From contig NZ_FOOT01000001.1 of the NCBI RefSeq assembly GCF_900113285.1, positions 186,001 through 250,000 of the forward strand: DNA of 64,000 nucleotides, read 5' to 3'. The notes beneath the pieces are model-generated. The model ran no database searches and was not told the DNA's origin. It was given only the letters and a program-made list of their open reading frames with translations. Every line of letters begins with the position of its first letter. Positions within the stretch are counted from its first letter, which is position 1. Below, in pieces: positions 1-64,000 of this stretch. A program made the translations under genes and the position numbers. The stretch comes from Pontibacter chinhatensis. GTDB lineage: Bacteria > Bacteroidota > Bacteroidia > Cytophagales > Hymenobacteraceae.

Positions 1-318
1 GGCCTGATGAAGCTGCTCTCTAAAGCCCTTGGCGAAGCCGAGGAGCGCATGACCCAGATGGCCTATAAGCCGGTGCGCGAGCGCCTGGCCGAGGCGCTGC
101 TGCTGCTCCAGAAAACATACCAGCAAGGGGAGGGACAGGTAAACTTTACCATCTCCATTTCACGCGAGGATCTGGCAGCCATTGTCGGCACCGCGAAGGA
201 AACTACCATCCGGCTCCTGTCAGAGTTTAAGGAAGAGCAAATCATCAGCACGAAAGGCAGCAGCATCACCATCCTCAACCCGGATAGGCTTTACAGTATT
301 TGCCACCTCTACGATTAA
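1..318 (+). CDS. Crp/Fnr-family transcriptional regulator, C-terminal part (5' end outside window)
   Basis: The reading frame is already open at base 1 and ends at TAA 316-318. What remains is the end of the dimerisation helix and a winged helix-turn-helix of Crp type. The putative recognition helix carries K-E-T-T-I-R (E65 and R69 counted from the Met at base 7). That is the same E-x-x-x-R spacing that Crp and Fnr use to read TGA half-sites; Fnr has E-T-V-S-R. The sensor domain is not visible, so iron-sulfur, heme or nucleotide sensing cannot be judged. It sits directly upstream of the cbb3 oxidase island, whose promoters carry Fnr-like TGAY-N4-RTCA sites, so it is the obvious candidate regulator. 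The family call is firm; the regulatory target is inferred. Confidence 0.88.
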   Translation, partial: GLMKLLSKALGEAEERMTQMAYKPVRERLAEALLLLQKTYQQGEGQVNFTISISREDLAAIVGTAKETTIRLLSEFKEEQIISTKGSSITILNPDRLYSICHLYD

Positions 319-352
319 AAGGATAGCCGGATCGGCATCATGAAGTATATAG

Positions 353-394
353 AACGCAAAAGGCCGACTGCAGAACAGTCGGCCTTTTTGCGTT
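353..394 (+). terminator. Intrinsic terminator after the Crp/Fnr gene
   Basis: An 18-base stem (353-370 with 376-394, one extra T on the 3' side) closes a five-base loop CAGAA. The 3' arm includes a run of five T. It lies 35 bases after the regulator stop and separates that gene from the ccoI promoter. Confidence 0.88.
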
Positions 395-674
395 CGCATG
401 GTCTATACGATACGCCAACACCATGTATACTTAACTAACTAAACACTAAACTAATCCTCTCTAAGTCGGCTTTGCGCCAAAGCTGTGTCAGAAGTACGGC
501 ACCTCAACAGTTCACTCTCGACCTCTTTCACAGCTTTGGACTTTTGTAGCTCCTTGTCTCACCTTAAACTACTGCAGCAAAGCATTTTTCTATAGCTAAC
601 CAGGCATTCGCTTTTTGGGCTGACCTTGTTAATTCTACAGTAGCAAAAGTCCGGGTTTTATATGGCCTGTGCAC
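395..674. other. Spacer with a long-range inverted repeat; possible structured RNA
   Basis: No credible gene lies between the regulator terminator and the ccoI promoter. It does hold a perfect 11-base inverted repeat, CCAAAGCTGTG at 477-487 and CACAGCTTTGG at 529-539, enclosing 41 bases and followed by ACTTTTG. This could be a small RNA or leader structure, but no promoter or homologue was recognised, so it is only flagged. Confidence 0.3.
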
Positions 675-739
675 TGACAAGGATCAACTTCGAAGCTGAT
701 TATTGTCATCATTTGCGCAGGGGGCGGCATCTACCTTTG
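675..739 (+). promoter_or_regulatory. Low-oxygen-type promoter of ccoI with tandem Fnr-like sites
   Basis: The distal site TGACAAGGATCA (675-686) and proximal site TGATTATTGTCA (697-708) have centres 22 bp apart. A perfect Bacteroidota -7 box TACCTTTG lies at 732-739, with its last base 36.5 bp from the proximal centre. That puts the proximal site near -41.5 (class II activator position) and the distal site near -63.5. Together the two sites form a 34-bp imperfect palindrome centred on TTCGAA. The spacing is identical at three other promoters in this window. Confidence 0.75.
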
Positions 740-766
740 CAGAAACCATAAAAACCGACAATTGAG

Positions 767-3175
767 ATGGAAGCCGCACTCCAAACCAATGTTCAGACCT
801 GTTACCATTGCGGGGACTCCTGCGTGGAAGAAACGATTCTAGCGCATGATAAGACGTTTTGCTGCGATGGCTGTAAGACCGTTTATGAGCTTTTAGAAGA
901 GAACAACCTCTGCAACTACTATAACCTGGAAGAGAACCCTGGCATTACCGGTAAAAAGCCGGTGGCAGAAGCCCGTTTTGCCTATCTGGATGATGCCGGC
1001 GTGGAAGCCCAGCTGATCAACTTCAAGAGCGATAACATTGCCAAAATCACGTTTTACATTCCGCAGATGCACTGCAGTTCGTGTATCTGGCTGCTGGAAA
1101 ACTTGTTTAAGCTTAACCCGGGCATCTCGGAGACAACTGTAAACTTCCTGCGCAAAGAAGTATCGCTAACCTATTTCCCGCAGAAAACGACCCTCCGAGA
1201 GGTGGTGACCCTGCTGGCCCGCATTGGGTATGAGCCGGAAATCACACTAGCCAACACCGACGGTAAGAAAACCAGCAAGCCCAGCCGCACCATTATCTAT
1301 AAGTTAGGCATTGCGGGTTTCGCCTTTGGCAACGTCATGCTGCTGGCCTTCCCAGACTACGTGGACTTTACCCAGGGACTGCAGCGTACGTTCGGCTCCT
1401 TCTTTGGCTACCTGAGCATTCTCTTGTCGATACCGGTGTTTTTCTACAGTGCCCGTGGCTTCTTCACATCGGCCTGGGAAGGCATCAAACAGCGCATGGT
1501 CAACATCGACCTGCCTATTTCCACCGGTCTGCTGGCGCTTTTCTTGGTCTCTATCTTCGACATCGTCACAGCGCGTGGCCCCGGCTACCTCGACTCGTTT
1601 ACAGGCCTGGTGTTTTTCATGCTGATTGGTAAATATTTCCAGCAGCGCACCTTTGATAGTCTTTCGTTTGATCGCGATTATACTTCCTACTTCCCGGTTT
1701 CGATTACCGTGCTTAAGGAGAATGGCGAAGAGTCTTCCACGGCTGTACGAAACCTGAAGGTGGGCGACCGCATCCGTATTCGTAACCAGGAGCTTATACC
1801 TGCCGATGCGATGCTGCTGCACGGCCGTGCCATGATAGACTATAGCTTTGTATCTGGAGAGTCGGAGCCAGTGGAGAAGGTAGTGGGCGAAGTCATTTAT
1901 GCCGGTGGCCGTCAGATAGGAGAGAGCATCGAACTGGAAGTTGTGAAAGAGGTATCGCAAGGCTACCTGACCCAGCTCTGGAACGATACGGTCTTCTCGA
2001 AAGACGAAAAGCAGAACCTGCATACCTACTCCAACATCGCGGGTAAGTGGTTTATCATTGTGACCATGATGGTAGCGGCCGGCGCGCTTATTTACTGGGT
2101 GCCACGAGATATGGACATGGCCATGCGCGCCTTTACCTCGGTGCTTATCATTGCCTGCCCCTGTGCACTGTCGCTGGCAACACCCTTTGTGCACGGGCAC
2201 ACCATGCGGGTGTTTGGACGCAACAAATTCTACCTCAAGAATACTGGGGTAGTAGAGCGCCTGGCTAAGATAGACACCGTTGTGTTCGACAAAACTGGCA
2301 CCCTGACCGAGCCGAGCGAAGCAGAGCTTACTTATACCGGAAAACAACTCTCAGAGGCAGAGCAGCGAGCGGTGCTGTCTGTGATGCGCCACTCCACGCA
2401 CCCGCTCAGCCAGCGCATCAGCGAGCAGTTAAAAGGCACCTCATCTCCGGTAACCGGCTTCCAGGAATTTGCTGGCAAGGGTCTGGTTGGCGAGGTGAAC
2501 GGCATGCTGGTACGGGTCGGCTCTGCAGCATACTTAGGGGTGCCAGCTGAGAAACAAAAAGACACGCTCAAGACAACAGTGTATGTTTCTATCGATGGCA
2601 AGGTACTAGGCTACTATACTTTCTACAACGTGTACCGTGAAGGGGTGCAGCAAGTATTGCAGGAGCTGGGCGATAAAAAGATTGCCGTACTCTCTGGAGA
2701 TAACGACCACGAAGAAGCCCGCCTGAGAGAGCTGCTTGGAAAGGAGGCCGAACTAAGCTTTAACCAATCGCCGGTGCAGAAGCTGGAGTACATTCAGCAA
2801 CTGAAAGCCCGGGAAAACCGCCAGGTACTAATGGTGGGGGACGGTCTGAACGATGCGGGCGCTCTGAAGCAAAGCGACGCAGGTATTGCCCTGAGCAACA
2901 GCGTCACCAACTTCTCGCCTTCCTGCGACGCCATTTTAGATGCCAGTGCGTTCGACAGGCTGGGAACTTTCCTCAACTTCTCCAAAACGACCATGACCCT
3001 CATCCTATTGACCTTCGCGGTTTCGCTGGTATACAACGTGATAGGGTTAACGATGGCGGTTATGGGCCTATTCACTCCCATTGTGTCTGCCATTCTGATG
3101 CCGATAAGCACGCTCAGCGTGATGACCTTCGCCACACTCTCGGTGAAGTATGCTGCCAGAAAAGCTGGATTGTAA
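767..3175 (+). CDS. ccoI: Copper-translocating P-type ATPase of cbb3 oxidase assembly (CcoI/FixI type)
   Basis: This is an inner-membrane P1B ATPase of 802 residues that supplies copper for cbb3 oxidase maturation. The N-terminus has a Cys-rich metal-binding segment (C12-x2-C15-x3-C19, then an FCCDGC motif) of the type found in FixI/CcoI. An HMA-like domain with MHCSSC at residues 101-106 follows. The transmembrane CPC metal site is at 464-466 and the phosphorylated aspartate of DKTGT is D508. A STHP (HP-locus) motif and GDGLNDA complete the P-type signature. The neighbour ccoS and the downstream ccoNOP genes support the oxidase-assembly role over general copper efflux (CopA). Expression is expected from the tandem-site promoter 28 bp upstream. 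Confidence 0.93.
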   Translation: MEAALQTNVQTCYHCGDSCVEETILAHDKTFCCDGCKTVYELLEENNLCNYYNLEENPGITGKKPVAEARFAYLDDAGVEAQLINFKSDNIAKITFYIPQMHCSSCIWLLENLFKLNPGISETTVNFLRKEVSLTYFPQKTTLREVVTLLARIGYEPEITLANTDGKKTSKPSRTIIYKLGIAGFAFGNVMLLAFPDYVDFTQGLQRTFGSFFGYLSILLSIPVFFYSARGFFTSAWEGIKQRMVNIDLPISTGLLALFLVSIFDIVTARGPGYLDSFTGLVFFMLIGKYFQQRTFDSLSFDRDYTSYFPVSITVLKENGEESSTAVRNLKVGDRIRIRNQELIPADAMLLHGRAMIDYSFVSGESEPVEKVVGEVIYAGGRQIGESIELEVVKEVSQGYLTQLWNDTVFSKDEKQNLHTYSNIAGKWFIIVTMMVAAGALIYWVPRDMDMAMRAFTSVLIIACPCALSLATPFVHGHTMRVFGRNKFYLKNTGVVERLAKIDTVVFDKTGTLTEPSEAELTYTGKQLSEAEQRAVLSVMRHSTHPLSQRISEQLKGTSSPVTGFQEFAGKGLVGEVNGMLVRVGSAAYLGVPAEKQKDTLKTTVYVSIDGKVLGYYTFYNVYREGVQQVLQELGDKKIAVLSGDNDHEEARLRELLGKEAELSFNQSPVQKLEYIQQLKARENRQVLMVGDGLNDAGALKQSDAGIALSNSVTNFSPSCDAILDASAFDRLGTFLNFSKTTMTLILLTFAVSLVYNVIGLTMAVMGLFTPIVSAILMPISTLSVMTFATLSVKYAARKAGL

Positions 3176-3257
3176 TGATTAATGAATAATCAGTAGTGAC
3201 TCTTCCAATCTTGGTCTTTCATCACTCTCAACTCATAACTCTTAATTCTCAACTAAC
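3176..3257. repeat. AT-rich spacer with small palindrome between ccoI and ccoS
   Basis: TGATTA (3176-3181) and TAATCA (3187-3192) form a small hairpin overlapping the end of ccoI. A pyrimidine-rich stretch follows that shares wording with the ybbA-ybbP spacer at 32407-32538. No promoter box was seen, so ccoI and ccoS are probably co-transcribed. Confidence 0.4.
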
Positions 3258-3461
3258 ATGTATATTATATTCTTAATGATAGCTATAAGCGTCACGGTAG
3301 CCGCCTGTTTCCTGGGCGCCTTTCTCTGGGCAGTTCGTTCCGGCCAGTACGACGATGATTATACGCCCGCCGTACGCATGCTTTTCGAGAACGACACGGA
3401 GCAGCAGGATACCAAGCAGCAGAAAAAGGGAAGCAAGCTTTACCCTGAAGCTAAAACCTGA
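3258..3461 (+). CDS. ccoS: cbb3-type cytochrome oxidase assembly protein CcoS
   Basis: This is a 67-residue protein with one N-terminal membrane segment (about residues 3-24) followed by W-A-V-R-S-G-Q-Y-D-D, the typical CcoS pattern of a membrane helix then a W...GQYDD motif. CcoS is needed to insert the cofactors of CcoN. The gene lies 82 bp after ccoI in the same direction, as in many cbb3 clusters. The short C-terminal tail is hydrophilic and rich in Q and K. The family call is confident despite the small size. Confidence 0.9.
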   Translation: MYIIFLMIAISVTVAACFLGAFLWAVRSGQYDDDYTPAVRMLFENDTEQQDTKQQKKGSKLYPEAKT

Positions 3462-3703
3462 GAACCCATTCACCCTAAGTCAAAATCATACTTTCCGCCT
3501 GCTGCTTTACTAACCCACAGGCTGGCCGGAAGTGCTGTACCCAAGAGTTAAAGGCTTGCAGAGGCACGGGCATGCTTCAGGTATAGTACCACAAGTAGAA
3601 TTTATACTATGGTCTGTGTGCATGTGGCTTACTGACAGAAGTATATAGTTAAAACCTAAAGTATGAGTTAAGGGCAGGTTGTGCTGGCTATAGTTCGCGC
3701 AAC
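3462..3703. other. Non-coding spacer before the ccoNO promoter
   Basis: No gene, strong hairpin or recognisable RNA was seen in this stretch. It runs from the ccoS stop to the distal Fnr-like site of the next promoter. Confidence 0.5.
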
Positions 3704-3768
3704 TGATATCAATCACCTGCTAAAGTGACTTACATCATCTTTTAAAAAGGCATTCCTGCCCAATTTTG
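3704..3768 (+). promoter_or_regulatory. Low-oxygen-type promoter of the ccoNO operon with tandem Fnr-like sites
   Basis: The distal site TGATATCAATCA (3704-3715) and proximal site TGACTTACATCA (3726-3737) are 22 bp apart centre to centre. The -7-like box CAATTTTG (3761-3768, five of six consensus bases) ends 36.5 bp from the proximal centre. The same flanking words (ATCACCTG after the distal site, TCATCTTTTAA after the proximal site) recur at the ccoG promoter. A start near 3773 would give a leader of about 115 bases. Confidence 0.75.
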
Positions 3769-3889
3769 AATCCTGAAATAACACAGTAATCTGATCTCTT
3801 ACCTTTCTGTCAGGCAGCACACTGTGACTTCATAGAGTACAATAATTAACTAGGACACAAACAATTAAACAAAACGGAGGACACCGCAC

Positions 3890-6079
3890 ATGTCAACTAA
3901 TGCAGCTGAAGTCTTGGAAAATGCGCCCGACCGGGTTGTGCCGAAAGGCAAGGACCGGGGCGTGACCGACACGTTCTTTTATGACAATAAGATCGTTCGG
4001 GATTTTGGTATCGCCACCGTGTTCTGGGGCGTAGCCGGTATGCTGATAGGCGTCATCATCGCCTTCCAGCTGGCTAACCCAGACATGAACATGGGCACCC
4101 AGTATACCACCTTTGGCCGGGTTAGGCCGCTGCACACTAACGCCGTTATTTTCGCGTTTGTGGGCAACGCCATTTTTATGGGTGTTTACTACTCGCTGCA
4201 GCGACTTTGTAAGGCCCGCATGTATTCAGACCTCCTCAGCAAGATTCACTTCTGGGGCTGGCAGCTGATTATTGTGGCCGCCGTTATTACCCTGCCGCTG
4301 GGTATAACCTCCTCTAAAGAGTATGCCGAGCTGGAGTGGCCTATTGATATTGCTATTACCCTTATCTGGGTAGTGTTTGGCTGGAACATGTTCGGCACTA
4401 TTTCCAAACGCCGCGAAAAGCACATGTACGTAGCCATCTGGTTCTACATCGCTACCTTCTTAACAGTAGCCGTACTGCACATCGTAAACTCCTACGCGCT
4501 GCCGGTTGATTTCTTTAAAAGCTACTCTGGCTACGCCGGGGTGCAGGATGCGCTGGTGCAGTGGTGGTATGGCCACAACGCAGTGGCGTTCTTCCTGACC
4601 ACGCCGTTCCTGGGCCTGATGTACTACTTCCTGCCTAAAGCAGCTAACCGCCCGGTATACTCTTACCGCCTGTCCATCATTCACTTCTGGTCCCTGATCT
4701 TTATTTACATCTGGGCCGGGCCGCACCACTTGCTTTATACTTCGCTGCCTGACTGGGCGCAGTCGCTGGGTGTGGTATTCTCAGTGATGCTGATTGCTCC
4801 GAGCTGGGGTGGTATGATTAACGGCCTCTTGACACTGCGCGGTGCCTGGGATAAGGTGCGCGAGGAGCCGGTGCTTAAGTTCATGGTGGTGGCTATCACT
4901 GCCTACGGTATGGCTACCTTCGAGGGCCCGATGCTGTCGCTGAAGAACGTAAACGCCATTGCCCACTTTACTGACTGGATTGTAGCACACGTGCACGTGG
5001 GTGCCCTGGGTTGGAACGGTTTCCTGACCTTTGCCATACTTTACTGGCTGTTCCCACGCATCTATAAAACGGAGCTATACTCTAAGAAGCTGGCCAACAC
5101 CCACTTCTGGCTTGGCACGCTGGGCATCCTGTTCTACGCCATTCCGATGTACTGGGCCGGCTTTACACAAGGCCTGATGTGGAAACAGTTCACTGCTGAA
5201 GGTACGCTTCAGTACTCTAACTTCCTGGAGACCGTGCTGCAGATTGTGCCAATGTACTACCTGCGCGGTATCGGTGGTATCCTTTACCTGAGTGGTGTAT
5301 TTCTGATGGTATACAACCTGTACAAAACGGCTAAGTCTGGCAGCTTGGTAGCCAACGAAAGAACCGAGGCTCCTGTGATAGTGGTGTCTGTATCTAAAAA
5401 CGCCGGTCACTGGCACTCCTGGATTGAGAAGCGCCCAACACAGATGGCTATCTGGGCAACCGTTGCCATCCTGATTGGCGGTCTGGTAGAGTTCATCCCT
5501 GCCTTCGTGATTAAATCCAACGTGCCGACGATTGAGAGCGTGAAGCCTTATACTTCGCTGGAGTTGCAGGGGCGTGACCTGTACATCAAAGAGGGTTGCG
5601 TGAACTGCCACACACAGATGGTACGTCCGTTCCGTTCCGAGACAGAGCGATACGGAGAGTATTCGAAAGCGGGCGAGTTCGTGTATGACCACAACTTCCT
5701 GTGGGGTTCCAAGCGAACCGGTCCGGACCTTCACCGCGTGGGTGGCAAGTACCCGCACAGCTGGCACTACCACCACATGATGGACCCAACTTCCATGTCG
5801 CCAGGCTCTATTATGCCAGCTTACCCCTGGTTGTTCGAGCAAGACATCGACCTAAGCTCAACAGAAGCCAAGCTGAAAACCCTGCAAAAGCTGGGCGTGC
5901 CTTACGAGGATGAGTACATCGCCAATGCTAACCAGGAGCTGATGGCACAAGCCACCGGAATTACGGAGCAACTGGCAAAAGAGGGCATCGAGGTGAAACC
6001 AGAGGCCGAGATTGTGGCCCTGATTGCTTACCTGCAGCGCCTGGGTACCGACATTAAGGTGAAAGAAGTAACGGAGTAG
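3890..6079 (+). CDS. ccoNO: cbb3-type cytochrome c oxidase, fused catalytic subunit I and monoheme subunit II (CcoNO)
   Basis: This 729-residue fusion combines CcoN and CcoO. Residues 1 to about 490 form the heme-copper oxidase core with many membrane helices and the heme- and copper-ligand histidine regions RPLHTNAV, WYGHNAVAFF, GPHHLLYT and VAHVHVGALGWNG. The rest is CcoO: a membrane anchor near residues 510-535 and then a cytochrome c domain with the heme site CVNCH at 570-574, followed by TQMVRPF and a MMDPTSM segment. The complex reduces oxygen to water at low oxygen tension and pumps protons. Fusion of the two subunits is common in Bacteroidota; there is no stop or frameshift between the parts. 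The ATG at 3890 follows CGGAGG. Confidence 0.96.
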   Translation: MSTNAAEVLENAPDRVVPKGKDRGVTDTFFYDNKIVRDFGIATVFWGVAGMLIGVIIAFQLANPDMNMGTQYTTFGRVRPLHTNAVIFAFVGNAIFMGVYYSLQRLCKARMYSDLLSKIHFWGWQLIIVAAVITLPLGITSSKEYAELEWPIDIAITLIWVVFGWNMFGTISKRREKHMYVAIWFYIATFLTVAVLHIVNSYALPVDFFKSYSGYAGVQDALVQWWYGHNAVAFFLTTPFLGLMYYFLPKAANRPVYSYRLSIIHFWSLIFIYIWAGPHHLLYTSLPDWAQSLGVVFSVMLIAPSWGGMINGLLTLRGAWDKVREEPVLKFMVVAITAYGMATFEGPMLSLKNVNAIAHFTDWIVAHVHVGALGWNGFLTFAILYWLFPRIYKTELYSKKLANTHFWLGTLGILFYAIPMYWAGFTQGLMWKQFTAEGTLQYSNFLETVLQIVPMYYLRGIGGILYLSGVFLMVYNLYKTAKSGSLVANERTEAPVIVVSVSKNAGHWHSWIEKRPTQMAIWATVAILIGGLVEFIPAFVIKSNVPTIESVKPYTSLELQGRDLYIKEGCVNCHTQMVRPFRSETERYGEYSKAGEFVYDHNFLWGSKRTGPDLHRVGGKYPHSWHYHHMMDPTSMSPGSIMPAYPWLFEQDIDLSSTEAKLKTLQKLGVPYEDEYIANANQELMAQATGITEQLAKEGIEVKPEAEIVALIAYLQRLGTDIKVKEVTE

Positions 6080-6101
6080 TAAACCTGACAAAGGACTGAG
6101 T

Positions 6102-6139
6102 GACAAAAGACAAAAGAGAAAATTCTCTGGTCTTTTGTC
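6102..6139 (+). other. Hairpin in the ccoNO-ccoQ spacer
   Basis: GACAAAAGAC (6102-6111) pairs with GTCTTTTGTC (6130-6139), and the inner AGAGAA/TTCTCT extends the stem. No T-run follows, so it is unlikely to be a full terminator. It may be an mRNA processing or stability element that sets the ratio of CcoNO to the downstream subunits. The word GACAAAAGAC recurs upstream of hemF. Confidence 0.45.
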
Positions 6140-6169
6140 CTCTGTCCCAAGGTCGCAAATTCTAAAGAA

Positions 6170-6364
6170 ATGTATAAGAACGTTTTGCAAGCCATAGAAG
6201 GCATCGAAATATACCCGATTATCTCGTTTGTCATCTTCTTCCTGTTCTTTCTGGGCTTGATTCTATATGTCATCCTGATGGACAAGAAGTACGTGCAAAC
6301 CATGAGCAGCCTTGCCTGTACCGACGAAAACGAAGACACCACCACTGAATACGCAAGACAATGA
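6170..6364 (+). CDS. ccoQ: Small membrane protein, CcoQ/FixQ-like
   Basis: This 64-residue protein has a single membrane helix at about residues 18-38 and a short charged tail. It sits between the catalytic subunit and ccoP and its stop overlaps the ccoP start (ATGA, 6361-6364), exactly where CcoQ is normally encoded. CcoQ stabilises the interaction of CcoP with the core. Sequence similarity to classical CcoQ is weak by eye, so the name rests mainly on position, size and topology. Confidence 0.72.
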   Translation: MYKNVLQAIEGIEIYPIISFVIFFLFFLGLILYVILMDKKYVQTMSSLACTDENEDTTTEYARQ

Positions 6365-7566
6365 TCGCTGTAAAGAAATTACTTGGTAAAGGCAGTCTGG
6401 GCCTCGCAGCCGGGCTGCTGCTGATGGGGGCGACAAACGCCCAGGCACAGGACGCCGTGGCAGGAAAGGCCGTGTTTGACGCGAACTGCGCCGTGTGCCA
6501 CAGCATTGATGCAGACGTGGTTGGTCCGGCACTGAGGGATGTGCATGAGCGCAGGGGCGATGAGTGGTTGGCCAAGTTCATCTCCAACTCGCAGGAGATG
6601 GTACAGGCCGGCGATAAGGATGCGGTAGCGGTGTTTGAGAAGTTCAACAAGATGCCGATGCCTGCCTTCAACACCTCGCTTTCTGAGGGGGATATCAGCA
6701 ACGTAATTGCCTATATAAAAGAGGCAAGTGCTGCTCCAGTTGCAGCAGCTGTTGAAGAGCCAGCTGCTGCCGATGCCGCTGCTCCTGCTGTAGCCGCTGA
6801 GCCGGCCGAAGTAGCTTTCCTGGACCTGCCTCCGGTGCTGCTGTTCACCTTCGCGCTGTCCGCTGCCATTATTGTGCTGATGGTGCTGGTGGTGGTGCTC
6901 TTGTTCCGCCTCTTCATCCCGATGCTGGGCAACTCGATTTATGATGAAGACTTCCGCAGCTCCTTCGCAGGCCGTGTGCTGTTCCTGCTGCGCGGCGATG
7001 CGACGGTTGTGACGGGTAAAGCCAAGGACCACATCCACTCAGACCACGACTTCGACGGCATTCAGGAGTATGACAACGACCTGCCTCCATGGTGGAAAGC
7101 CCTGTTCTATGTAACCATCGTGTTTGCGGTGGGCTACATGCTGCACTACCACGTGTTTAAGACCGGCGCGCTGCAGACCGAAGAGTATGAAATGGAAATG
7201 CAGCAGGCCGCATTGCTTGCCGCCAAAAATGCGGAAGATCCTAATGCTGTAACCAACTACGAGGTGCTGACAGACGCTGCGGCCCTGGAGTCTGGCAAGA
7301 GCATCTACACGGCAAACTGTGCTGCCTGCCACGGGGCGGAGGGCCAGGGTACGGTAGGGCCAAACCTGACAGACGAGTACTGGTTGCACGGTGGCGATGT
7401 GAACGACATCTTCAAGACGGTTAAGTTTGGTGTGCCGTCCAAAGGCATGGTGCCATGGCAGGGTAAACTCACCAAGGACCAGATGCTGGAAGTGTCCAGC
7501 TACATCCTGAGTCTGCAGGGAACCAACCCGGCAAATGCCAAAGAGCCGCAGGGCGAAAAGATGTAA
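6361..7566 (+). CDS. ccoP: cbb3-type cytochrome c oxidase diheme subunit III (CcoP) with unusual domain order
   Basis: This 401-residue protein starts with a signal-like segment ending near A-Q-A-Q. A first cytochrome c domain follows (heme site CAVCH at 43-47), then an Ala/Pro-rich linker and a membrane helix at about 157-182. The segment normally found at the CcoP N-terminus, D-L-P-P-W-W-K followed by a membrane helix, starts only near residue 238. One cytochrome c domain comes after it (CAACH at 320-324). Standard CcoP has the WW-helix first and both hemes behind it. Here the heme count is normal but one domain is moved to the front with its own anchor. It delivers electrons from periplasmic donors to CcoO and CcoN. 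Translation is coupled to the ccoQ-like gene by an ATGA overlap. Confidence 0.92.
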   Translation: MIAVKKLLGKGSLGLAAGLLLMGATNAQAQDAVAGKAVFDANCAVCHSIDADVVGPALRDVHERRGDEWLAKFISNSQEMVQAGDKDAVAVFEKFNKMPMPAFNTSLSEGDISNVIAYIKEASAAPVAAAVEEPAAADAAAPAVAAEPAEVAFLDLPPVLLFTFALSAAIIVLMVLVVVLLFRLFIPMLGNSIYDEDFRSSFAGRVLFLLRGDATVVTGKAKDHIHSDHDFDGIQEYDNDLPPWWKALFYVTIVFAVGYMLHYHVFKTGALQTEEYEMEMQQAALLAAKNAEDPNAVTNYEVLTDAAALESGKSIYTANCAACHGAEGQGTVGPNLTDEYWLHGGDVNDIFKTVKFGVPSKGMVPWQGKLTKDQMLEVSSYILSLQGTNPANAKEPQGEKM

Positions 7567-7585
7567 TCATTGCAGATGCTAAAGT

Positions 7586-7630
7586 ATAAGTATGGCAGGC
7601 CTTTCTCCGGAAAGCGCCTGCCATACTTAT
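7586..7630 (+). terminator. Strong hairpin terminator after ccoP
   Basis: A 15-base perfect outer stem (7586-7600 with 7616-7630) continues inward through CTTTC/GAAAG to a TCCG tetraloop, with one unpaired C. The outer ends carry the window-wide AAGTAT/ATACTT word. It closes the ccoNOQP transcript before the separate ccoG promoter. Confidence 0.75.
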
Positions 7631-7644
7631 TTACACCTGTCTAC

Positions 7645-7709
7645 TGATGATAATCACCTGGCTTTATGACATAAGTCATCTTTTAAGATAGGCGGAATTT
7701 GGAATTTTG
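7645..7709 (+). promoter_or_regulatory. Low-oxygen-type promoter of ccoG-ccoH with tandem Fnr-like sites
   Basis: The distal site TGATGATAATCA (7645-7656) and proximal site TGACATAAGTCA (7667-7678) have centres 22 bp apart. The -7-like box GAATTTTG (7702-7709) ends 36.5 bp from the proximal centre, the same geometry as at ccoNO, ccoI and usp. The start codon of ccoG is about 88 bases beyond the expected start site. Confidence 0.75.
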
Positions 7710-7801
7710 TGGAGTCAGCAACATGCTCTTTCAGCATCTGATTTTCAGACTTTTTAACCTTTATACAGGCAGGAATAATATCCGCACAAATTACCACTGC
7801 C

Positions 7802-9205
7802 ATGGCAATTAAAGCAAAACCTACCGATGAGTTTCGGGACCACATCTCTACTGTGGATGAAGAGGGTAAACGCATTTGGGTGTACCCTAAAAAGCCGAAA
7901 GGCAAACTATACAACTACCGCAAGTATGTAAGCTACCTGCTGCTGGCGCTGCTGTTTGCAGGGCCGTTTATCAAAATAAACGGGCTGCCGCTGCTCATGC
8001 TTAATGTGGTGGAGCGCAAGTTCGTTATTTTCGGGGTGCTGTTCTGGCCGCAGGATTTCTTCATTCTGGTGCTGGCTTTCCTCACGCTTGTTGTCTTTAT
8101 CATACTTTTCACGGTGGTGTACGGCCGCGTGTTCTGCGGATGGGTCTGCCCCCAGACCATCTTCATGGAAATGGTCTTCCGCCGCATAGAGTATGCCATC
8201 GAAGGAGACTATACCAAGCAGCGCGCGCTGGATAAAATGCCTTGGAACGCGGAAAAGATTCTCAAAAAGGGCTCCAAAATCAGCATTTTTCTGCTGATAT
8301 CCTTCCTCATCTCCAACCTGTTTCTGGCCTATATTATCGGGGTAGACGAGCTTAAAAAAGTAATTCTGGATGGGCCGCTGGAGCATAAGGCCGGGTTTGG
8401 TGCCCTGCTGCTGTTTACCGGGGTGTTTTTCTGGGTGTTTGCCTGGTTCCGGGAGCAGGTGTGTACCATCGTTTGTCCGTACGGCCGACTGCAGGGAGTA
8501 ATGCAGGACAAAAAAACCGTGGTGGTGGCTTACGACTATACCCGTGGCGAGCCGCGCGGCAAGTTGCGCAAAAACCAGGAGCGCACCGAGGGCGATTGCA
8601 TCGATTGTAACCAGTGCGTGCAGGTTTGTCCTACGGGCATCGACATCCGCAACGGGGCGCAGCAATTGGAGTGCATCAACTGCACGGCCTGCATCGACGC
8701 CTGCAACGACATCATGCGCATGATCGACAAGCCGGAAGGGCTGATACGCTACGAATCGGAGGAGGCGCTGGAGACGGGTAAGAAGTGGACTTTCTTTACA
8801 AACCGCGTGATGGGCTATACGGCTGTGCTGGCTATACTTCTCACGGCGCTTACTACGCTGCTGCTCACCCGCGACGAGGCTGAGGCGACCATTCTTCGTA
8901 CGCCGGGGCAACTGTACCAGAAAGCAGAGAACGGTCAGATCAAGAACCTTTACAACATCTCCGTGATCAACAAAACAAACCACGAGATGCCGCTTACCCT
9001 GAAGCTGCTGGACAAGGAGGGCACCATTAAGGTGGTGGGCAACACGCTTATACTTCCGGCACAGGGTATTGTAGAGGGGGTATTCTTTGCCGAGATAGCC
9101 CAAAAGGAGTTGAAGGGCATGAACTCAGAGATAGAGATTGGGGTGTTTAACGGCGAGGAGCTGATTACCTCTACCGATACCAAGTTTCTCGGGCCGGCCA
9201 ACTAA
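7802..9205 (+). CDS. ccoG: Cytochrome c oxidase accessory protein CcoG (FixG/RdxA)
   Basis: CcoG is a membrane polyferredoxin thought to reduce copper for cbb3 assembly. The 467 residues include several membrane helices and the motif C-G-W-V-C-P. A second motif, C-P-Y-G-R-L-Q, follows in a later helix. Two [4Fe-4S] ferredoxin clusters come next: C266-x2-C-x2-C-x3-C-P and a second C-x2-C-x2-C-x3-C set about 25 residues later. The C-terminal 100 residues form an Ig-like domain outside the membrane, as in FixG. The gene starts its own transcription unit together with ccoH and the SafE-like gene. Confidence 0.95.
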   Translation: MAIKAKPTDEFRDHISTVDEEGKRIWVYPKKPKGKLYNYRKYVSYLLLALLFAGPFIKINGLPLLMLNVVERKFVIFGVLFWPQDFFILVLAFLTLVVFIILFTVVYGRVFCGWVCPQTIFMEMVFRRIEYAIEGDYTKQRALDKMPWNAEKILKKGSKISIFLLISFLISNLFLAYIIGVDELKKVILDGPLEHKAGFGALLLFTGVFFWVFAWFREQVCTIVCPYGRLQGVMQDKKTVVVAYDYTRGEPRGKLRKNQERTEGDCIDCNQCVQVCPTGIDIRNGAQQLECINCTACIDACNDIMRMIDKPEGLIRYESEEALETGKKWTFFTNRVMGYTAVLAILLTALTTLLLTRDEAEATILRTPGQLYQKAENGQIKNLYNISVINKTNHEMPLTLKLLDKEGTIKVVGNTLILPAQGIVEGVFFAEIAQKELKGMNSEIEIGVFNGEELITSTDTKFLGPAN

Positions 9206-9257
9206 GAAATTATAAAACCCTCTTAAAGGGATACAGAAAGTATAAACAAACATCGAG

Positions 9258-9728
9258 ATGAAAACCGCACAAAAAAATAATAGCTTTACCCTTTGGCCCT
9301 ACATGATTGTGGTGTGCATGGTGAGTTTCATGGGCTACATAGCGCACTTCGTGTACCAGGCCATGAACCAGGATGTAGACCTGGTAAGCAAGGATTACTA
9401 CGCGCAGGAAATTAAGTACCAGGACCAGATTGAGCGCGTACGGCGTACGCAGGCGCTGGGTGATGTGATGCTCAACTACAAAGCCGGGGACGAGGCCATA
9501 CTTTTGCAGATGCCGGCTACGTACCAGGATATGAACCTGAGCGGCACCATTACGCTGTTTCGCCCTTCTGACGACAAGCTGGACAAGCAATTACCGCTGC
9601 AGCTGGGCCGCGACCACAGCCAGCTATTGGAGGTAGCAGACCTGGAGAGCGGGCTCTGGAAGGTGCGCGTTAGCTTCAGCGCCAACAACGAGGATTATTA
9701 CACCGAGAAAACGATACAAATTAAGTAG
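9258..9728 (+). CDS. ccoH: cbb3 oxidase assembly protein, FixH/CcoH family
   Basis: This 156-residue protein has an N-terminal membrane helix (about residues 12-33), then the characteristic D-L-V-S-K-D-Y-Y motif followed by a basic helix and a beta-rich periplasmic domain. CcoH helps mature the cbb3 complex together with the copper ATPase. The gene lies 52 bp after ccoG and 2 bp before the next gene, consistent with one operon. Confidence 0.9.
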   Translation: MKTAQKNNSFTLWPYMIVVCMVSFMGYIAHFVYQAMNQDVDLVSKDYYAQEIKYQDQIERVRRTQALGDVMLNYKAGDEAILLQMPATYQDMNLSGTITLFRPSDDKLDKQLPLQLGRDHSQLLEVADLESGLWKVRVSFSANNEDYYTEKTIQIK

Positions 9729-9730
9729 CC

Positions 9731-10462
9731 ATGATCTGGGCTGGTTTTCTCTTCGGACTTTTAGGCAGTTTCCATTGCGTCGGGATGTGCGGCCCGATAG
9801 CCATGGCCTTACCATTTGGCAGGAGCAGCGGCTGGCGCTATTATGCTGGCCGGCTCCTGTACAATGGGGGGCGCTTGGTAACCTACGCTTTGCTAGGCGC
9901 GCTGGCAGGTGCCTTTGGGCAATCGCTGCAGTTGGCGGGGCTACAGCAGGTAGTCTCCATCATTTCAGGATTGCTCATACTTTTCTTTCTGGTTGCCCCA
10001 GCCGCCTTTAAGGGCAGGGCAGGGGCCATGCTGGGCACCGACAAAGCCGTGGTTTGGGTGCGACGTAAGCTCGGCTACTATTTTGGGCGCGACAACCTAG
10101 GCGCGCTCTTTATGGTAGGGTCGCTGAACGGGCTGCTGCCATGCGGCTTTGTGTACATCGCGCTGGCCGGCGCCATCAGCGCACCGGGCATACCTGGTGC
10201 TATGCTGTACATGGCCTTATTCGGTCTGGGTACTTTCCCGCTTATGTTTCTTGTCTCGCTCTCGGGCAAATTTATCAGCCTAAAGTTAAGGGGTACCTTT
10301 AACAGAATAGTGCCTTACGTGGGCATGGCCTTAGCCATACTTTTTATCGTGCGTGGATTAGGGTTGGGCATCCCATACCTGAGCCCCAAGGTAGTGCAGA
10401 CAACGGGGCATACTACAGAGATGAGCTGTTGCACCAAGCCAGGCACGACCGCGCAAAAATGA
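9731..10462 (+). CDS. SafE/TauE (UreH-like) family membrane protein of the cbb3 cluster
   Basis: This 243-residue protein has about six membrane helices. It starts with G-L-L-G-S-F-H-C-V-G-M-C-G-P, the hallmark of the sulfite-exporter/UreH-like family found in cbb3 assembly clusters. The internal motif N-G-L-L-P-C-G-F-V-Y fits the same family. Members have been linked to copper or metal handling for cytochrome oxidase assembly, but the transported substrate is not established. The short Cys-containing tail (E-M-S-C-C-T-K-P) could bind a metal. Its TGA stop is also the first half-site of the Fnr-like box of the next promoter. Confidence 0.82.
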   Translation: MIWAGFLFGLLGSFHCVGMCGPIAMALPFGRSSGWRYYAGRLLYNGGRLVTYALLGALAGAFGQSLQLAGLQQVVSIISGLLILFFLVAPAAFKGRAGAMLGTDKAVVWVRRKLGYYFGRDNLGALFMVGSLNGLLPCGFVYIALAGAISAPGIPGAMLYMALFGLGTFPLMFLVSLSGKFISLKLRGTFNRIVPYVGMALAILFIVRGLGLGIPYLSPKVVQTTGHTTEMSCCTKPGTTAQK

Positions 10463-10524
10463 CAAAAGTCACTTTTGCGGCTGACATTGCTCAGCACCTG
10501 CAATATTAAGTTGGCGTAATTTTA
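10460..10524 (+). promoter_or_regulatory. Low-oxygen-type promoter of the usp gene with tandem Fnr-like sites
   Basis: The distal site TGACAAAAGTCA (10460-10471) is a perfect inverted repeat. The proximal site TGACATTGCTCA (10482-10493) has one mismatched half. Their centres are 22 bp apart. The -7-like box TAATTTTA (10517-10524) ends 36.5 bp from the proximal centre, matching the other three promoters. The distal site overlaps the stop codon of the preceding gene. Confidence 0.7.
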
Positions 10525-10570
10525 CCACAGGTAATTTATTCCGGGCTTAAAAAAGAACACGTCAAGAACT

Positions 10571-11467
10571 ATGAAGCAACTACTGGTACCTGTACAGTTT
10601 GATGATGCGAGCGGGAAGCTAGTTTCCTATGCCGGATCGCTGGCCAAGGCAATGGGAGCGGAACTGGTGCTGCTCTACAACACCGGCACCACTACGCTGA
10701 CCTTCACGCAGCAGAGCCGCGCCATACAGGCGCTTCGCACGTTTGCTGATCACCACTTAAACAGGTATAACCAGACGTGTTTCAAGCAGTTTGAGTGTCT
10801 AGTAAAGCCTGGGATGCTGCACGAAAGTATAAAAAGCGTGGTGCAGGATTATGCAGTGGACATGGTGCTGATGCACGCCCTGCCGGTAGCGGAGCACAAG
10901 CAGGCAGACAATGACCACGCTGCTGCCATCATGCACCTGGTGGATGTGCCTGTGATGGTTCTGCCCGAGGGCAAAGACTACCAAAAGCTGATGCACCTGG
11001 TCTTCGCAACAGACTTTACCGACCGCGACCCCAAGGTACTGCAGCGCATCCTGGCCTTTGCCACGCAGGCTAAAGCAAAACTCATGCTGGTACAAGTTTA
11101 TACTTTGGCAGATAAACCGCAGCTCAGCATTATGAACCAGGCCATGCGGGAAGTAGAGGCGCTGCTCAACAGCAAGAAGGTAAGCGTAAGGCTGCTGGAG
11201 GAAGAGGACGTGCTGGAAGGCATCAGCGACTTTGCAGAAAGGGAGGGAGCCGATATGCTGCTAATGGCGACCCAGGACAATTACCTGATGCAGCGCCTTT
11301 TCAGCAACAATTACCTCAAAACTAAAGCGTACCATACACAAATTCCGTTGCTCACCTTTAGGCAGGTAAAACGCAAGCCCTGCTTCGGATGCTGCGCCAA
11401 CTGCAAAAGCAAAACCAAGCAAGAGGCAACTCCGGGTTTAGTGACTTTGGACGATTTTAAAGTATAA
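10571..11467 (+). CDS. Tandem universal stress protein (UspA family) with Cys-rich tail
   Basis: The 298 residues form two Usp folds in tandem (about 1-140 and 143-270). Each has the expected opening beta strand (LLVPVQFDD and LVFATDFTD). After the second domain comes a tail with the pattern C-x2-C-C-x2-C followed by K-S-K-T-K. That tail is unusual and could bind a metal or be redox active. Usp proteins bind nucleotides and support survival under energy or oxygen limitation. Location behind an Fnr-like promoter directly after the oxidase assembly genes fits a role in low-oxygen stress. The exact biochemical function is unknown. Confidence 0.88.
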   Translation: MKQLLVPVQFDDASGKLVSYAGSLAKAMGAELVLLYNTGTTTLTFTQQSRAIQALRTFADHHLNRYNQTCFKQFECLVKPGMLHESIKSVVQDYAVDMVLMHALPVAEHKQADNDHAAAIMHLVDVPVMVLPEGKDYQKLMHLVFATDFTDRDPKVLQRILAFATQAKAKLMLVQVYTLADKPQLSIMNQAMREVEALLNSKKVSVRLLEEEDVLEGISDFAEREGADMLLMATQDNYLMQRLFSNNYLKTKAYHTQIPLLTFRQVKRKPCFGCCANCKSKTKQEATPGLVTLDDFKV

Positions 11468-11515
11468 ATGTAGGTAGCTATCTGCAAGTAGTTGTGTGTC
11501 TTCGCTTATAAGGAA

Positions 11516-11881
11516 ATGCTGAAGAGAGCGATTGAAGAAGGAAAGCTACAGGTACAACAGCGCTGCTCAAGAGCGGGTACCTGCCTGTACAGAGCGGGTC
11601 AACCAACGGAGCGCTTTTACCTGCTGCTTGAGGGAGTGGCAACGTTAAGTATACCAAACCTGCCGCACGACACGCTCGTAGCGCAGGGGAATTTAATAGG
11701 AATTCAGGATCTGCTGAAAGAGGAGCACAGCCACACGGCTATACTTGCCGAAGACGCCAAATTTGTCGAGATACCGAAGCAGGAGCTGTTGAGAGCCATC
11801 CAAACCATGGCGCCCTTGCGGTTGTACCTGATGAGGCTCATGAGCAAACAGCAACACCTGAGCCCGCTGGCATATGAATAA
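11516..11881 (+). CDS. Single-domain cyclic-nucleotide-binding-fold (Crp-like sensor) protein without DNA-binding domain
   Basis: About 121 residues match the Crp/Fnr effector beta-barrel: Y-R-A-G-Q-P-T-E-R-F-Y-L-L-L-E-G-V-A, then G-N-L-I-G-I-Q-D-L-L. The frame ends soon after the position of the dimer helix, so there is no winged helix. ATG 11516 directly after AAGGAA is preferred over an in-frame TTG at 11492. It is 48 bp behind usp and probably in its transcript. It could be a stand-alone sensor or a decoy partner of the Crp/Fnr regulator. Alternatively it is a regulator that lost its DNA-binding half; the frame is clean and no remnant of the missing half was seen downstream. Confidence 0.72.
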   Translation: MLKRAIEEGKLQVQQRCSRAGTCLYRAGQPTERFYLLLEGVATLSIPNLPHDTLVAQGNLIGIQDLLKEEHSHTAILAEDAKFVEIPKQELLRAIQTMAPLRLYLMRLMSKQQHLSPLAYE

Positions 11882-11905
11882 TTAATGGCGATTGATTATA
11901 CCCTG

Positions 11906-11947
11906 AAGCAGCCGCATCAGCTTGTCTGGTGTGGCTGCTTCTTTTTT
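11906..11947 (+). terminator. Intrinsic terminator ending the oxidase island
   Basis: A 15-base stem with G-T pairs (11906-11920 with 11926-11940) closes the loop CTTGT and is followed by a T-run (11942-11947). It lies 25 bases after the preceding stop codon. Confidence 0.85.
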
Positions 11948-12055
11948 ATGCCAGTTGAGAGACAAAGTATTCAAAACCTGCTCTTTATGTCAGCACTGCA
12001 GCGTCGTTTTCGCTGCTATTGCTTAACTTAAACTAGGTGCCCTGGCTATTTTTTT

Positions 12056-12063
12056 TATTTTTG
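12056..12063 (+). promoter_or_regulatory. -7 promoter box TATTTTTG upstream of the DUF389 gene
   Basis: This is a perfect match to TAnnTTTG 22 bp before the ATG at 12085. No clear TTG -33 box was found at the usual spacing, so the call is moderate. Confidence 0.5.
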
Positions 12064-12084
12064 TAGCTCCTACACCACCCAAGT

Positions 12085-13497
12085 ATGCTGCTACAATCCC
12101 TAAAAAGACTGCTGAATAACGTGCTGAACATCCAGCACGAAACCGACGAAGAAGGAACTATACGTGAGATAAACGATAAAATTCCGATTAGGGGCAATAA
12201 CACCTGGATGCTGATCTGTTCCGCTGTGCTTGCCTCCATCGGGCTTGATACCGGCTCAGGCGCTGTCATAATCGGAGCCATGCTTGTCTCCCCGCTGATG
12301 TCGCCCATACTGGGTGTAGGGTTAGCGGTAGGCATCAACGACCGCGAAATGCTCATCGATTCGGTCAAGAACCTGGCCCTGGCTGCTGCCGCAGGGCTGG
12401 TGGTTAGCTTTTTATACTTCAGTGTCACACCGCTTGGGGAGCCAACCAATGAACTGCTGGCCCGCACCACCCCCACCTTGTTGGATGTGGGCGTAGCGTT
12501 TTTCGGGGGAGTAGCCGGCATCGTGTCTATTTCCCGCTCCGACAAGTCAAACGCCATTCCGGGGGTAGCCATTGCCACAGCGTTGATGCCTCCGCTTTGT
12601 ACGGCGGGCTTCGGACTGGCCGTTGGCCGCTACGACTACTTTCTTGGCGGCTTCTACCTGTTCTTCATCAACGCGGTGTTCATCAGCCTGGCCACCTACA
12701 TGATTGTCAAGTACCTGCATTTCCATACCAAGGCTTATGTAGACGCAGTCAAGCAAAAACGTGTGGCACAGGCCATGGCCGTGGTCTTAATTATTGTAGT
12801 GTTGCCAAGCGTATACTTCCTGTATAACATCTACACCGAAATCAAGACAAAAAAGCAGATTGAGCAGCTGGTAATAAATGATTTCACCAAGCGAAACAAC
12901 GAGATAATCAAGTGGGAGATGCAGACGGAGGACTCGTTAAAGTATGTGAAGATTTACAGCGTAGGCAAGCAGGTAGATGAAAAGTTGGTTAAGCAGTATG
13001 ACGCGGTACTTGCTGAAAATGACCTCAAAGATTACCGGGTAAAACTCGTTCAACTGGATATATCGCCGGAAGAGGTCCAGAAAATAGCCTATGACGTTAC
13101 CAACAACGTGACACAGGATTTCCTGAAAGCCCTTGAACTGCAGAAGCTGCAGGAGCAGCGCGCTGACAGTATACGTAGGCAGCAGCAGTTGGACTTGCGC
13201 CTTGCCGCCGATCGCGAGCTAAAGCAGCTGTTCCCGGAGATACAAAATGTGCAGCTAGGGGACATGATCAGCACGACAAACCCGGCCAAGCCTGATACCG
13301 TTGCGCTGGTGATGATTGACTGGAGACAGCAGGAGCCATCCGTGCCGGAGAAAGCCGGGCAGGGTAAAAAGGCTGCTCTGAAGCCACCAAAGCCGAAGCT
13401 GCAGCCCCACCAGATTCAGGAGTATGAAGGCCGCATCAGAGGCTACTTAAGCCAAAGATTACAGCGCGACTCGGTGCATGTTATCTCGAGTATGTAG
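12085..13497 (+). CDS. DUF389 domain (TIGR00341-type) membrane protein
   Basis: This 470-residue protein contains the DUF389 membrane core: G-A-V-I-I-G-A-M-L-V-S-P-L-M-S-P-I near residue 53, then further helices with A-T-A-L-M-P-P-L-C-T-A-G-F-G. After the last helix (about residues 230-255) comes a 200-residue soluble region with a coiled-coil-like, Q/R-rich part and a basic, proline-containing stretch near the end. The function of DUF389 is not established. It is a single-gene unit with its own -7 box. Confidence 0.85.
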   Translation: MLLQSLKRLLNNVLNIQHETDEEGTIREINDKIPIRGNNTWMLICSAVLASIGLDTGSGAVIIGAMLVSPLMSPILGVGLAVGINDREMLIDSVKNLALAAAAGLVVSFLYFSVTPLGEPTNELLARTTPTLLDVGVAFFGGVAGIVSISRSDKSNAIPGVAIATALMPPLCTAGFGLAVGRYDYFLGGFYLFFINAVFISLATYMIVKYLHFHTKAYVDAVKQKRVAQAMAVVLIIVVLPSVYFLYNIYTEIKTKKQIEQLVINDFTKRNNEIIKWEMQTEDSLKYVKIYSVGKQVDEKLVKQYDAVLAENDLKDYRVKLVQLDISPEEVQKIAYDVTNNVTQDFLKALELQKLQEQRADSIRRQQQLDLRLAADRELKQLFPEIQNVQLGDMISTTNPAKPDTVALVMIDWRQQEPSVPEKAGQGKKAALKPPKPKLQPHQIQEYEGRIRGYLSQRLQRDSVHVISSM

Positions 13498-13561
13498 TTT
13501 GATAATAGCATTTTATACTTTGTAGTTCAACTTATACTTTAAGCAAGTATAGGTGACCTTG

Positions 13562-13569
13562 TAGCTTTG
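13562..13569 (+). promoter_or_regulatory. -7 promoter box TAGCTTTG upstream of the ion channel gene
   Basis: This is a perfect match to TAnnTTTG 44 bp before the start codon at 13614. Two TATACTT words and one AAGTATA word lie just upstream in the same short spacer. Confidence 0.45.
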
Positions 13570-13613
13570 CCGCTAGCCAGCCGTATACCATTTGGTTAAA
13601 TCCTGATTAGCCA

Positions 13614-14435
13614 ATGGTTGCGTTTAGCGAGCGAAGAAAAAAACTTTACCGGATTATTTTTGAAGCTGATACGCCGGCAGGCAAAGCCTTTGACGTTGCC
13701 TTGCTCATACTCATTATTTCAAGTGTCGTTGTCGTTTCCCTCGAAAGCATCGTCTCGGTGCGCCGCAACTACCTGCAGCTCTTCCTCGTCCTGGAGTGGG
13801 CCTTTACCATTATCTTTACAATAGAATATTTCCTCCGCATTTACAGCACCCCAAGGCCTGTAAAGTATATCTTCTCCTTTTTCGGGCTAGTCGACCTGCT
13901 GGCCATCCTCCCGACCTACCTGAGCCTGTTTATACTTGGCTCACAGTATTTGCTGGTGGTGCGGGTGCTCCGTTTGCTGCGTATCGCCCGTATTTTTAAG
14001 CTGACCCAGTTCATTAACGAGGGGCAGGTACTAACCAGGGCCCTCAGGGCGAGCGCCACCAAAATAGCCGTGTTCCTGGGCACAGTGTCGTTGCTGGTGG
14101 TGATAATCGGTTCGCTGATGTATGTGATAGAGGGGCGTGAAAATGGGTTTACCAGCATCCCCAAGAGCATTTACTGGACCATCGTCACCCTTACCACCGT
14201 TGGGTACGGTGATATTGCCCCGCAAACCACACTTGGCCAGTTTGTGGCTAGCTTGGTAATGATTATGGGCTATGGCATCATTGCGGTGCCAACAGGTATT
14301 GTAACCGTAGAAATGTCGCGCTCCGACAGAGCCAATCTGACGCAACAGGTTTGCCCCAACTGCCATGCCGAAGGGCATCAGGCCGATGCGGCCTACTGCT
14401 ACAAATGCGGTTACAAGTTTTCGGAATTAGCCTGA
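13614..14435 (+). CDS. Voltage-gated potassium channel (Kv-type) with C-terminal zinc ribbon
   Basis: The 273 residues have six membrane helices. The fourth carries regularly spaced arginines (R-V-L-R-L-L-R-I-A-R), the voltage sensor. The selectivity filter T-L-T-T-V-G-Y-G-D is complete, with G-Y-G-D at residues 197-200. The C-terminal 35 residues form a C-x2-C ... C-x2-C zinc ribbon (C-P-N-C-H and C-Y-K-C-G), as seen in some bacterial channels. It should carry outward or inward potassium current depending on membrane voltage. The gene is convergent with the PAP2 gene. Confidence 0.92.
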   Translation: MVAFSERRKKLYRIIFEADTPAGKAFDVALLILIISSVVVVSLESIVSVRRNYLQLFLVLEWAFTIIFTIEYFLRIYSTPRPVKYIFSFFGLVDLLAILPTYLSLFILGSQYLLVVRVLRLLRIARIFKLTQFINEGQVLTRALRASATKIAVFLGTVSLLVVIIGSLMYVIEGRENGFTSIPKSIYWTIVTLTTVGYGDIAPQTTLGQFVASLVMIMGYGIIAVPTGIVTVEMSRSDRANLTQQVCPNCHAEGHQADAAYCYKCGYKFSELA

Positions 14436-14446
14436 GCTATACTTTG

Positions 14447-14511
14447 GAGGCCCGTTTTACAAGTATAAAAGTATGGAATGGCCATAATTTTATACTTGTA
14501 AAACGGGCCTC
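14447..14511. terminator. Perfect 24-bp hairpin between convergent genes
   Basis: The arms 14447-14470 and 14488-14511 are exact inverse complements with a 17-base loop. Each arm contains AAGTATA/TATACTT. It sits between the channel stop and the PAP2 stop, so it probably ends transcription from both sides, although no long T-run is present. Confidence 0.7.
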
Positions 14512-14515
14512 GGAC

Positions 14516-15091
14516 TCAGGCGTGGAAGTAGGCGTAGCGGTCTATTACCCTGAAGTATACCAGCGATGCCAGATAAGCCAGCAGCGAGCCCAGCAGTGCC
14601 CCCAGCAACACGTCCGAAGGATAATGCACACCCAGGTAAATGCGGCTATAAGTCACTATCACAGCCCATGTTACCAGCAGCACCTTAAAGATAAGGTAAC
14701 GGTGGGGGAGCACCATGCTGAAGAAAACCGCCAGCGCAAAAGTGTTGGCCGCATGCGAGGAAATAAACCCGAACTTGCCGCCGCAGTTGCGCACGATGTT
14801 TATGACGTCGGCGAGAGCCGGGTCGTGGCAGGGGCGCAGGCGCATAAAGTATGGCTTCATGATGCCGGAGGCAACAAAGTCGGCCAGGCCGATAGATATG
14901 ATCACCAGCAGGATCATGGCTATACTTTTCCGTTTGTAGCGCCACACCAGGTAGCCGATGAGTCCCAGGTAAAACGGAATCCATACGTACTTATCCGACA
15001 TGAACACCATGATGGTGTCCCAGATCGGGCTGTGCATGCCGTTGAGGGAAATAAACAGTTCCCTGTCCAGCTGCTTGAGCGTTTCGAGCAT
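14516..15091 (-). CDS. PAP2-family phosphatase
   Basis: This is a 191-residue integral membrane phosphatase. The three conserved motifs are present: K-P-Y-F-M-R-L-R-P (K-x6-R-P), S-S-H-A-A-N (S-x-H) and S-R-I-Y-L-G-V-H-Y-P-S-D (S-R-x5-H-x3-D). It could act on undecaprenyl diphosphate or phosphatidyl phosphates; the sequence does not decide. The start codon overlaps the hemF stop by one base (TAATG), so the two genes are translationally coupled. Confidence 0.9.
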   Translation of the reverse strand: MLETLKQLDRELFISLNGMHSPIWDTIMVFMSDKYVWIPFYLGLIGYLVWRYKRKSIAMILLVIISIGLADFVASGIMKPYFMRLRPCHDPALADVINIVRNCGGKFGFISSHAANTFALAVFFSMVLPHRYLIFKVLLVTWAVIVTYSRIYLGVHYPSDVLLGALLGSLLAYLASLVYFRVIDRYAYFHA

Positions 15092-15993
15092 TATTTTCCG
15101 GCGTTAATCCAGTCGATGTCTTTCTTGAGCAGGTTAAGCGTCTGCTCTTCCGGGCTGCCCGGCTCTGCCTTAAAGTTATATACCCAGGAGGCATGCGTCG
15201 GCAAGCTCATCAGGATAGACTCTATGCGGCCTTTGGTCAGCAATCCGAACTTGGTGCCGCGGTCGTACACCAGGTTAAACTCCACGTAGCGGCCCCGGCG
15301 GATGAGCTGCCACTGCTTCTCGCGCTCACCGTAAGGCAGGTCGCGGTTTTGGTTGATGATGGAAGTATAAAACGGGATGAAAGCATAGGCCACGTCGCGC
15401 ACAAAGGCAAAGCGCTCTTCCATGCTGATTTCCCCGGTGGCCATCAAACGGTCGAAGAAGATGCCGCCCACGCCGCGTGTCTCGTCGCGGTGCTCGTTGT
15501 AGAAATAGTCATCGGCCCATTTCTTGAACTCGGGGTAGTAGCTGGGATGGTGCTTGTCGCAAACTGCCTTCATCTGCTCATGAAACTCCCGCGCCTGCCG
15601 CTCGTCCACGTAAATGGGGGTCATGTCGATACCGCCGCCAAACCAGGCCTGCCCGTTACCGGCCTCAAAGTAGCGCACGTTCATGTGCGAGATGGGCACC
15701 ATGGGGCTGTGCGGGTGCATCACCACCGATACCCCGGTGGCAAAGTAGTTGGGGTCGGGCATCTGCAGGGCCTTCAGGAACTGAGGCGACAGTTCTCCGC
15801 TAACGGCCGAGAAGTTCACGCCGCCTTTCTCGAGCACATTCCCGTGCTCAATCACCCTGGAAACACCGCCACCGCCGCCTTCGTGCTCCCACGCATCGGC
15901 ACTGAAAACAGCGCCACCGTCACAGGTTTCGAGGGCCTGGCAAAGGTCTGCCTGAAACTGGCGCATGAACGCCTCAACTTTTTCTCTGAACAT
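15091..15993 (-). CDS. hemF: Oxygen-dependent coproporphyrinogen III oxidase
   Basis: HemF converts coproporphyrinogen III to protoporphyrinogen IX with oxygen in heme synthesis. The 300-residue protein has the family motifs H-P-H-S-P-M-V-P (about residue 88), S-H-M-N-V-R-Y-F and F-G-G-G-I-D-M-T-P, and a R-G-R-Y-V-E-F-N-L-V-Y-D-R-G-T active-site region. ATG at 15993 (M-F-R-E-K) is chosen; a TTG codon nine codons upstream would add a poorly conserved extension. No Fnr-like tandem site was seen upstream, which fits an aerobic enzyme. Confidence 0.95.
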   Translation of the reverse strand: MFREKVEAFMRQFQADLCQALETCDGGAVFSADAWEHEGGGGGVSRVIEHGNVLEKGGVNFSAVSGELSPQFLKALQMPDPNYFATGVSVVMHPHSPMVPISHMNVRYFEAGNGQAWFGGGIDMTPIYVDERQAREFHEQMKAVCDKHHPSYYPEFKKWADDYFYNEHRDETRGVGGIFFDRLMATGEISMEERFAFVRDVAYAFIPFYTSIINQNRDLPYGEREKQWQLIRRGRYVEFNLVYDRGTKFGLLTKGRIESILMSLPTHASWVYNFKAEPGSPEEQTLNLLKKDIDWINAGK

Positions 15994-16131
15994 AGTCTTA
16001 GACAAAAGATAATTAGACAAAAGACAAAGGACATCAGTTTTAGAGATGCCTTCCGCCTAAATCAGCCTATACTTTGCTAACACAGGTAAAAACCGAAGCC
16101 TTTTAAAGTATAGGCCAGGTCTCCCAACCTA

Positions 16132-16139
16132 TACCTTTG
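16132..16139 (+). promoter_or_regulatory. -7 promoter box TACCTTTG upstream of the E1 gene
   Basis: This is a perfect TAnnTTTG match in the divergent hemF/E1 spacer, about 100 bp before ATG 16240. The spacer also contains two AAGTATA words and one TATACTT word. Confidence 0.5.
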
Positions 16140-16239
16140 CTGGCAAGTATAGCTATGCAAAAGTACCTAATCTGACTGGTCTACCCAACTTTACTTAAAC
16201 AGGGAAAAATTGTATATTCGGGCAAACCTAATCCGAACT

Positions 16240-18318
16240 ATGTCTAAAGAAACACTGGAAGCCACTAAACTAGATCTGGAATTACTAAGAAGGGCTTACC
16301 TACTCATGAACACTGCCAAAACCATGGCAGAGACTTACGAAGAGAACAGGGCTATTTGCAGCAAGTATGTGCACAGCACCTCCCGCGGACACGAGGCCAT
16401 CCAACTGGCAGCCGCCCTGCAACTCAAACCTTACGACTACGCCGCGCTCTATTACCGCGACGACTCCATGTTGCTGGGGATGGGCCTGCAGCCCTATGAA
16501 CTCATGCTGCAGCTCATGGCCAAGGCCGATGACCCTTTCTCGGGTGGCCGCACTTACTACGGGCACCCGTCACTAAGGCGGGAAGGCTTTCCCACGATTC
16601 CGCACCAAAGCTCAGCCACCGGCATGCAAGCCATTCCGGCTACCGGCATGGCGCAGGGCATCGCTTACCTGGAAGGGCAGGGGCTGCTGAAAGGAGAGGA
16701 GAAACCCATCGTGCTTTGCTCCTTGGGAGATGGTTCCGTAACAGAGGGCGAAGTAGCCGAAGCCTTTCAAATGGCCGTGCTCAAGGGGCTGCCCATCGTG
16801 TACCTGGTGCAGGACAACGACTGGGGCATTTCGGCCACGGGTAAGGAGATGCGTGCCATGGATGCCTTTGAATATGCCGCTGGCTTTAAGGGCATGGAGC
16901 GCCTGCGCGTGAACGGCTCCGACTTTGAAGAATCTTACGAAGGGATGCGCGTAGCAATGGAGTATGCCCGCCAGGTGCGCCGCCCTATACTAGTGCACGC
17001 TAAAGTACCGCTTTTAGGCCACCATACTTCCGGTGTGCGCCGCGAGTGGTACCGGGGCGATAACCTGCAGCAACACACCGTGGACGACCCCATCCCGAAG
17101 CTCCGCGAAGTGCTGCTGAATGCCGGCCTGGAGGTGGACGAAGTGAAGCTGCTGGAGCAGGAGGCCCGAAATACCGTTGCCAGAGATTACGAGAAAGCGC
17201 TTAACGCACCCAACCCGGATCCGGAGCAGTACGACACACACGAGTTTGCCCCAACGCCCATTACCGAAGAAAAAGGGGAACGTAGCCCGGCCGGTGCTGA
17301 GAAAGTGATCATGGTGGATGCCGCCTTGCACGCGGTTGATGATATCCTGCGCACGTATCCGGAAGCGCTGTTCTACGGGCAGGACGTAGGCGGTGAACTG
17401 GGCGGCGTTTTCCGGGAGGCAGCCATGCTGGCCAAAAAGTATGGGGATGCCCGCGTCTTCAATACCCCGATTCAGGAAGCGTACATAGTTGGCTCAACAG
17501 CTGGCATGTCTGCTGTGGGTGCTAAAGCGATAGTGGAGATACAGTTTGCCGATTATATCTGGCCTGGCATCAACCAATTAGTAGAGGAACTGTCGAAGAG
17601 CTGTTACCTGAGCAAGGGCAAATTCCCGATCCAATCCCTTATCCGGGTACCGATTGGTGCCTACGGCGGGGGCGGACCTTACCACTCCGGAAGTATAGAA
17701 TCTACGCTGCTTAACATCAGAGGTATAAAGGTGGTGTACCCGAGCAACGCAGCCGATATGAAAGGCCTCATGAAAGCCGCCTTCCTGGACCCCAACCCGG
17801 TAGTGATGCTGGAGCACAAAGGCCTGTACTGGTCTAAGGTGCCGGGAACGGAAGATGCTAAAACTGTAGAGCCGGACGAGCACTACATTCTGCCACTGGG
17901 CAAGGCAAACATTGTGCAGGAGGCCAGTGCGGAGCAGAAGCGGCTGGGTAACAGCATGACCGTCATCACCTATGGCATGGGCGTATACTGGGCCAAAACA
18001 GCCTCCAAACGGTTTCCAGGCAGCGTAGAGATTGTGGACCTGCGCACGCTTAACCCGCTCGATTATGAAACGGTACGCGCTTCGGTAGAGCGCCACGGCA
18101 AGGCGCTGGTGCTCACAGAGGAGCCGCTCATGAATTCCTTTGCTGAGTCGCTGGCCGGGCGTTTGTCTAAGGATTGCTTTAAGAAGCTGGATGCGCCAAT
18201 TTATACTTTAGGAGCTGCCAACCTGCCAGCCGTGCCGCTTAACGTGGAGCTGGAAAAAAGAATGCTGCCAAACCCTGATAAAGTAGCTGCCAAAATGGAA
18301 GAGCTGCTTAACTACTAA
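16240..18318 (+). CDS. 2-oxoacid dehydrogenase E1 component, alpha and beta subunits fused
   Basis: This is a thiamine-diphosphate-dependent E1 of about 692 residues. The alpha half (1 to about 345) has the TPP motif G-D-G-S-V-T-E-G starting at residue 163 and ending near N-D-W-G-I-S. The beta half (from about 353) contains E-A-L-F-Y-G-Q-D-V-G, the P-I-Q-E-A-Y region and the Y-G-G-G-G-P-Y-H-S motif. It decarboxylates a 2-oxoacid and transfers the acyl group to a lipoyl E2. Branched-chain and pyruvate-type substrates cannot be separated by eye. No E2 or E3 gene lies nearby. ATG 16240 is preferred over an upstream in-frame TTG at 16210. Confidence 0.92.
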   Translation: MSKETLEATKLDLELLRRAYLLMNTAKTMAETYEENRAICSKYVHSTSRGHEAIQLAAALQLKPYDYAALYYRDDSMLLGMGLQPYELMLQLMAKADDPFSGGRTYYGHPSLRREGFPTIPHQSSATGMQAIPATGMAQGIAYLEGQGLLKGEEKPIVLCSLGDGSVTEGEVAEAFQMAVLKGLPIVYLVQDNDWGISATGKEMRAMDAFEYAAGFKGMERLRVNGSDFEESYEGMRVAMEYARQVRRPILVHAKVPLLGHHTSGVRREWYRGDNLQQHTVDDPIPKLREVLLNAGLEVDEVKLLEQEARNTVARDYEKALNAPNPDPEQYDTHEFAPTPITEEKGERSPAGAEKVIMVDAALHAVDDILRTYPEALFYGQDVGGELGGVFREAAMLAKKYGDARVFNTPIQEAYIVGSTAGMSAVGAKAIVEIQFADYIWPGINQLVEELSKSCYLSKGKFPIQSLIRVPIGAYGGGGPYHSGSIESTLLNIRGIKVVYPSNAADMKGLMKAAFLDPNPVVMLEHKGLYWSKVPGTEDAKTVEPDEHYILPLGKANIVQEASAEQKRLGNSMTVITYGMGVYWAKTASKRFPGSVEIVDLRTLNPLDYETVRASVERHGKALVLTEEPLMNSFAESLAGRLSKDCFKKLDAPIYTLGAANLPAVPLNVELEKRMLPNPDKVAAKMEELLNY

Positions 18319-18377
18319 GTATAAAGATTGGCAAACTATAAAAAGTATAGATTTATACTTACTGCCATAGAATGCTT

Positions 18378-18410
18378 AAGCCCTGCTATATAAATGGCAG
18401 GGCTTTTTTT
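18378..18410 (+). terminator. Intrinsic terminator after the E1 gene
   Basis: AAGCCCTGC (18378-18386) pairs with GCAGGGCTT (18397-18405) around a ten-base loop and runs into eight T residues. Confidence 0.88.
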
Positions 18411-18424
18411 TATGAAAACAGAAA

Positions 18425-18473
18425 GCGAGTCTGGAGACTCGCGGTACAAGGTGCGGCACCGGTTGGATACCGG
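18425..18473. repeat. Two adjacent small hairpins, REP-like
   Basis: GCGAGTC/GACTCGC with loop TGGA (18425-18442) is followed by a second hairpin with core CCGGT/ACCGG and outer GGC/GCC arms. They lie between the E1 terminator and the end of the convergent tamL gene. The arrangement resembles small dispersed palindromic repeats, but only one copy is visible here. Confidence 0.35.
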
Positions 18474-18553
18474 CGCCAGTATATGGGGAAGGTCTCTTGA
18501 TGATAGTGGTTTCAAAATCACTAAAATTTGTGTAGTAACCCTAATCAGTGGTC

Positions 18554-21001
18554 TTAGAAAGGATATCCGATACCAATCTGCAGGGTGCTTTGGCTGTTGC
18601 GGCTCCTGGAGAAGAAATCGGTGATGTTAAACCGGGGTAGCACGAAGCGGTCTTCTTTCCACTGGGCCGGGTCGTATACTTTGGTGGCGAAGTCGAAACG
18701 AAGTATAAGCACCGATAGATCGAAGCGTAGTCCGAAGCCAGTGCCTACGGCCAGCTCCTTGTAGAAACGGTTGAACTGAAAATCGGCGCCGGGGCGGGTC
18801 ACGTTCGGCTCCAGCAACCAAACGTTGCCCGCATCCACAAAAAAGGCGCCGTTGATAAAGCTAAACATGTTAAAGCGATACTCCACGTTTGCCTCCAGCA
18901 ACACCTCGCCGGGTTGCTCCATGTTGTAATCACGTTCAATCCTCAAGTTTCCTTCCTCATCCTCAAACGTCCGCAGGGCTGCGTAAGAGCCAAGCCCCAG
19001 GCGGCGCGACTGCCAGGCCCGGACGCTGGAGGCCCCACCAGCAAATAGAAACTTGTCGTATGGCAGGGTGTTGCCACTCAGGATAGGCGAGGCCACCCCT
19101 GCGTTGATGCGGTACACAAAATAGCGCTGGCCGCCTAGTGGAATGTAGCGCCTGTAGTCCGGGTTAATGCGGGCATACTGATAAGTGCGCAGGTTGTTGA
19201 TGTTCAGGTTGAGCCCCAACTCCTTGGTTAAACCACCAACCTCGATCATCGTCCGGAAAAAGTGCGCGTTGCGTGTCTGGGTGAAGTCGTTGGTATTGTA
19301 GATAAAGTTCATCCCTACAAACGAGATAATACCGTCGTCGAAGCTGCCCAGCAGCGAGCGGCTGCCGGTGGCGTTGCTTTCCAGCATGCTCCGGAAGGTT
19401 AAATCCTTTATGTCGCCCTGCACAATGTTAAAGTTTACGGGCGAGAAGATGAACTGCATCACCGGTGGCTGCATCGGGTTGCGCGAGCGCTGCCAGATGT
19501 AATCCAGTCCCAGCTCATAAGTAGAGCGCACGTATTCCTGGCGGTCCTCGCTGTTGTAGCCGGTATAAAAGCGCGTGCGCGGGCTAAAATCGGAGAGCAG
19601 GTTTTTGTTGGTAAAGGGCAAAAGTATAACCGGGAAGGAGAGGGAGGCGTTGGCGCCAAACTCCTTGATCATCACAGCCTGGTCGGGGTCTGAGATGTTG
19701 GCCTGGTACTCAATACCGCCCCTGATTCCGAAGTCCAGGTTCTCTGCGCCGCCAAAAACATTGCGCACGCGCAGCGTAAGGCTGGAGAAAGGCCCCGGCC
19801 GCTTTTCGGTAAAGTTCATACCCAGCTCCGCCGTTTCCTGAAACTTCTTCGCGGGCAGGGCATTTACCAGCGCAATTAATTCATAGGTTGAATCGGTTGG
19901 AGCTTGTAACTTATTGTAGAAGACGTTATTGAACTGAAAGGCATCCAGATCGGCCAGCTTGCGCTGGGTGGTAAGCGTGCGGAACTGGCTGTAGCGCTGG
20001 CCCGGGTAAATGTCCACTTTCTTGTCCAGGATCACCGGGTTATACTTGTGGGTGTAGGCGATATACTTCACGCCGTTATATACCACCGTGTCACGCGGGA
20101 TACCGAAGCGGTCTGCATCGGTTTTAAAGTATACATCCTTGATCGTATATACTTTGTGGGTAGAGTCGTTTTCCGGGCTGTTGATGATGGTTTTCACGCG
20201 TGCCGCATTCTCGGCCCAGCTGGTGTCTACCTCAAACTCAATGTAGGCGCGTGCAAAGTCGTAGTAGCCACGGTTTTTAAGCATGTCGTAGAGCCGGTCG
20301 CGCTCCTGCGTGATCAGGTCCTCGTCGTAGACGTCGTTAAGCTTCAGTAGGGAGCGTGGCTCGTTGCGCTGCACAATCTCCAGTATGCGCGGATCCCGAA
20401 TGTCGTAGCTCAGCTCCGAGTAACGATAAGGCTGCTTCTCCTCGATGTTGATGTCCACGAAGAGCAATTTATCCCGCTTCGTCTGAAGAGTGTAGTTTGC
20501 CTGGTGGTTAAAGTAGCCTTTGGAGTTGAGGTAAATACCGATCTGATCCATGGTCTCCTCCAGGCGAAGCGAGTCAAAAATGGCCGGCGGCTCGCCCAGC
20601 TGCATCACAAAGTTGCCTTCCTGCAGCTTGTTCTCCAGTCGCTCGATGCGGTTGCTATACTTTTCGCGCAGCTTGTTAATTTTTACCGTATCCGTGCCTG
20701 CTTCCTCGATTTTCGTCTTGCGCCGGGCTTCCTGCTTCTGGATGCGTGCCTGAATATTTTGCGGGTCGTAAAACTTTTTACCGAAATTATAGAGCGCCAG
20801 ATAGGGGGTGGATCGGAGCACCATACGGTTGGGCTGCTGCTGGTAAAGGTTCTCAATGGCAGCCGGATCCACCGTTTTCAGGCCCTTCGGGTCCATACGT
20901 ACAAGCAGCTTCTCGTTCTCGCCCAGTTGCTTTGTCGGGATGCAGGCATGTAGCAGCAGCATTGCAAAACTCAGGGCAGCTATGTATACTCGTGATCTCA
21001 A
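18554..21001 (-). CDS. tamL: BamA/TamA-family outer membrane lipoprotein (TamL-like)
   Basis: The 815-residue protein has a lipoprotein signal with the lipid-attached cysteine at C20 (L-L-L-H-A-C). POTRA-type domains occupy roughly residues 30-380, including a coiled-coil-like insert near 75-110. A C-terminal 16-strand barrel ends in Y-P-F, a typical outer-membrane insertion signal. Lipidated TamA-like proteins of this kind are the TamL group of Bacteroidota, which works with TamB in outer membrane homeostasis. The start is TTG at 21001 behind AAAGGA on the minus strand; no ATG is available nearby. It is divergent from trmH with only 15 bp between start codons. No TamB gene is in the window. 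Confidence 0.85.
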   Translation of the reverse strand: MRSRVYIAALSFAMLLLHACIPTKQLGENEKLLVRMDPKGLKTVDPAAIENLYQQQPNRMVLRSTPYLALYNFGKKFYDPQNIQARIQKQEARRKTKIEEAGTDTVKINKLREKYSNRIERLENKLQEGNFVMQLGEPPAIFDSLRLEETMDQIGIYLNSKGYFNHQANYTLQTKRDKLLFVDINIEEKQPYRYSELSYDIRDPRILEIVQRNEPRSLLKLNDVYDEDLITQERDRLYDMLKNRGYYDFARAYIEFEVDTSWAENAARVKTIINSPENDSTHKVYTIKDVYFKTDADRFGIPRDTVVYNGVKYIAYTHKYNPVILDKKVDIYPGQRYSQFRTLTTQRKLADLDAFQFNNVFYNKLQAPTDSTYELIALVNALPAKKFQETAELGMNFTEKRPGPFSSLTLRVRNVFGGAENLDFGIRGGIEYQANISDPDQAVMIKEFGANASLSFPVILLPFTNKNLLSDFSPRTRFYTGYNSEDRQEYVRSTYELGLDYIWQRSRNPMQPPVMQFIFSPVNFNIVQGDIKDLTFRSMLESNATGSRSLLGSFDDGIISFVGMNFIYNTNDFTQTRNAHFFRTMIEVGGLTKELGLNLNINNLRTYQYARINPDYRRYIPLGGQRYFVYRINAGVASPILSGNTLPYDKFLFAGGASSVRAWQSRRLGLGSYAALRTFEDEEGNLRIERDYNMEQPGEVLLEANVEYRFNMFSFINGAFFVDAGNVWLLEPNVTRPGADFQFNRFYKELAVGTGFGLRFDLSVLILRFDFATKVYDPAQWKEDRFVLPRFNITDFFSRSRNSQSTLQIGIGYPF

Positions 21002-21016
21002 ACGTTTCCTTTAGCT

Positions 21017-21763
21017 ATGTTGTCGAAAGCAGTTGTAAAGTATATCAAATCATTGCAAGTAAAAAAATACCGCAACCAACACCAAGCCTTTGTGGTGGAG
21101 GGAGCCAAAAGTATACTTGAACTGCTCCAATCCGATTTCCGGCTGCAGCACCTTTTTGTTACCGAAGACTTCCTCAGGGAGCACGCCGCTATACTTGGCC
21201 AGGGCCTGACCTATGAGGTGGTGAAAGAGGAAGAGCTGGTGAAAGCCGGCACCTTTGCCAGCAACAACGCGGGACTCGCCGTGGCAAGTATGCGCCAGCT
21301 GCCGCCGCTCCAGCTTAAACCCTCCGACCTGGCCATTGCCCTAGACGATATCCGCGATCCCGGCAACCTGGGCACCATCATCCGCATTGCCGATTGGTAC
21401 GGCATTGAGCATGTGGTGTGTTCAGAAAACTGCGCCGATTTTTATAACCCCAAAGTTATTTCGGCCACCATGGGCTCTTTTACCCGCGTAAAGGTGCACT
21501 ACCTGGACCTGCCCACTTGGCTGCAGCAGCTGGGCGGCAAGTATAAAATCTATGGGGCTGCCCTTAACGGCGAAAACCTGCACCAGCTACAGCTCAAACC
21601 GGAGGGTATTGTGGTGCTGGGCAACGAGGCCAACGGCATCCGGCCGGAAGTGGCGCAGCAGGTAAATCAGCTGATCAAGATCCCGGCCTTTGGCAAGGCG
21701 GAGTCACTGAACGTGGCCACCGCCACGGCCATCATCATCGACAATTTCCGCCGCCACGGTTAA
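21017..21763 (+). CDS. TrmH/SpoU-family RNA 2'-O-methyltransferase
   Basis: The 248 residues have an N-terminal substrate-binding part (residues 1-95) and a SPOUT domain. Motif 1 is seen as D-I-R-D-P-G-N-L-G-T-I-I-R. Motifs 2 and 3 are V-L-G-N-E-A-N-G-I and I-P-A-F-G-K-A-E-S-L-N-V-A-T-A, which make the trefoil knot that binds SAM. The RNA target (tRNA or 23S rRNA) is not decided by sequence. The start ATG 21017 matches the usual family N-terminus and lacks a Shine-Dalgarno site. A perfect 10-bp palindrome AAGTATACTT lies in the coding region at 21109-21118. Confidence 0.92.
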   Translation: MLSKAVVKYIKSLQVKKYRNQHQAFVVEGAKSILELLQSDFRLQHLFVTEDFLREHAAILGQGLTYEVVKEEELVKAGTFASNNAGLAVASMRQLPPLQLKPSDLAIALDDIRDPGNLGTIIRIADWYGIEHVVCSENCADFYNPKVISATMGSFTRVKVHYLDLPTWLQQLGGKYKIYGAALNGENLHQLQLKPEGIVVLGNEANGIRPEVAQQVNQLIKIPAFGKAESLNVATATAIIIDNFRRHG

Positions 21764-21765
21764 AA

Positions 21766-21797
21766 CAAAGAAGGAGCCTCCGGGGGCTCCTTCTTTG
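21766..21797. terminator. Hairpin terminator between convergent trmH and the barrel gene
   Basis: CAAAGAAGGAGCC (21766-21778) pairs perfectly with GGCTCCTTCTTTG (21785-21797). The position just after the trmH stop and before the stop of the opposing gene suggests bidirectional termination. Confidence 0.8.
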
Positions 21798-21826
21798 CTC
21801 TCACCTTAATTTTTATACGTTATACT

Positions 21827-22960
21827 TTAGTAGAACAGGCGGACACCAAAGCTGATCACGTTGGTTTGTGGGCCGCGGTTGTCCTTGAACAGGTCGTTCA
21901 TGTTATACTTGGCGAACAGGTCCACGCCTCCGTAGCCAAGCACACCTTCCACGCCATACTGAAAATCACTCAGGTTAAAGCTGTCGCGGGTCTTGTCTTT
22001 CTCGGTCTTGCCGTCCTCCTTATACTTTAGCTTGGTGTGCGCGCCCAAGCGGTAGCCTACAAACGGACCTGCACCTATCTTCAAGCCTTCTTTGCCATTG
22101 TTGCGCTTAAACTCCAGGGTTGCCATCAGCGGCAGGTTCACAGAGGAATGCGTCAGTTTCGACTTTTCATAGCTGCGCTCCGGGTCCAGGGTGAAGAAGG
22201 TTGTTCTGTCAATTTCCTGTAGCACGATGTCATCCTCGAACATGTAGTTGTTGAAGGCAAACTCCAGGCCTGACACCAGGTGGAAAGGGCTCTTCTGGCC
22301 ACCAATCTGCGACTTAAGGCGGAAGTTCAGGCTGACGTAGCGGGAGCCCCACGGCCTGAGGTCTGCCACATCGCTGCCCTGGTCGGTGAAGGTATTAAAG
22401 CCAAGGTCCATATCAAAGCCGGTGCGGGTAGCCTTATAGGTTTCCATTTTATGCTCCTTGCGCAGGCTGTCGCGCTCGTGCCTGGAGGGCACATCCACGT
22501 TGACGCGGGTATTGCCATCGCTTTCCTCCACATCCACCTTAATCTTGAAGTGTTTATTTACCACCACTTCGTGCGTTTCCTTATGCGTTTTGCCGGTTTG
22601 CGGGTCCTGCTCCTGCACCGTAATGGTTACCTGCTCGCCCTGGCCGCCTTGCTGCTCGGATTTGTTGAAGGTCACGGTCATTTCTCTGGACTCCTGGTTG
22701 GAGTTCTCCATCTGGTCCACGCGCTCCACATACTTGGTCAGTTCGCGCATCAGCGAGTCGAGGCTGTAGTTCTGGAAAGCCTGCAGCTGCTGTATGTTCT
22801 CCAGGTGCAGGATCATGGTGGCGCCGTTGGCCATTTTCACCACAATGGTGTCCTGTTCAGCTGAATTTAGCCTGTCTTTAAGGGTAGTGCCGCCTTTGGC
22901 AGACACACCGGTAGCGGCAGCCATGCAAATGGCCATTACGAGTAGTAGTATCCGTTTCAT
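21827..22960 (-). CDS. Outer membrane beta-barrel protein with coiled-coil N-terminus, function unknown
   Basis: This 377-residue protein has a signal peptide ending near G-V-S-A-K, followed by a Gln/Glu-rich helical region (about residues 40-110) and a charged stretch. The C-terminal 180 residues alternate hydrophobic and polar residues and end in G-V-R-L-F-Y, a barrel-type terminus. It is the last gene of the sigma/anti-sigma operon (10 bp behind the preceding gene), so it may be an envelope component whose expression is controlled by, or coupled to, that signalling pair. No named family was recognised beyond the barrel fold. Confidence 0.7.
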   Translation of the reverse strand: MKRILLLVMAICMAAATGVSAKGGTTLKDRLNSAEQDTIVVKMANGATMILHLENIQQLQAFQNYSLDSLMRELTKYVERVDQMENSNQESREMTVTFNKSEQQGGQGEQVTITVQEQDPQTGKTHKETHEVVVNKHFKIKVDVEESDGNTRVNVDVPSRHERDSLRKEHKMETYKATRTGFDMDLGFNTFTDQGSDVADLRPWGSRYVSLNFRLKSQIGGQKSPFHLVSGLEFAFNNYMFEDDIVLQEIDRTTFFTLDPERSYEKSKLTHSSVNLPLMATLEFKRNNGKEGLKIGAGPFVGYRLGAHTKLKYKEDGKTEKDKTRDSFNLSDFQYGVEGVLGYGGVDLFAKYNMNDLFKDNRGPQTNVISFGVRLFY

Positions 22961-22970
22961 GTCTTTGGAT

Positions 22971-23852
22971 TTAGAGGTTGATCACTTTTGAGATTTTCTG
23001 TTTGCCGATCTGCGTTTCGAGCGCCACCCGGTCGGCCCGGATGCCCAGTTCTTCCAGCTCCACCCCCTGGCCGGAGGCAAGGTTGCGCACCTGTTTGAAG
23101 ATGTTCTTGGCCAGCGCCTTCTTGTCGCCACGGCTTTCCTGCCCGCCTTCCACCGGCATTTCAGTCTGGGCGGCTACCGCGCGCTTGATGATGATCTCCA
23201 CTGGCTCGGCATTCAGGTTGGCACTGGCAGGATGTGTTACAGGTGCCTCTGGGGTAATGTTTGCTGCGATGGCCGTCTGCACATCTGTCTTAGAAGCTTC
23301 AATTGCTGGATCCATAGTTTTGCGCTGCTCCGGAGTGGCTTTGGTCGTCACCTTAGCCATTGTTCCTTTGCTGGCAGGCTTCTTTGTAAGGGTAGATGCA
23401 GATGCTATTGGAGTGGTTGCCTGGGAGGCAGAAATTTTTTCAGCTTCTACCGCATTTTCCTCGGCGGGCTCCTGCTGGGCCATCATACCTTCAGCCGGAT
23501 CGCTTTCTGGCACCGGAAGAAGTATGGGTTCTGCAGCTGGGTTGGTTTCCGGCAGTTGGTTGTCATACTTGGTGAGGGTGCCGCTGATTTCCGGTGTGCC
23601 GGTGTTGATGTTGTAGAACACTACGCCCACGGCCAGCAGCAGCGATAAGGTGGCTGCCACAGCGGAGTAAATCCACATGAAGCGCTGCTTGCCTTCACTT
23701 TTCTGTTCCGCCTCAGGTGTCAGTATCACAAGGGGTTTTTCATGGCCTTCCTCCATGCGCTCCTGCAGGCGGGCCCACAGGTCGGCCGGGGGCGTAGGAG
23801 AGGAGTTGCCGAGGCGCTCCTTAAATAATTTGTCTATCTCTTCTGGTTTCAT
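22971..23852 (-). CDS. Putative membrane-anchored anti-sigma factor
   Basis: The 293 residues begin with M-K-P-E-E-I-D-K-L-F-K-E-R-L and a PPADLW segment, a pattern typical of Bacteroidota proteins encoded directly behind ECF sigma genes. One membrane helix lies at about residues 59-82. The periplasmic part is low complexity, rich in Ala, Pro, Thr and Glu, with a small basic C-terminal region. The sigma gene lies 20 bp upstream, so an anti-sigma role is the simplest reading. No zinc-finger ZAS motif is visible, so the inference rests on position and topology. Confidence 0.65.
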   Translation of the reverse strand: MKPEEIDKLFKERLGNSSPTPPADLWARLQERMEEGHEKPLVILTPEAEQKSEGKQRFMWIYSAVAATLSLLLAVGVVFYNINTGTPEISGTLTKYDNQLPETNPAAEPILLPVPESDPAEGMMAQQEPAEENAVEAEKISASQATTPIASASTLTKKPASKGTMAKVTTKATPEQRKTMDPAIEASKTDVQTAIAANITPEAPVTHPASANLNAEPVEIIIKRAVAAQTEMPVEGGQESRGDKKALAKNIFKQVRNLASGQGVELEELGIRADRVALETQIGKQKISKVINL

Positions 23853-23872
23853 GTCTTTTCCTCCTTCAATTT

Positions 23873-24403
23873 TCAGGCTACAGCTTCCTGGCCCTCCAGG
23901 CGGCGTTGCAGCATGGTACGGGCCTTGCTCAACTGCGACTTGGAAGTGCCTTCGGTAATTCCGAGCATATCAGCTATTTCCTTATGTGAGTATCCTTCTA
24001 TGGCATAAAGGTTAAAAACAGCCCTGTAACCGGCCGGCAAAGTCCGGAGCAGCTCCAGCAATTCGCCCTCTGCCAGGTCGTGGTCGGCACTGGTGGGGTT
24101 GGCCACCTGTATGTAGCTGTCCTCTATGGCAATATGCAGGGGCTCCTTCTTGCGCAGAAAAGCCAGCGACTCGTTTACCATGATGCGGCGTACCCAGCCT
24201 TCAAAACTACCTTTGCCCTCAAAGCGGTCTATGTGCTGGTAGATTTTCATAAACCCGTTCAGCAGTGCTTCTTCGGCATCCATCTGGTTTTTAAGGTAAC
24301 GCAGGCACACGCCGTACATCTGCGAAGCAAAGCGCTCGTACAGGAGCTTCTGCGCCTTCCCGTCTGCCTGCTGGCATCCTGCTATCAGTTCTGCTTCTGT
24401 CAC
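23873..24403 (-). CDS. ECF-type RNA polymerase sigma factor (sigma-70 family)
   Basis: The 176 residues carry region 2 (R-Y-L-K-N-Q-M-D-A-E-E-A-L-L-N-G-F at about 35-51) and region 4 (L-P-A-G-Y-R-A-V-F-N-L, then G-Y-S-H-K-E-I-A-D-M-L-G-I-T-E-G-T), the helix-turn-helix that reads the -35 element. It directs transcription of a small regulon, probably including its own operon. The start codon is GTG at 24403. It is the first gene of a three-gene minus-strand operon with an anti-sigma-like protein and an outer membrane barrel. Confidence 0.92.
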   Translation of the reverse strand: MTEAELIAGCQQADGKAQKLLYERFASQMYGVCLRYLKNQMDAEEALLNGFMKIYQHIDRFEGKGSFEGWVRRIMVNESLAFLRKKEPLHIAIEDSYIQVANPTSADHDLAEGELLELLRTLPAGYRAVFNLYAIEGYSHKEIADMLGITEGTSKSQLSKARTMLQRRLEGQEAVA

Positions 24404-24658
24404 GCCTGGTAAAAGTTTAGTCTATATGCCTGGTTTTTATCTGTTCCGAGCCTTCGTTGCTCTTTACCCTCTAGATGCACACCTGGTGAAGGAGGTTGCC
24501 TGGGGAAGTATAAATTTTATTCTTTTTTTCTAACCACCCAAGATGCCTACTATAAATAGTTGAACATCAACTATAAAAAATTACACGCAATGTTTAGAAT
24601 GCGTCTGAATGAGGGACAAGGTATGGATATATGATATGTGCGTTGTAACTTTACATTT

Positions 24659-24982
24659 ATGAGGATTGCCACCCTTTTCATGTCGTTGCTGTTGCTTTGG
24701 ATGTCCTGGCTGCCTTGTACCGATATGGTGCCGGACCAGCATGAGCATGCGCACCAGGTGGTGGACCCGACCCAGACGACTGGGGAAAGTCCCTTTCACG
24801 AGGACACCTGTCCGGTGTTCTGCTCCTGTGGCTGCTGCGCCACACTGATTGTCACGAACGATTTTACCCAGCTGGTTTTCAGGTTTTTTGTAGAGCCGCA
24901 GAGCCAGCCTGTGCAACTGCAGGAGCAACAGGTAAAAAAAGTTGCTTTTGTGTGGTGGCACCCGCCACGGCTAGTAGTTTAA
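24659..24982 (+). CDS. Small exported Cys/His-rich protein upstream of the metal efflux genes
   Basis: About 107 residues with an N-terminal hydrophobic segment (residues 2-17), then a His-containing stretch (D-Q-H-E-H-A-H) and a cysteine cluster (C-P-V-F-C-S-C-G-C-C). These are good soft-metal ligands. It may belong to a small Bacteroidota family found next to CusA-type pumps (possibly DUF6660, from memory). It is 114 bp upstream of the RND gene and could be a periplasmic metal sensor or chaperone. ATG 24659 is preferred over an in-frame GTG at 24638. The function is inferred only from residues and position. Confidence 0.6.
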   Translation: MRIATLFMSLLLLWMSWLPCTDMVPDQHEHAHQVVDPTQTTGESPFHEDTCPVFCSCGCCATLIVTNDFTQLVFRFFVEPQSQPVQLQEQQVKKVAFVWWHPPRLVV

Positions 24983-25096
24983 TTCACCCGCTTATCCGGT
25001 AAAGTATAAAGCAGGTTTATACTTTGTGCCTGCCGCCAATTGCGGCTGGCTTATACCTTGCGCCGGTCTTTTACATTTCGAATTAAACTAAACCTC

Positions 25097-28000
25097 ATGT
25101 TTCAGAAGATAATTAGTTTCTCCATCCATAACAAACTGGTGGTGGGGCTGATGGTGCTGGCGTTGGTGGTGGTGGGCATCTACAACCTCACCAAACTGCC
25201 CGTAGACGCCGTTCCCGACATCACCAACAACCAGGTGCAGGTGGTTACCTCTTCGCCTACACTGGCCGCTCAGGAAGTGGAGCGCTTTATAACCACCCCC
25301 ATTGAAATAGCCTTGGCCAACACCCCCGACGTGATTGAAATGCGCTCAGTGTCGCGCTTTGGCCTCTCTGTCATTACCGTTGTCTTCGACGACGACGTGG
25401 ACATTTACCTGGCCCGCCAGCTCATTAAAGAGCGCCTCGATATGGCCGTGGAAGAGATTCCACCGGGCGTGGGCAAGCCGGAAATGGCTCCGGTTAGTAC
25501 CGGCCTGGGCGAGATTTATCAGTACACCATCCACCAGAAACCCAACAGCCCGAAAGATTATACCCCGATGGAACTGCGCACCATCCAGGACTGGATAGTG
25601 CGCCGGCAGTTGCTGAGCACGCCCGGCGTGGCCGACGTGAGCAGCTTCGGTGGATTTATGAAAGAGTATGAAGTGGCCCTGCATCCAGACCGCCTGCGCA
25701 GCTTTAACCTGACGGTGCCGGACGTGCTGGAAGCCATTGGCACCAATAACGAAAACACCGGCGCCGCCTACATCGAGAAAAATAACAGCGCCTTCTTTAT
25801 CCGTGGCCTGGGCATGGTGAACGAGCTCGAGGACATAGGGCAGATTGTAATAAACAACCGCAGCGGCGTGCCGGTACTGGTAAACGATGTGGCGGAAGTG
25901 AAGTATGGCCACCCGGTGCGCTACGGCGCCCTTACCCGTAACAACGAGGGGGAAGTAGTGGGCGGCATTGTGCTCATGTACAAGGATGCCAACTCCTCAC
26001 AGGTGATAAAGGACGTGCAGCAGCGCGTGGCGGAGATACAGAACTCCCTGCCGGAAGGGCTTGTGATTGACGCCTACCTCGACCGTAGTGAACTGGTGGA
26101 GCGAGCCGTGAACACGGTAACCAAAAACCTGATCGAGGGCGGTCTTATTGTGGTATTCGTACTGGTGCTGCTGCTCGGTAACCTGCGGGCTGGCCTGGTG
26201 GTAGCCTCGGTTATCCCGCTGTCCATGCTGTTTGCCATCACCATGATGAACTTGTTTGGGGTGTCGGGTAACCTGATGAGCTTGGGCGCTATCGACTTTG
26301 GTCTGATTGTAGACGGTTCGGTGATCATTGTGGAATCGGTGCTGCACTTTATCGTCAGCAAAAACGCCAACCTGCCGCTCCGAAGGCTCACCCAGAAAGA
26401 AATGGACCTGGAAGTAGAAAGCGCCGCCTCAAAGATCATGAACTCTGCAGCTTTCGGCATGCTCATCATCCTGATTGTTTACCTGCCTATTATGGCGCTG
26501 GTGGGCATCGAAGGAAAAATGTTTAAGCCAATGGCGCAGACGGTGAGCTTTGCCATTTTGGGTGCTTTTATACTTTCGCTGACATACGTGCCGATGATCT
26601 CGACATTGGCCCTGAGCAAAAAGACGAAACACAAGCGCAACATCTCCGACCGCATCATGGAGAAGATTATGGCTGCCTACCAGCCGGTTATCCGTTTCGC
26701 GCTGCGCAGCAAGGCTGTCATACTTGGCACAGCTGTCGGTTTGCTGGCCATCAGTTTGGTGGTGTTCAGCCGCATGGGCGGAGAGTTCATCCCGCAGCTC
26801 GACGAAGGTGACTTTGCCATGGACCTGCGCCTGGTGCCGGGCGCTTCGCTGGAACAGACGATCCAAACCACCCTAAAAGCCAGCGAGATATTGCAGAAAA
26901 ACTTCCCGGAGGTGAAAGAGGTGATCGGTAAGATCGGTACAGCCGAAATCCCGACGGACCCGATGCCGATTGAAGCTGCCGACGTGATGATCTTGCTCAA
27001 GGACCGCGACGAGTGGACGAGTGCCAGCACCCGTGAAGAGCTGGCTGCTAAGATGGACTCGGCGCTGCAGGTGCTTCCGGGAGTAAACTATGGCTTCCAA
27101 CAGCCGATACAGCTGCGCTTTAACGAACTGATAACCGGTGCCCGCCAGGATGTGGCCGTGAAGATATACGGTGAGGACCTGGATAAACTAAGTGAACTGG
27201 CTGCCGATGCCGAGCGATTGATTCGTCCGGTGCGTGGGGCGCAGGATATGTTTGTGGAAGAGGTGACGGGACTGCCGCAGATTGTGGTGGACCTGAAACG
27301 TGAAAAGCTGGCACAGTATGGCCTGCACGTGCAGGACGTGAACCGCGTGCTGCGCACTGCTTTTGCCGGAGAGGCTGCCGGTTCGGTTTACGAAGGCGAC
27401 CGCCGCTTTGACGTGGTAGTGCGCCTGCAGCAGGATTACCGACGGAACCTGAACGACATTGAAGATTTGTTTGTGCCGCTTCCGAATGGCGGGCAGGTGC
27501 CGCTGCTACAAGTAGCCGACATCCGCTACGAAAACGGCCCGATGCAGATATCCCGCGAAGAAGGGCAGCGCCGCATTGTGGTTGGTTTCAACGTCCGCGA
27601 CCGCGATGTGGAATCGATAGTGGAAGAGGTAAGGCTGAAACTGGAGCAGGAGCTGAAGCTTCCGGCCGGTTACTATATTACCTATGGTGGTCAGTTCGAA
27701 AACCTGATCAACGCCAAGCAGCGCCTGCAGATAGCCGTGCCGGCCGCACTACTGCTCATCCTGGTGCTGCTGTACTTTACCTTCCACTCCGTGAAGCAAA
27801 GCCTGCTGATTTTTACGGCCATTCCGTTGGCAGCTATCGGGGGCATCTTTGCACTCTGGCTCCGTGACATGCCGTTCAGTATCTCGGCGGGGGTAGGCTT
27901 TATCGCCCTCTTTGGGGTGGCTGTACTCAACGGTATTGTGCTCATCGGCTACCTGAACCAGCTTAAAAAGGAAGGCTGGGACAATGTATATGAACGGGTG

Positions 28001-29482
28001 ATAGAGGGCACGACGGTGCGCCTGCGTCCGGTACTGATGACGGCATCGGTGGCGGCACTGGGCTTCCTGCCGATGGCCCTGTCCACCTCGGCAGGTGCGG
28101 AGGTACAGAAGCCGCTGGCCACCGTGGTGATTGGCGGCCTGGTAACCTCTACCTTGCTAACGCTCGTGGTGCTGCCGGTGCTGTATTACATCTTTACATC
28201 CCGCGAAGAGAGAAAACTGAAGCCGGTGAAAGTGCACCCGGTAGTGGCGTTGTTGCTAGGCATTGGTTTATACTTTGGAAGCACCTTTACAGTGCAGGCA
28301 CAGCAGGCGCCACAGCAACTGGACCTGCAGGGGGCGCTGCAGTATGCCCGCGAAAATAACCCGTCGCTGCAGGCCGCCCAGTTGCAGACAGCCCAGCAAA
28401 AAGCCCTGAAAGGTGCAGCGTTTGATCTGCCCAAAACCAGCCTGAACTATAAGCGCGGCCAGATCAGCACAGCCGAAAGAGATGAAGAAATTACCATCTC
28501 CCAACAGTTTGCCTTTCCAACCGTTTACGGGCGGCAGGCGAAGCTAGCGGATGCCCATGCAAGTCAGGCAGAAGTACGGCAACGGATCACGGAGCGACAG
28601 GTGCTGCGCGATGTGAAGCTGGCATTTGAGCAGTGGCAGCACATCCAGAGCAGAACACAGCTTTTACAGGCCCAGGACTCCCTCTTTGCCAATTTTGAGC
28701 GTGCCGCCCGAGTACGCGAGAAAGCCGGCGAGACGGGCGCTTTGGAACGAGCCACCGCAGAAGCCAGAAGGCTTGGGCTGCAGGCCGAACTGGCGCAGGC
28801 CAATGCCGACGCCAGGATAGCGGAGAACAGGCTGGTGCAGCTGCTGCATGCCCCGAAAGGAGCGGTGCAGTTTATCGTTACGCCGCAGCAAAAGCATAGT
28901 TCTGTGGTGTTAGCCGACACAGCTGCCGCGCAAGTATGGCTGCAACTGCTGCAAAGCGAAGTTCAGGTGGCCAGGCAACAGACGAAACTAGAGAAAGCCC
29001 GCCTGCTGCCGGATTTCAGTATCGGCTATTTCAACCAGACTTTTATCGGTGAGAGCCCCGCGCGTGACCCTGGTTTGGTATACGGCAACTCTGACCGTTT
29101 TACGGGCGTGGAAGCAGGCATTTCGGTGCCGTTGTGGTTTGGTGCCCAGAAGTCTAAAATCAGTGCTGCCCGCCTGAACGAACAGGCCGTGCAGAAACAG
29201 GCCGACGCCCAGGAAAAGCAACTGGAGACAGATCTGCAGAACGCGTTTCAGGAGCTGCAAAAGCAGGCGCAGCAACTACAGTACTACGAGCAGGGAGCAC
29301 TGCAGCAGGCAAACCAACTGGAAAAGGCTGCCAACCTGAGCTTCAGGCTCGGGGAAGTGGACTACGTGGAGTTTGTGCAAGCCATGGACCAGGCCTATAC
29401 CTTGCGACTGCAATACCTGAACGCGCTGCTGCACTATAACCAGAGCATCATTAACCTACAGTTTTTAACCGGAGAAGAATAA
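25097..29482 (+). CDS. CusA/CzcA-family heavy-metal RND pump fused to a TolC-like outer membrane channel
   Basis: The 1461-residue polypeptide joins two normally separate efflux components. Residues 1 to about 1045 are an HME-RND pump with twelve membrane helices and the proton-relay motif D400-F-G-L-I-V-D406-G in helix 4. A further hydrophobic segment (about 1049-1068) ends in V-Q-A-Q-Q, like a signal peptide. The TolC-like region follows from about 1075, with helical, Gln-rich repeats. The fusion would fix a 1:1 ratio before any processing, although pump and channel both act as trimers. ATG 25097 (M-F-Q-K-I-I) fits the RND N-terminus better than the upstream TTG at 25040. The metal (Cu/Ag, or Zn/Co/Cd) is not resolved. 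Confidence 0.9.
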   Translation: MFQKIISFSIHNKLVVGLMVLALVVVGIYNLTKLPVDAVPDITNNQVQVVTSSPTLAAQEVERFITTPIEIALANTPDVIEMRSVSRFGLSVITVVFDDDVDIYLARQLIKERLDMAVEEIPPGVGKPEMAPVSTGLGEIYQYTIHQKPNSPKDYTPMELRTIQDWIVRRQLLSTPGVADVSSFGGFMKEYEVALHPDRLRSFNLTVPDVLEAIGTNNENTGAAYIEKNNSAFFIRGLGMVNELEDIGQIVINNRSGVPVLVNDVAEVKYGHPVRYGALTRNNEGEVVGGIVLMYKDANSSQVIKDVQQRVAEIQNSLPEGLVIDAYLDRSELVERAVNTVTKNLIEGGLIVVFVLVLLLGNLRAGLVVASVIPLSMLFAITMMNLFGVSGNLMSLGAIDFGLIVDGSVIIVESVLHFIVSKNANLPLRRLTQKEMDLEVESAASKIMNSAAFGMLIILIVYLPIMALVGIEGKMFKPMAQTVSFAILGAFILSLTYVPMISTLALSKKTKHKRNISDRIMEKIMAAYQPVIRFALRSKAVILGTAVGLLAISLVVFSRMGGEFIPQLDEGDFAMDLRLVPGASLEQTIQTTLKASEILQKNFPEVKEVIGKIGTAEIPTDPMPIEAADVMILLKDRDEWTSASTREELAAKMDSALQVLPGVNYGFQQPIQLRFNELITGARQDVAVKIYGEDLDKLSELAADAERLIRPVRGAQDMFVEEVTGLPQIVVDLKREKLAQYGLHVQDVNRVLRTAFAGEAAGSVYEGDRRFDVVVRLQQDYRRNLNDIEDLFVPLPNGGQVPLLQVADIRYENGPMQISREEGQRRIVVGFNVRDRDVESIVEEVRLKLEQELKLPAGYYITYGGQFENLINAKQRLQIAVPAALLLILVLLYFTFHSVKQSLLIFTAIPLAAIGGIFALWLRDMPFSISAGVGFIALFGVAVLNGIVLIGYLNQLKKEGWDNVYERVIEGTTVRLRPVLMTASVAALGFLPMALSTSAGAEVQKPLATVVIGGLVTSTLLTLVVLPVLYYIFTSREERKLKPVKVHPVVALLLGIGLYFGSTFTVQAQQAPQQLDLQGALQYARENNPSLQAAQLQTAQQKALKGAAFDLPKTSLNYKRGQISTAERDEEITISQQFAFPTVYGRQAKLADAHASQAEVRQRITERQVLRDVKLAFEQWQHIQSRTQLLQAQDSLFANFERAARVREKAGETGALERATAEARRLGLQAELAQANADARIAENRLVQLLHAPKGAVQFIVTPQQKHSSVVLADTAAAQVWLQLLQSEVQVARQQTKLEKARLLPDFSIGYFNQTFIGESPARDPGLVYGNSDRFTGVEAGISVPLWFGAQKSKISAARLNEQAVQKQADAQEKQLETDLQNAFQELQKQAQQLQYYEQGALQQANQLEKAANLSFRLGEVDYVEFVQAMDQAYTLRLQYLNALLHYNQSIINLQFLTGEE

Positions 29483-29483
29483 C

Positions 29484-30659
29484 ATGACACGATATATTGT
29501 ACCGGCTGCCCTTGCCGCTATACTTTTAACCACTGGCTGCTCATCAGAGCAAGGGGAGCCTGCCACCCAAACAGAAGCTGCAGAAGCAGCACCTGCCGCT
29601 GCAGCAGCGCCAGACCTGGTGAATTTCTCGAAAGAGATGCAGCAGGTAAGTAAACTGGAGGTTGGCCCGCTGCAGGAGCGAAGCCTGTCCTCCAGAGTTC
29701 CTGCAAAAGGACAGCTCTCGCTGCCGCCGCAGGGCTTGGCCAGTGTGAGTCCGCTGGTAGGCGGCATGGTGCGCAGCATCCATGTGATTGAAGGGGATTT
29801 TGTGCAGAAAGGCAAAGTGCTGGCGACCATCGAGAACCCGGACCTGCTCAATATGCAGGAGTCCTACCTGTCGACGAGCAGCCAGCTAAGTATGGCCCGG
29901 CAGGAGCTGGAGCGGCAGCAAATGCTGGCCGACGAGCAGGTGGGCGCCCTGAAGCGCTACCAACAGGCGGGTGCTGAGGTGAAGGTGCTGCAGGCAAAGC
30001 TCAACTCCCTGAGAGAGCAGCTGCAAACCCTGGGCATCTCACCGAAAAGCGTTGAGAATGGCCGCATTACCCGCACCCTGAACCTGACAGCGCCTATCTC
30101 AGGCTATGTGCAAACAGTGAGGGCAAACCTGGGCAGCTACGCCGAGCCGAACCAGCCCATCCTGCAGATCATCGACGATAGCCATTTGCACCTGGACCTG
30201 AACGTTTTTGAGAAAGACTTCTCGAAGCTGGAAAAGGGACAGCGGGTGGTTTTCACCTTGCCAAACGTTTCTAACCAGGAAGTAGAGGCAGAAGTCTTTG
30301 CTATCGGTAAATCCTTTGAGGGAGAGATGCGCGCCGTGCCGGTGCACGCCGAGATCAAGAACAACAAAAACAAGGGCTTGCTGCCGGGCATGTACATCAA
30401 CGGGTTTATCCTGACTGGCAAACACCAGGCGCTCTCAGTACCGGAGGAAGCCATTGTGCTGTATCAAAGCAAGCCGTACATCTTCCAGCAGGTGGATGAG
30501 GCTACCTTTAAAATGATACCGGTAGAGACTGGCGTAACAGAAAGCGGTTTTACGGAGGTAAAATTATTGGGCGAACTGCCCAAAGACGCACAGGTGGTGC
30601 AGAAAGGCGCTTCGTTTATACTTTCCGAGAAGCTCAAGTTTGAGGTGCCGGAAGAATAA
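29484..30659 (+). CDS. RND efflux periplasmic adaptor, lipoprotein (CusB/CzcB type)
   Basis: The 391 residues start with a lipoprotein signal (L-L-T-T-G-C, lipid cysteine near residue 19) and an Ala/Glu/Pro linker. The adaptor core follows: a lipoyl half-motif (G-G-M-V-R-S-I-H-V-I-E-G-D-F-V), a coiled coil (about 115-180), then the second half and beta domains. It bridges the pump to its outer membrane channel. The start codon is one base after the pump stop, so the two are translationally coupled. A hairpin terminator follows the gene. Confidence 0.9.
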   Translation: MTRYIVPAALAAILLTTGCSSEQGEPATQTEAAEAAPAAAAAPDLVNFSKEMQQVSKLEVGPLQERSLSSRVPAKGQLSLPPQGLASVSPLVGGMVRSIHVIEGDFVQKGKVLATIENPDLLNMQESYLSTSSQLSMARQELERQQMLADEQVGALKRYQQAGAEVKVLQAKLNSLREQLQTLGISPKSVENGRITRTLNLTAPISGYVQTVRANLGSYAEPNQPILQIIDDSHLHLDLNVFEKDFSKLEKGQRVVFTLPNVSNQEVEAEVFAIGKSFEGEMRAVPVHAEIKNNKNKGLLPGMYINGFILTGKHQALSVPEEAIVLYQSKPYIFQQVDEATFKMIPVETGVTESGFTEVKLLGELPKDAQVVQKGASFILSEKLKFEVPEE

Positions 30660-30686
30660 TTTAAAAGTATAAAACCCTAGAAAAGC

Positions 30687-30721
30687 AGAAACGGCTCCCG
30701 AATATATCAGGAGCCGTTTCT
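30687..30721 (+). terminator. Terminator of the metal-efflux operon
   Basis: AGAAACGGCTCC (30687-30698) pairs perfectly with GGAGCCGTTTCT (30710-30721) around an 11-base loop, 28 bases after the adaptor stop. Confidence 0.82.
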
Positions 30722-30828
30722 TGTTTCTGAAAATAAATTTTCAACTTTTAGCCATACATAATAACGGGAGTGGGTATATAAGGTTACAATACGGCTAAAA
30801 ATTTCTAAAATATTTTTTGAGAGCCGGT

Positions 30829-31563
30829 TTATACTTCGGATGCGGCCGCCTGCTCCTGCAGCATAGGTCCCAGTATAGCCCATACATTTTTTGCCAGTAT
30901 ATGCTGGCCCTCTGCCGTAGGGTGGATGCCGTCTTCCTGGTTGAGGTCAGCCACGCCGCCTACACCTTCCAGCAGGAAAGGCACCAGCGCTACATTTTCC
31001 TCCTCGGCAATGCGGGTAAATACCTGCCGGAATTCCTCCGTATACTTTTGGCCCATGCTGGGTGGCATCTGCATGCCTGTCAACACCACCCGCACATCCG
31101 GGTTGCTGGCGCGTACTTTCTCAATGATAGCTTTCAGGTTAGCGTACGTCTCGTTAGTAGAAATACCTCTCAGTCCGTCATTGGCACCCAGCTCTAGCAC
31201 AAATACATCCACCTGCTGTTTTTTTAGCAGCCAGTCGATGCGGCTCTTGCCACCGGCGGTGGTCTCACCACTCAGCCCGGCGTTTACGGCTTTGTACGGC
31301 AGTTCCAGGGAATCAATTTTCTGCTGGATAAGAGCCGGGAAGGCTTCTTCCGTACCCTCCAACCCATAGCCGGCGGTCAGGCTGTTGCCAAAGAAAAGGA
31401 TGGTTTTTGTTTCGGTGGCGGCAGTTGCTTTTTGCCTGCTTCCGGACGTGGTGCCAGTGGTTTGCTCTGCTACAGTTTGGTCAGATGTCTGGGCATCGCC
31501 GCAGCCGTGGAGGACAGTGATGGCGGCCATGCCCACTGCTATTATTTTATTCCTTATCGTCAT
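30829..31563 (-). CDS. SGNH/GDSL-type arylesterase or lysophospholipase, lipoprotein
   Basis: The 244 residues carry a lipoprotein signal with the cysteine at C21 (V-L-H-G-C). The SGNH blocks are visible: F-F-G-N-S-L-T-A-G-Y-G (nucleophile Ser, here GNSLT instead of GDS), the Gly in the second block, E-L-G-A-N-D-G-L-R-G and D-G-I-H-P-T-A-E-G-Q (catalytic Asp and His). It is a TesA-like esterase or lysophospholipase. It is divergent from the YbbA/YbbP-type ABC genes, matching the tesA-ybbA-ybbP neighbourhood of Escherichia coli. Confidence 0.88.
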   Translation of the reverse strand: MTIRNKIIAVGMAAITVLHGCGDAQTSDQTVAEQTTGTTSGSRQKATAATETKTILFFGNSLTAGYGLEGTEEAFPALIQQKIDSLELPYKAVNAGLSGETTAGGKSRIDWLLKKQQVDVFVLELGANDGLRGISTNETYANLKAIIEKVRASNPDVRVVLTGMQMPPSMGQKYTEEFRQVFTRIAEEENVALVPFLLEGVGGVADLNQEDGIHPTAEGQHILAKNVWAILGPMLQEQAAASEV

Positions 31564-31707
31564 CGGGTAAAATTTTTCTAAATTTATACTTTGCCAAAGG
31601 CTAAACCTATAACGTAGGCAAAGAGTTATTTTGTTCGGAAAGGAAAAGACAGCATTAAACGAAGCGGTTTTCCTTTTTTATCGTCCATTAAAAGCTTATA
31701 AAAATCT

Positions 31708-32406
31708 GTGTCGACCATACTTGAGATCAAAGACCTGAAGAAGACCTACGACAGCGGCGACCGCCACCTGACGGTACTGCAAGGTATAAATTTTTCCTTA
31801 GAGGCAGGGGACGTGTGCTCCATTGTAGGCCCCTCCGGAAGTGGCAAAACCACTTTGCTGGGCCTCTGCGCCGGCCTGGACAGGGCTTCCTCCGGCTCGG
31901 TTATACTGAACGGGATTCCGCTGGACAACCTCTCCGAGGATGAACGGGCGCAGGTGCGCAACCAGTACGTGGGCTTTATCTTTCAGAACTTTCAGCTCAT
32001 ACCGACCCTGACAGCGCTGGAGAACGTGATGGTGCCGATGGAGCTGCGCGGAGAACGGAACGTGCAGCAGCAGGCCATGGACCTGCTGGCCCGCGTGGGC
32101 CTGGCCGAGCGGGCTGACCATTACCCAACACAGCTGTCGGGCGGGGAGCAGCAGCGCGTGTCGCTGGCCCGGGCTTTTTCAAACAAGCCCGCCATACTTT
32201 TTGCCGATGAGCCCACAGGCAACCTGGACGAAGAAACCGGGGATCGCGTAGAGAAACTGCTCTTTGACCTGAACCGCGAAGCCGGCACCACGCTGGTGCT
32301 GGTGACTCACGACCTGGACCTGGCCGCGAAAACCGATCGCATCATCCGAATTAAGGGCGGAACGGTGGTATCAGACCAGTTGACAGCAGTAGTGAGCAAT
32401 GAGTAA
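31708..32406 (+). CDS. ABC transporter ATP-binding protein, YbbA/LolD-like
   Basis: The 232-residue ATPase has Walker A (G-P-S-G-S-G-K-T-T), Q-loop (F-Q-N-F-Q-L-I-P), signature (L-S-G-G-E-Q-Q-R), Walker B ([12 protein letters not shown]) and the switch His (V-T-H-D). It belongs to the MacB/LolD/YbbA subgroup that energises FtsX-type permeases rather than import. The start is GTG at 31708. The permease follows after an AT-rich palindromic spacer. The physiological substrate is unknown. Confidence 0.92.
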
Positions 32407-32538
32407 TTGACAATGACTAATGATTAATGAGGAATTAGTAATGACTAAGAAGTCGTGAGGAATCATTGACCATTGATTATTCATTACTCATTCTTAATTA
32501 CTAATTCCCCCAATCTCTCATTCAAAATTAGTAACCAC
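32407..32538. repeat. AT-rich palindromic spacer between ATPase and permease genes
   Basis: GGAATTAGTAAT (32431-32442) and ATTACTAATTCC (32497-32508) are perfect 12-base inverted repeats. AATGAGTAAT (32398-32407) and ATTACTCATT (32483-32492) are perfect 10-base repeats. The first arm overlaps the end of the ATPase gene. This can fold into a large hairpin and may tune permease expression or mRNA stability. Confidence 0.55.
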
Positions 32539-35121
32539 GTGTCTGATAACTCTGAATTTATACCTGGCAAGCGACCGCTAAATGTGCGCTGGCTCCTGAA
32601 AATGGCCTGGCGCGACAGCCGGCGGAACCGGGGCAGGCTGGCCTTGTTTATCTCCTCCATTATACTTGGGATAGCGGCGCTGGTGGCCATCAACTCCTTT
32701 GCCGATAACCTGCGCGCCGATATCGACAAGCAGGCCAAATCGCTGATTGGAGCGGATCTGGTTATCGCGGCCAACAAGGAAATTGAAGCCAGCCAGCAGC
32801 AACTCCTCGATTCCATCGCCATCGGGGGCGACCGCTCCGACGAGGTGCGCTTTGTCTCGATGGTGCAGTTCAAGTCCTCCGGCGGCACCCGACTGGTGCA
32901 GGTGCGGGCGCTGGAGAAGGGTGGTTTCCCATACTACGGTGCTATCGAAACTGAGCCCAAAGAGGCCAGCCATACGTTCCGGGAGGGGGGACGAAAGGCA
33001 CTGGTAGACCATACTTTGCTGCTGCAGTATAACTCCAAGCCCGGCGACTCAATTCAGGTGGGGAATATGACCTTTGAGATTGCCGGCGCTCTGCACAAAA
33101 TTCCCGGCCAAACGGCTATGACTGCCACTGTTGCCCCTGCTGTATACATTCCGCGCCATCACCTGGAGGGAACCGGGCTGGTGCAACGCGGCAGCCGCGT
33201 GAGCTATTACCACTACTATAAACTGCCTGAGACTACAGACCCGGATAAACTGGTGAAGCGCCTGGAAAAGCGCCTGGATGAAGCCGGCTTTGGCTATGAC
33301 ACCATCGAGAGCCGCAAGGAGAGCACCGGAAAATCCTATGAAGACCTGGCCAGTTTCCTGGCTTTGGTAGGTTTTGTGGCCTTGCTACTGGGTTGCGTGG
33401 GCGTGGCAAGCGCCGTGCATGTGTACATCCGCGAGAAACTGGCTACCATTGGCGTACTGCGCTGCCTGGGCGTGAGCGGCAGCCAGGCTTTCCTCATTTA
33501 CCTGTTTCAGGTAGTGGCCATGGGCCTGATTGGCTCTGTGATCGGAGCTTTACTGGGTAGCCTGATACAGCTATACTTGCCGGAGCTGTTTAGAACCTTC
33601 TTGCCGGTGGATGTAACGGTGGCCGTGTCCTGGGGGGCGGTGCTACAAGGTATTGGGATTGGTGTTATCGTGGCCGTGCTGTTTGCGCTGCTGCCGCTGC
33701 TTACCATTCGCAAAGTTTCCCCGCTCATCACGCTTAGAGCTGGTATAGAGCATGTGTCGAAGCAACCCGACAAACTGCGCTGGGGCGTATACTTTCTGAT
33801 AGTGGCCTTTATCTTCCTGTTCTCATACTTTCAGTTGGGTACCTGGCTCCGGGCTCTGGCTTTTACGGGAGGCGTGCTGCTCGGCTTTGTGGTCCTGGCG
33901 CTGATTGCCAGGCTGATGATGTGGCTTGTGAAGCGCTTCTTCCCGGTGCATTGGGGCTACGTGTGGCGACAGAGCCTAGCTAACCTGTACCGGCCAAACA
34001 ACCAGACGCTGCTGCTCACCGTGTCTATTGGACTGGGCACAGCGCTGATCGCCACGCTTTTCCTGATGCAGCGCATCCTGCTGAGCGAGGTTGCCTTTGC
34101 CGCGAGTGAAAACCAACCGAACATGGTGCTTTTCGACATCCAGAACGCACAGAAGGAGGAGGTGACGGCGCTCACAAAACAAGAGGGCCTGCCTGTGCTG
34201 CAGTCGGTGCCGGTGGTAACCATGCGCCTGGAGGAGGTCAACGGCCTGACCGGGGCCGACGTGCGTGCCGACACGACGCTGGGTATTTCGGAAAGGGCGT
34301 TTACGCGGGAGTTCCGGGTGACCTATCGCGATTCCTTGATCAGTTCTGAGAAGACAGTAGAGGGTACCTGGCAGGGTGTTGCCACTGCGGAGGATGAGGT
34401 TATACCCGTCTCATTAGATGAGCGCTACGCAGAGCGGCTTAAAGCAGGGCTTGGAGACACGCTCGTGTTTAACGTGCAGGGCGCCAGAATTCCAACAGTC
34501 ATCACCCACCTGCGCGAAATCGAGTGGAACCGGGTGCAGACAAACTTTACTATACTTTTCCCGAAGGGGGTGCTGGAGGAGGCGCCGCAGTTTCATGTGC
34601 TGATGACGCGTACCGACACGGACGAACAGGCCGCCAAGTTCCAGCAGACGCTGGTACGGCAGTTCCCGAACGTATCGGCCATCGACCTGGGCCTGATTCT
34701 GGAGACGCTCGAAGATATCTTGAGCAAGATTTCCTTTGTCATCCGCTTTATGGCCCTGTTCAGCATCACCACGGGTTTGCTGGTGCTGATTGGCTCTATT
34801 AACAACAGCAAGTACCAGCGGGTGCAGGAAAGTGTGCTGCTCAGAACCCTGGGCGCAAGCCGGAAGCAGATCCTGGGCATCAACGCCTTCGAGTACCTGC
34901 TGTTGGGTGCTCTGGCCGCCGGGACCGGCGTTATACTTGCTGTTGGTGCCAGTTGGGCGCTGGCCGTGTTTAGCTTTGAGGTTGCCTTTGTGCCGGACCT
35001 GACGCCGCTGCTGCCCGTGTTTTTGGGCATTACCATACTTACCGTGTTCATCGGCATGCTCAACAGCCGCAGCATCCTGAGCCGTCCGCCCCTGGAGGTG
35101 CTGCGCCGCGAGGCTGCCTAA
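32539..35121 (+). CDS. ABC transporter permease, FtsX/YbbP-like
   Basis: About 860 residues with an N-terminal helix (after M-A-W-R-D-S-R-R-N-R-G-R-L), a large periplasmic MacB-like domain, an FtsX core of three helices, further helices in the middle, a second periplasmic domain and a second FtsX core near the C-terminus. This double-core layout matches YbbP. Such transporters usually act on lipids, lipoproteins or envelope processes instead of importing solutes. GTG 32539 is chosen because the upstream frame runs through the palindromic spacer; an in-frame ATG at 32602 is an alternative. Confidence 0.87.
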   Translation: MSDNSEFIPGKRPLNVRWLLKMAWRDSRRNRGRLALFISSIILGIAALVAINSFADNLRADIDKQAKSLIGADLVIAANKEIEASQQQLLDSIAIGGDRSDEVRFVSMVQFKSSGGTRLVQVRALEKGGFPYYGAIETEPKEASHTFREGGRKALVDHTLLLQYNSKPGDSIQVGNMTFEIAGALHKIPGQTAMTATVAPAVYIPRHHLEGTGLVQRGSRVSYYHYYKLPETTDPDKLVKRLEKRLDEAGFGYDTIESRKESTGKSYEDLASFLALVGFVALLLGCVGVASAVHVYIREKLATIGVLRCLGVSGSQAFLIYLFQVVAMGLIGSVIGALLGSLIQLYLPELFRTFLPVDVTVAVSWGAVLQGIGIGVIVAVLFALLPLLTIRKVSPLITLRAGIEHVSKQPDKLRWGVYFLIVAFIFLFSYFQLGTWLRALAFTGGVLLGFVVLALIARLMMWLVKRFFPVHWGYVWRQSLANLYRPNNQTLLLTVSIGLGTALIATLFLMQRILLSEVAFAASENQPNMVLFDIQNAQKEEVTALTKQEGLPVLQSVPVVTMRLEEVNGLTGADVRADTTLGISERAFTREFRVTYRDSLISSEKTVEGTWQGVATAEDEVIPVSLDERYAERLKAGLGDTLVFNVQGARIPTVITHLREIEWNRVQTNFTILFPKGVLEEAPQFHVLMTRTDTDEQAAKFQQTLVRQFPNVSAIDLGLILETLEDILSKISFVIRFMALFSITTGLLVLIGSINNSKYQRVQESVLLRTLGASRKQILGINAFEYLLLGALAAGTGVILAVGASWALAVFSFEVAFVPDLTPLLPVFLGITILTVFIGMLNSRSILSRPPLEVLRREAA

Positions 35122-35214
35122 ACTTTTCGAATCAGGTATAACCAAAAAATGCCTGTGCTTGTACAAGAAGAATCATGGTACCAACACAGGCATTTATACT
35201 TTATAATTTGAGCT

Positions 35215-36138
35215 ATGAAAACGAATAACAAAGAGAACAGCGGCAAGACCGTACTGATAACAGGGGCATCCAACGGCTTCGGGATGGAGTTTGCCAGGTT
35301 GTTTGCTAAGGATGGCTTTAACCTGATCCTGGTGGCGCGCAGTACCGAGCGCATGCGCAAACTAGGCTATTCCTTGCAGGAGCAGCACCAACTCGAGCAT
35401 GTGTGCATCATCACTTCAGACCTAACCCGGCCTGAGGCGCCCCGCGAAGTATACGAGGAGGTGAAAGAGGCCGGACTACAGGTAGATATCCTGGTCAATA
35501 ATGCCGGAGCGGGAGTACATGGCATGTTCTTCGACACAGACCTGGAGCGGGAGAAGGCCATCATTCAACTTAACGTGACCACTCCTGTGGAGCTGACGAA
35601 GCTGTTCCTGAAGGAGATGAAGCAGCGGAACTCCGGCAAAATACTGAACCTGGCCTCGGTGGTATCTTTTATGCCCTCGCCGCTGATGGCCGTGTATGGT
35701 GCCTCCAAGGCGTTTATACTTTCCTTTTCAGAGGCACTGTCGAATGAGTTAAAAGACACTGAAATTACGGTAACGGCGCTTTGTCCAGGCGCGAGCAACA
35801 CCATGTTCTTCCGCAGGGCAGGGGCCGCCCACACGCGCGCGGCTAACGGAAGCCTGTCGGAGCCGGAGGAAGTGGCCAGAGAAGGTTATGAGGCCCTGAT
35901 GAAAGGAGAGACACGCGTGGTATCCGGACTTGCCAACAAGCTACAGACCGCCAGTACCAACTTCCTGCCGGATGCAGCCCTGGCCGCAACCATGCGCTAC
36001 CAGATGGAGGAGCCCAATCTGGAGGACGTCTCATCCTACGAACCAGAACCACCAATTGCTGCAGAAACCACGGCCCCAAGCAATACAACGGCTTCAGAGC
36101 CGCGCGATCAGGAGCCGCCGGCGATACATAATCCGTAA
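35215..36138 (+). CDS. Short-chain dehydrogenase/reductase (SDR) with low-complexity C-terminal tail
   Basis: The 307-residue protein has the SDR cofactor motif T-G-A-S-N-G-F-G, N-N-A-G-A-G and the catalytic Y-G-A-S-K. The NAD(P)-binding domain ends near residue 235. The last 50 residues are rich in Glu, Pro, Ala and Thr and look disordered, which is unusual for SDRs. The substrate is not predictable. It is a single gene with a terminator hairpin just downstream. Confidence 0.88.
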   Translation: MKTNNKENSGKTVLITGASNGFGMEFARLFAKDGFNLILVARSTERMRKLGYSLQEQHQLEHVCIITSDLTRPEAPREVYEEVKEAGLQVDILVNNAGAGVHGMFFDTDLEREKAIIQLNVTTPVELTKLFLKEMKQRNSGKILNLASVVSFMPSPLMAVYGASKAFILSFSEALSNELKDTEITVTALCPGASNTMFFRRAGAAHTRAANGSLSEPEEVAREGYEALMKGETRVVSGLANKLQTASTNFLPDAALAATMRYQMEEPNLEDVSSYEPEPPIAAETTAPSNTTASEPRDQEPPAIHNP

Positions 36139-36152
36139 GAGGTATAAAAACA

Positions 36153-36183
36153 AAGCAGGGACCTTTATGCAAGATCCCTGCTT
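36153..36183 (+). terminator. Hairpin terminator after the SDR gene
   Basis: AAGCAGGGA (36153-36161) pairs with TCCCTGCTT (36175-36183) around a 13-base loop, 14 bases after the SDR stop. The following bases are T-rich but not a pure T-run. Confidence 0.7.
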
Positions 36184-36274
36184 ATTTAGAACATAGACAA
36201 CAAATGCCATCTGCTCTTTTTCAGTTTATACGCCGCCTTTTAAGGCAGGTTTCATACTTTAAGTATAAAATTGG

Positions 36275-36637
36275 TTAGTAGCTATCGGTGGCCAGCATCA
36301 CCAGGGTGCAGTGGTGGAGCGTTTCAATATTGGCCTCTTTTGCCTTCTTTTCGAGCTCTGGGTTTTCCGTGCCCGGGTTAAAGATAATGCGTTTTGGCTT
36401 GAGGTTGAGGATATAATCATACCAAACAGGTTGGTTGCGCGGCCCCACGTAGAGCGTTACAGTGTCTACCTCCTCAATCGGCTGCGCTTTATCTGTAACG
36501 ATGGACAAGCCGCCTACTTCTGCCTTTTTTATGCCTACAGGCACTACCTCATGCCCATGCCGCTGCAACTTGTGCACTGCTTTGTAAGCATAGCGGTCTG
36601 GGTTGTCGGAAGCCCCTAATACAACTGTCTTTTTCAT
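36275..36637 (-). CDS. CoA-binding domain protein (YccU-like)
   Basis: This 120-residue single-domain Rossmann protein has the opening K-T-V-V-L-G-A-S-D-N-P-D-R-Y-A and I-F-N-P-G-T-E-N-P-E-L, typical of the small CoA-binding family that includes YccU. These proteins bind CoA or related nucleotides, but a cellular role is not established. Its closest gene neighbour upstream on the same strand is the FAD-dependent protein, 160 bp away. Confidence 0.88.
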   Translation of the reverse strand: MKKTVVLGASDNPDRYAYKAVHKLQRHGHEVVPVGIKKAEVGGLSIVTDKAQPIEEVDTVTLYVGPRNQPVWYDYILNLKPKRIIFNPGTENPELEKKAKEANIETLHHCTLVMLATDSY

Positions 36638-36797
36638 TTATAGGAAAATCAGGTTCTACAAATATCTACTGTCTTGTACTATGCTCCTGATACGAAGGTT
36701 AGCACATCAGGCATTTTCACAAAGTATAAAAAGGAACAAAGCCTTTATATAAAGCAGCTTATGGTGCTATATTTTACACTTTGATGGAAGTATAAAA

Positions 36798-38372
36798 TTA
36801 TACCACACCGGCCCTTACGGCTGCTTTTTCAGCGCATCTTTCACCGTCCATCGCCGCCGATACAATGCCCCCGGCATAACCGGCTCCTTCGGCACATGGG
36901 TACAATCCCTTCACCTGCACATGCTCCAGAGTATCCCGGTCGCGGGGGATGCGGACAGGGGAGGAGGTGCGGCTCTCAACGCCCACAATCTGCGCTTCGT
37001 TAGTTAGGTAGCCACGCATTTTATTGCCAAAGGCCTTAAATCCCTCCCGCAGCCTGAAGGCCATATCGTCAGAGAAAAGGTCGTTCATATCCACCGAAAC
37101 CAAGCCCGGCTGATAAGACGTCTCAAGTAGCTCCTGGCTTACCTTGCGGTTCACAAAGTCCTTGAGCAGCTGTGCAGGTGCGGCTTGCGTGCCACCAGCC
37201 ATGGCGCATGCCTTTTGCTCGAGCGCCTGCTGCATATGCAGTCCGGCCAGCGGGCCATACTTCTCCAGCTCCATGTCCTCCAGCTCAATGGCTACCACGA
37301 TGCCTGAATTGGAGAAGCGCGAGTCGCGGCGGCTCGGCGACATGCCGTTGACCACCACCTCGCCGGGAGCGGTGGCCGAGGGCACAATAAAACCGCCAGG
37401 GCACATGCAGAACGAGAAAATACCGCGCTGCTTACCCTTGTAGAACGTTTGCTGCACCAGTGAATAGGAGGAAGCCGGCAAGTATGGCCCGCGGTCTTCG
37501 CACTTATACTGGATGCTGTCTATCAGTTGCTGCTGGTGCTCTACGCGCACGCCCATGGCAAATGGCTTGGCCTCTATGGTGATGCCTTTATGGTGCAGCA
37601 GCTCAAAAATGTCGCGGGCGCTGTGGCCGGTGGCAAGTATAACCGACTCGCCTAGGTATTCCTGCCCATCCTGCGTCACCACACCGCGCATCTCGCCTCG
37701 ATCTAGTATAAAATCGGTCACGCGCTTATCAAAGAGTACTTCGCCGCCGGCTTGTCGCACCGACTCACGCAGGGCTTCTATAATTTTGGGCAGTTTGTTC
37801 GTGCCAATGTGTGGGTGGGCATCGAAAAGGATATCGGGGGTGGCGCCGTGCTGCACAAAAATCTGCAGAATGCGCTGCAGGTCGCCGCGTTTTTTGGAGC
37901 GGGTATACAGCTTACCGTCGGAGTAAGTACCGGCACCGCCCTCCCCGAAACAGTAATTAGAGTCCGGGTTCACCACGTGATCTTTGTTGATGGCTGCCAA
38001 ATCGCGGCGGCGGCTTCTTACATCCTTGCCGCGCTCCAGCACCACGGGTTTCAGGCCCAGCTCGATGCAACGCAAGGCGGCAAAAAGTCCGGCAGGACCG
38101 GCTCCCACAATCACCACACGCTTGGCAAGGGAAACATCTGGGTAGTTATACTTTGGGGAGAGGACATCGGTTGGGGGATTGTCCAGGTATACATCGGCAC
38201 GAACACGTACCAGTACCTGGCGGCCGCGCGCATCGATGGAGCGCTTGACGCGATGGAGGAATTTGACCTCCTCGGGCTGCACTTTCGCGCTTTTCAGAAT
38301 CTCCGTTTCTAATTGCTGGGCATCAAAAGCCAGCTCTGGCGGAAGCACCAGGTCCAGTTCTTTCTTTCTCAT
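36798..38372 (-). CDS. FAD/NAD(P)-dependent oxidoreductase of unknown substrate
   Basis: The 524-residue flavoprotein has an N-terminal 85-residue domain that is not part of the Rossmann fold, then the dinucleotide motif V-G-A-G-P-A-G-L-F-A-A. The family-specific G-E-G-G-A-G-T-Y-S-D-G-K-L segment follows, with A-T-G-H-S-A-R-D-I further on and Y-A-G-G-I-V-S-A-A-M-D-G near the end. It belongs to a widespread group of uncharacterised FAD-dependent dehydrogenases, possibly acting on thiazole- or aromatic-type substrates; this is not certain. It is encoded alone with AT-rich spacers on both sides. Confidence 0.85.
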   Translation of the reverse strand: MRKKELDLVLPPELAFDAQQLETEILKSAKVQPEEVKFLHRVKRSIDARGRQVLVRVRADVYLDNPPTDVLSPKYNYPDVSLAKRVVIVGAGPAGLFAALRCIELGLKPVVLERGKDVRSRRRDLAAINKDHVVNPDSNYCFGEGGAGTYSDGKLYTRSKKRGDLQRILQIFVQHGATPDILFDAHPHIGTNKLPKIIEALRESVRQAGGEVLFDKRVTDFILDRGEMRGVVTQDGQEYLGESVILATGHSARDIFELLHHKGITIEAKPFAMGVRVEHQQQLIDSIQYKCEDRGPYLPASSYSLVQQTFYKGKQRGIFSFCMCPGGFIVPSATAPGEVVVNGMSPSRRDSRFSNSGIVVAIELEDMELEKYGPLAGLHMQQALEQKACAMAGGTQAAPAQLLKDFVNRKVSQELLETSYQPGLVSVDMNDLFSDDMAFRLREGFKAFGNKMRGYLTNEAQIVGVESRTSSPVRIPRDRDTLEHVQVKGLYPCAEGAGYAGGIVSAAMDGERCAEKAAVRAGVV

Positions 38373-38620
38373 GGGTAGTTAGTAAGGTAGTTAACCTTAA
38401 AGTCGTTATGCGTTGATTCGTTAATCTTTATCGGAAAGGTAAGCAGTTAATTTGTCCTCCAGTCAGGTATGTAACATTTGAGGGGTGCTGCAAATTCACT
38501 CCGGAGGTATAAATTCTGAAGTATAAGTATAAGTATAAGTATAAGTATAGCGGCTTAAGCTTCACAGGTTATGTAAGTTCTGTAAAGTCAACCAACAACT
38601 AATAACTATAAACTAACAAC
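38373..38620. other. Spacer with tandem AAGTAT array
   Basis: No gene is visible between the FAD protein and the tryptophan dioxygenase-family gene. The middle holds the AAGTAT tandem array listed separately. The promoter for the FAD protein must lie here, but no clear TAnnTTTG box was found on the minus strand. Confidence 0.5.
38519..38549. repeat. Tandem array of five AAGTAT hexamers
   Basis: Five perfect AAGTAT units and a final A run from 38519 to 38549 with no spacer. The unit is the same word that is dispersed about 120 times over the window. This is the only place where it is tandemly repeated. Confidence 0.95.
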
Positions 38621-39586
38621 TCATATATCTCCGTTCAGCACCTTGTCCACCCAGCCTTTGCCCCACTCGGTTGTTTCCTGCTCGCTCCACAGCTCAGGGT
38701 AGAAGATGCGTTTCTGGAAACGCGGCGGCAGGTACTTTTGCCAGTTGGTGCCACCAGTGGCGGCTATCACGTCCGGGTCGCGCTGCAGGTAGCGCACAGC
38801 GGACTTGTAGTGCATCAGCGGCCAGTTGACGTTTACGTTGCTGTCCAGGTCGCGCATGGCTTGCTTTAGCTTCGGGTTCTGCTGTTCTTCTTCGGGCAGG
38901 CGCTTGTACACACTCCACACGTTTTTGTCGGTATACTCCTTGGCAAAGCTGATGAGCTGGGCGGTATACTTTTCCTCGAACTGGATCAGGGTCAGTGTCT
39001 TGGCGCCGGAGGCCACCTCAGTGGCGCCTTCCTTCCAGTAAATGCAGCCAATCATTTCTTCCTGTGTGCTCTCCAGGCCCAGCACCGCACGCTTGGCCTT
39101 ATCCACCAGGTTACGCAGGTCCGTGGAGGCGATTTCAATCAGGCGGTACTGCACCGACTGAAACCCGCTGGCCGGCATCAGCGCCATCCGGAATTGCAGG
39201 AACTGCTTCGGGTCCATGCCATCCACCATCACATCAAAGGAGTTGATCAGGTTGTCAAAGTAGCGGTTGATGCGTATCAAGCGCTTCTTCAATACCTCCC
39301 CCGTAATTCCTTTGTCCTCACCAATTTGACTGTACTCCTCCAGGCAGAGCTTAAAGTATAGCTCCGTTATCTGGTGGTACATGATGAAGATCTTTTCATC
39401 CGGAATGTTGGTGCGCGGGTTCTGCAGGCTCAGCAGCGTATCCAGGTGAATATAATCCCAGTAGGAGAGGAAGGAAGTATGGTAGAGGCCCTCCAGGTAG
39501 GCCGCCAGGTCCTGCCCGAGCGGCACGTATTTTTCTTCCAGCCGCTTTAGCTGCTCCAGCACTTCGGGTTTGAACGTATGCTCCAT
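38621..39586 (-). CDS. Tryptophan 2,3-dioxygenase family protein
   Basis: The 321-residue, mostly helical protein matches the heme-dependent tryptophan dioxygenase fold. The characteristic segments are L-S-Y-W-D-Y-I-H-L-D-T-L-L-S-L-Q and F-I-M-Y-H-Q-I-T-E-L-Y-F-K (heme-pocket His and neighbouring residues). The first replaces the common L-T-Y-G-D-Y. The family opens the indole ring of tryptophan to N-formylkynurenine. Many Bacteroidota carry this somewhat divergent form, so true TDO activity is likely but not proven. ATG 39586 (M-E-H-T-F-K) is chosen over the longer upstream frame, which lacks an ATG. Confidence 0.82.
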   Translation of the reverse strand: MEHTFKPEVLEQLKRLEEKYVPLGQDLAAYLEGLYHTSFLSYWDYIHLDTLLSLQNPRTNIPDEKIFIMYHQITELYFKLCLEEYSQIGEDKGITGEVLKKRLIRINRYFDNLINSFDVMVDGMDPKQFLQFRMALMPASGFQSVQYRLIEIASTDLRNLVDKAKRAVLGLESTQEEMIGCIYWKEGATEVASGAKTLTLIQFEEKYTAQLISFAKEYTDKNVWSVYKRLPEEEQQNPKLKQAMRDLDSNVNVNWPLMHYKSAVRYLQRDPDVIAATGGTNWQKYLPPRFQKRIFYPELWSEQETTEWGKGWVDKVLNGDI

Positions 39587-39862
39587 CGGTTTGCTGTAAT
39601 GGTGAGGTGATTTGCGCAAAAATAATAAAACATTGACAGGCCGCGCGGCCACGGAATACAATAAAGCACTATTTTATCGTACGGAGCTAATCCACAGCTC
39701 GTTGGATGTTGGCCCATACCCAACTGACACAACCGCTTCATAGGGGTCGGGTGGGTTTTTGTAGATAGAAACCTAAAGTTTGTAGAAATAAACCTAAATT
39801 CAACCACAAAAAGCGCAAAGCTTGCGCGAAATTACTAAATTTGGTTTTTACGATATTGAGGT

Positions 39863-40540
39863 ATGGCTGAGAAGAGCAGTGTTTTTGATATGATTGGACC
39901 GGTGATGATCGGACCTTCCAGCTCACACACGGCTGGGGTAGTGCGGATTGCCAGGGCTGCCATCCGAATTCTGGGAGCACAGCCGGAGGAGGCGATTATT
40001 ACTTTCTACAACTCGTTTGCCCGCACCTACGAGGGCCATGGCAGCGACCGGGCCATTATTGCCGGCTTGCTGGATTTTAAAACTGACGATAAGCGCATCA
40101 AGGAAGCATTTGACCACGCCAAGGAGCGCGGCCTGAAGTATACGTTCCGCTCTATCGGAAACGCCTCTACGATGCATCCCAACACGATAAAGCTCAACCT
40201 GAAGGCCGGCGACCGCGAGGTGGAGGTAGTGGGGCAGAGCCGTGGGGGTGGTGTCATTATTATTTCTGAGGTGGATGGATTCAATTCCAACTTCTCGGCT
40301 ACGCTGCACACGCTCATTATTGATGCCGCCGACGTGAAGGGAAGTATAGCTTTCATTGCCTCGGTGCTGGCCCACGACGACTGCAACATTGCGACAATGA
40401 ACGTTTCCAGGAAGGGCAAGCATGACCGGGCGCGGCAGTTCATCGAAATGGACTCAGGTATAAAGCCTATCACGCTGGAGTACCTGAAACAGCTGAGCTG
40501 GGTGCATCACGTGACTTACATTCCGAACATCGACCTGTAA
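39863..40540 (+). CDS. sdaAB: L-serine dehydratase, iron-sulfur type, beta subunit
   Basis: The 225-residue protein has the beta-subunit motif S-S-S-H-T-A-G at residues 19-25 and a C-terminal ACT domain (I-A-S-V-L-A-H-D-D-C-N-I-A-T-M) that in this family binds serine or sets regulation. With the iron-sulfur alpha subunit it converts serine to pyruvate and ammonia. No alpha subunit is encoded in this window, so the two genes are separated in this genome. It shares direction with the following TolC gene but has different function. Confidence 0.92.
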   Translation: MAEKSSVFDMIGPVMIGPSSSHTAGVVRIARAAIRILGAQPEEAIITFYNSFARTYEGHGSDRAIIAGLLDFKTDDKRIKEAFDHAKERGLKYTFRSIGNASTMHPNTIKLNLKAGDREVEVVGQSRGGGVIIISEVDGFNSNFSATLHTLIIDAADVKGSIAFIASVLAHDDCNIATMNVSRKGKHDRARQFIEMDSGIKPITLEYLKQLSWVHHVTYIPNIDL

Positions 40541-40564
40541 AAAAGTATAGTTTATAGTATAACT

Positions 40565-42022
40565 ATGAGAAAAACATCCAAAACCCTGCTGTTGGCTTTG
40601 GGCATATCCCTGGCAGGCACCTCAGCGGCATGGGCCCAGCAAGACCCGAGCGGGGACGGTGTGTGGTCGCTGCTGGAAGCAGTGGAATACGCCAAAGTAA
40701 ACAACCTGCAGGTGCGCCAGAGCGGCCTAAACCGCAAAATAAACGAGATTGACTACCGCCAGTCGCAGTTCAACCGTTTTCCTATACTTAATGGTAACGG
40801 AAGCTACTACTTCAACACAGGTTCCTTCCAGGACCCGGTAACTTTCTCGGTGCAGAACCAGGAAGCCCAGACGGCTAACCTCTCGGCAAGCGCCTCGGTG
40901 CCCCTTTTCCAGGGCTTTAGTCTGACAAACCAGGTGAAGCAGAACAAACTGGAGCTGGAGGCCAGCCATCAGGATGTGCTTTCCGCCCAGAACGACATCA
41001 CCATTCAGGTGGTGACTTCTTACCTGAACATCCTCTTTGCCGACGAACTGATCAAAACCTCAGAGTTACAGCGCGAGGCAACTACACAGCAGCTGGAGCG
41101 CACCCGCAAATTGTTCGAAGCAGGTAGCGTGGCCGAAAACTCTGTGCTGGATCTGGAGTCGCAGCTGGCTACAGACGAGCTGAACGTGATAAACGCCGTG
41201 AACCAGCGCGACATTGCCCGCCTGAACCTGATGCAGCTGCTGAACGTGCAGGCACACGATGATTTTGCAATTGAAATACCCGAGCTGCCTGAGCCTGACG
41301 AAGATCCTACCATTCTGGAGGGGCCGCAAGTATATGACGCCGCTGTGCAAACATTGCCAGCCATTAAAGCGGCTGACCTGCGGGTAAGAAGCTCTGAAAA
41401 GGGCGTGGATGTGGCCAGAGGAGCTTATTTCCCAAGACTAAGCTTTGGGGCGGGCATCAGCTCCAGGTACAACAACACGGCACAGTTCGCTATCGCGGAA
41501 AACTTTATCTTTGTGCCTCAGGATTTATACCTGAATCAGGAGGGAACCAACAAGCAAACTGTTTATTTCCGGCAGCGCAGCCTGCTGTACGACGACTACT
41601 CCTTCACTGACCAGATGAAGGACAACGTGGGCAAGCAGTTTGGCTTTAACCTGTCTATTCCGATTTTCAACGGATTCCAGGCACGCAACAACGTGCAGCG
41701 AGCCATTGTGTCGCAAGAGAATGCCAGCCTGAATGCCGATATTGCCCGCAATAACCTGCGTCAGACCATTGAGCAGGCCCAGGTGGATGCTGTGGCGGCC
41801 CGGCGCAAGTATATCGCGGCCAAGGAGCAGGTGCGCGCAACGGAGCGTAACGTCCGTAACGCTGAGCTGAGGCTGAACTCCGGCATCATCAACTCCGTGG
41901 AGTATGTGATTGTAGCCAACACGTTTCGCGGTGCGCAGTCCGAGCTGCTGCAGTCCAAGTATGAATACATCTTTAAACTAAAGGTTCTGGACTTTTACCA
42001 GGGTAAAGACATATCTTTCTAA
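40565..42022 (+). CDS. TolC-family outer membrane efflux protein
   Basis: The 485-residue protein has a signal peptide (ending near A-W-A-Q-Q) and two repeats of the TolC architecture with long amphipathic helices and short beta strands (E-A-V-E-Y-A-K-V-N-N-L is the usual first helix). It forms an outer membrane channel with the following adaptor, six bases downstream. No inner-membrane ABC or RND gene follows; gpsA comes next. Confidence 0.9.
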   Translation: MRKTSKTLLLALGISLAGTSAAWAQQDPSGDGVWSLLEAVEYAKVNNLQVRQSGLNRKINEIDYRQSQFNRFPILNGNGSYYFNTGSFQDPVTFSVQNQEAQTANLSASASVPLFQGFSLTNQVKQNKLELEASHQDVLSAQNDITIQVVTSYLNILFADELIKTSELQREATTQQLERTRKLFEAGSVAENSVLDLESQLATDELNVINAVNQRDIARLNLMQLLNVQAHDDFAIEIPELPEPDEDPTILEGPQVYDAAVQTLPAIKAADLRVRSSEKGVDVARGAYFPRLSFGAGISSRYNNTAQFAIAENFIFVPQDLYLNQEGTNKQTVYFRQRSLLYDDYSFTDQMKDNVGKQFGFNLSIPIFNGFQARNNVQRAIVSQENASLNADIARNNLRQTIEQAQVDAVAARRKYIAAKEQVRATERNVRNAELRLNSGIINSVEYVIVANTFRGAQSELLQSKYEYIFKLKVLDFYQGKDISF

Positions 42023-42028
42023 ACAACT

Positions 42029-43429
42029 ATGGCGAAGAAAAAATCGAAGCTGATCCCAATCCTTATCGGCGTACTTGGCTTGCTTATCATCTCTTTAATT
42101 GTTGCCAAAAAAGCCGGCTGGATTGGCAAAGATGAAGGCATTGAAGTGGTGCTGGCAGAGGCAAAGCCCGCTGACATTGTAGAGAAAGTCAGTGCATCTG
42201 GTAAAGTGCAGCCTGAAACGGAGGTAAAAATCAGCCCGGATGTGTCTGGTGAGATAATTGAGCTTAATGTGGAGGAAGGCGACTCAGTGGTGAAAGGCCA
42301 GCTGTTGCTCCGTATCCGCCCCGACAACTACCAGTCTATGGTGGATGCGCAGCAGGCGATGGTAAACACCCAGCGCGCCAACCTGGCCCAGGCAAAGGCC
42401 CGGGTAACGCAGGCAGAGGCTAACTTTGTGCAGATAGAGCAAAACTACAAGCGCAACCAGCCGCTTTTTGAGCAGAAAGTGATCTCTCAGGCGGAGTGGC
42501 AGCAAATAGAGTCTAATTTCCTGGCAACGAAGGCAGAAGTGGAGTCGGCCCGCCAAAGCGTAAGAGCGGCAGAGTATAACGTGCAGAATGCGCTTGCCTC
42601 CCTGAAAGATGCCCGCGAGAACCTGAACAAAACTACGATTTACGCCCCTGTAAGCGGCACCGTTTCCAAGCTGAACGTGGAGCGTGGGGAGCGTGTGGTA
42701 GGAACCTCCCAGATGGCGGGTACCGAAATCATGCGCATTGCCAACCTCAACAACATGGAGGTACGCGTAAACGTGAATGAAAACGACATTATCCGGGTAA
42801 CGCTGGGCGACTCGGTGGAAGTGGAGGTAGACTCTTATGCCAGCCGCGACGAGAAATTCAAGGGCGTAGTGACTGCTATCGCCAACACCGCAAAAGACGC
42901 CACCACCCTGGAGGCCGTAACGGAGTTTGAGGTACGTATCCGCCTGCTGAACGAGTCTTACGAGCACCTGCGTGGTGCTACCGTGCGTCCTTTCCGCCCG
43001 GGCATGACCGCCTCTGTGGATATTTTAACGGAGCGCAAGCCTAACGTGCTTTCTGTACCGCTTTCTGCCGTTACCACCCGTTCTGCTAAGCCAGAGGGTG
43101 ACAAAGAAAAGGAATCCGAAGAGGAAGGAGCAGAGCAGAATGGCCAGCAAAACCAGCAGGCGCAACAGCAGAAAACAACGGCAGCCGCTCAGGTAGACGA
43201 AGTGGTGTTTGTATATGACGAGGCAAACAACACCGTGAAAACCGTTAAAGTTAAAACCGGCATCAGCGACTTTGAAAACATCGAGATACTGAGCGGGATA
43301 GAGAAAGGGCAGAAAGTAGTAGCCGGTCCGTTCCGGGCAGTCTCCAAAACGTTGGAGAATGGCTCTAAAGTGGCGGTAAAGGATGAAAAATCGCTCAACA
43401 AGCAGGCGCTTGTCGCCGAGTCAAAATAA
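42029..43429 (+). CDS. Periplasmic efflux adaptor, MacA/HlyD family
   Basis: The 466-residue adaptor has an N-terminal membrane helix (about residues 8-28), the lipoyl-type motif V-S-G-E-I-I-E-L-N-V-E-E-G-D-S-V, a coiled coil (about 100-190) and a beta-barrel domain. Near residue 350 is a Glu/Gln-rich low-complexity insert that is not in typical MacA. It should join an ABC or RND inner-membrane pump to the TolC-like channel just upstream. In many Bacteroidota a MacB-like pair follows such genes; here it is missing or elsewhere. Confidence 0.9.
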   Translation: MAKKKSKLIPILIGVLGLLIISLIVAKKAGWIGKDEGIEVVLAEAKPADIVEKVSASGKVQPETEVKISPDVSGEIIELNVEEGDSVVKGQLLLRIRPDNYQSMVDAQQAMVNTQRANLAQAKARVTQAEANFVQIEQNYKRNQPLFEQKVISQAEWQQIESNFLATKAEVESARQSVRAAEYNVQNALASLKDARENLNKTTIYAPVSGTVSKLNVERGERVVGTSQMAGTEIMRIANLNNMEVRVNVNENDIIRVTLGDSVEVEVDSYASRDEKFKGVVTAIANTAKDATTLEAVTEFEVRIRLLNESYEHLRGATVRPFRPGMTASVDILTERKPNVLSVPLSAVTTRSAKPEGDKEKESEEEGAEQNGQQNQQAQQQKTTAAAQVDEVVFVYDEANNTVKTVKVKTGISDFENIEILSGIEKGQKVVAGPFRAVSKTLENGSKVAVKDEKSLNKQALVAESK

Positions 43430-43438
43430 GTAACAATC

Positions 43439-44428
43439 TTGGAGAAAATAGCAGTACTGGGAGGAGGAAGCTGGGCTACAGCGCTCGTTAAAATCCTCTC
43501 AGAGAATAAATCACAAGTAAACTGGTGGATGCGCAACGGAAACGATGTGCAGCACCTGACTAAATTCAGACACAACCCGCGCTACCTAAGCCAGGTGTCT
43601 TTTGACCTTGATTATGTAGAGCCATCCACGGACATACGGGCAGTTGTCGCCTCGTCTGATTGGGTGATACTAGCCGTGCCGGCAGCCTTTGTGCAGCAAG
43701 CCCTGGCCGATCTGCCGGAGGATGCCTTTTCGGGAAAAGTGGTGGCTTCGGCTATCAAAGGTATGATCCCGAAGGAGAACGTACTGATTACCGATTATGT
43801 GAAGAGCAGGTATGGCGTGGAGGACGAGAACCTGCTGGTTATCGCGGGACCATGCCATGCTGAGGAAGTGGCGCTGGAAAAGCAATCCTACCTTACGATT
43901 GGCTCCCATAACCTGGCCACTGCCGACCGTTTCTGCGAGTTGCTCCGCAACCGCTATGTAAAGGCCAATCCGCTCGATGACCTGGATGGAATAGAGTACT
44001 GCGCCGTGATGAAAAACATCATTGCATTGGCTTGCGGCATTGCCCGTGGCCAAAACTATGGCGACAATTTTCAGGCGGTGCTGGTGTCCAACGCCATGTT
44101 CGAGATCGAGCGGTTCCTGGATGCAATAATGCCGCTCCACCGCGCCCTGACCGGCTCTGCCTACCTCGGGGACCTGCTTGTAACGGCATACTCCCAGTTC
44201 AGCCGGAACCGAACCTTCGGCAACATGATTGGAAGGGGCTACACCGTAAAATCGGCCCAGGTGGAGATGAACATGGTGGCGGAGGGCTATTACGCGGTGC
44301 AAAGCATCTACGAACTGAACAAAAAACTAAAAGTGGATATGCCCATCACCAGGGCGGTATACCACATCCTCTATGAGCGGATATCACCGGCAGTAGAGTT
44401 TGAAATACTGAAAGACAAGTTTAAATAA
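43439..44428 (+). CDS. gpsA: Glycerol-3-phosphate dehydrogenase [NAD(P)+]
   Basis: GpsA reduces dihydroxyacetone phosphate to glycerol-3-phosphate for phospholipid synthesis. The 329 residues show the opening Rossmann motif V-L-G-G-G-S-W-A-T-A, a second segment G-P-C-H-A-E-E-V-A, a catalytic K in A-V-M-K-N-I-I-A-L-A-C-G-I and R-N-R-T-F-G-N. The start is TTG at 43439, nine bases after the adaptor stop; no ATG exists near the conserved N-terminus. A terminator follows the gene. Confidence 0.94.
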   Translation: MEKIAVLGGGSWATALVKILSENKSQVNWWMRNGNDVQHLTKFRHNPRYLSQVSFDLDYVEPSTDIRAVVASSDWVILAVPAAFVQQALADLPEDAFSGKVVASAIKGMIPKENVLITDYVKSRYGVEDENLLVIAGPCHAEEVALEKQSYLTIGSHNLATADRFCELLRNRYVKANPLDDLDGIEYCAVMKNIIALACGIARGQNYGDNFQAVLVSNAMFEIERFLDAIMPLHRALTGSAYLGDLLVTAYSQFSRNRTFGNMIGRGYTVKSAQVEMNMVAEGYYAVQSIYELNKKLKVDMPITRAVYHILYERISPAVEFEILKDKFK

Positions 44429-44445
44429 GGCCAATTCGCCAAAAC

Positions 44446-44479
44446 AAAGGGCACACCTGCAAACGGGTGTGCCTTTTTT
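44446..44479 (+). terminator. Intrinsic terminator after gpsA
   Basis: AAAGGGCACACC (44446-44457) pairs with GGTGTGCCTTT (44466-44476) with one bulged G and continues into a T-run. Confidence 0.85.
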
Positions 44480-44485
44480 ATACTT

Positions 44486-44992
44486 TCAAATCCTGGAGTG
44501 CCGCAGGATGTTGTCGCTCAGGGCGCGGTACACGGCCATGCTCGTAATAGCCACCGACACGCATACGCTGTAGATGCTGGATAGCAGCAAAAAGTCCAGG
44601 AAGGGAATGGCGTACAACCGCAGGGCATCCAACAGTATAACCAGGATTGCCGCCATGGACAGACCCGACAGGGAGAACATAAAGGCGCGGTTAAACGTTT
44701 TGGAGGGAAGCTTATCAATCAACGTTTGGCTTTTGAGGTGCCAGTGCAACGGCAGCACACGGCCGCTTCGGAGCGCCTTTCGGGTGATTTTGGTCGCTAT
44801 CCAGCCTACCACAAACCCAATGGACATCGTGAAGGCAAATAAATAAGTGGCGATGTTATGATGCCCCCAAAGTGACAGTATGCTTTCGGGCAGCCATAGC
44901 AGCAGCGCCAGCACCATGTTTAAGCCAAAGGCCAGGAATGCCATTATACTTTGTAGCAGGATCAGGAACTTATAGTTTAGACTCAGCTGCAT
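44486..44992 (-). CDS. Hypothetical membrane protein with about four transmembrane helices
   Basis: I do not recognise the family of this 168-residue protein. Hydrophobic segments lie at about residues 10-35, 45-68, 101-122 and 128-155, with a basic loop between the second and third (K-I-T-R-K-A-L-R-S-G-R). The gene is convergent with gpsA and divergent from the acyltransferase gene. No catalytic motif is visible. Confidence 0.65.
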   Translation of the reverse strand: MQLSLNYKFLILLQSIMAFLAFGLNMVLALLLWLPESILSLWGHHNIATYLFAFTMSIGFVVGWIATKITRKALRSGRVLPLHWHLKSQTLIDKLPSKTFNRAFMFSLSGLSMAAILVILLDALRLYAIPFLDFLLLSSIYSVCVSVAITSMAVYRALSDNILRHSRI

Positions 44993-45046
44993 GCGTTTAA
45001 TTTCTTATGATACACAAGGTTATACTTTAACAGTCACAAAAAGGAT

Positions 45047-46090
45047 TTGACTCAAGGTTTAATCACTTCCCAGGGGGCGCATCTGCATAACCCATCTCCC
45101 AAGAAGCAGCACTTACAGCAGATAGATGTGGTGAAGGGAATCGCTATAGTGGCGGTGCTGCTGCTGCACTCCTTCACCCGCAAGGAGTTGGAGAACAGCT
45201 TTGCCGTCTACCACATCTGGCAGGCCGTCCCACTGTTTTTGGTGGTGATGGGGCTGAACCAGGGGCTTTCCGTGCAAAACAAACCGCAGCACCTGCAGCA
45301 CCTCTACAACCGGAAATACTTTACCAAAAAGGCTGCACGCATCCTGGTGCCCTTCATACTTGTTTTTATACTTTCGATAGTGGTTGGTTTGCTGTGGGAG
45401 TGGCTCAAGGGTGAGGAGGTTCTTGAGTTTAACGGCTATACCTGGCTGGGGGTGTTGCCTGTAACCGGCCGTGGCAACTATTTTATCACGATGTTGCTGC
45501 AGTCTATACTTCTGCTGCCCCTGATAGGCTATGGCTTCAGGCACTGGCCCAAAAGTACATTTGGTGTGCTGGTGCTGCTGGAGGTTCTGTTTCAACTGTG
45601 GGCTGCGAACCTGCCATACTTTAAAGAGGATGGTTACCTGTATGATGCGGCTTTTCCGCGCTATTTTTCGGCCATTGCCCTTGGGCTTTGGTTATCCACG
45701 CTGGTATGGAAGCCCCTGAAGCGGGGCGATGTGCTACTGGTGCTGCTACTGGGTTTGGTCGGAGCTGTTTGTTTATACTTTCTCCAGTATGAGCGGCTGC
45801 CCCTGAAGGGCTACATCAGTCCGGAGTGGCGAACACAGCAGGTGCTTACATTTGGCTACGCTGCTTTGCTGGTGTGGCTGGCCCTGAAATTGCTGCCCAA
45901 CTTTACTAATTTCATCCCGGTGCGCCTGCTGGCCGAACTGGGAAAAGCCTCATACCATATTTTTCTGGTGCAGGTAGTTTACTTCGGCCTTGCGCAGCAG
46001 GAGCTGCCAGTTTTAGCCAATATACTTGTTCCGGTTGCTATCGGCTACCTGTTTTACAAGTATGAGCCTGCGCTTTTGTTCGGATCCTAA
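45047..46090 (+). CDS. Membrane acyltransferase, acyltransferase-3 (OafA-like) family
   Basis: The 347-residue polytopic membrane protein begins its core with D-V-V-K-G-I-A-I-V-A-V-L-L-L-H-S, the catalytic-His-bearing first helix of acyltransferase-3 proteins. About nine more helices follow. The family O-acylates sugars or other envelope molecules. A TTG start at 45047 fits the Shine-Dalgarno-like AAAAAGGA just before it. The sequence upstream of the core is short and not conserved. Confidence 0.82.
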   Translation: MTQGLITSQGAHLHNPSPKKQHLQQIDVVKGIAIVAVLLLHSFTRKELENSFAVYHIWQAVPLFLVVMGLNQGLSVQNKPQHLQHLYNRKYFTKKAARILVPFILVFILSIVVGLLWEWLKGEEVLEFNGYTWLGVLPVTGRGNYFITMLLQSILLLPLIGYGFRHWPKSTFGVLVLLEVLFQLWAANLPYFKEDGYLYDAAFPRYFSAIALGLWLSTLVWKPLKRGDVLLVLLLGLVGAVCLYFLQYERLPLKGYISPEWRTQQVLTFGYAALLVWLALKLLPNFTNFIPVRLLAELGKASYHIFLVQVVYFGLAQQELPVLANILVPVAIGYLFYKYEPALLFGS

Positions 46091-46132
46091 AGAAGCTGAA
46101 GTACATCTGAAATGCAAACTTAAATTCCGCCT

Positions 46133-46543
46133 ATGTCCGCTAACAAGATGATAGAGGTAGTTTGTGCGATTGTGGAGCAGCACGGTCGTGTTTTGCTAAC
46201 GCAGCGCAGCGAGCAAATGCGGGAGTCAATGCTGTGGGAGTTTCCGGGAGGTAAACTGGAAGCCGGCGAAACGGAGCACCAGGGACTTGTGAGGGAAATC
46301 AAGGAGGAGTTAGGCATTGATGTTCAACCTTACCACAGGCTCGATCCTGTGCAGCATCCGTACCCCAACCACACTATCGTGCTTATTCCTTACCTGAGCC
46401 ACTATAACGGGGGCGTGATCAGTTTGCTGGAGCACAGGGCCTATCGTTGGGCAACACCAGACGAATTGGCTGATTTTAACTGGTGCCCTGCCGATGTTCT
46501 CATTGTAGAGGCCTACCTTGAATTGGTGAAAAACAGAGGGTAA
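46133..46543 (+). CDS. Nudix hydrolase, MutT-like (deoxy)nucleoside triphosphate pyrophosphohydrolase
   Basis: The 136-residue protein has the complete Nudix box: G40-x5-E46-x7-R54-E55-I-K-E58-E59-L-G61. It sits in the usual position for the MutT family, which cleans oxidised or deaminated nucleotides. A substrate cannot be assigned. The C-terminal W-A-T-P-D-E-L-A-D-F-N-W-C-P-A-D motif is common in MutT-type enzymes. Confidence 0.9.
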   Translation: MSANKMIEVVCAIVEQHGRVLLTQRSEQMRESMLWEFPGGKLEAGETEHQGLVREIKEELGIDVQPYHRLDPVQHPYPNHTIVLIPYLSHYNGGVISLLEHRAYRWATPDELADFNWCPADVLIVEAYLELVKNRG

Positions 46544-46570
46544 GTATACTTTCTAAAGCGCGTTTTCCCG

Positions 46571-46578
46571 TACCTTTG
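46571..46578 (+). promoter_or_regulatory. -7 promoter box TACCTTTG directly before the RsmF-like gene
   Basis: This perfect TAnnTTTG match ends three bases before ATG 46582. A start 4-6 bases downstream would leave essentially no leader, so the mRNA may be leaderless. No TTG -33 box was found at the normal distance. Confidence 0.45.
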
Positions 46579-46581
46579 CCT

Positions 46582-47979
46582 ATGCAATACCCAAAACCAT
46601 TTACTGACCGCATGCAGCGCATGCTCGGGGAGGAGGAGTTTTCAATCTTCCTGGAAGCGCTGCAGCAGGCCCCGCCTGTAAGCGTGCGTATCAACAAAGC
46701 CAAGGCAGCGCCAGCTCCCGGCCTGCAACCTGTGCCCTGGACGGAGACAGGCTTTTACCTCCCTGAACGCCCCCTGTTCACCCTCGATCCAGCCCTTCAT
46801 GCCGGTGCTTATTATGTGCAGGAAGCTAGTTCCATGTTCGTGGAGCAGGCCCTGCGACAGGCCGTAAACCTGAGCGAGCCCTTGCACGTGCTGGACCTTT
46901 GCGGCGCCCCCGGCGGCAAGTCCACGCACCTGGCCAGCCTGCTTTCTCCTCAGAGTTTGCTCGTTTCCAACGAAGTAATCCGCAGCAGGGCCTCTATACT
47001 TGCCGAAAACATAGCCAAGTGGGGCAGTGGCAATGTACTGGTTACCAGCAACGACCCCCGCGACTTTAGCAGACTTAACGACTTTTTTGATGTGATGGTG
47101 GTGGACGCTCCCTGCAGTGGCGAAGGCATGTTCCGGAAGGATGCGCATGCCATGGAAGAGTGGTCGGAGGAAAACGTAAACCTGTGTGCCCAGCGCCAGC
47201 AGCGTATTCTGATGGATGTGTGGGATGCTTTGAAGCCCGGAGGGGTATTAATCTACAGCACCTGTACCTGGAACGAGCAGGAGAACGAGCAAAATATAGC
47301 CTGGCTGGCCGAGCAGGAGGGCGCAGAAAGTATAAAACTGCAACTACAACCGGAGTGGGGCGTTGTACCAGCCCAACTGGAAGGCGTGGAAGGCTATCGC
47401 TTTTACCCCCATCGTGTGCAGGGAGAGGGCTTCTTTATAGCGGTCGTGCGAAAAGCAGGCGAGGAGCAGCCACTGCATGGCAAGAGCAAAAAGAAAAAGT
47501 ATAAACTAAGTATAGCGGGCAAAAAAGAGCAGGCTCTGGTGGGAGACTGGCTGCAGCAGCCCGGGCAGTACACGTTTGTGCAGCACGGGGAAAAAATCTC
47601 TGCCATCCCCGAAAACCTCTTTGAAGCTGCCGATGAAGTATACCAGCACCTGTACGTGGTCTACGCCGGCACTGAACTGGCCGAAATCTATGGCAAAAAG
47701 CTGAAGCCGTTGCAGGGGCTGGCACTTTCCCAGTATCTGGACAGGTCGGTTTTTACAACAGCAGAATTGGATTTGGAGCAGGCGCTGCGGTACCTGAAAA
47801 AAGAAGACACTTGCCTCGGCACCAGCGGCAACGACTGGCTGCTGCTGGAGTACAAAGGCCTTCCACTAGGCTGGGCCAAGCAAATCGGCAACCGCATCAA
47901 CAACTATTACCCCAAGGAATGGCGCATCCGGATGGAACTGCCGGCAGAACTCCCATCCGGTAGTTTTGTAATTGGTTAA
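46582..47979 (+). CDS. rRNA cytosine-C5-methyltransferase, NOL1/NOP2/Sun (RsmF-like) family
   Basis: The 466-residue enzyme contains the SAM motif D-L-C-G-A-P-G-G-K and the two catalytic cysteines, C178 in D-A-P-C-S-G-E-G-M-F and C228 in S-T-C-T-W. The C-terminal part from about residue 300 contains a PUA-like RNA-binding domain, as in RsmF. ATG 46582 is used, not the TTG two codons earlier. Confidence 0.9.
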   Translation: MQYPKPFTDRMQRMLGEEEFSIFLEALQQAPPVSVRINKAKAAPAPGLQPVPWTETGFYLPERPLFTLDPALHAGAYYVQEASSMFVEQALRQAVNLSEPLHVLDLCGAPGGKSTHLASLLSPQSLLVSNEVIRSRASILAENIAKWGSGNVLVTSNDPRDFSRLNDFFDVMVVDAPCSGEGMFRKDAHAMEEWSEENVNLCAQRQQRILMDVWDALKPGGVLIYSTCTWNEQENEQNIAWLAEQEGAESIKLQLQPEWGVVPAQLEGVEGYRFYPHRVQGEGFFIAVVRKAGEEQPLHGKSKKKKYKLSIAGKKEQALVGDWLQQPGQYTFVQHGEKISAIPENLFEAADEVYQHLYVVYAGTELAEIYGKKLKPLQGLALSQYLDRSVFTTAELDLEQALRYLKKEDTCLGTSGNDWLLLEYKGLPLGWAKQIGNRINNYYPKEWRIRMELPAELPSGSFVIG

Positions 47980-48036
47980 AGCGATAGATATAGACGAAAT
48001 ATTTATAGTTTTTCTACTGAGGCAAGTATAAAAAAA

Positions 48037-48080
48037 ACTCTCCGCCGTGCCTGGCAGCTTTAGCCAGCACGGCGGAGAGT
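48037..48080. terminator. Strong hairpin terminator between convergent methyltransferase genes
   Basis: An 18-19-base stem (48037-48055 with 48063-48080, one bulge) has a GC-rich centre. The A-run at 48030-48037 gives a T-run on the minus strand, so it mainly ends the minus-strand RlmI-like gene. Confidence 0.82.
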
Positions 48081-48118
48081 ATAAGTTTAGCATTAACTTA
48101 GTGAGTGGACGACCGATC

Positions 48119-49303
48119 TTACTCCACAAACAGCACCAGTCCTTTCAGGTACTCGCCTTCCGGATGAAATATGGAAATGGGGTGGTCAGCCGGTTGGGGG
48201 AGGTGGTGCATGACCTTGATGTTACGCCCCGCCTCGATGGCAGCGGCCATCACGGTGCTGCTGAACAAGTACTTATCCACCACCTGCGAGCAGGAGAACG
48301 TGAAAAGGATACCACCGGGCTTTATCTTCTTCATGGCCTCCGCATTTAATCGCTTGTAGCCCATCAGCGCGTTGTGGCGCACGTTCTGGCTCTTGGCAAA
48401 CGCGGGCGGGTCCAGCACGATCACATCATACTTGTCCTCTTTCCCTTTCAGGAATTCGAAAGTGTCTACGGCAAAGGCTTCGTGCTTTGCCGGTGCCTGG
48501 CTCAGCTCCCCATTTTTGATCGTCAGGTCAATGGCCTTTTTCGATACGTCTACAGAGTGAACTTCTTGGGCGCCGGCATTCAGGGCGTACACCGAGAAGC
48601 CGCCCGTATAGCAGAACGTGTTCAGCACCGACTTACCCTTCACGTAGCGCGCGAGCAGGTCGCGGTTATCGCGCTGATCTATGAAGAAGCCCGTCTTCTG
48701 GCCGGTTTCCCAGTCGATGTAAAACTGATTGCCGTTTTCCGTTACCACCACGCCTCCTTCCGACTGGCCAAAAAGGTAACCGTTCTGCGCCTGTACCGCC
48801 GCCTTGGCTGGCAACGACTCTGCACTTTTGTCGTAAACAGCGCGCAGTTTGTCGCCGTAGATTTCCTGCAGCGCCTGCGCCACAAACTCCCGCACGTTGT
48901 ACATGCCCACCGAGTGCGTCTGCACCACGGCCGTGTCTTTGTAAAAGTCCACGATAAGCCCCGGTACGCCATCGCCTTCGGCATACACCAGGCGGTATAC
49001 ATTGGTGGTCGGATTATTGGTCAGGCCCAGGCGCTGGCGGAAATCGTAGGCTTGCTGCACTTTGCTTTTCCAGAAAGTATAATCCGGTTCTACCTGCTCA
49101 AAAGAGAAGATGCGCACGGCAATAGAGCCCGGGGCATGGTGGCCCATACCCAGAAACTCGCGCTTGCTGGAGTAAACTTCTACCACGTCTCCTTCAGCCG
49201 GCTCGGCATCGGCTTTCTTAATGGCGCCGGAGAAAACCCAAGGGTGCTGACGCTTGAGAGAGTGCTCTTTCCCGGGCGCCAGGTATAATTTAATAAAAGA
49301 CAT
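48119..49303 (-). CDS. Class I SAM-dependent rRNA methyltransferase, RlmI-like
   Basis: The 394 residues begin with a PUA domain (K-R-Q-H-P-W-V-F-S-G-A-I) and continue with an RlmI-like Rossmann methyltransferase. The motifs N-T-F-C-Y-T-G-G-F-S and D-P-P-A-F-A-K-S are clear. RlmI methylates 23S rRNA cytosine C5. The rRNA position in this organism is inferred from the family only. Confidence 0.9.
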   Translation of the reverse strand: MSFIKLYLAPGKEHSLKRQHPWVFSGAIKKADAEPAEGDVVEVYSSKREFLGMGHHAPGSIAVRIFSFEQVEPDYTFWKSKVQQAYDFRQRLGLTNNPTTNVYRLVYAEGDGVPGLIVDFYKDTAVVQTHSVGMYNVREFVAQALQEIYGDKLRAVYDKSAESLPAKAAVQAQNGYLFGQSEGGVVVTENGNQFYIDWETGQKTGFFIDQRDNRDLLARYVKGKSVLNTFCYTGGFSVYALNAGAQEVHSVDVSKKAIDLTIKNGELSQAPAKHEAFAVDTFEFLKGKEDKYDVIVLDPPAFAKSQNVRHNALMGYKRLNAEAMKKIKPGGILFTFSCSQVVDKYLFSSTVMAAAIEAGRNIKVMHHLPQPADHPISIFHPEGEYLKGLVLFVE

Positions 49304-49401
49304 TCAGTTGATGTTCGGTTGCTTTTTTATTGACAGATGCTTGTAAATGGCATTAGCCGGATAATTCGTTCCCTTCAGAAGAAAAAATCTGGCGTTAGAA
49401 A

Positions 49402-49420
49402 GGAGATCGGGGCGATCTCC
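49402..49420. repeat. Perfect 8-bp hairpin
   Basis: GGAGATCG (49402-49409) and CGATCTCC (49413-49420) enclose GGG. It lies downstream of maf and upstream of the RlmI-like gene; a T-run is absent, so it may be a weak terminator or a short palindromic repeat. Confidence 0.4.
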
Positions 49421-49507
49421 CGCTGCGGTCAATAAAAGTAGTGGGCGTACCGAAACATCAATTCTTAGGTGGTATGATTTTTGGCGGCGAAAGTGCCTGG
49501 CAAGTCT

Positions 49508-50089
49508 TTATAGTGTCACGATCCCAAGTTCCTCCAGCGTGGCATACAGCTTTTGCACCGGCAGGCCCACCACGTTAAAGTAGGAGCCTTCAATGCGCTC
49601 AATCCCCACCATCCCAATCCACTCCTGAATACCGTAGGCACCGGCCTTATCGTAGGGCTTGTAGTGGGTGATGTAGTGGGTAACCTCTGCCTCTGTCAGC
49701 TGTTTGAAGTATACTTTTGTGGTGTCGTGGAAAACGGTTTTCTGCTCTTTGGTAAGGATGCACACGCCGGTAATCACCTCATGGTGCGTGCCCGACAGCG
49801 ACAGCAGCATTTCCTTTGCCTCTTCAAAGTCAGCGGGCTTGTTTAGCACGCGGTCCCCAAGGCAAACAATCGTGTCTGCCGTTATCAGTGCTTCATCCGT
49901 AATGTCGGCAGTATAGGCGTCGGCTTTGTGAGCGGCTAGGTACTCGGCTATCTCCTCCCGTTTCAGGTGCTCCGGAAAGTCCTCGTTCACCTCCTTTACC
50001 AACACCTCATACTTGAGGCCCAGGCTGGAGAGCAGCTCTTTGCGGCGTGGCGAGTTAGAGGCAAGCAGCAGCGGCCGTTGTAAATTCAT
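49508..50089 (-). CDS. maf: Maf-family nucleotide pyrophosphatase
   Basis: The 193 residues have the Maf pattern L-L-L-A-S-N-S-P-R-R-K-E-L-L at the N-terminus, E-I-A-E-Y-L-A-A-H-K-A, the conserved A-D-T-I-V and the K-A-G-A-Y-G-I-Q-E segment. These enzymes hydrolyse modified nucleotides such as dTTP/UTP or m7GTP. The gene overlaps the DUF1015 gene by 35 bp in the same direction, indicating coupled translation. Confidence 0.93.
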   Translation of the reverse strand: MNLQRPLLLASNSPRRKELLSSLGLKYEVLVKEVNEDFPEHLKREEIAEYLAAHKADAYTADITDEALITADTIVCLGDRVLNKPADFEEAKEMLLSLSGTHHEVITGVCILTKEQKTVFHDTTKVYFKQLTEAEVTHYITHYKPYDKAGAYGIQEWIGMVGIERIEGSYFNVVGLPVQKLYATLEELGIVTL

Positions 50090-51353
50090 CTTCTTTGATG
50101 GAGCTAAATAAAAATCCGCAGATAACTTTTGGGTAGAAGAATGTCGATTTCTGGGGCATCACAGCACCGCTGTTGCACACGCGCTTTACCTGCTCCATCG
50201 AGATTTCGTTTGTGATCAGAGCCAGGTGCGCCTCGCCCTTGTCCACCTTCCGGATGCAGGCCGTGAAGTTGCGCTCGTAGCTAAGTCCTTTGTAATCGCG
50301 CTGTTCCTGGCGGAAGATGCCCAGTATTTTCTCAAATATAAAGTAGTGCATCACCGTCAGGTCCAGCTGCTTTACCTCTTCCGGAAAGTTCCAGTCGATG
50401 AGCTGGTGCACCTCCGGCTTTAGGCGGAGCTTGTAGGCGTTGCCGTTCAAGTATAAGCCGAAGGCCCAAAGCTTGCCGACTATTACCTCGTTCAGCTCAT
50501 AGGGGTCTTCCTTAGGCAGGATGATGAAATATTCTTTCAATCGCTCCAGGAACTCTTCGTCCGGCATGGGCAGGCTTTTGAGCAGGCGGTGCGTGGGCAG
50601 GATGCGCAGGTCGTCGTGCTCGGAGTTAGTCAGGTACATCAGGTGGTAGTTGTAGGGCTCCAAGCCTGTGTGGTCAGAATGCTGCGCCATCATTTTACGT
50701 CGGTAAAACAGGGAGCCTTCGTAGCGGTGGTGCCCATCGGCCAGCAGAATCTTTTTATCGGCCAGCGTCTGCAAAAACAGCTTTATCACCTCATGGTCGT
50801 GTATCACGGCCAGCACATCGCGCACCCCCTGGTAATCCTCCGTTTCATAGATAGGCGTGCGGATGCTCTCGTCCATGTAGGGCTCCAGCACATACTCCGG
50901 ATCGGTGTAAAGGCCATGGGTAGGGCTTACGTTCAGAAGCGTCTCCTCCAGTAGCTCGATGCGGTCGTTTACAGCGCTGGGGATGGTGTTCTCGTGGCGC
51001 AGCAGCACCTTCTCGTGCCAGTCGTAAGCCTTGATGTTGCAGATGAAGCCTTTGCGCACAAACTCCTTGTCGTTGCCCGGTAAGCGGAAATACTGGTAAT
51101 ACACATAGATGCCGGGCAACCCATCCTGAAGTATGATGCCTTTTTCTTTCCACTCCTGCAGCAGTCTGGCCGCATCCTGGGCAGCATGTTCACCTCGCGG
51201 TACGGAAAGGTGTATGCTGTTGAGTGGATCCTGGTAGAGCGCCTCCCGCTGCTTGTCCGACACCACGTCGAAGAGCGGAGAGGTAAGCTGCTCTATACTT
51301 GTACTCAGGTTATCGTTATAGCGCCAGGCGCGAAGGGGTAGTATTTCAGCCAT
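50055..51353 (-). CDS. DUF1015 family protein
   Basis: The 432-residue protein matches DUF1015: an opening L-P-L-R-A-W-R-Y-N, then P-L-F-D-V-V-S, L-A-D-G-H-H-R-Y-E and a conserved R-N-F-T-A-C-I region. The function is uncharacterised. The first 30-50 residues match the start of the family well. It precedes maf with a 35-bp overlap. Confidence 0.88.
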   Translation of the reverse strand: MAEILPLRAWRYNDNLSTSIEQLTSPLFDVVSDKQREALYQDPLNSIHLSVPRGEHAAQDAARLLQEWKEKGIILQDGLPGIYVYYQYFRLPGNDKEFVRKGFICNIKAYDWHEKVLLRHENTIPSAVNDRIELLEETLLNVSPTHGLYTDPEYVLEPYMDESIRTPIYETEDYQGVRDVLAVIHDHEVIKLFLQTLADKKILLADGHHRYEGSLFYRRKMMAQHSDHTGLEPYNYHLMYLTNSEHDDLRILPTHRLLKSLPMPDEEFLERLKEYFIILPKEDPYELNEVIVGKLWAFGLYLNGNAYKLRLKPEVHQLIDWNFPEEVKQLDLTVMHYFIFEKILGIFRQEQRDYKGLSYERNFTACIRKVDKGEAHLALITNEISMEQVKRVCNSGAVMPQKSTFFYPKVICGFLFSSIKEDEFTTAAAACL

Positions 51354-51407
51354 GTTTAGTGTTGCAAAGTATAAATGAGCCCTGAAAGAGCAATAAGAAT
51401 TCCCCTA

Positions 51408-52058
51408 TCAAGGGGCCAGGCGCTTTACCTGCCAGATGCCGTTCTCCAGCTCGTAGGCAATACGGTCGTGCAGGCGACTTGGCCGGCCCTGCCAAAACTC
51501 TACGTAATCCGGCTCCAGCCGAAATCCGCCCCAGTGCTCCGGCCGTGGCACCAGTTCTGTGCCGGCAAACTCCTCGGCAAGTTCCATTTCGCGCTGCTCC
51601 AGCACCTGCCTCGAGGGAATAACCTGGCTCTGTGGCGACACCCAGGCGCCGATCTGGCTCCCTCTGGGGCGACTGTGAAAGTATGCGTCAGACTCTTGCG
51701 GGCTAACCCTCCCAACCTTACCCTCTATGCGTACCTGCCTTTCCAGGGCCGGCCAGAAGAAGGTGAGGGAGGCATAAGGGTGCTGATCCAGCTCCTGGCC
51801 CTTGCGGCTGTTATAGTTCGTGTAAAAGCTGAAGCCCTGTGCATCAACACCCTTCAGCAGCACCACCCGGGCAGAGGGTTTGCCTGCTGCATTTACCGTA
51901 GACAGTACCAGCGCCGTAGGCTCCTCGGCCTGCGCCTCGATAGCCTCCTGAAGCCATACTTTAAACTGCTCTATAGGGTGACCGGCAACGGAATCCTCGG
52001 TGAGGGCGTGCTTCCTGTAGTTTACCCGAATGTCTGCGATGTTGTGTGTTAATGCCAT
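51408..52058 (-). CDS. pdxH: Pyridoxamine 5'-phosphate oxidase
   Basis: The 216-residue FMN enzyme oxidises pyridoxine or pyridoxamine phosphate to pyridoxal phosphate. The family motifs are present: R-V-V-L-L-K-G-V-D, F-Y-T-N-Y-N-S-R-K-G, R-Q-V-R-I-E-G and P-E-H-W-G-G-F-R-L-E-P. Start ATG 52058 (M-A-L-T-H-N) is chosen because the upstream open frame is hydrophobic and has no counterpart in PdxH. It is encoded as a single gene, divergent from the YqgE gene. Confidence 0.95.
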   Translation of the reverse strand: MALTHNIADIRVNYRKHALTEDSVAGHPIEQFKVWLQEAIEAQAEEPTALVLSTVNAAGKPSARVVLLKGVDAQGFSFYTNYNSRKGQELDQHPYASLTFFWPALERQVRIEGKVGRVSPQESDAYFHSRPRGSQIGAWVSPQSQVIPSRQVLEQREMELAEEFAGTELVPRPEHWGGFRLEPDYVEFWQGRPSRLHDRIAYELENGIWQVKRLAP

Positions 52059-52345
52059 ACTGCTTGATTTGCCCAAAATTATAAAAATATACGTTGGGGC
52101 TAAACTAATTACGAAGGCTTTCCGGCTTTTGGGCTCCGGATAATACAGTAAGCAAATGTAAATGAGCAAACTGTAAAGCGCCGAACACAGTATAGCCACA
52201 AAAATAAAGAGCACCAGTGCCTTCTGTTACTATATTTTACCATTTGCGTAAGACAAAGAAGATGGTTATTTTTATATGAAAATTTGTAATATAGAAGGCT
52301 GTTGTGCTGTCTAGTGTACTAGAACCTACTAAACGCGACGAAAGA
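52059..52345. other. Divergent spacer between pdxH and the YqgE gene
   Basis: The 287-bp spacer should hold two promoters. No clear TAnnTTTG box or strong hairpin was recognised. An open frame that extends pdxH through this stretch encodes hydrophobic nonsense and is rejected. Confidence 0.5.
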
Positions 52346-52915
52346 ATGATGGCAGATAGCAAAACGATAAAACCAAGAAGTGGCAGTATTCTGATCTCTG
52401 AGCCATACCTGGGTGACCCGAATTTCGAGCGCAGCGTGATCCTGCTGTGCAGCCATGAAGAGGAGGGATCTTTCGGCTTGGTGCTAAACAGGCCTTCGAA
52501 TCTGCACCTGTCGGATGTGCTGGATGTATTTGAGGACGACTTTGACATGGTGCTGGGAGTCGGCGGACCTGTACAGTATAACACCCTGCACTACATACAC
52601 CGCTTGGCGGATTTGCCGCAGGCAGTAAAGCTGAACGAAAACCTGTACTGGGGCGGTGATTTTGAGGTGCTGCGCACTATGATAGACACGGGTCAGGTGG
52701 CCAAGGAGGATATCCGGTTTTTCCTGGGTTACTCCGGCTGGACGCCCGGCCAACTGCAGGAAGAGGTAGATAAAAATGTTTGGATAGTGAACAACAATGC
52801 TGCAAATAAATTATTTACTTTGGATACCGAAACCCTCTGGCGAAGCATTCTGCGCCAAATGGGTGGTAAGTTTAAGGTGCTGAGCAACTATCCCGACGAC
52901 CCGCGCCTGAACTAA
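52346..52915 (+). CDS. YqgE/AlgH family protein
   Basis: The 189-residue protein has the YqgE/AlgH signature P-Y-L-G-D-P-N-F-E-R-S-V and G-S-F-G-L-V-L-N-R-P near the N-terminus. The family has no settled biochemical function. A tandem ATG-ATG at 52346 and 52349 is preceded by GACGAAAGA; the first is used here. The upstream GTG at 52304 would add 14 residues not usual in the family. Confidence 0.9.
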   Translation: MMADSKTIKPRSGSILISEPYLGDPNFERSVILLCSHEEEGSFGLVLNRPSNLHLSDVLDVFEDDFDMVLGVGGPVQYNTLHYIHRLADLPQAVKLNENLYWGGDFEVLRTMIDTGQVAKEDIRFFLGYSGWTPGQLQEEVDKNVWIVNNNAANKLFTLDTETLWRSILRQMGGKFKVLSNYPDDPRLN

Positions 52916-52945
52916 CCCTTTTACGTTGTACCTAACAAGCTAGAC

Positions 52946-55000
52946 ATGACAACTGATAAAGAGCATATGGACACCACCGGAGCTGAGGCTAACAAGCCAG
53001 AGAACAAGGCAACAGCCGATGATCAAAACCAGGTTACGCCAAAGCAGGAACCTGCCACAGAGGAAACCACTGCCGAGGCAGGGCCGGAGGTACCGAAGGA
53101 GGAGCAGCCTGAGGTAAAACCAGAATTGGCAACGGACGAGGAGGAAGCCTCTACCGAGCAGATAACAGAAACCTTTGCCGAGGCCAATACCAACGTCACC
53201 GAGCCGGCAGCGCAGCCTACTGACACAACGGACGCTGCCACTGCTACGCCTGATCATCACGATGAGGAGGAGTATGAGGAGGATGACCATACCGACTATA
53301 GCCAACTCACGCAGGAAGAGCTGCGCCAGCGCCTGTTTGCTGCGCTTAAAAGCCCAGATGCACTCCGCAAGTATAAAACCATAAGCGAGCTTCAGAGTCA
53401 GTATGAGCTAAAGTTTCAGGCTGAAAGGCACGATGCGCTGGATAAGTTTAAGGAAGAGGGCGGCACGGAAGAAGATTTCGACTACCATACTTCCAAGGAG
53501 CACCAGGACCTGGAGAAAATGCTGGCAGCTTACCGCGAGTCGCGCTACCAGCACCGCCAAACTCAGGAAGAGCAGCGCCAGCGTAACTTGGAGCGCAAGA
53601 AAGAGCTACTGGGCAGGCTTCGGGAGTTGGTGGAGTCGGCGGAAACACGTAACAGTGGCGACGAGCTGAAGAAGCTGCAAAGCGAGTGGAAGTCCATTGG
53701 CCCGGTACCCGCCGGGGAGGCGCAGGAACTGTGGGACTCATACCACGCGCTGCTAGACATTTTCTACAACAACCGCAGCATGTTCTTCGAGCTGAAGGAA
53801 CTTGACCGCAGGAGAAACCTGGAGGCCAAGTTACAGCTGATTGAGCGCGCGCAGGCGCTGCAGCAGGAGCCAAGTATAAACAAAGCCCTGCAGGAACTGC
53901 GCCACCTGCACGAGGAGTGGAAAATCATCGGCCCGGTGCCAAACGACCAGCGCGACCAGATTTGGGAGCAGTTCACGCTGGCCTCGGAGAAAGTGCATGA
54001 GCGCAGACGTGCCTACCACGAGGAGCGGTCGGTGCGTGAGCAGCAGAGCCTGGTGGTAAAGCGCGGTCTGCTGGAGCGCCTGCAGGAGTTCGCTAACTTT
54101 AACACCGACCGCATCAACGAGTGGCGCGATAAAACGGATGAAATACAGAAACTCAAAGAGGAGTGGGACAAAGCCGGACTGGTGCCCAAAGAAAATGCCG
54201 AAGAGGTAAACAAAGCCTTCTGGGGTAACTATAAAGCCTTCTTCCAACACAAGAACCAGTTCTTTAAAGCGCTGGACGAGCAGAAAATGCATAACCTGCA
54301 ATTAAAGACGCAGTTATGCGAGGAAGCTGAAAGCCTGAAGGACAGCACCGACTGGGCCTCCACGAAGGAAAAACTTATTCAGCTGCAAAAGAAATGGAAG
54401 ACGATAGGTCGCGTACCGGATAAATACTCCGACAAGATATGGCAGCGCTTCCGTTCGGCCTGTAACGAGTTCTTCGACCGCAAGCAGGCGCAGGAACAGC
54501 ACAAGGCCGCTGAACTGGAAAAACTTTCTGCTGAGAAAATGGCTATCTGCGATAAGGTGGCCGATAAGCTTTCGCAGCCGAGCGCTACCGGATCAGTAGA
54601 GGAGTTCCAGAGCCTGGTGGAGCAATGGCGGGAGACCGACAAAGACAACAGGCGCACCAGCCCGAAAGCGGAGGACAAATTTATACAGCTGATGGAGCGC
54701 TACCTTGAGCGCGTGCCGGAGCTTAGCCTGGACGAGCGGACCGATATGCTGGTGAAGCTGCAGGTAGAGCGCATCAAGCACAGCCCGGATGCCAGCCAGA
54801 AGCTGTACCAGCGCGAGAACACGCTCCGCCGCGAGATTTCCCAGCTGCAGAACGACATCCAGACGCTGCGAACCAACATCGAGTTCTTTGCCCGCTCGAA
54901 GAATGCCGACAAGCTGCGCGAGGAGTATGAAGGCCGCATTGCCGATGCCCAAAAACGCATCGCGCACCTGCAGCATCAACTGGATGCGTACAGAGGCTAA
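52946..55000 (+). CDS. DUF349 repeat protein with acidic N-terminus
   Basis: The 684-residue protein begins with about 115 acidic, low-complexity residues (Glu, Asp, Thr, Pro). A long coiled-coil, charge-rich body follows. Several DUF349 repeats are visible by their W-K-x-I-G-x-V-P signature: E-W-K-S-I-G-P-V-P, E-W-K-I-I-G-P-V-P, E-W-D-K-A-G-L-V-P and K-W-K-T-I-G-R-V-P. DUF349 proteins are widespread in Bacteroidota and other lineages, but their job is unclear; nucleic-acid or ribosome-linked roles have been suggested for some. Confidence 0.87.
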   Translation: MTTDKEHMDTTGAEANKPENKATADDQNQVTPKQEPATEETTAEAGPEVPKEEQPEVKPELATDEEEASTEQITETFAEANTNVTEPAAQPTDTTDAATATPDHHDEEEYEEDDHTDYSQLTQEELRQRLFAALKSPDALRKYKTISELQSQYELKFQAERHDALDKFKEEGGTEEDFDYHTSKEHQDLEKMLAAYRESRYQHRQTQEEQRQRNLERKKELLGRLRELVESAETRNSGDELKKLQSEWKSIGPVPAGEAQELWDSYHALLDIFYNNRSMFFELKELDRRRNLEAKLQLIERAQALQQEPSINKALQELRHLHEEWKIIGPVPNDQRDQIWEQFTLASEKVHERRRAYHEERSVREQQSLVVKRGLLERLQEFANFNTDRINEWRDKTDEIQKLKEEWDKAGLVPKENAEEVNKAFWGNYKAFFQHKNQFFKALDEQKMHNLQLKTQLCEEAESLKDSTDWASTKEKLIQLQKKWKTIGRVPDKYSDKIWQRFRSACNEFFDRKQAQEQHKAAELEKLSAEKMAICDKVADKLSQPSATGSVEEFQSLVEQWRETDKDNRRTSPKAEDKFIQLMERYLERVPELSLDERTDMLVKLQVERIKHSPDASQKLYQRENTLRREISQLQNDIQTLRTNIEFFARSKNADKLREEYEGRIADAQKRIAHLQHQLDAYRG

Positions 55001-55061
55001 ATTTTTTTCTCCTGACTCTCAATTTTTTAGAGAGGGTCAGGAGAAAAAAGTGAAGCGGGTA

Positions 55062-55092
55062 TTTGCAGAATTAAATCTAAGCTATACCTTTG
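55062..55092 (+). promoter_or_regulatory. Complete Bacteroidota promoter of the tRNA-Thr genes
   Basis: A -33 box TTTG (55062-55065) and a perfect -7 box TACCTTTG (55085-55092) are separated by 19 bases, the expected spacing for the main Bacteroidota sigma factor. The first tRNA begins 38 bases downstream. Confidence 0.8.
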
Positions 55093-55130
55093 CATCGCTT
55101 TAACACAATAAAGCAACACAAAAAGAGTAA

Positions 55131-55203
<73 letters not shown>

Positions 55204-55307
55204 CTTTTTTAGATTTGCAGATTAACTAATGTGCAGATTTGAAAATTAAATTTGGAGCCTGAGGTTGAATGCCTCATTTCAGATTTACCACCTTCAAATT
55301 AGTGCAT

Positions 55308-55380
<73 letters not shown>

Positions 55381-55389
55381 CAAAAACGG

Positions 55390-55421
55390 AAAAGCCCTCA
55401 GAGAAATCTGAGGGCTTTTTT
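55390..55421 (+). terminator. Terminator of the tRNA-Thr pair
   Basis: AGCCCTCAGA and TCTGAGGGCT enclose GAAA (stem 55393-55402 with 55407-55416) and are followed by TTTTT. It ends the tRNA transcript ten bases after the second gene. Confidence 0.92.
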
Positions 55422-55532
55422 CATGTTTATACTTTTTGCTTTCCCATACTTTATCCGGCGCCTTTAGTCCAGGCAGTTTTTCTTTTTTACGCGGATAATG
55501 GTTTATTTAGCACTTCCTTTTTAACGCATACT

Positions 55533-56699
55533 ATGAAACTGATAGAGGTAAACACGCCCGAGCTTGCCCAGGAGTTCCTGATGCTGCAGGTGCGGATGTA
55601 TAAAAACGACCCTAACTATATTCGCCCGCTGGACAAGGACGTTCATAACGTTTTTGACCCTGCCAAGAACAAACTGCTCCGCGACGGAGAGGCGATCCGC
55701 TGGATACTGCAGGACGAGAAAGGCAAATCTGTAGGCCGTGTGGCCGCTTTCATCAATAAACGCACTGCCAAAGCTGCAGAGCAGCCCACAGGGGGCATGG
55801 GCTTCTTCGACTGCATCAACGACCAGGAAGCTGCCAACATGCTGCTCGACGCCTGCCGCGAATGGCTAAAGGAGCGCGGCATGGAAGCCATGGATGGCCC
55901 GATTAACTTTGGGGAGCGCGATAAGTGGTGGGGGGTGCTGCTGGATGGCTTTTACGAGCCGACGTATTGCATGCCCTATAACTTCCCCTACTATCAGCAG
56001 TTGTTGGAGAACTATGGTTTCCAGCTATACTTTAAGCAGTACACGTACTACCGCAAAATAGACGAAGAGATTCCGGAGAAGTACCGGGCTAAGGCCGAGC
56101 GCGTGCTGGCCGATGAGAACTACCACTTCCGTCACCTCGACAAAAAGCAACTTGGCAGGTTTACGAACGACTTCCGGGAAGTATACAACAAGGGTTGGGC
56201 CAAGCACGAGGGCGTGAAGGCTATGACTGAGGCCCAGGCTGCCGCCATTATGAGGCAGCTGAAGCCTATCCTGGACGAGCGCATCATGTGGTTCGCCTAC
56301 TACAACAATGAGCCGGTGGGCTTTTTTATCGCTATCCCGGAACTGAACCAGCTCTTCAAGTATAACAACGGCAAGCTGGATTTATGGGGCAAGCTAAAGT
56401 TCCTGTTCAACCGCTGGAGGGGCGCCTGCAAAACCATGTACGGCATCGTGTTTGGCATCACCCCGGAGCACCAGGGCAAGGGCGTGGAGGCCGCTATGAT
56501 CGTGTCTGCCGGCAAAGTGGTTATCGGAAACCCGAGAATCCCTTACTACGACCTGCAGATGAACTGGATCGGCGACTTTAACCCCAAGATGATGCGCCTG
56601 GTAGAGCAAATCGGTGGCAGGATTTATAAAACGCACGCCACTTACCGCTACCTCTTCGATAGAAACAAAGAGTTTGTGCGCGCCAAGATTATGCACTAA
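55533..56699 (+). CDS. GNAT-like acyltransferase domain protein, substrate unknown
   Basis: The 388-residue protein contains M-D-G-P-I-N-F-G-E-R-D-K-W-W-G-V in its first half and an acetyl-CoA-binding-like segment G-I-T-P-E-H-Q-G-K-G-V-E-A near residue 310. This pattern fits a large two-part GNAT family common in Bacteroidota. Which molecule is acylated is unknown. It is a single gene with a perfect terminator hairpin behind it. Confidence 0.75.
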   Translation: MKLIEVNTPELAQEFLMLQVRMYKNDPNYIRPLDKDVHNVFDPAKNKLLRDGEAIRWILQDEKGKSVGRVAAFINKRTAKAAEQPTGGMGFFDCINDQEAANMLLDACREWLKERGMEAMDGPINFGERDKWWGVLLDGFYEPTYCMPYNFPYYQQLLENYGFQLYFKQYTYYRKIDEEIPEKYRAKAERVLADENYHFRHLDKKQLGRFTNDFREVYNKGWAKHEGVKAMTEAQAAAIMRQLKPILDERIMWFAYYNNEPVGFFIAIPELNQLFKYNNGKLDLWGKLKFLFNRWRGACKTMYGIVFGITPEHQGKGVEAAMIVSAGKVVIGNPRIPYYDLQMNWIGDFNPKMMRLVEQIGGRIYKTHATYRYLFDRNKEFVRAKIMH

Positions 56700-56710
56700 A
56701 CAAGTACAGC

Positions 56711-56743
56711 ACGAGCCCCGGTAAAGTATAAGCCGGGGCTCGT
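56711..56743. terminator. Perfect hairpin between convergent GNAT and channel genes
   Basis: ACGAGCCCCGG (56711-56721) pairs with CCGGGGCTCGT (56733-56743). The loop contains AAGTATA. It probably ends transcription from both sides. Confidence 0.78.
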
Positions 56744-56747
56744 CGCT

Positions 56748-57785
56748 TTAACGCAAGCTGCGCAGATCCAAATCGGTGTTGAATTTAGGTTTCGATACCT
56801 CTTCCCATTCCCAGCCCAGGTACTGAAGCATCGCAAGCAAAAGTTTCCGGCGCTTGGCGACTTCCTCCGGCAGCTTCTCCTCCTGCAGCTGTAGCGGAAC
56901 CCCAGCCTCCTTTAGCTGCTTCAAGTCCAGGTGCGGTTTATCTGGGTCTTCCGGTGTTGGCGTGATGGCGGTAAGCGACTCTAAGAACGTGGTGATGGCG
57001 TGGCGCACCGGCACCAGCGACTGGTCTGATGGCCGTTTTTCCTTGGGCACATACAAAAGCAGGATGGTAAGGGCCTCATCTAAAGCGACCAGGTTTAGCA
57101 ACAGCGCTACCGATCTATCAGCGTGGTAAAAGTAATGCAGCAGCGGATAGGCTAAGTGCAGCTGTCCCTGCTTTGCCACTGGCTGGGCCAATCCACTTAG
57201 GTGCTGCTCAAGGCTTTTAAAATCTTCTCCATTCCAGCTGTTTAGCAGCATCTGTTGCGGACTATCGCCTATAGCAGCAATGTCTATACTCAACGACCTG
57301 CGCTCGGTTGTAGCCGAAAGGATAGGCACCATATAGGTGATTGCCGTGGTGATGAGCACGAGCCCCGTAAAAGAAATGAAAGCCGTCAGAATTCGCCAGG
57401 TTTGGGTGCCTCCCTTAAAATCGCCGTTGCCCAGCGTGGAGAGGGTGTATCCTGTAAAGTATATCCTGTCCCAGCTATCGGCCGGAACCTCTGTGGTGCT
57501 ATCCACCACGGCTTTTGCGTCAGAAAGATACAGCAGCGTATAGCCCGCCCATAGCAGAAGCAACCAACTAAGAATGGTGCTCATGATGATGACAATGCCT
57601 GCCCCACGAAATGCCTTGCGGGTTTTCAGAAGGTTGCTTGCGCCGAGGAACAGCCGCCATAGGAACGAAGATAGGGAATTGCTCACCGGTCCCGCGCCAC
57701 GCGGCGCAAAAGTGGTGTACAGTAAATCATAAATCCCTAAGCCGATAATTAAGATACCCAGAACCAGGTAAAGCGTTTCACTCAT
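56748..57785 (-). CDS. Ion channel family protein with G-N-G-D filter
   Basis: The 345-residue protein has four membrane segments in the first 165 residues. Between the last two is T-L-S-T-L-G-N-G-D-F, which aligns with the T-x-x-T-x-G-Y-G-D filter of potassium channels but has Asn in place of Tyr. The remaining 180 residues are a soluble, mostly helical domain with no voltage sensor. Some bacterial channel-like families use G-N-G-D; ion selectivity is therefore uncertain. ATG 57785 (M-S-E-T-L-Y-L) is used. Confidence 0.75.
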   Translation of the reverse strand: MSETLYLVLGILIIGLGIYDLLYTTFAPRGAGPVSNSLSSFLWRLFLGASNLLKTRKAFRGAGIVIIMSTILSWLLLLWAGYTLLYLSDAKAVVDSTTEVPADSWDRIYFTGYTLSTLGNGDFKGGTQTWRILTAFISFTGLVLITTAITYMVPILSATTERRSLSIDIAAIGDSPQQMLLNSWNGEDFKSLEQHLSGLAQPVAKQGQLHLAYPLLHYFYHADRSVALLLNLVALDEALTILLLYVPKEKRPSDQSLVPVRHAITTFLESLTAITPTPEDPDKPHLDLKQLKEAGVPLQLQEEKLPEEVAKRRKLLLAMLQYLGWEWEEVSKPKFNTDLDLRSLR

Positions 57786-57943
57786 AAAGTATGAAGCTCT
57801 GTTTTGCCTTGGCAGCAAGCCAGCTTGTTTATACCTTTACAGGATGGGCCTGGTTGCAAAAACCACCCAGACAGCAAAGGCATAACTTTACAGGTTGGGA
57901 GTTGTTGTAAGAGCAGTTTTGAGCAATTCTCATATTATCTCAG

Positions 57944-58966
57944 ATGGATTCTTTAACACAGATAGTTTTAGGTGCTTCGGTGGGCGAGGCAGTAGCGGGC
58001 AGGAAACTGGGCAACAAGGCGCTGCTGTGGGGAGCCATTGCTGGCACCATTCCGGATTTGGACGTGCTCCTGAACCCGTGGCTCGACACGGTGCAGCAAC
58101 TGAGTTTTCACAGGGCCGCCACGCACTCCTTCCTTTTTGCGCTTGTCATTTCGCCTATACTTGGCTGGCTGCTGCATCGGCTCTATAAAAACCAACCGGC
58201 CACCATGCGCGACTGGACGCTGCTGTTTTTCCTGGGCTTTGTAACGCACGCCCTCCTCGACAGCTGCACCACCTGGGGCACCCAACTGTTCTGGCCCTTC
58301 TCCAACTATGGCGTGGCCTTCTACAACATCTTTGTGGTGGATCCCCTGTACACGATGCCTTTCCTGGCGCTTGTGCTTTTAGCAGCCTTCCACAACCGCC
58401 TGAGCCCAAGGCGCCGCTACCTTAACAATGCCGCCCTTGCCATTAGCTCGCTATACCTGGTGTGGTCTTTTATCGCAAAGGGCGCGGCCAACAACGTGTT
58501 CGAGCAAAGTATGGCTGCGCAAGGCGTGCCTTATACTTCCTACATCAGCAAGCCGACACCCATGAACACCGTTTTCTGGTCGGTGACAGCCAAAGGAGAG
58601 GACGGTTTTTACAATGGATTTTACTCGTTGTTGGATGAAGACAAGCAGGTAAAGTATGATTTTGAACCTCAGAACGCAGCACTGCTGGATCCGCTGCGCG
58701 GGCACCCGAAACTGGAACGCCTGCTAGAGATAACCAAAGGCTACTATACCGTGGAGCAGGACGACAACGGCGCCATACTTATCAACGACCTACGGTTCGG
58801 CAAGTTTGACGGTTGGCAGGAGAGTGGCGGCGGCTACGTGTTCGTTTACAAAGTATGGAAGGATGCGGACGGGAAGCTATGGTTTGAGGAGGTGAACAAC
58901 AGGCCAAAGGTCGATCAGCAGTACCTTCAGACATACTGGAACCGCATCTTGGGCAGGTTCGTCTAA
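57944..58966 (+). CDS. Membrane-bound metal-dependent hydrolase family protein (DUF457/YdjM-like)
   Basis: The 340-residue protein begins M-D-S-L-T-Q-I-V-L-G-A-S-V-G-E-A and has the family motifs I-P-D-L-D, H-R-A-A-T-H-S and T-H-A-L-L-D-S-C-T-T-W-G (metal-ligand His and Asp). Four to five membrane helices occupy the first 190 residues; the remainder is soluble. The family is annotated as an inner-membrane hydrolase, but substrate and activity are not established. Confidence 0.85.
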   Translation: MDSLTQIVLGASVGEAVAGRKLGNKALLWGAIAGTIPDLDVLLNPWLDTVQQLSFHRAATHSFLFALVISPILGWLLHRLYKNQPATMRDWTLLFFLGFVTHALLDSCTTWGTQLFWPFSNYGVAFYNIFVVDPLYTMPFLALVLLAAFHNRLSPRRRYLNNAALAISSLYLVWSFIAKGAANNVFEQSMAAQGVPYTSYISKPTPMNTVFWSVTAKGEDGFYNGFYSLLDEDKQVKYDFEPQNAALLDPLRGHPKLERLLEITKGYYTVEQDDNGAILINDLRFGKFDGWQESGGGYVFVYKVWKDADGKLWFEEVNNRPKVDQQYLQTYWNRILGRFV

Positions 58967-59032
58967 GCAGGTGCAGTTATACTTTGTCAAATCTTTCTGG
59001 TTTATACATAACATCTTTAAAGCATAACGAAA

Positions 59033-59803
59033 ATGGCTAATAGCAGATGGGGATTGCACGGCAAAAAAGCCGTGGTTACCGGTGGATCCAAGGGCATTGG
59101 TGAGGCTACGGTAAAAGAGCTGCTGGCGCTCGGCGCCGAGGTACTTGCCGTGGCCCGCAAGCAGGAAGCGCTGGATAGTATGAAAGAGCAATTCCCCCAG
59201 GGGCTTTATACGTTGGCGGCGGATGTGAGCGAGCCAGCGGGCCGCGAGGCGGTGGCAGCCTGGGTGCAGCAGGAGTGGGGCAAGCTGGACATTCTGGTGA
59301 ACAATGCCGGCACCAACATCCGCAAACCCACGGCAGACTATACATCCGAAGAGTATGACTTCATCATGCAAACCAACCTGCGGTCGGCATTTGAGCTGAA
59401 CAGGCTGCTCTACCCACTGCTGCAGCAGTCGGAGCAGGGCAATATTGTGCACGTCACCTCGGTGGCCGGGCTAGTGCACGTGCGTACTGGCAGCATCTAC
59501 GGTATGACGAAGGCCGCCCTGACGCAACTGACCCGCAACCTGGCCGCGGAATGGGCAAAAGACGGCATACGCGTTAATGCAGTGGCGCCCTGGTACATCA
59601 GCACACCGCTGGCGCAAACCGTGCTGCAGAACCCCGAGTTCTACAACAACGTCATCAGCCGCACGCCTCTGCAAACAATCGGAAAACCAGAGGATGTAGC
59701 CGGGGCGGTTGCCTTTCTTTGCATGCCTGCGGCGGCCTATATTACCGGCCAAACCATAGCCGTGGACGGAGGCCTCACAGTGAACGGTTTTCACCCGCTC
59801 TAA
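59033..59803 (+). CDS. SDR-family oxidoreductase, tropinone reductase-like
   Basis: The 256-residue classical SDR has [14 protein letters not shown], the catalytic Ser in V-T-S-V-A-G and Y-G-M-T-K, and ends with [10 protein letters not shown]. It is close in length and layout to the tropinone-reductase-like group. The substrate is not predictable from this context. Confidence 0.92.
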
Positions 59804-59936
59804 GGGTGTTTTTTAAGGCCTGAACAGGCGCTAATTAAGTGGCAGAATACTGTTTAATGTCAGCAAAAATGCTTATTTTTGTATGATATGGATTTGCGTG
59901 CGCGGCAAGTATGGCTGGCGCTCCTAATTTGAAACC

Positions 59937-60179
59937 ATGACACATAAAAAACCACTCTTCATCCTTAGCCTCGCGCTACTCTCTGCCTCTTTAGTTTCCT
60001 GTAAACCAGCTTGTCCTATTGGCCCTTGCCAGGTGCGCATGGAGCACATCCACGGCGACACCGAGTACCGCGGCCAGCCTATCTGGAAAAAGCAGAATCC
60101 CAGGGTGGGAGAGAAGATGGACAAGGTTTCTCAGGAGAAACAGCACGTAGGACGCTCCAAAGCCAAAAATAAGGAATAA
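59937..60179 (+). CDS. Small lipoprotein, function unknown
   Basis: The 80-residue protein has a lipoprotein signal with a probable lipid cysteine at C22 (S-L-V-S-C). The mature part is short, basic, with C-P-I-G-P-C and a His-containing M-E-H-I-H-G. It is a probable outer membrane or periplasmic lipoprotein found upstream of gyrA. No domain is recognised. Confidence 0.72.
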   Translation: MTHKKPLFILSLALLSASLVSCKPACPIGPCQVRMEHIHGDTEYRGQPIWKKQNPRVGEKMDKVSQEKQHVGRSKAKNKE

Positions 60180-60212
60180 GCTATATAGGCAGTGAGGCCA
60201 ATTTTGCCTAAC

Positions 60213-60242
60213 TTGCCTTTTCTTACATACCATTTAATTTTA
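60213..60242 (+). promoter_or_regulatory. Promoter of gyrA
   Basis: A -33 TTG (60213-60215) and a -7 box TAATTTTA (60235-60242, five of six consensus bases) are 19 bp apart. The ATG at 60254 follows 12 bases after the box, leaving a very short leader. Confidence 0.6.
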
Positions 60243-60253
60243 CACCTTTTAAC

Positions 60254-62803
60254 ATGCAAGAAGGCGAAAGAATAATACCGATTAACATTGAGGACGAAAT
60301 GCGCGGTGCGTATATCGACTACTCAATGTCAGTTATCATTTCAAGAGCCTTACCCGATGTTCGGGACGGATTAAAGCCTGTGCACCGTCGCGTGCTCTAC
60401 GGAATGTCTGAACTGGGGGTATCCTACAACAAGCCGTATAAGAAATCTGCCCGTATCGTAGGAGAGGTGCTGGGTAAATACCACCCGCACGGCGACTCAT
60501 CCGTTTACGACACCATGGTGCGTATGGCCCAGGACTGGTCCTTGCGCTACCCACTGGTAGATGGCCAGGGTAACTATGGTTCCATTGACGGCGACTCGCC
60601 GGCAGCCATGCGTTACACCGAGGCGCGCCTGAAGCGTATTGCCGACGAACTCTTGGCTGACCTGGAGAAGAACACGGTAGACTTTGTGCCGAACTTCGAC
60701 GACTCGTTGAAAGAGCCGAGCGTGATGCCAGCCAAGTTCCCGAACCTGCTGGTGAACGGCACATCGGGTATTGCGGTAGGTATGGCCACCAATATGGCCC
60801 CTCACAACCTCACTGAAGTTATAAATGGCATCATCGCCTACATCGATAATAACGACATCACCATTGCCGAGCTGATGCAGTATATCACCGCACCTGACTT
60901 CCCGACGGGCGGTATTATCCACGGGTACGATGGAGTGAAAGCTGCCTTCGAAACAGGCCGTGGACGCGTGCTGATGCGTGGCCGTGCCATATTTGAGACA
61001 ACCCCAAGCGGTAAGGAGCAGATCATCGTTACTGAGATCCCTTACATGGTGAACAAAGCTTCGCTGATAGAGAAGACAGCCGCGCTTGTAAACGAGAAAA
61101 AGATAGAGGGCATTTCCGACCTGCGCGATGAGTCTGACCGCGAGGGCTTGCGCATTGTGTATGACCTGAAGCGCGATGCCATTCCGAACGTGGTGCTGAA
61201 CAACCTCTACAAGTATACAGCCCTGCAGTCGTCTTTCGGGGTGAACAACGTGGCCCTGGTAAAAGGTCGCCCGATGACCCTGAACCTGAAGGACCTGATC
61301 AAGCACTTCGTAGACCACAGGCACGAGGTAGTTGTCCGCAGAACGCAGTATGAGCTGGATGAGGCCAGGAAACGCGCCCATATCCTGGAAGGCTTACTGA
61401 TTGCGCTTGACAACCTGGACGAGGTAATCAACCTGATCCGCTCTTCGCGTGACCCTGAAATTGCCAGAACTGGTTTGATGGAGCGCTTTGCCCTGTCAGA
61501 AATACAGGCTCGTGCGATACTTGACATGCGTCTGCAGCGCCTTACCGGCCTGGAGCGTGACAAAATCCAGCAGGAGTACCAGGAGATCATGAAGCTGATC
61601 GATTACCTGACTTCTGTGCTTAACGACGAAGGTCTCCGTATGCAGATCATCAAGGACGAGCTTACCGAGATAAAAGATCGTTATGGTGATGTGCGTCGTA
61701 CGAGCATTGAGGCCAGCACAGGCGACATCTCCTACGAAGACATGATCCCGGAGGAGAACATGGTAATCACCATCTCCCATGAAGGCTACATCAAACGCAC
61801 TTCGCTGAGTGAGTACCGCAGCCAGAGCCGTGGCGGCGTGGGCTCCAGAGGGGTGGCCGCTTCCAAGGAGAGCGATTTCACTGAGCACCTGTTCATTGCC
61901 AATACGCACCACCACATGCTGTTCTTTACAGAATTCGGGCGCGTATTCTGGCTTAAAGTATATGAGATTCCGGAAGGAGGGAAGACAACCAAAGGACGGG
62001 CTATTCAGAACCTTATCCAGATAGAGAAGGATGATAGCGTTCGCGCCGTACTGAATGTACACGACCTTAAAAACCAGGATTACGTACTCAACCACAACCT
62101 GGTCTTCATCACAGAGCAAGGCACTATCAAGAAGACCGTTCTGGAAGCATATTCACGCCCAAGAACCAACGGTATCAACGCCATCTCCATTAACGAGGGC
62201 GACCGCCTGCTGGACGTGCAGCTGACAACAGGTAACAGCGAGATTGTGATCGCGCTGGAGTCGGGTAGGGCCATTCGCTTTAACGAGTCGCATGTGCGCC
62301 CAATGGGCCGTCCGGCGGCGGGTGTGCGTGCCGTAACCCTGGCCGGACCTGACGACAAGGTAGTTGGTATGGTTTGTGTAGAGAATGAGAGCACGAACCT
62401 GCTGGTGGTGTCGGAGCATGGCTACGGCAAGCGCTCACCGCTGGAAGAGTATCGCATTACCAACCGTGGTGGTAAAGGTGTTAAGACACTGAACATCACC
62501 GATAAAACGGGTAAACTCGTTGCGATAAAAGGCGTAACGGATACAGACGACCTGATGATCATCAACAGGTCTGGTATCACGATTCGCCTCCACGTGAATG
62601 AGCTGCGCGTAATGGGCCGTGCCACACAAGGGGTGCGCCTGATTAAGCTAATGGAAGGAGATCAGATCTCATCGGTGGCAAAAGTGGAAGTGGAGCCGGA
62701 GGAAGATGTTGAAGAAATGGTGCTGGAGCAGTCTGAGCTTGCGCCTGATGATTCGCTGCAGCCGGACACCATGATAGACCCTGAAACCACTGACGAAGTA
62801 TAA
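60254..62803 (+). CDS. gyrA: DNA gyrase subunit A
   Basis: GyrA is the cutting subunit of the type II topoisomerase that introduces negative supercoils. The 849 residues have the winged-helix/tower core with the catalytic tyrosine Y121 in A-M-R-Y-T-E-A and the quinolone-resistance region H-P-H-G-D-S82-S-V-Y-D86, both key residues being the susceptible type. The C-terminal beta-pinwheel has the degenerate GyrA box Q-S-R-G-G-V-G instead of Q-R-R-G-G-K-G. The last 40 residues are strongly acidic. GyrB is not in the window. Confidence 0.95.
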
Positions 62804-62872
62804 ACCAGTACTTACGGCTTATTTCTCAAGTATAAATACATTTAAGCAAACAACACAAACCATTATCTACGT

Positions 62873-64000
62873 ATGAAAAAAGTTCTTTTGACAGCCTTAG
62901 TAGCCGGTACCATTTCGGTTGCAAGCGCCCAGAACTCGGCTGTGAACAGTGCAGTCCTGAACCATAAGAATGGTACGCTTGACAAGGCACTGGCTGACAT
63001 CGAGAAGGCGACAGAGCATAAAAAAACAAAAGACAAAGCTAAAACATGGTTCTACCGTGGTGTTATCTACCAAGACATGATCGGCAACCCGATTTATGGC
63101 AAGTTGACGGATGAGAACACACCAATGGTAATCCTGGAGTCTTTTGACAAAACGGTGGAGCTGGATGGCCAGAATGGCGAGTTTGCCAAGCAGGTACCAG
63201 AGCGCAAGCAAATGCTGTACGGTCAGGTGCTGAACCAGGCGGTTGAATTTCACAACAACCAGGATTGGGCCAATGCCATTGAAAAGTATGAACTGGCACA
63301 CAAAATCAGCCCGGAGGATACTACGGCCGTGCTTTATGCAGCCTATGCTTCAACCGCTGACAACAAGTATGACCAGGCTATCGGCTTCTACGATGAGCTC
63401 CTGAAAATGGGCCACAAAACAGAGGACGTGTACAAAGCCAAAGTACAGCTGCAGCAGGCAACTGAAGCGAGCGATGACGCAGTAATGGCAACGCTGGCTG
63501 ATGGCCTGAAAGCGCACCCGAACAGTGTGTACCTGATGCAGGAAGAGCTGAAGTACTACCTGAAGAACGACCGTGCTGATGAGGCGCTTGCCAGACTTGA
63601 CAACGCTATCGCCGCGGATCCTAAAAACGCCAGCCTTTACGCTGTAAAAGGCAACCTGCTGGAGCGCAAGAAGGATTTGGAAGGTGCAACACAGGTTTAC
63701 AAAAAAGCCATCGAGATTGATCCTAACAACTTCGACGCTTACTACAACTTGGGTGTGATGGAGTACAACAAAGGCGCTGAGGTAAACAACAAGGCTGCCA
63801 AGATGGACTACAGAACATACCAGAAACAAGGAAAGGCTTTAGAGGCTACTGCTAAGAAGCATTATCAGGAAGCGTTGCCATACTTTGAGAAAGCGCACCA
63901 GATTCAGCCGGAAGACAAATCTACTATCCAGAACCTGGTAAACATTTATACTCGTTTAGGTCGTAAAGCCGACGCTGAGAAACTGTCTGCTAAGCTTAAC
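62873..64000 (+). CDS. Exported tetratricopeptide-repeat protein, 3' end beyond window
   Basis: The frame starts at ATG 62873 and is open to the last base (376 codons). It begins with a signal peptide (M-K-K-V-L-L-T-A-L-V-A, cleavage near S-A-Q-N). Helical repeats of TPR type follow, for example D-W-A-N-A-I-E-K-Y-E-L-A and A-A-D-P-K-N-A-S-L-Y-A-V-K-G-N-L. TPR domains mediate protein contacts; a partner cannot be named. The gene is 69 bp behind gyrA and has no clear promoter of its own. Confidence 0.85.
   Translation, partial: MKKVLLTALVAGTISVASAQNSAVNSAVLNHKNGTLDKALADIEKATEHKKTKDKAKTWFYRGVIYQDMIGNPIYGKLTDENTPMVILESFDKTVELDGQNGEFAKQVPERKQMLYGQVLNQAVEFHNNQDWANAIEKYELAHKISPEDTTAVLYAAYASTADNKYDQAIGFYDELLKMGHKTEDVYKAKVQLQQATEASDDAVMATLADGLKAHPNSVYLMQEELKYYLKNDRADEALARLDNAIAADPKNASLYAVKGNLLERKKDLEGATQVYKKAIEIDPNNFDAYYNLGVMEYNKGAEVNNKAAKMDYRTYQKQGKALEATAKKHYQEALPYFEKAHQIQPEDKSTIQNLVNIYTRLGRKADAEKLSAKLN

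Follow-up and report, generated by a model that had tools for sequence, protein, structure and literature searches.

Class II promoters of the Crp/Fnr family in Escherichia coli have a dimer site about 41.5 bp before the start of transcription, and dimers near -61 can also act; the FNR operator follows the consensus TTGAT-N4-ATCAA. In the Bacteroidota, the promoter box TAnnTTTG takes the place of the -10 element. Fixed tandem geometry is, to our knowledge, unusual for Fnr regulons: no such case appears in the titles and abstract openings searched in the open-licence PMC literature, which name no paired operator like the one described here, although full texts could still mention it.

As far as the available parts of the sources go, FixL-FixJ-FixK control fixNOQP in rhizobia (PMC7888657). 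The Bacteroides Crp (BT4338) acts on sugar genes through one 22-bp palindrome of consensus wwwTATGTTnTAnAACATAwww (PMC3878776), and HcpR, reported also in Bacteroides, has Hcp genes as its main targets, with TTGTGA-like sites in D. vulgaris (PMC545781). A Bacteroides MalR matrix has been applied to MAGs of Bacteroidota and Ignavibacteria (PMC8510549, likewise in part).

The locus compared here is a cbb3 oxidase island of Pontibacter chinhatensis, situated in a window of 64,000 nt, the whole stretch of DNA that was analysed. Its genes are as follows.

1..318, + strand, C-terminal part of an Fnr-type Crp-family regulator (HTH_Crp_2, 8.8e-19; whole gene L081:2114-2818, 234 aa)
767..3175, + strand, ccoI-like copper P-type ATPase (P-type ATPase, HMA and metal-binding domains; gene name by context)
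3258..3461, + strand, ccoS (TIGR00847)
3890..6079, + strand, fused ccoN-ccoO (NF011053, TIGR00780, TIGR00781)
6170..6364, + strand, ccoQ-like small membrane protein (named from position, without family match)
6361..7566, + strand, ccoP (Pfam FixP_N and cytochrome c domains; TIGR00782 below cut-off)
7802..9205, + strand, ccoG (TIGR02745)
9258..9728, + strand, ccoH (Pfam FixH)
9731..10462, + strand, DsbD_2 family membrane protein (domain match)
10571..11467, + strand, universal stress protein, usp (Pfam Usp)

Motif scanning of the window located paired TGAY-N4-RTCA sites, each pair followed by a -7-like box, before four of these genes.

675..686, + strand, distal site TGAC-N4-ATCA before ccoI
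697..708, + strand, proximal site TGAT-N4-GTCA before ccoI
732..739, + strand, box TACCTTTG of the ccoI promoter (perfect TAnnTTTG; whole element with 0 mismatches in the genome survey)
3704..3715, + strand, distal site before ccoNO
3726..3737, + strand, proximal site before ccoNO
3761..3768, + strand, box CAATTTTG of the ccoNO promoter (1 mismatch)
7645..7656, + strand, distal site before ccoG
7667..7678, + strand, proximal site before ccoG
7702..7709, + strand, box GAATTTTG of the ccoG promoter (1 mismatch)
10460..10471, + strand, distal site before usp (overlapping, with its first bases, the DsbD_2 gene at the 3' end)
10482..10493, + strand, proximal site before usp (one half-site is CTCA)
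10517..10524, + strand, box TAATTTTA of the usp promoter (1 mismatch)

The initial annotation had placed such pairs before ccoI, ccoNO, ccoG and usp, and all four were recovered there, against 0.09 expected by chance in the whole window at up to two mismatches. The pairs at 675/697, 3704/3726 and 7645/7667 are exact, while that at 10460/10482 has one mismatch (CTCA). The uniform geometry that it had described also held: the start-to-start distance is 22 bp in every pair, and 36.5 bp separate the center of the proximal site from the end of the box in all four promoters (boxes read by eye). Its TAnnTTTG box is in place four times; the sequence is perfect only before ccoI, the other three being one base off.

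A scan of the 5.07 Mb genome returned no exact pairs other than the three of the window, together with four one-mismatch pairs including that at 10460; the backwards motif gave none. The three one-mismatch pairs outside the island have poor boxes at the expected distance on either strand (2-5 mismatches), and we do not claim them as promoters. Their surroundings are the upstream region of a proline dehydrogenase gene, the interval between a PAS kinase and an unassigned 604-aa protein, and the vicinity of a short-chain dehydrogenase, the last named by eye. Three more places in the genome, C4:427870, C13:778745 and C17:895967, have two mismatches in all.

Conservation before the cco genes of relatives, whose absence would have refuted the initial annotation, was analysed in 80 loci chosen solely by CcoNO similarity, allowing at most two mismatches in the sites and one in the box. 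With a spacing of 22 and a box gap of 23, this revealed 163 promoters in 62 of the 80 loci, 37 of them exact in their sites, whereas seven permuted motifs gave none each at the same threshold; with three mismatches allowed, the counts were 188 versus 0-2. The geometry is rigid, since the next best of the other spacings scanned (14-55) yielded 11 promoters and the next best of the other box gaps (14-33) yielded 8, against 163. The remaining 18 CcoNO loci show no element at this threshold; contig ends truncate some of them, others not. A box at gap 23 was found on at least one side of 152 of 176 paired elements. When 62 promoters of cco and usp genes, four of them from the window, were aligned without gaps, the box fell at one fixed place even though it was not a selection criterion, and no conserved -33 element was seen.

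The mismatches are unevenly distributed in the CcoNO-locus promoters, with 43 in the distal site and 148 in the proximal one, 98 of the latter in its left half-site. Across 98 elements, the T that precedes TGA in the FNR-type operator TTGAT-N4-ATCAA is rare, occurring before TGAY in 11, 9, 23 and 11 cases at the four half-sites, so that the operator departs from that consensus; an A occupies this position at the outer proximal half-site in 67. The palindromic TGA/TCA half-sites at a fixed distance from the box are those of a class II Crp/Fnr-type promoter. The likeness to E. coli class II promoters, as generally described, lies in a dimer site next to the polymerase box, and the 36.5 bp to the box end would fit a site center near -41.5; here, however, most promoters have a second site exactly 22 bp away, and a TAnnTTTG box without conserved -33 element replaces the -10. 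In f7, one family of the same class as Pontibacter, only one site, at the usual distance from the box, was seen in the cco promoters examined and likewise at the REC-CRP loci (receiver-Crp response regulator, below) of its genomes, so such promoters can do without the second site.

Beyond these loci, in a sample of 296 genomes from the phylum, 46 match the element and 2 the backwards control; the matches to the element cover 36 of 140 sampled genera. Of eight genomes whose loci carry the titles Ignavibacteria, Melioribacteraceae, Calditrichota or Neomarinimicrobiota, 4 match as well. These controls, permuted and backwards, refute the reading of the paired elements as a product of chance or composition, to which we give practically no credence. 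Genes 3' of 46 paired promoters encode COX1 (6), E1-E2 ATPase (6), Usp (5), Hsp20 (3), FixS (2), and NrdD, GlutR and FixH (1 each), a set biased to cco, since cco genes had guided the choice of many of the loci. Some downstream genes are ill-suited to low oxygen (tRNA_m1G_MT, 2-hydroxyacid dehydrogenase, BON, Beta-Casp), and 21 of 73 paired promoters have no downstream ORF in place according to a simple ORF caller.

The element is a widely conserved variant of the Crp/Fnr class II promoter, new relative to the open-licence literature searched. We read it, with a probability of about 0.8, as a two-dimer activator site switching on low-oxygen genes, the activator being Fnr-type, REC-CRP or both. 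The proximal dimer would sit beside RNA polymerase in the class II position, immediately before the TAnnTTTG box, and the second would lie directly against it, 22 bp or about two helical turns upstream; the fixed spacing suggests that the two dimers are in contact and assist each other's binding. The well-conserved distal site would serve as an anchor, and the proximal dimer, with its weaker inner half-site, would be held by its neighbor while contacting polymerase. The element would turn on Usp and the cbb3 oxidase with its assembly genes, along with further low-oxygen genes, with oxygen as the presumed signal. The two-site Crp/Fnr-type operator that the initial annotation had seen tying oxidase, assembly genes and Usp together is supported by the apparent class II distance and the geometry kept in relatives; the protein at 1-318, which it had named as the regulator, turned out to be one of two candidates, a receiver-Crp response regulator being encoded in the same genome.

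The Fnr-type gene lies directly upstream of ccoI in the window and in two near relatives (L003, L004). In G150, G273 and G126 its distance from ccoI is about 1 kb at most, and G271 has it about 7 kb away from cco genes. The protein has a Crp fold with a Crp-type HTH, and its AlphaFold2 model (pLDDT 86) resembles holo-FNR of A. fischeri (TM 0.83-0.84). In 22 aligned Fnr-type sequences, C8, C11 and C110 are present in 21 and C57 in all. The first three face cysteines of A. fischeri FNR that we take to be cluster ligands. Of the places of the four cluster cysteines in E. coli FNR, three are matched; the third N-terminal one is a serine here, and the invariant cysteine is C57, which lies in the beta-roll. 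The operator without TTGAT is a further difference from these FNR proteins.

The second candidate, REC-CRP, is a single protein of 353 aa in which a receiver and a cNMP-binding domain are joined to a Crp HTH. It is 50% identical to the Hymenobacter REC-CRP and is encoded about 0.6 Mb from the cco island, its companions in the gene run being a PAS kinase, a receiver-kinase and a receiver of one domain. Judged by length and homology, 27 similar ORFs of 342-384 aa occur in the 80 cco loci, one of which (P0001) was Pfam-scanned. General self-regulation of this kinase/REC-CRP operon through a pair found no support: of 37 start points from 35 loci, only a few showed a fair site together with a fair box, and the box is poor in this genome. 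Like FixL-FixJ-FixK, the system links a sensor kinase, a response regulator and a Crp-type activator to a cbb3 oxidase; it differs in uniting the receiver and Crp-type parts that FixJ and FixK hold separately, and in its paired operators. FixL is a haem-binding PAS kinase, and PAS domains were found in the kinases here. The Bacteroides Crp shares the family, the phylum and a palindromic site, and differs in consensus, sugar targets and its single palindrome (PMC3878776); HcpR shares the family and anaerobic electron-transport genes, and differs in its main Hcp targets, the available part of that report describing no fixed paired sites (PMC545781).

To relate the element to its regulators, 73 sampled genomes of the window organism's class were typed for REC-CRP, Fnr-type and element. 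Outside family f7, the element occurs in 34 of 34 genomes with REC-CRP and/or Fnr-type versus 1 of 10 with neither; these ten belong mostly to families f6 and f11, five of them also lack a ccoN match, and they are not independent. A Crp/Fnr-family activator hence accompanies the element in the same genomes, as expected of class II, which is co-occurrence and not proof of binding. The probable reader of the paired switch is a Crp/Fnr-type regulator of one kind or the other, and because either kind alone co-occurs with the element, both are candidates for the binder here. Twenty element-bearing genomes (15 with REC-CRP, 5 with Fnr-type) have a single Crp-family match at E 1e-16 with the Fnr-type query, which makes two dimers of one protein likely enough; against this, many genomes have weaker Crp homologues. 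A mixed pair with one dimer per regulator is rejected as a requirement, given six Fnr-only and 24 REC-CRP-only element genomes.

That two homodimers of the Fnr-type protein, acting as an iron-sulphur oxygen sensor, bind here would agree with the position of its gene beside ccoI, its cysteines and model, and the element in six genomes of the class (G150, G017, G076, G111, G194, G273) that have no REC-CRP match at E 1e-45, and in G271, of another class, which has no REC-CRP match either. We nevertheless consider it rather unlikely as the sole answer, since in 24 of the 73 genomes the element is accompanied by REC-CRP while an Fnr-type match is absent, all 14 Fnr-only genomes of family f7 lack the paired element, and G174 and G025 of that family have pairs beside REC-CRP and single sites at the cco promoters by the Fnr gene. 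The last two genomes fit a rule of single sites for Fnr-type and pairs for REC-CRP, a rule broken by single sites at REC-CRP loci of 11 other f7 genomes and by pairs in Fnr-only genomes outside the family. REC-CRP, driven by PAS histidine kinases and with phosphorylated receivers that may bridge two dimers, is associated with the element (32 of 43 genomes with it, 7 of 30 without; Fisher 3e-5) and tracks it in family f6, where the one REC-CRP genome has it and five without REC-CRP do not; the protein is also present here beside a PAS kinase, with similar ORFs in many cco loci. Its claim to be the only binder is just as doubtful: the six Fnr-only genomes show that receiver bridging is not needed there, which rules it out as a general requirement, 12 REC-CRP loci of the 11 f7 genomes without paired element have single sites with a box and just one weak pair, the f7 contrast by REC-CRP is weak alone (4 of 15 versus 0 of 14, p 0.10), and the gene is distant from the island.

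Possibly, the element serves both regulators, so that a phosphorelay would converge with an iron-sulphur sensor on one promoter design. The recognition helices of both kinds share E (37 of 37) and R (36 of 37) at the same two places, either kind alone accompanies the element, and eight of the 73 genomes, this one included, hold both with it. Against this stand nine f7 genomes with both regulators and no paired element. Extended to the phylum, the tentative picture is of one rigid tandem operator kept in much of the Bacteroidota and shared by two sensors of different build, one an Fnr-type protein whose cysteine set is shifted (C-x2-C, C57, C110) and the other a receiver-Crp fusion, the sensor having perhaps been exchanged or doubled while the geometry stayed, and contact of dimers at 22 bp producing a cooperative switch.

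Oxygen control in non-gut Bacteroidota, a large soil and water group, seems little studied in the open-licence PMC literature. The 65-bp signature would offer a promoter code predicting low-oxygen genes from sequence in many genera, and the paired element names two candidate regulators. The paired promoters would also make a clean system for cooperative activation by adjacent Crp-type dimers, and their distribution suggests that the fixed geometry of two dimers can persist when the sensor is replaced.

The four promoters that the initial annotation had described before ccoI, ccoNO, ccoG and usp were all recovered at their coordinates, and their paired element is not an artefact. It consists of two TGAY-N4-RTCA sites lying 22 bp apart, start to start, and a TAnnTTTG-like box; the site nearer the box is termed proximal, and a fixed distance (gap 23) separates it from the box. 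With up to two mismatches allowed, the paired pattern occurs four times in the 64 kb window, where 0.09 occurrences would be expected. The distance of 36.5 bp from the proximal centre to the end of the box also held at all four promoters, of which only ccoI has a perfect TAnnTTTG box. Across the 5.07 Mb genome, in which the window is C17:186001-250000, exact pairs were found only at ccoI, ccoNO and ccoG, one-mismatch pairs occurred at four places including usp, and the backwards control gave no match. The ccoI pair has a one-mismatch box on the minus strand too (window 644-708), which could direct transcription back to the Fnr gene or be due to chance. Three further matches to the paired promoter with two mismatches in all (C4:427870, C13:778745 and C17:895967) are possible further targets or chance matches.

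Genes of the island and of the second candidate regulator in Pontibacter chinhatensis (L081 and L085, fetched loci; C17, contig)
L081:2114-2818: Fnr-type regulator, full protein of 234 aa, C-terminal part inside the window
Island, besides the regulator: ccoI, ccoS, fused ccoNO, ccoQ-like, ccoP, ccoG, ccoH, DsbD_2 protein, universal stress protein
Window 11492-11881: directly after usp, small cNMP-binding-domain protein without an HTH match
C17:796543-797592: REC-CRP regulator
L085:2532-6962 (C17, about 796.5-801.0 kb): run of PAS kinase, lone receiver, receiver-kinase and REC-CRP genes

The closest CcoNO relatives found are from Pontibacter (91-94% identity). Conservation was analyzed in 80 loci fetched by CcoNO, the top-ranked among at least 594 and thus biased to near CcoNO relatives. 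We counted 382 single sites, compared with 55-113 for six permuted palindromes; there were 39 exact pairs spaced 22 bp apart and at most 3 at every other distance up to 120. Allowing two site mismatches and one box mismatch, we obtained 163 distinct paired promoters, while seven permuted motifs gave none each. The element is thereby present in 62 of the 80 loci, which agrees with conservation upstream of cco genes in relatives. It is absent from L010, L024, L026, L027, L028, L035, L038, L039, L042, L045, L046, L048, L050, L063, L066, L068, L073 and L076, some of which (e.g. L048 and L063) offer fewer than 600 bases upstream of ccoN.

The geometry is rigid. Scanning spacings of 14-55 returned 163 promoters at 22 and at most 11 at any other, and scanning box gaps of 14-33 returned 163 at gap 23 and at most 8 elsewhere. 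When 62 promoters of cco genes and usp (four from the window), selected for the pair irrespective of the box, were aligned without gaps, the box fell at one fixed position. Spacings of 32-33 bp showed no second peak in the 80 loci (0 and 0), which makes a shared helix face insufficient; direct contact between dimers would be the simplest reading of the strict 22 bp spacing. Over the 163 promoters, distal half-sites carry 25 and 18 mismatches, and proximal ones 98 (left) and 50 (right). This clustering in the proximal half-sites suggests that the distal site would act as a strong anchor, its neighbour assisting the proximal dimer. Boxes at gap 23 flank the symmetric element on both sides in 10 of 176 cases, with at most 4 at each other gap on the other side; three two-sided examples lie between divergent genes (L146, L103 and L120).

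A one-site variant was found in f7, a family presumed to be Flavobacteriaceae (family labels were assigned by tool). In eight cco loci of this family (L132-L138 and L140), a lone site at gap 23, without a partner at 22 bp, stands in each of the eight ccoNO promoters and in seven of the eight ccoI promoters; these sites before ccoI and ccoNO are mostly TATGAYAAATRTCATA-like. These promoters point to the class II site as the core and to the distal dimer as an addition that lineages have retained or lost.

A scan of 296 sampled genomes of the phylum for pair and box (up to two mismatches in all) gave matches in 46, against 2 for the backwards control. Of the 46, 39 come from the 73 genomes that share at least the class of P. 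chinhatensis; the other 223 contribute 7, six with a single match and G271 with 15. Half of the ten own-class genomes without a ccoN match carry the element, so cbb3 is not its obligatory partner. Matches also occur in four of eight genomes whose loci carry the titles Ignavibacteria, Melioribacteraceae, Calditrichota or Neomarinimicrobiota, MAG titles that can be wrong. One of these genomes, G297 (L034, titled Ignavibacteria), has 17 matches to the paired promoter and perhaps a large regulon; among the 296 genomes, G099 has 31 matches.

Downstream targets were collected in 70 loci, L098-L127 chosen by pattern and L132-L171 around cco, Fnr-type or REC-CRP genes and hits. Their 73 paired promoters lead to 46 distinct proteins, the window's ccoI included; 21 promoters have no ORF in place, and the remainder are repeats or unfit. 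Among 25 of 39 Pfam families listed, we counted COX1 (6), E1-E2 ATPase (6), Usp (5), metal-binding ATPase domain (5), FixO (4), Hsp20 (3) and FixS (2), the cco share being inflated by locus choice. Singletons include NrdD, glutamyl-tRNA reductase, FixH, ADH, flavodoxin, CBS and a radical SAM protein, by eye presumably HemN; tRNA_m1G_MT, 2-hydroxyacid dehydrogenase, BON and Beta-Casp are silent on oxygen. This mix fits oxygen limitation and resembles, by analogy only, the mycobacterial hypoxia regulon, which is rich in Usp and Hsp20.

Two kinds of Crp-family proteins are encoded near cco loci, the Fnr-type and REC-CRP (receiver, cNMP-binding and Crp HTH domains), and P. chinhatensis encodes both. 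The C-terminal part of the Fnr-type protein is indeed encoded at window 1-318, as first proposed for the regulator, but this protein is not the sole candidate. The gene beside the REC-CRP run is by eye taken to be hemA; upstream of the run is a one-mismatch paired site with a poor box. In 73 own-class genomes, we called Fnr-type proteins by a match from residue 12 or earlier in a 220-290 aa frame, all candidates being scored (REC-CRP proteins also surface in this search). REC-CRP proteins were called at E 1e-45, and in most genomes this scoring covered the best 26 first-look candidates only. Outside f7, the element accompanies both regulators in 5/5 genomes, REC-CRP only in 23/23, Fnr-type only in 6/6 and neither in 1/10, seven of these ten coming from two families and so not being independent. 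Some of the ten still hold other Crp homologues, and five have no ccoN match. Within f7, the corresponding counts are 3/12, 1/3 and 0/14, and no genome has neither regulator. The Fnr-type protein and REC-CRP are the two candidate sensors.

Among 22 aligned Fnr-type sequences, C8, C11 and C110 are present in 21 and C57 in all; without the odd sequence, L145b, all four are invariant. L145b lacks the N-terminal pair and keeps C57, which may therefore be structural rather than a ligand. C8, C11 and C110 face cysteines of A. fischeri FNR that we take to be cluster ligands, whereas its third N-terminal cysteine faces a serine. The Fnr-type proteins (L081:2114-2818 and 21 relatives) lack that third cysteine but have a near-invariant C-x2-C, C57 and C110, and a changed iron-sulphur ligand set is possible. 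The AlphaFold2 model (pLDDT 86) matches 2gau, a structural genomics entry from P. gingivalis, and holo-FNR.

The paired element is not a plain FNR regulon. T seldom precedes TGAY in its sites, whereas the FNR consensus has T there. No title or opening of an abstract among the open-licence papers searched names the paired operator. Judged from sequence comparison, the element would be a new form of Crp/Fnr class II control, kept across a large part of the class to which P. chinhatensis belongs.
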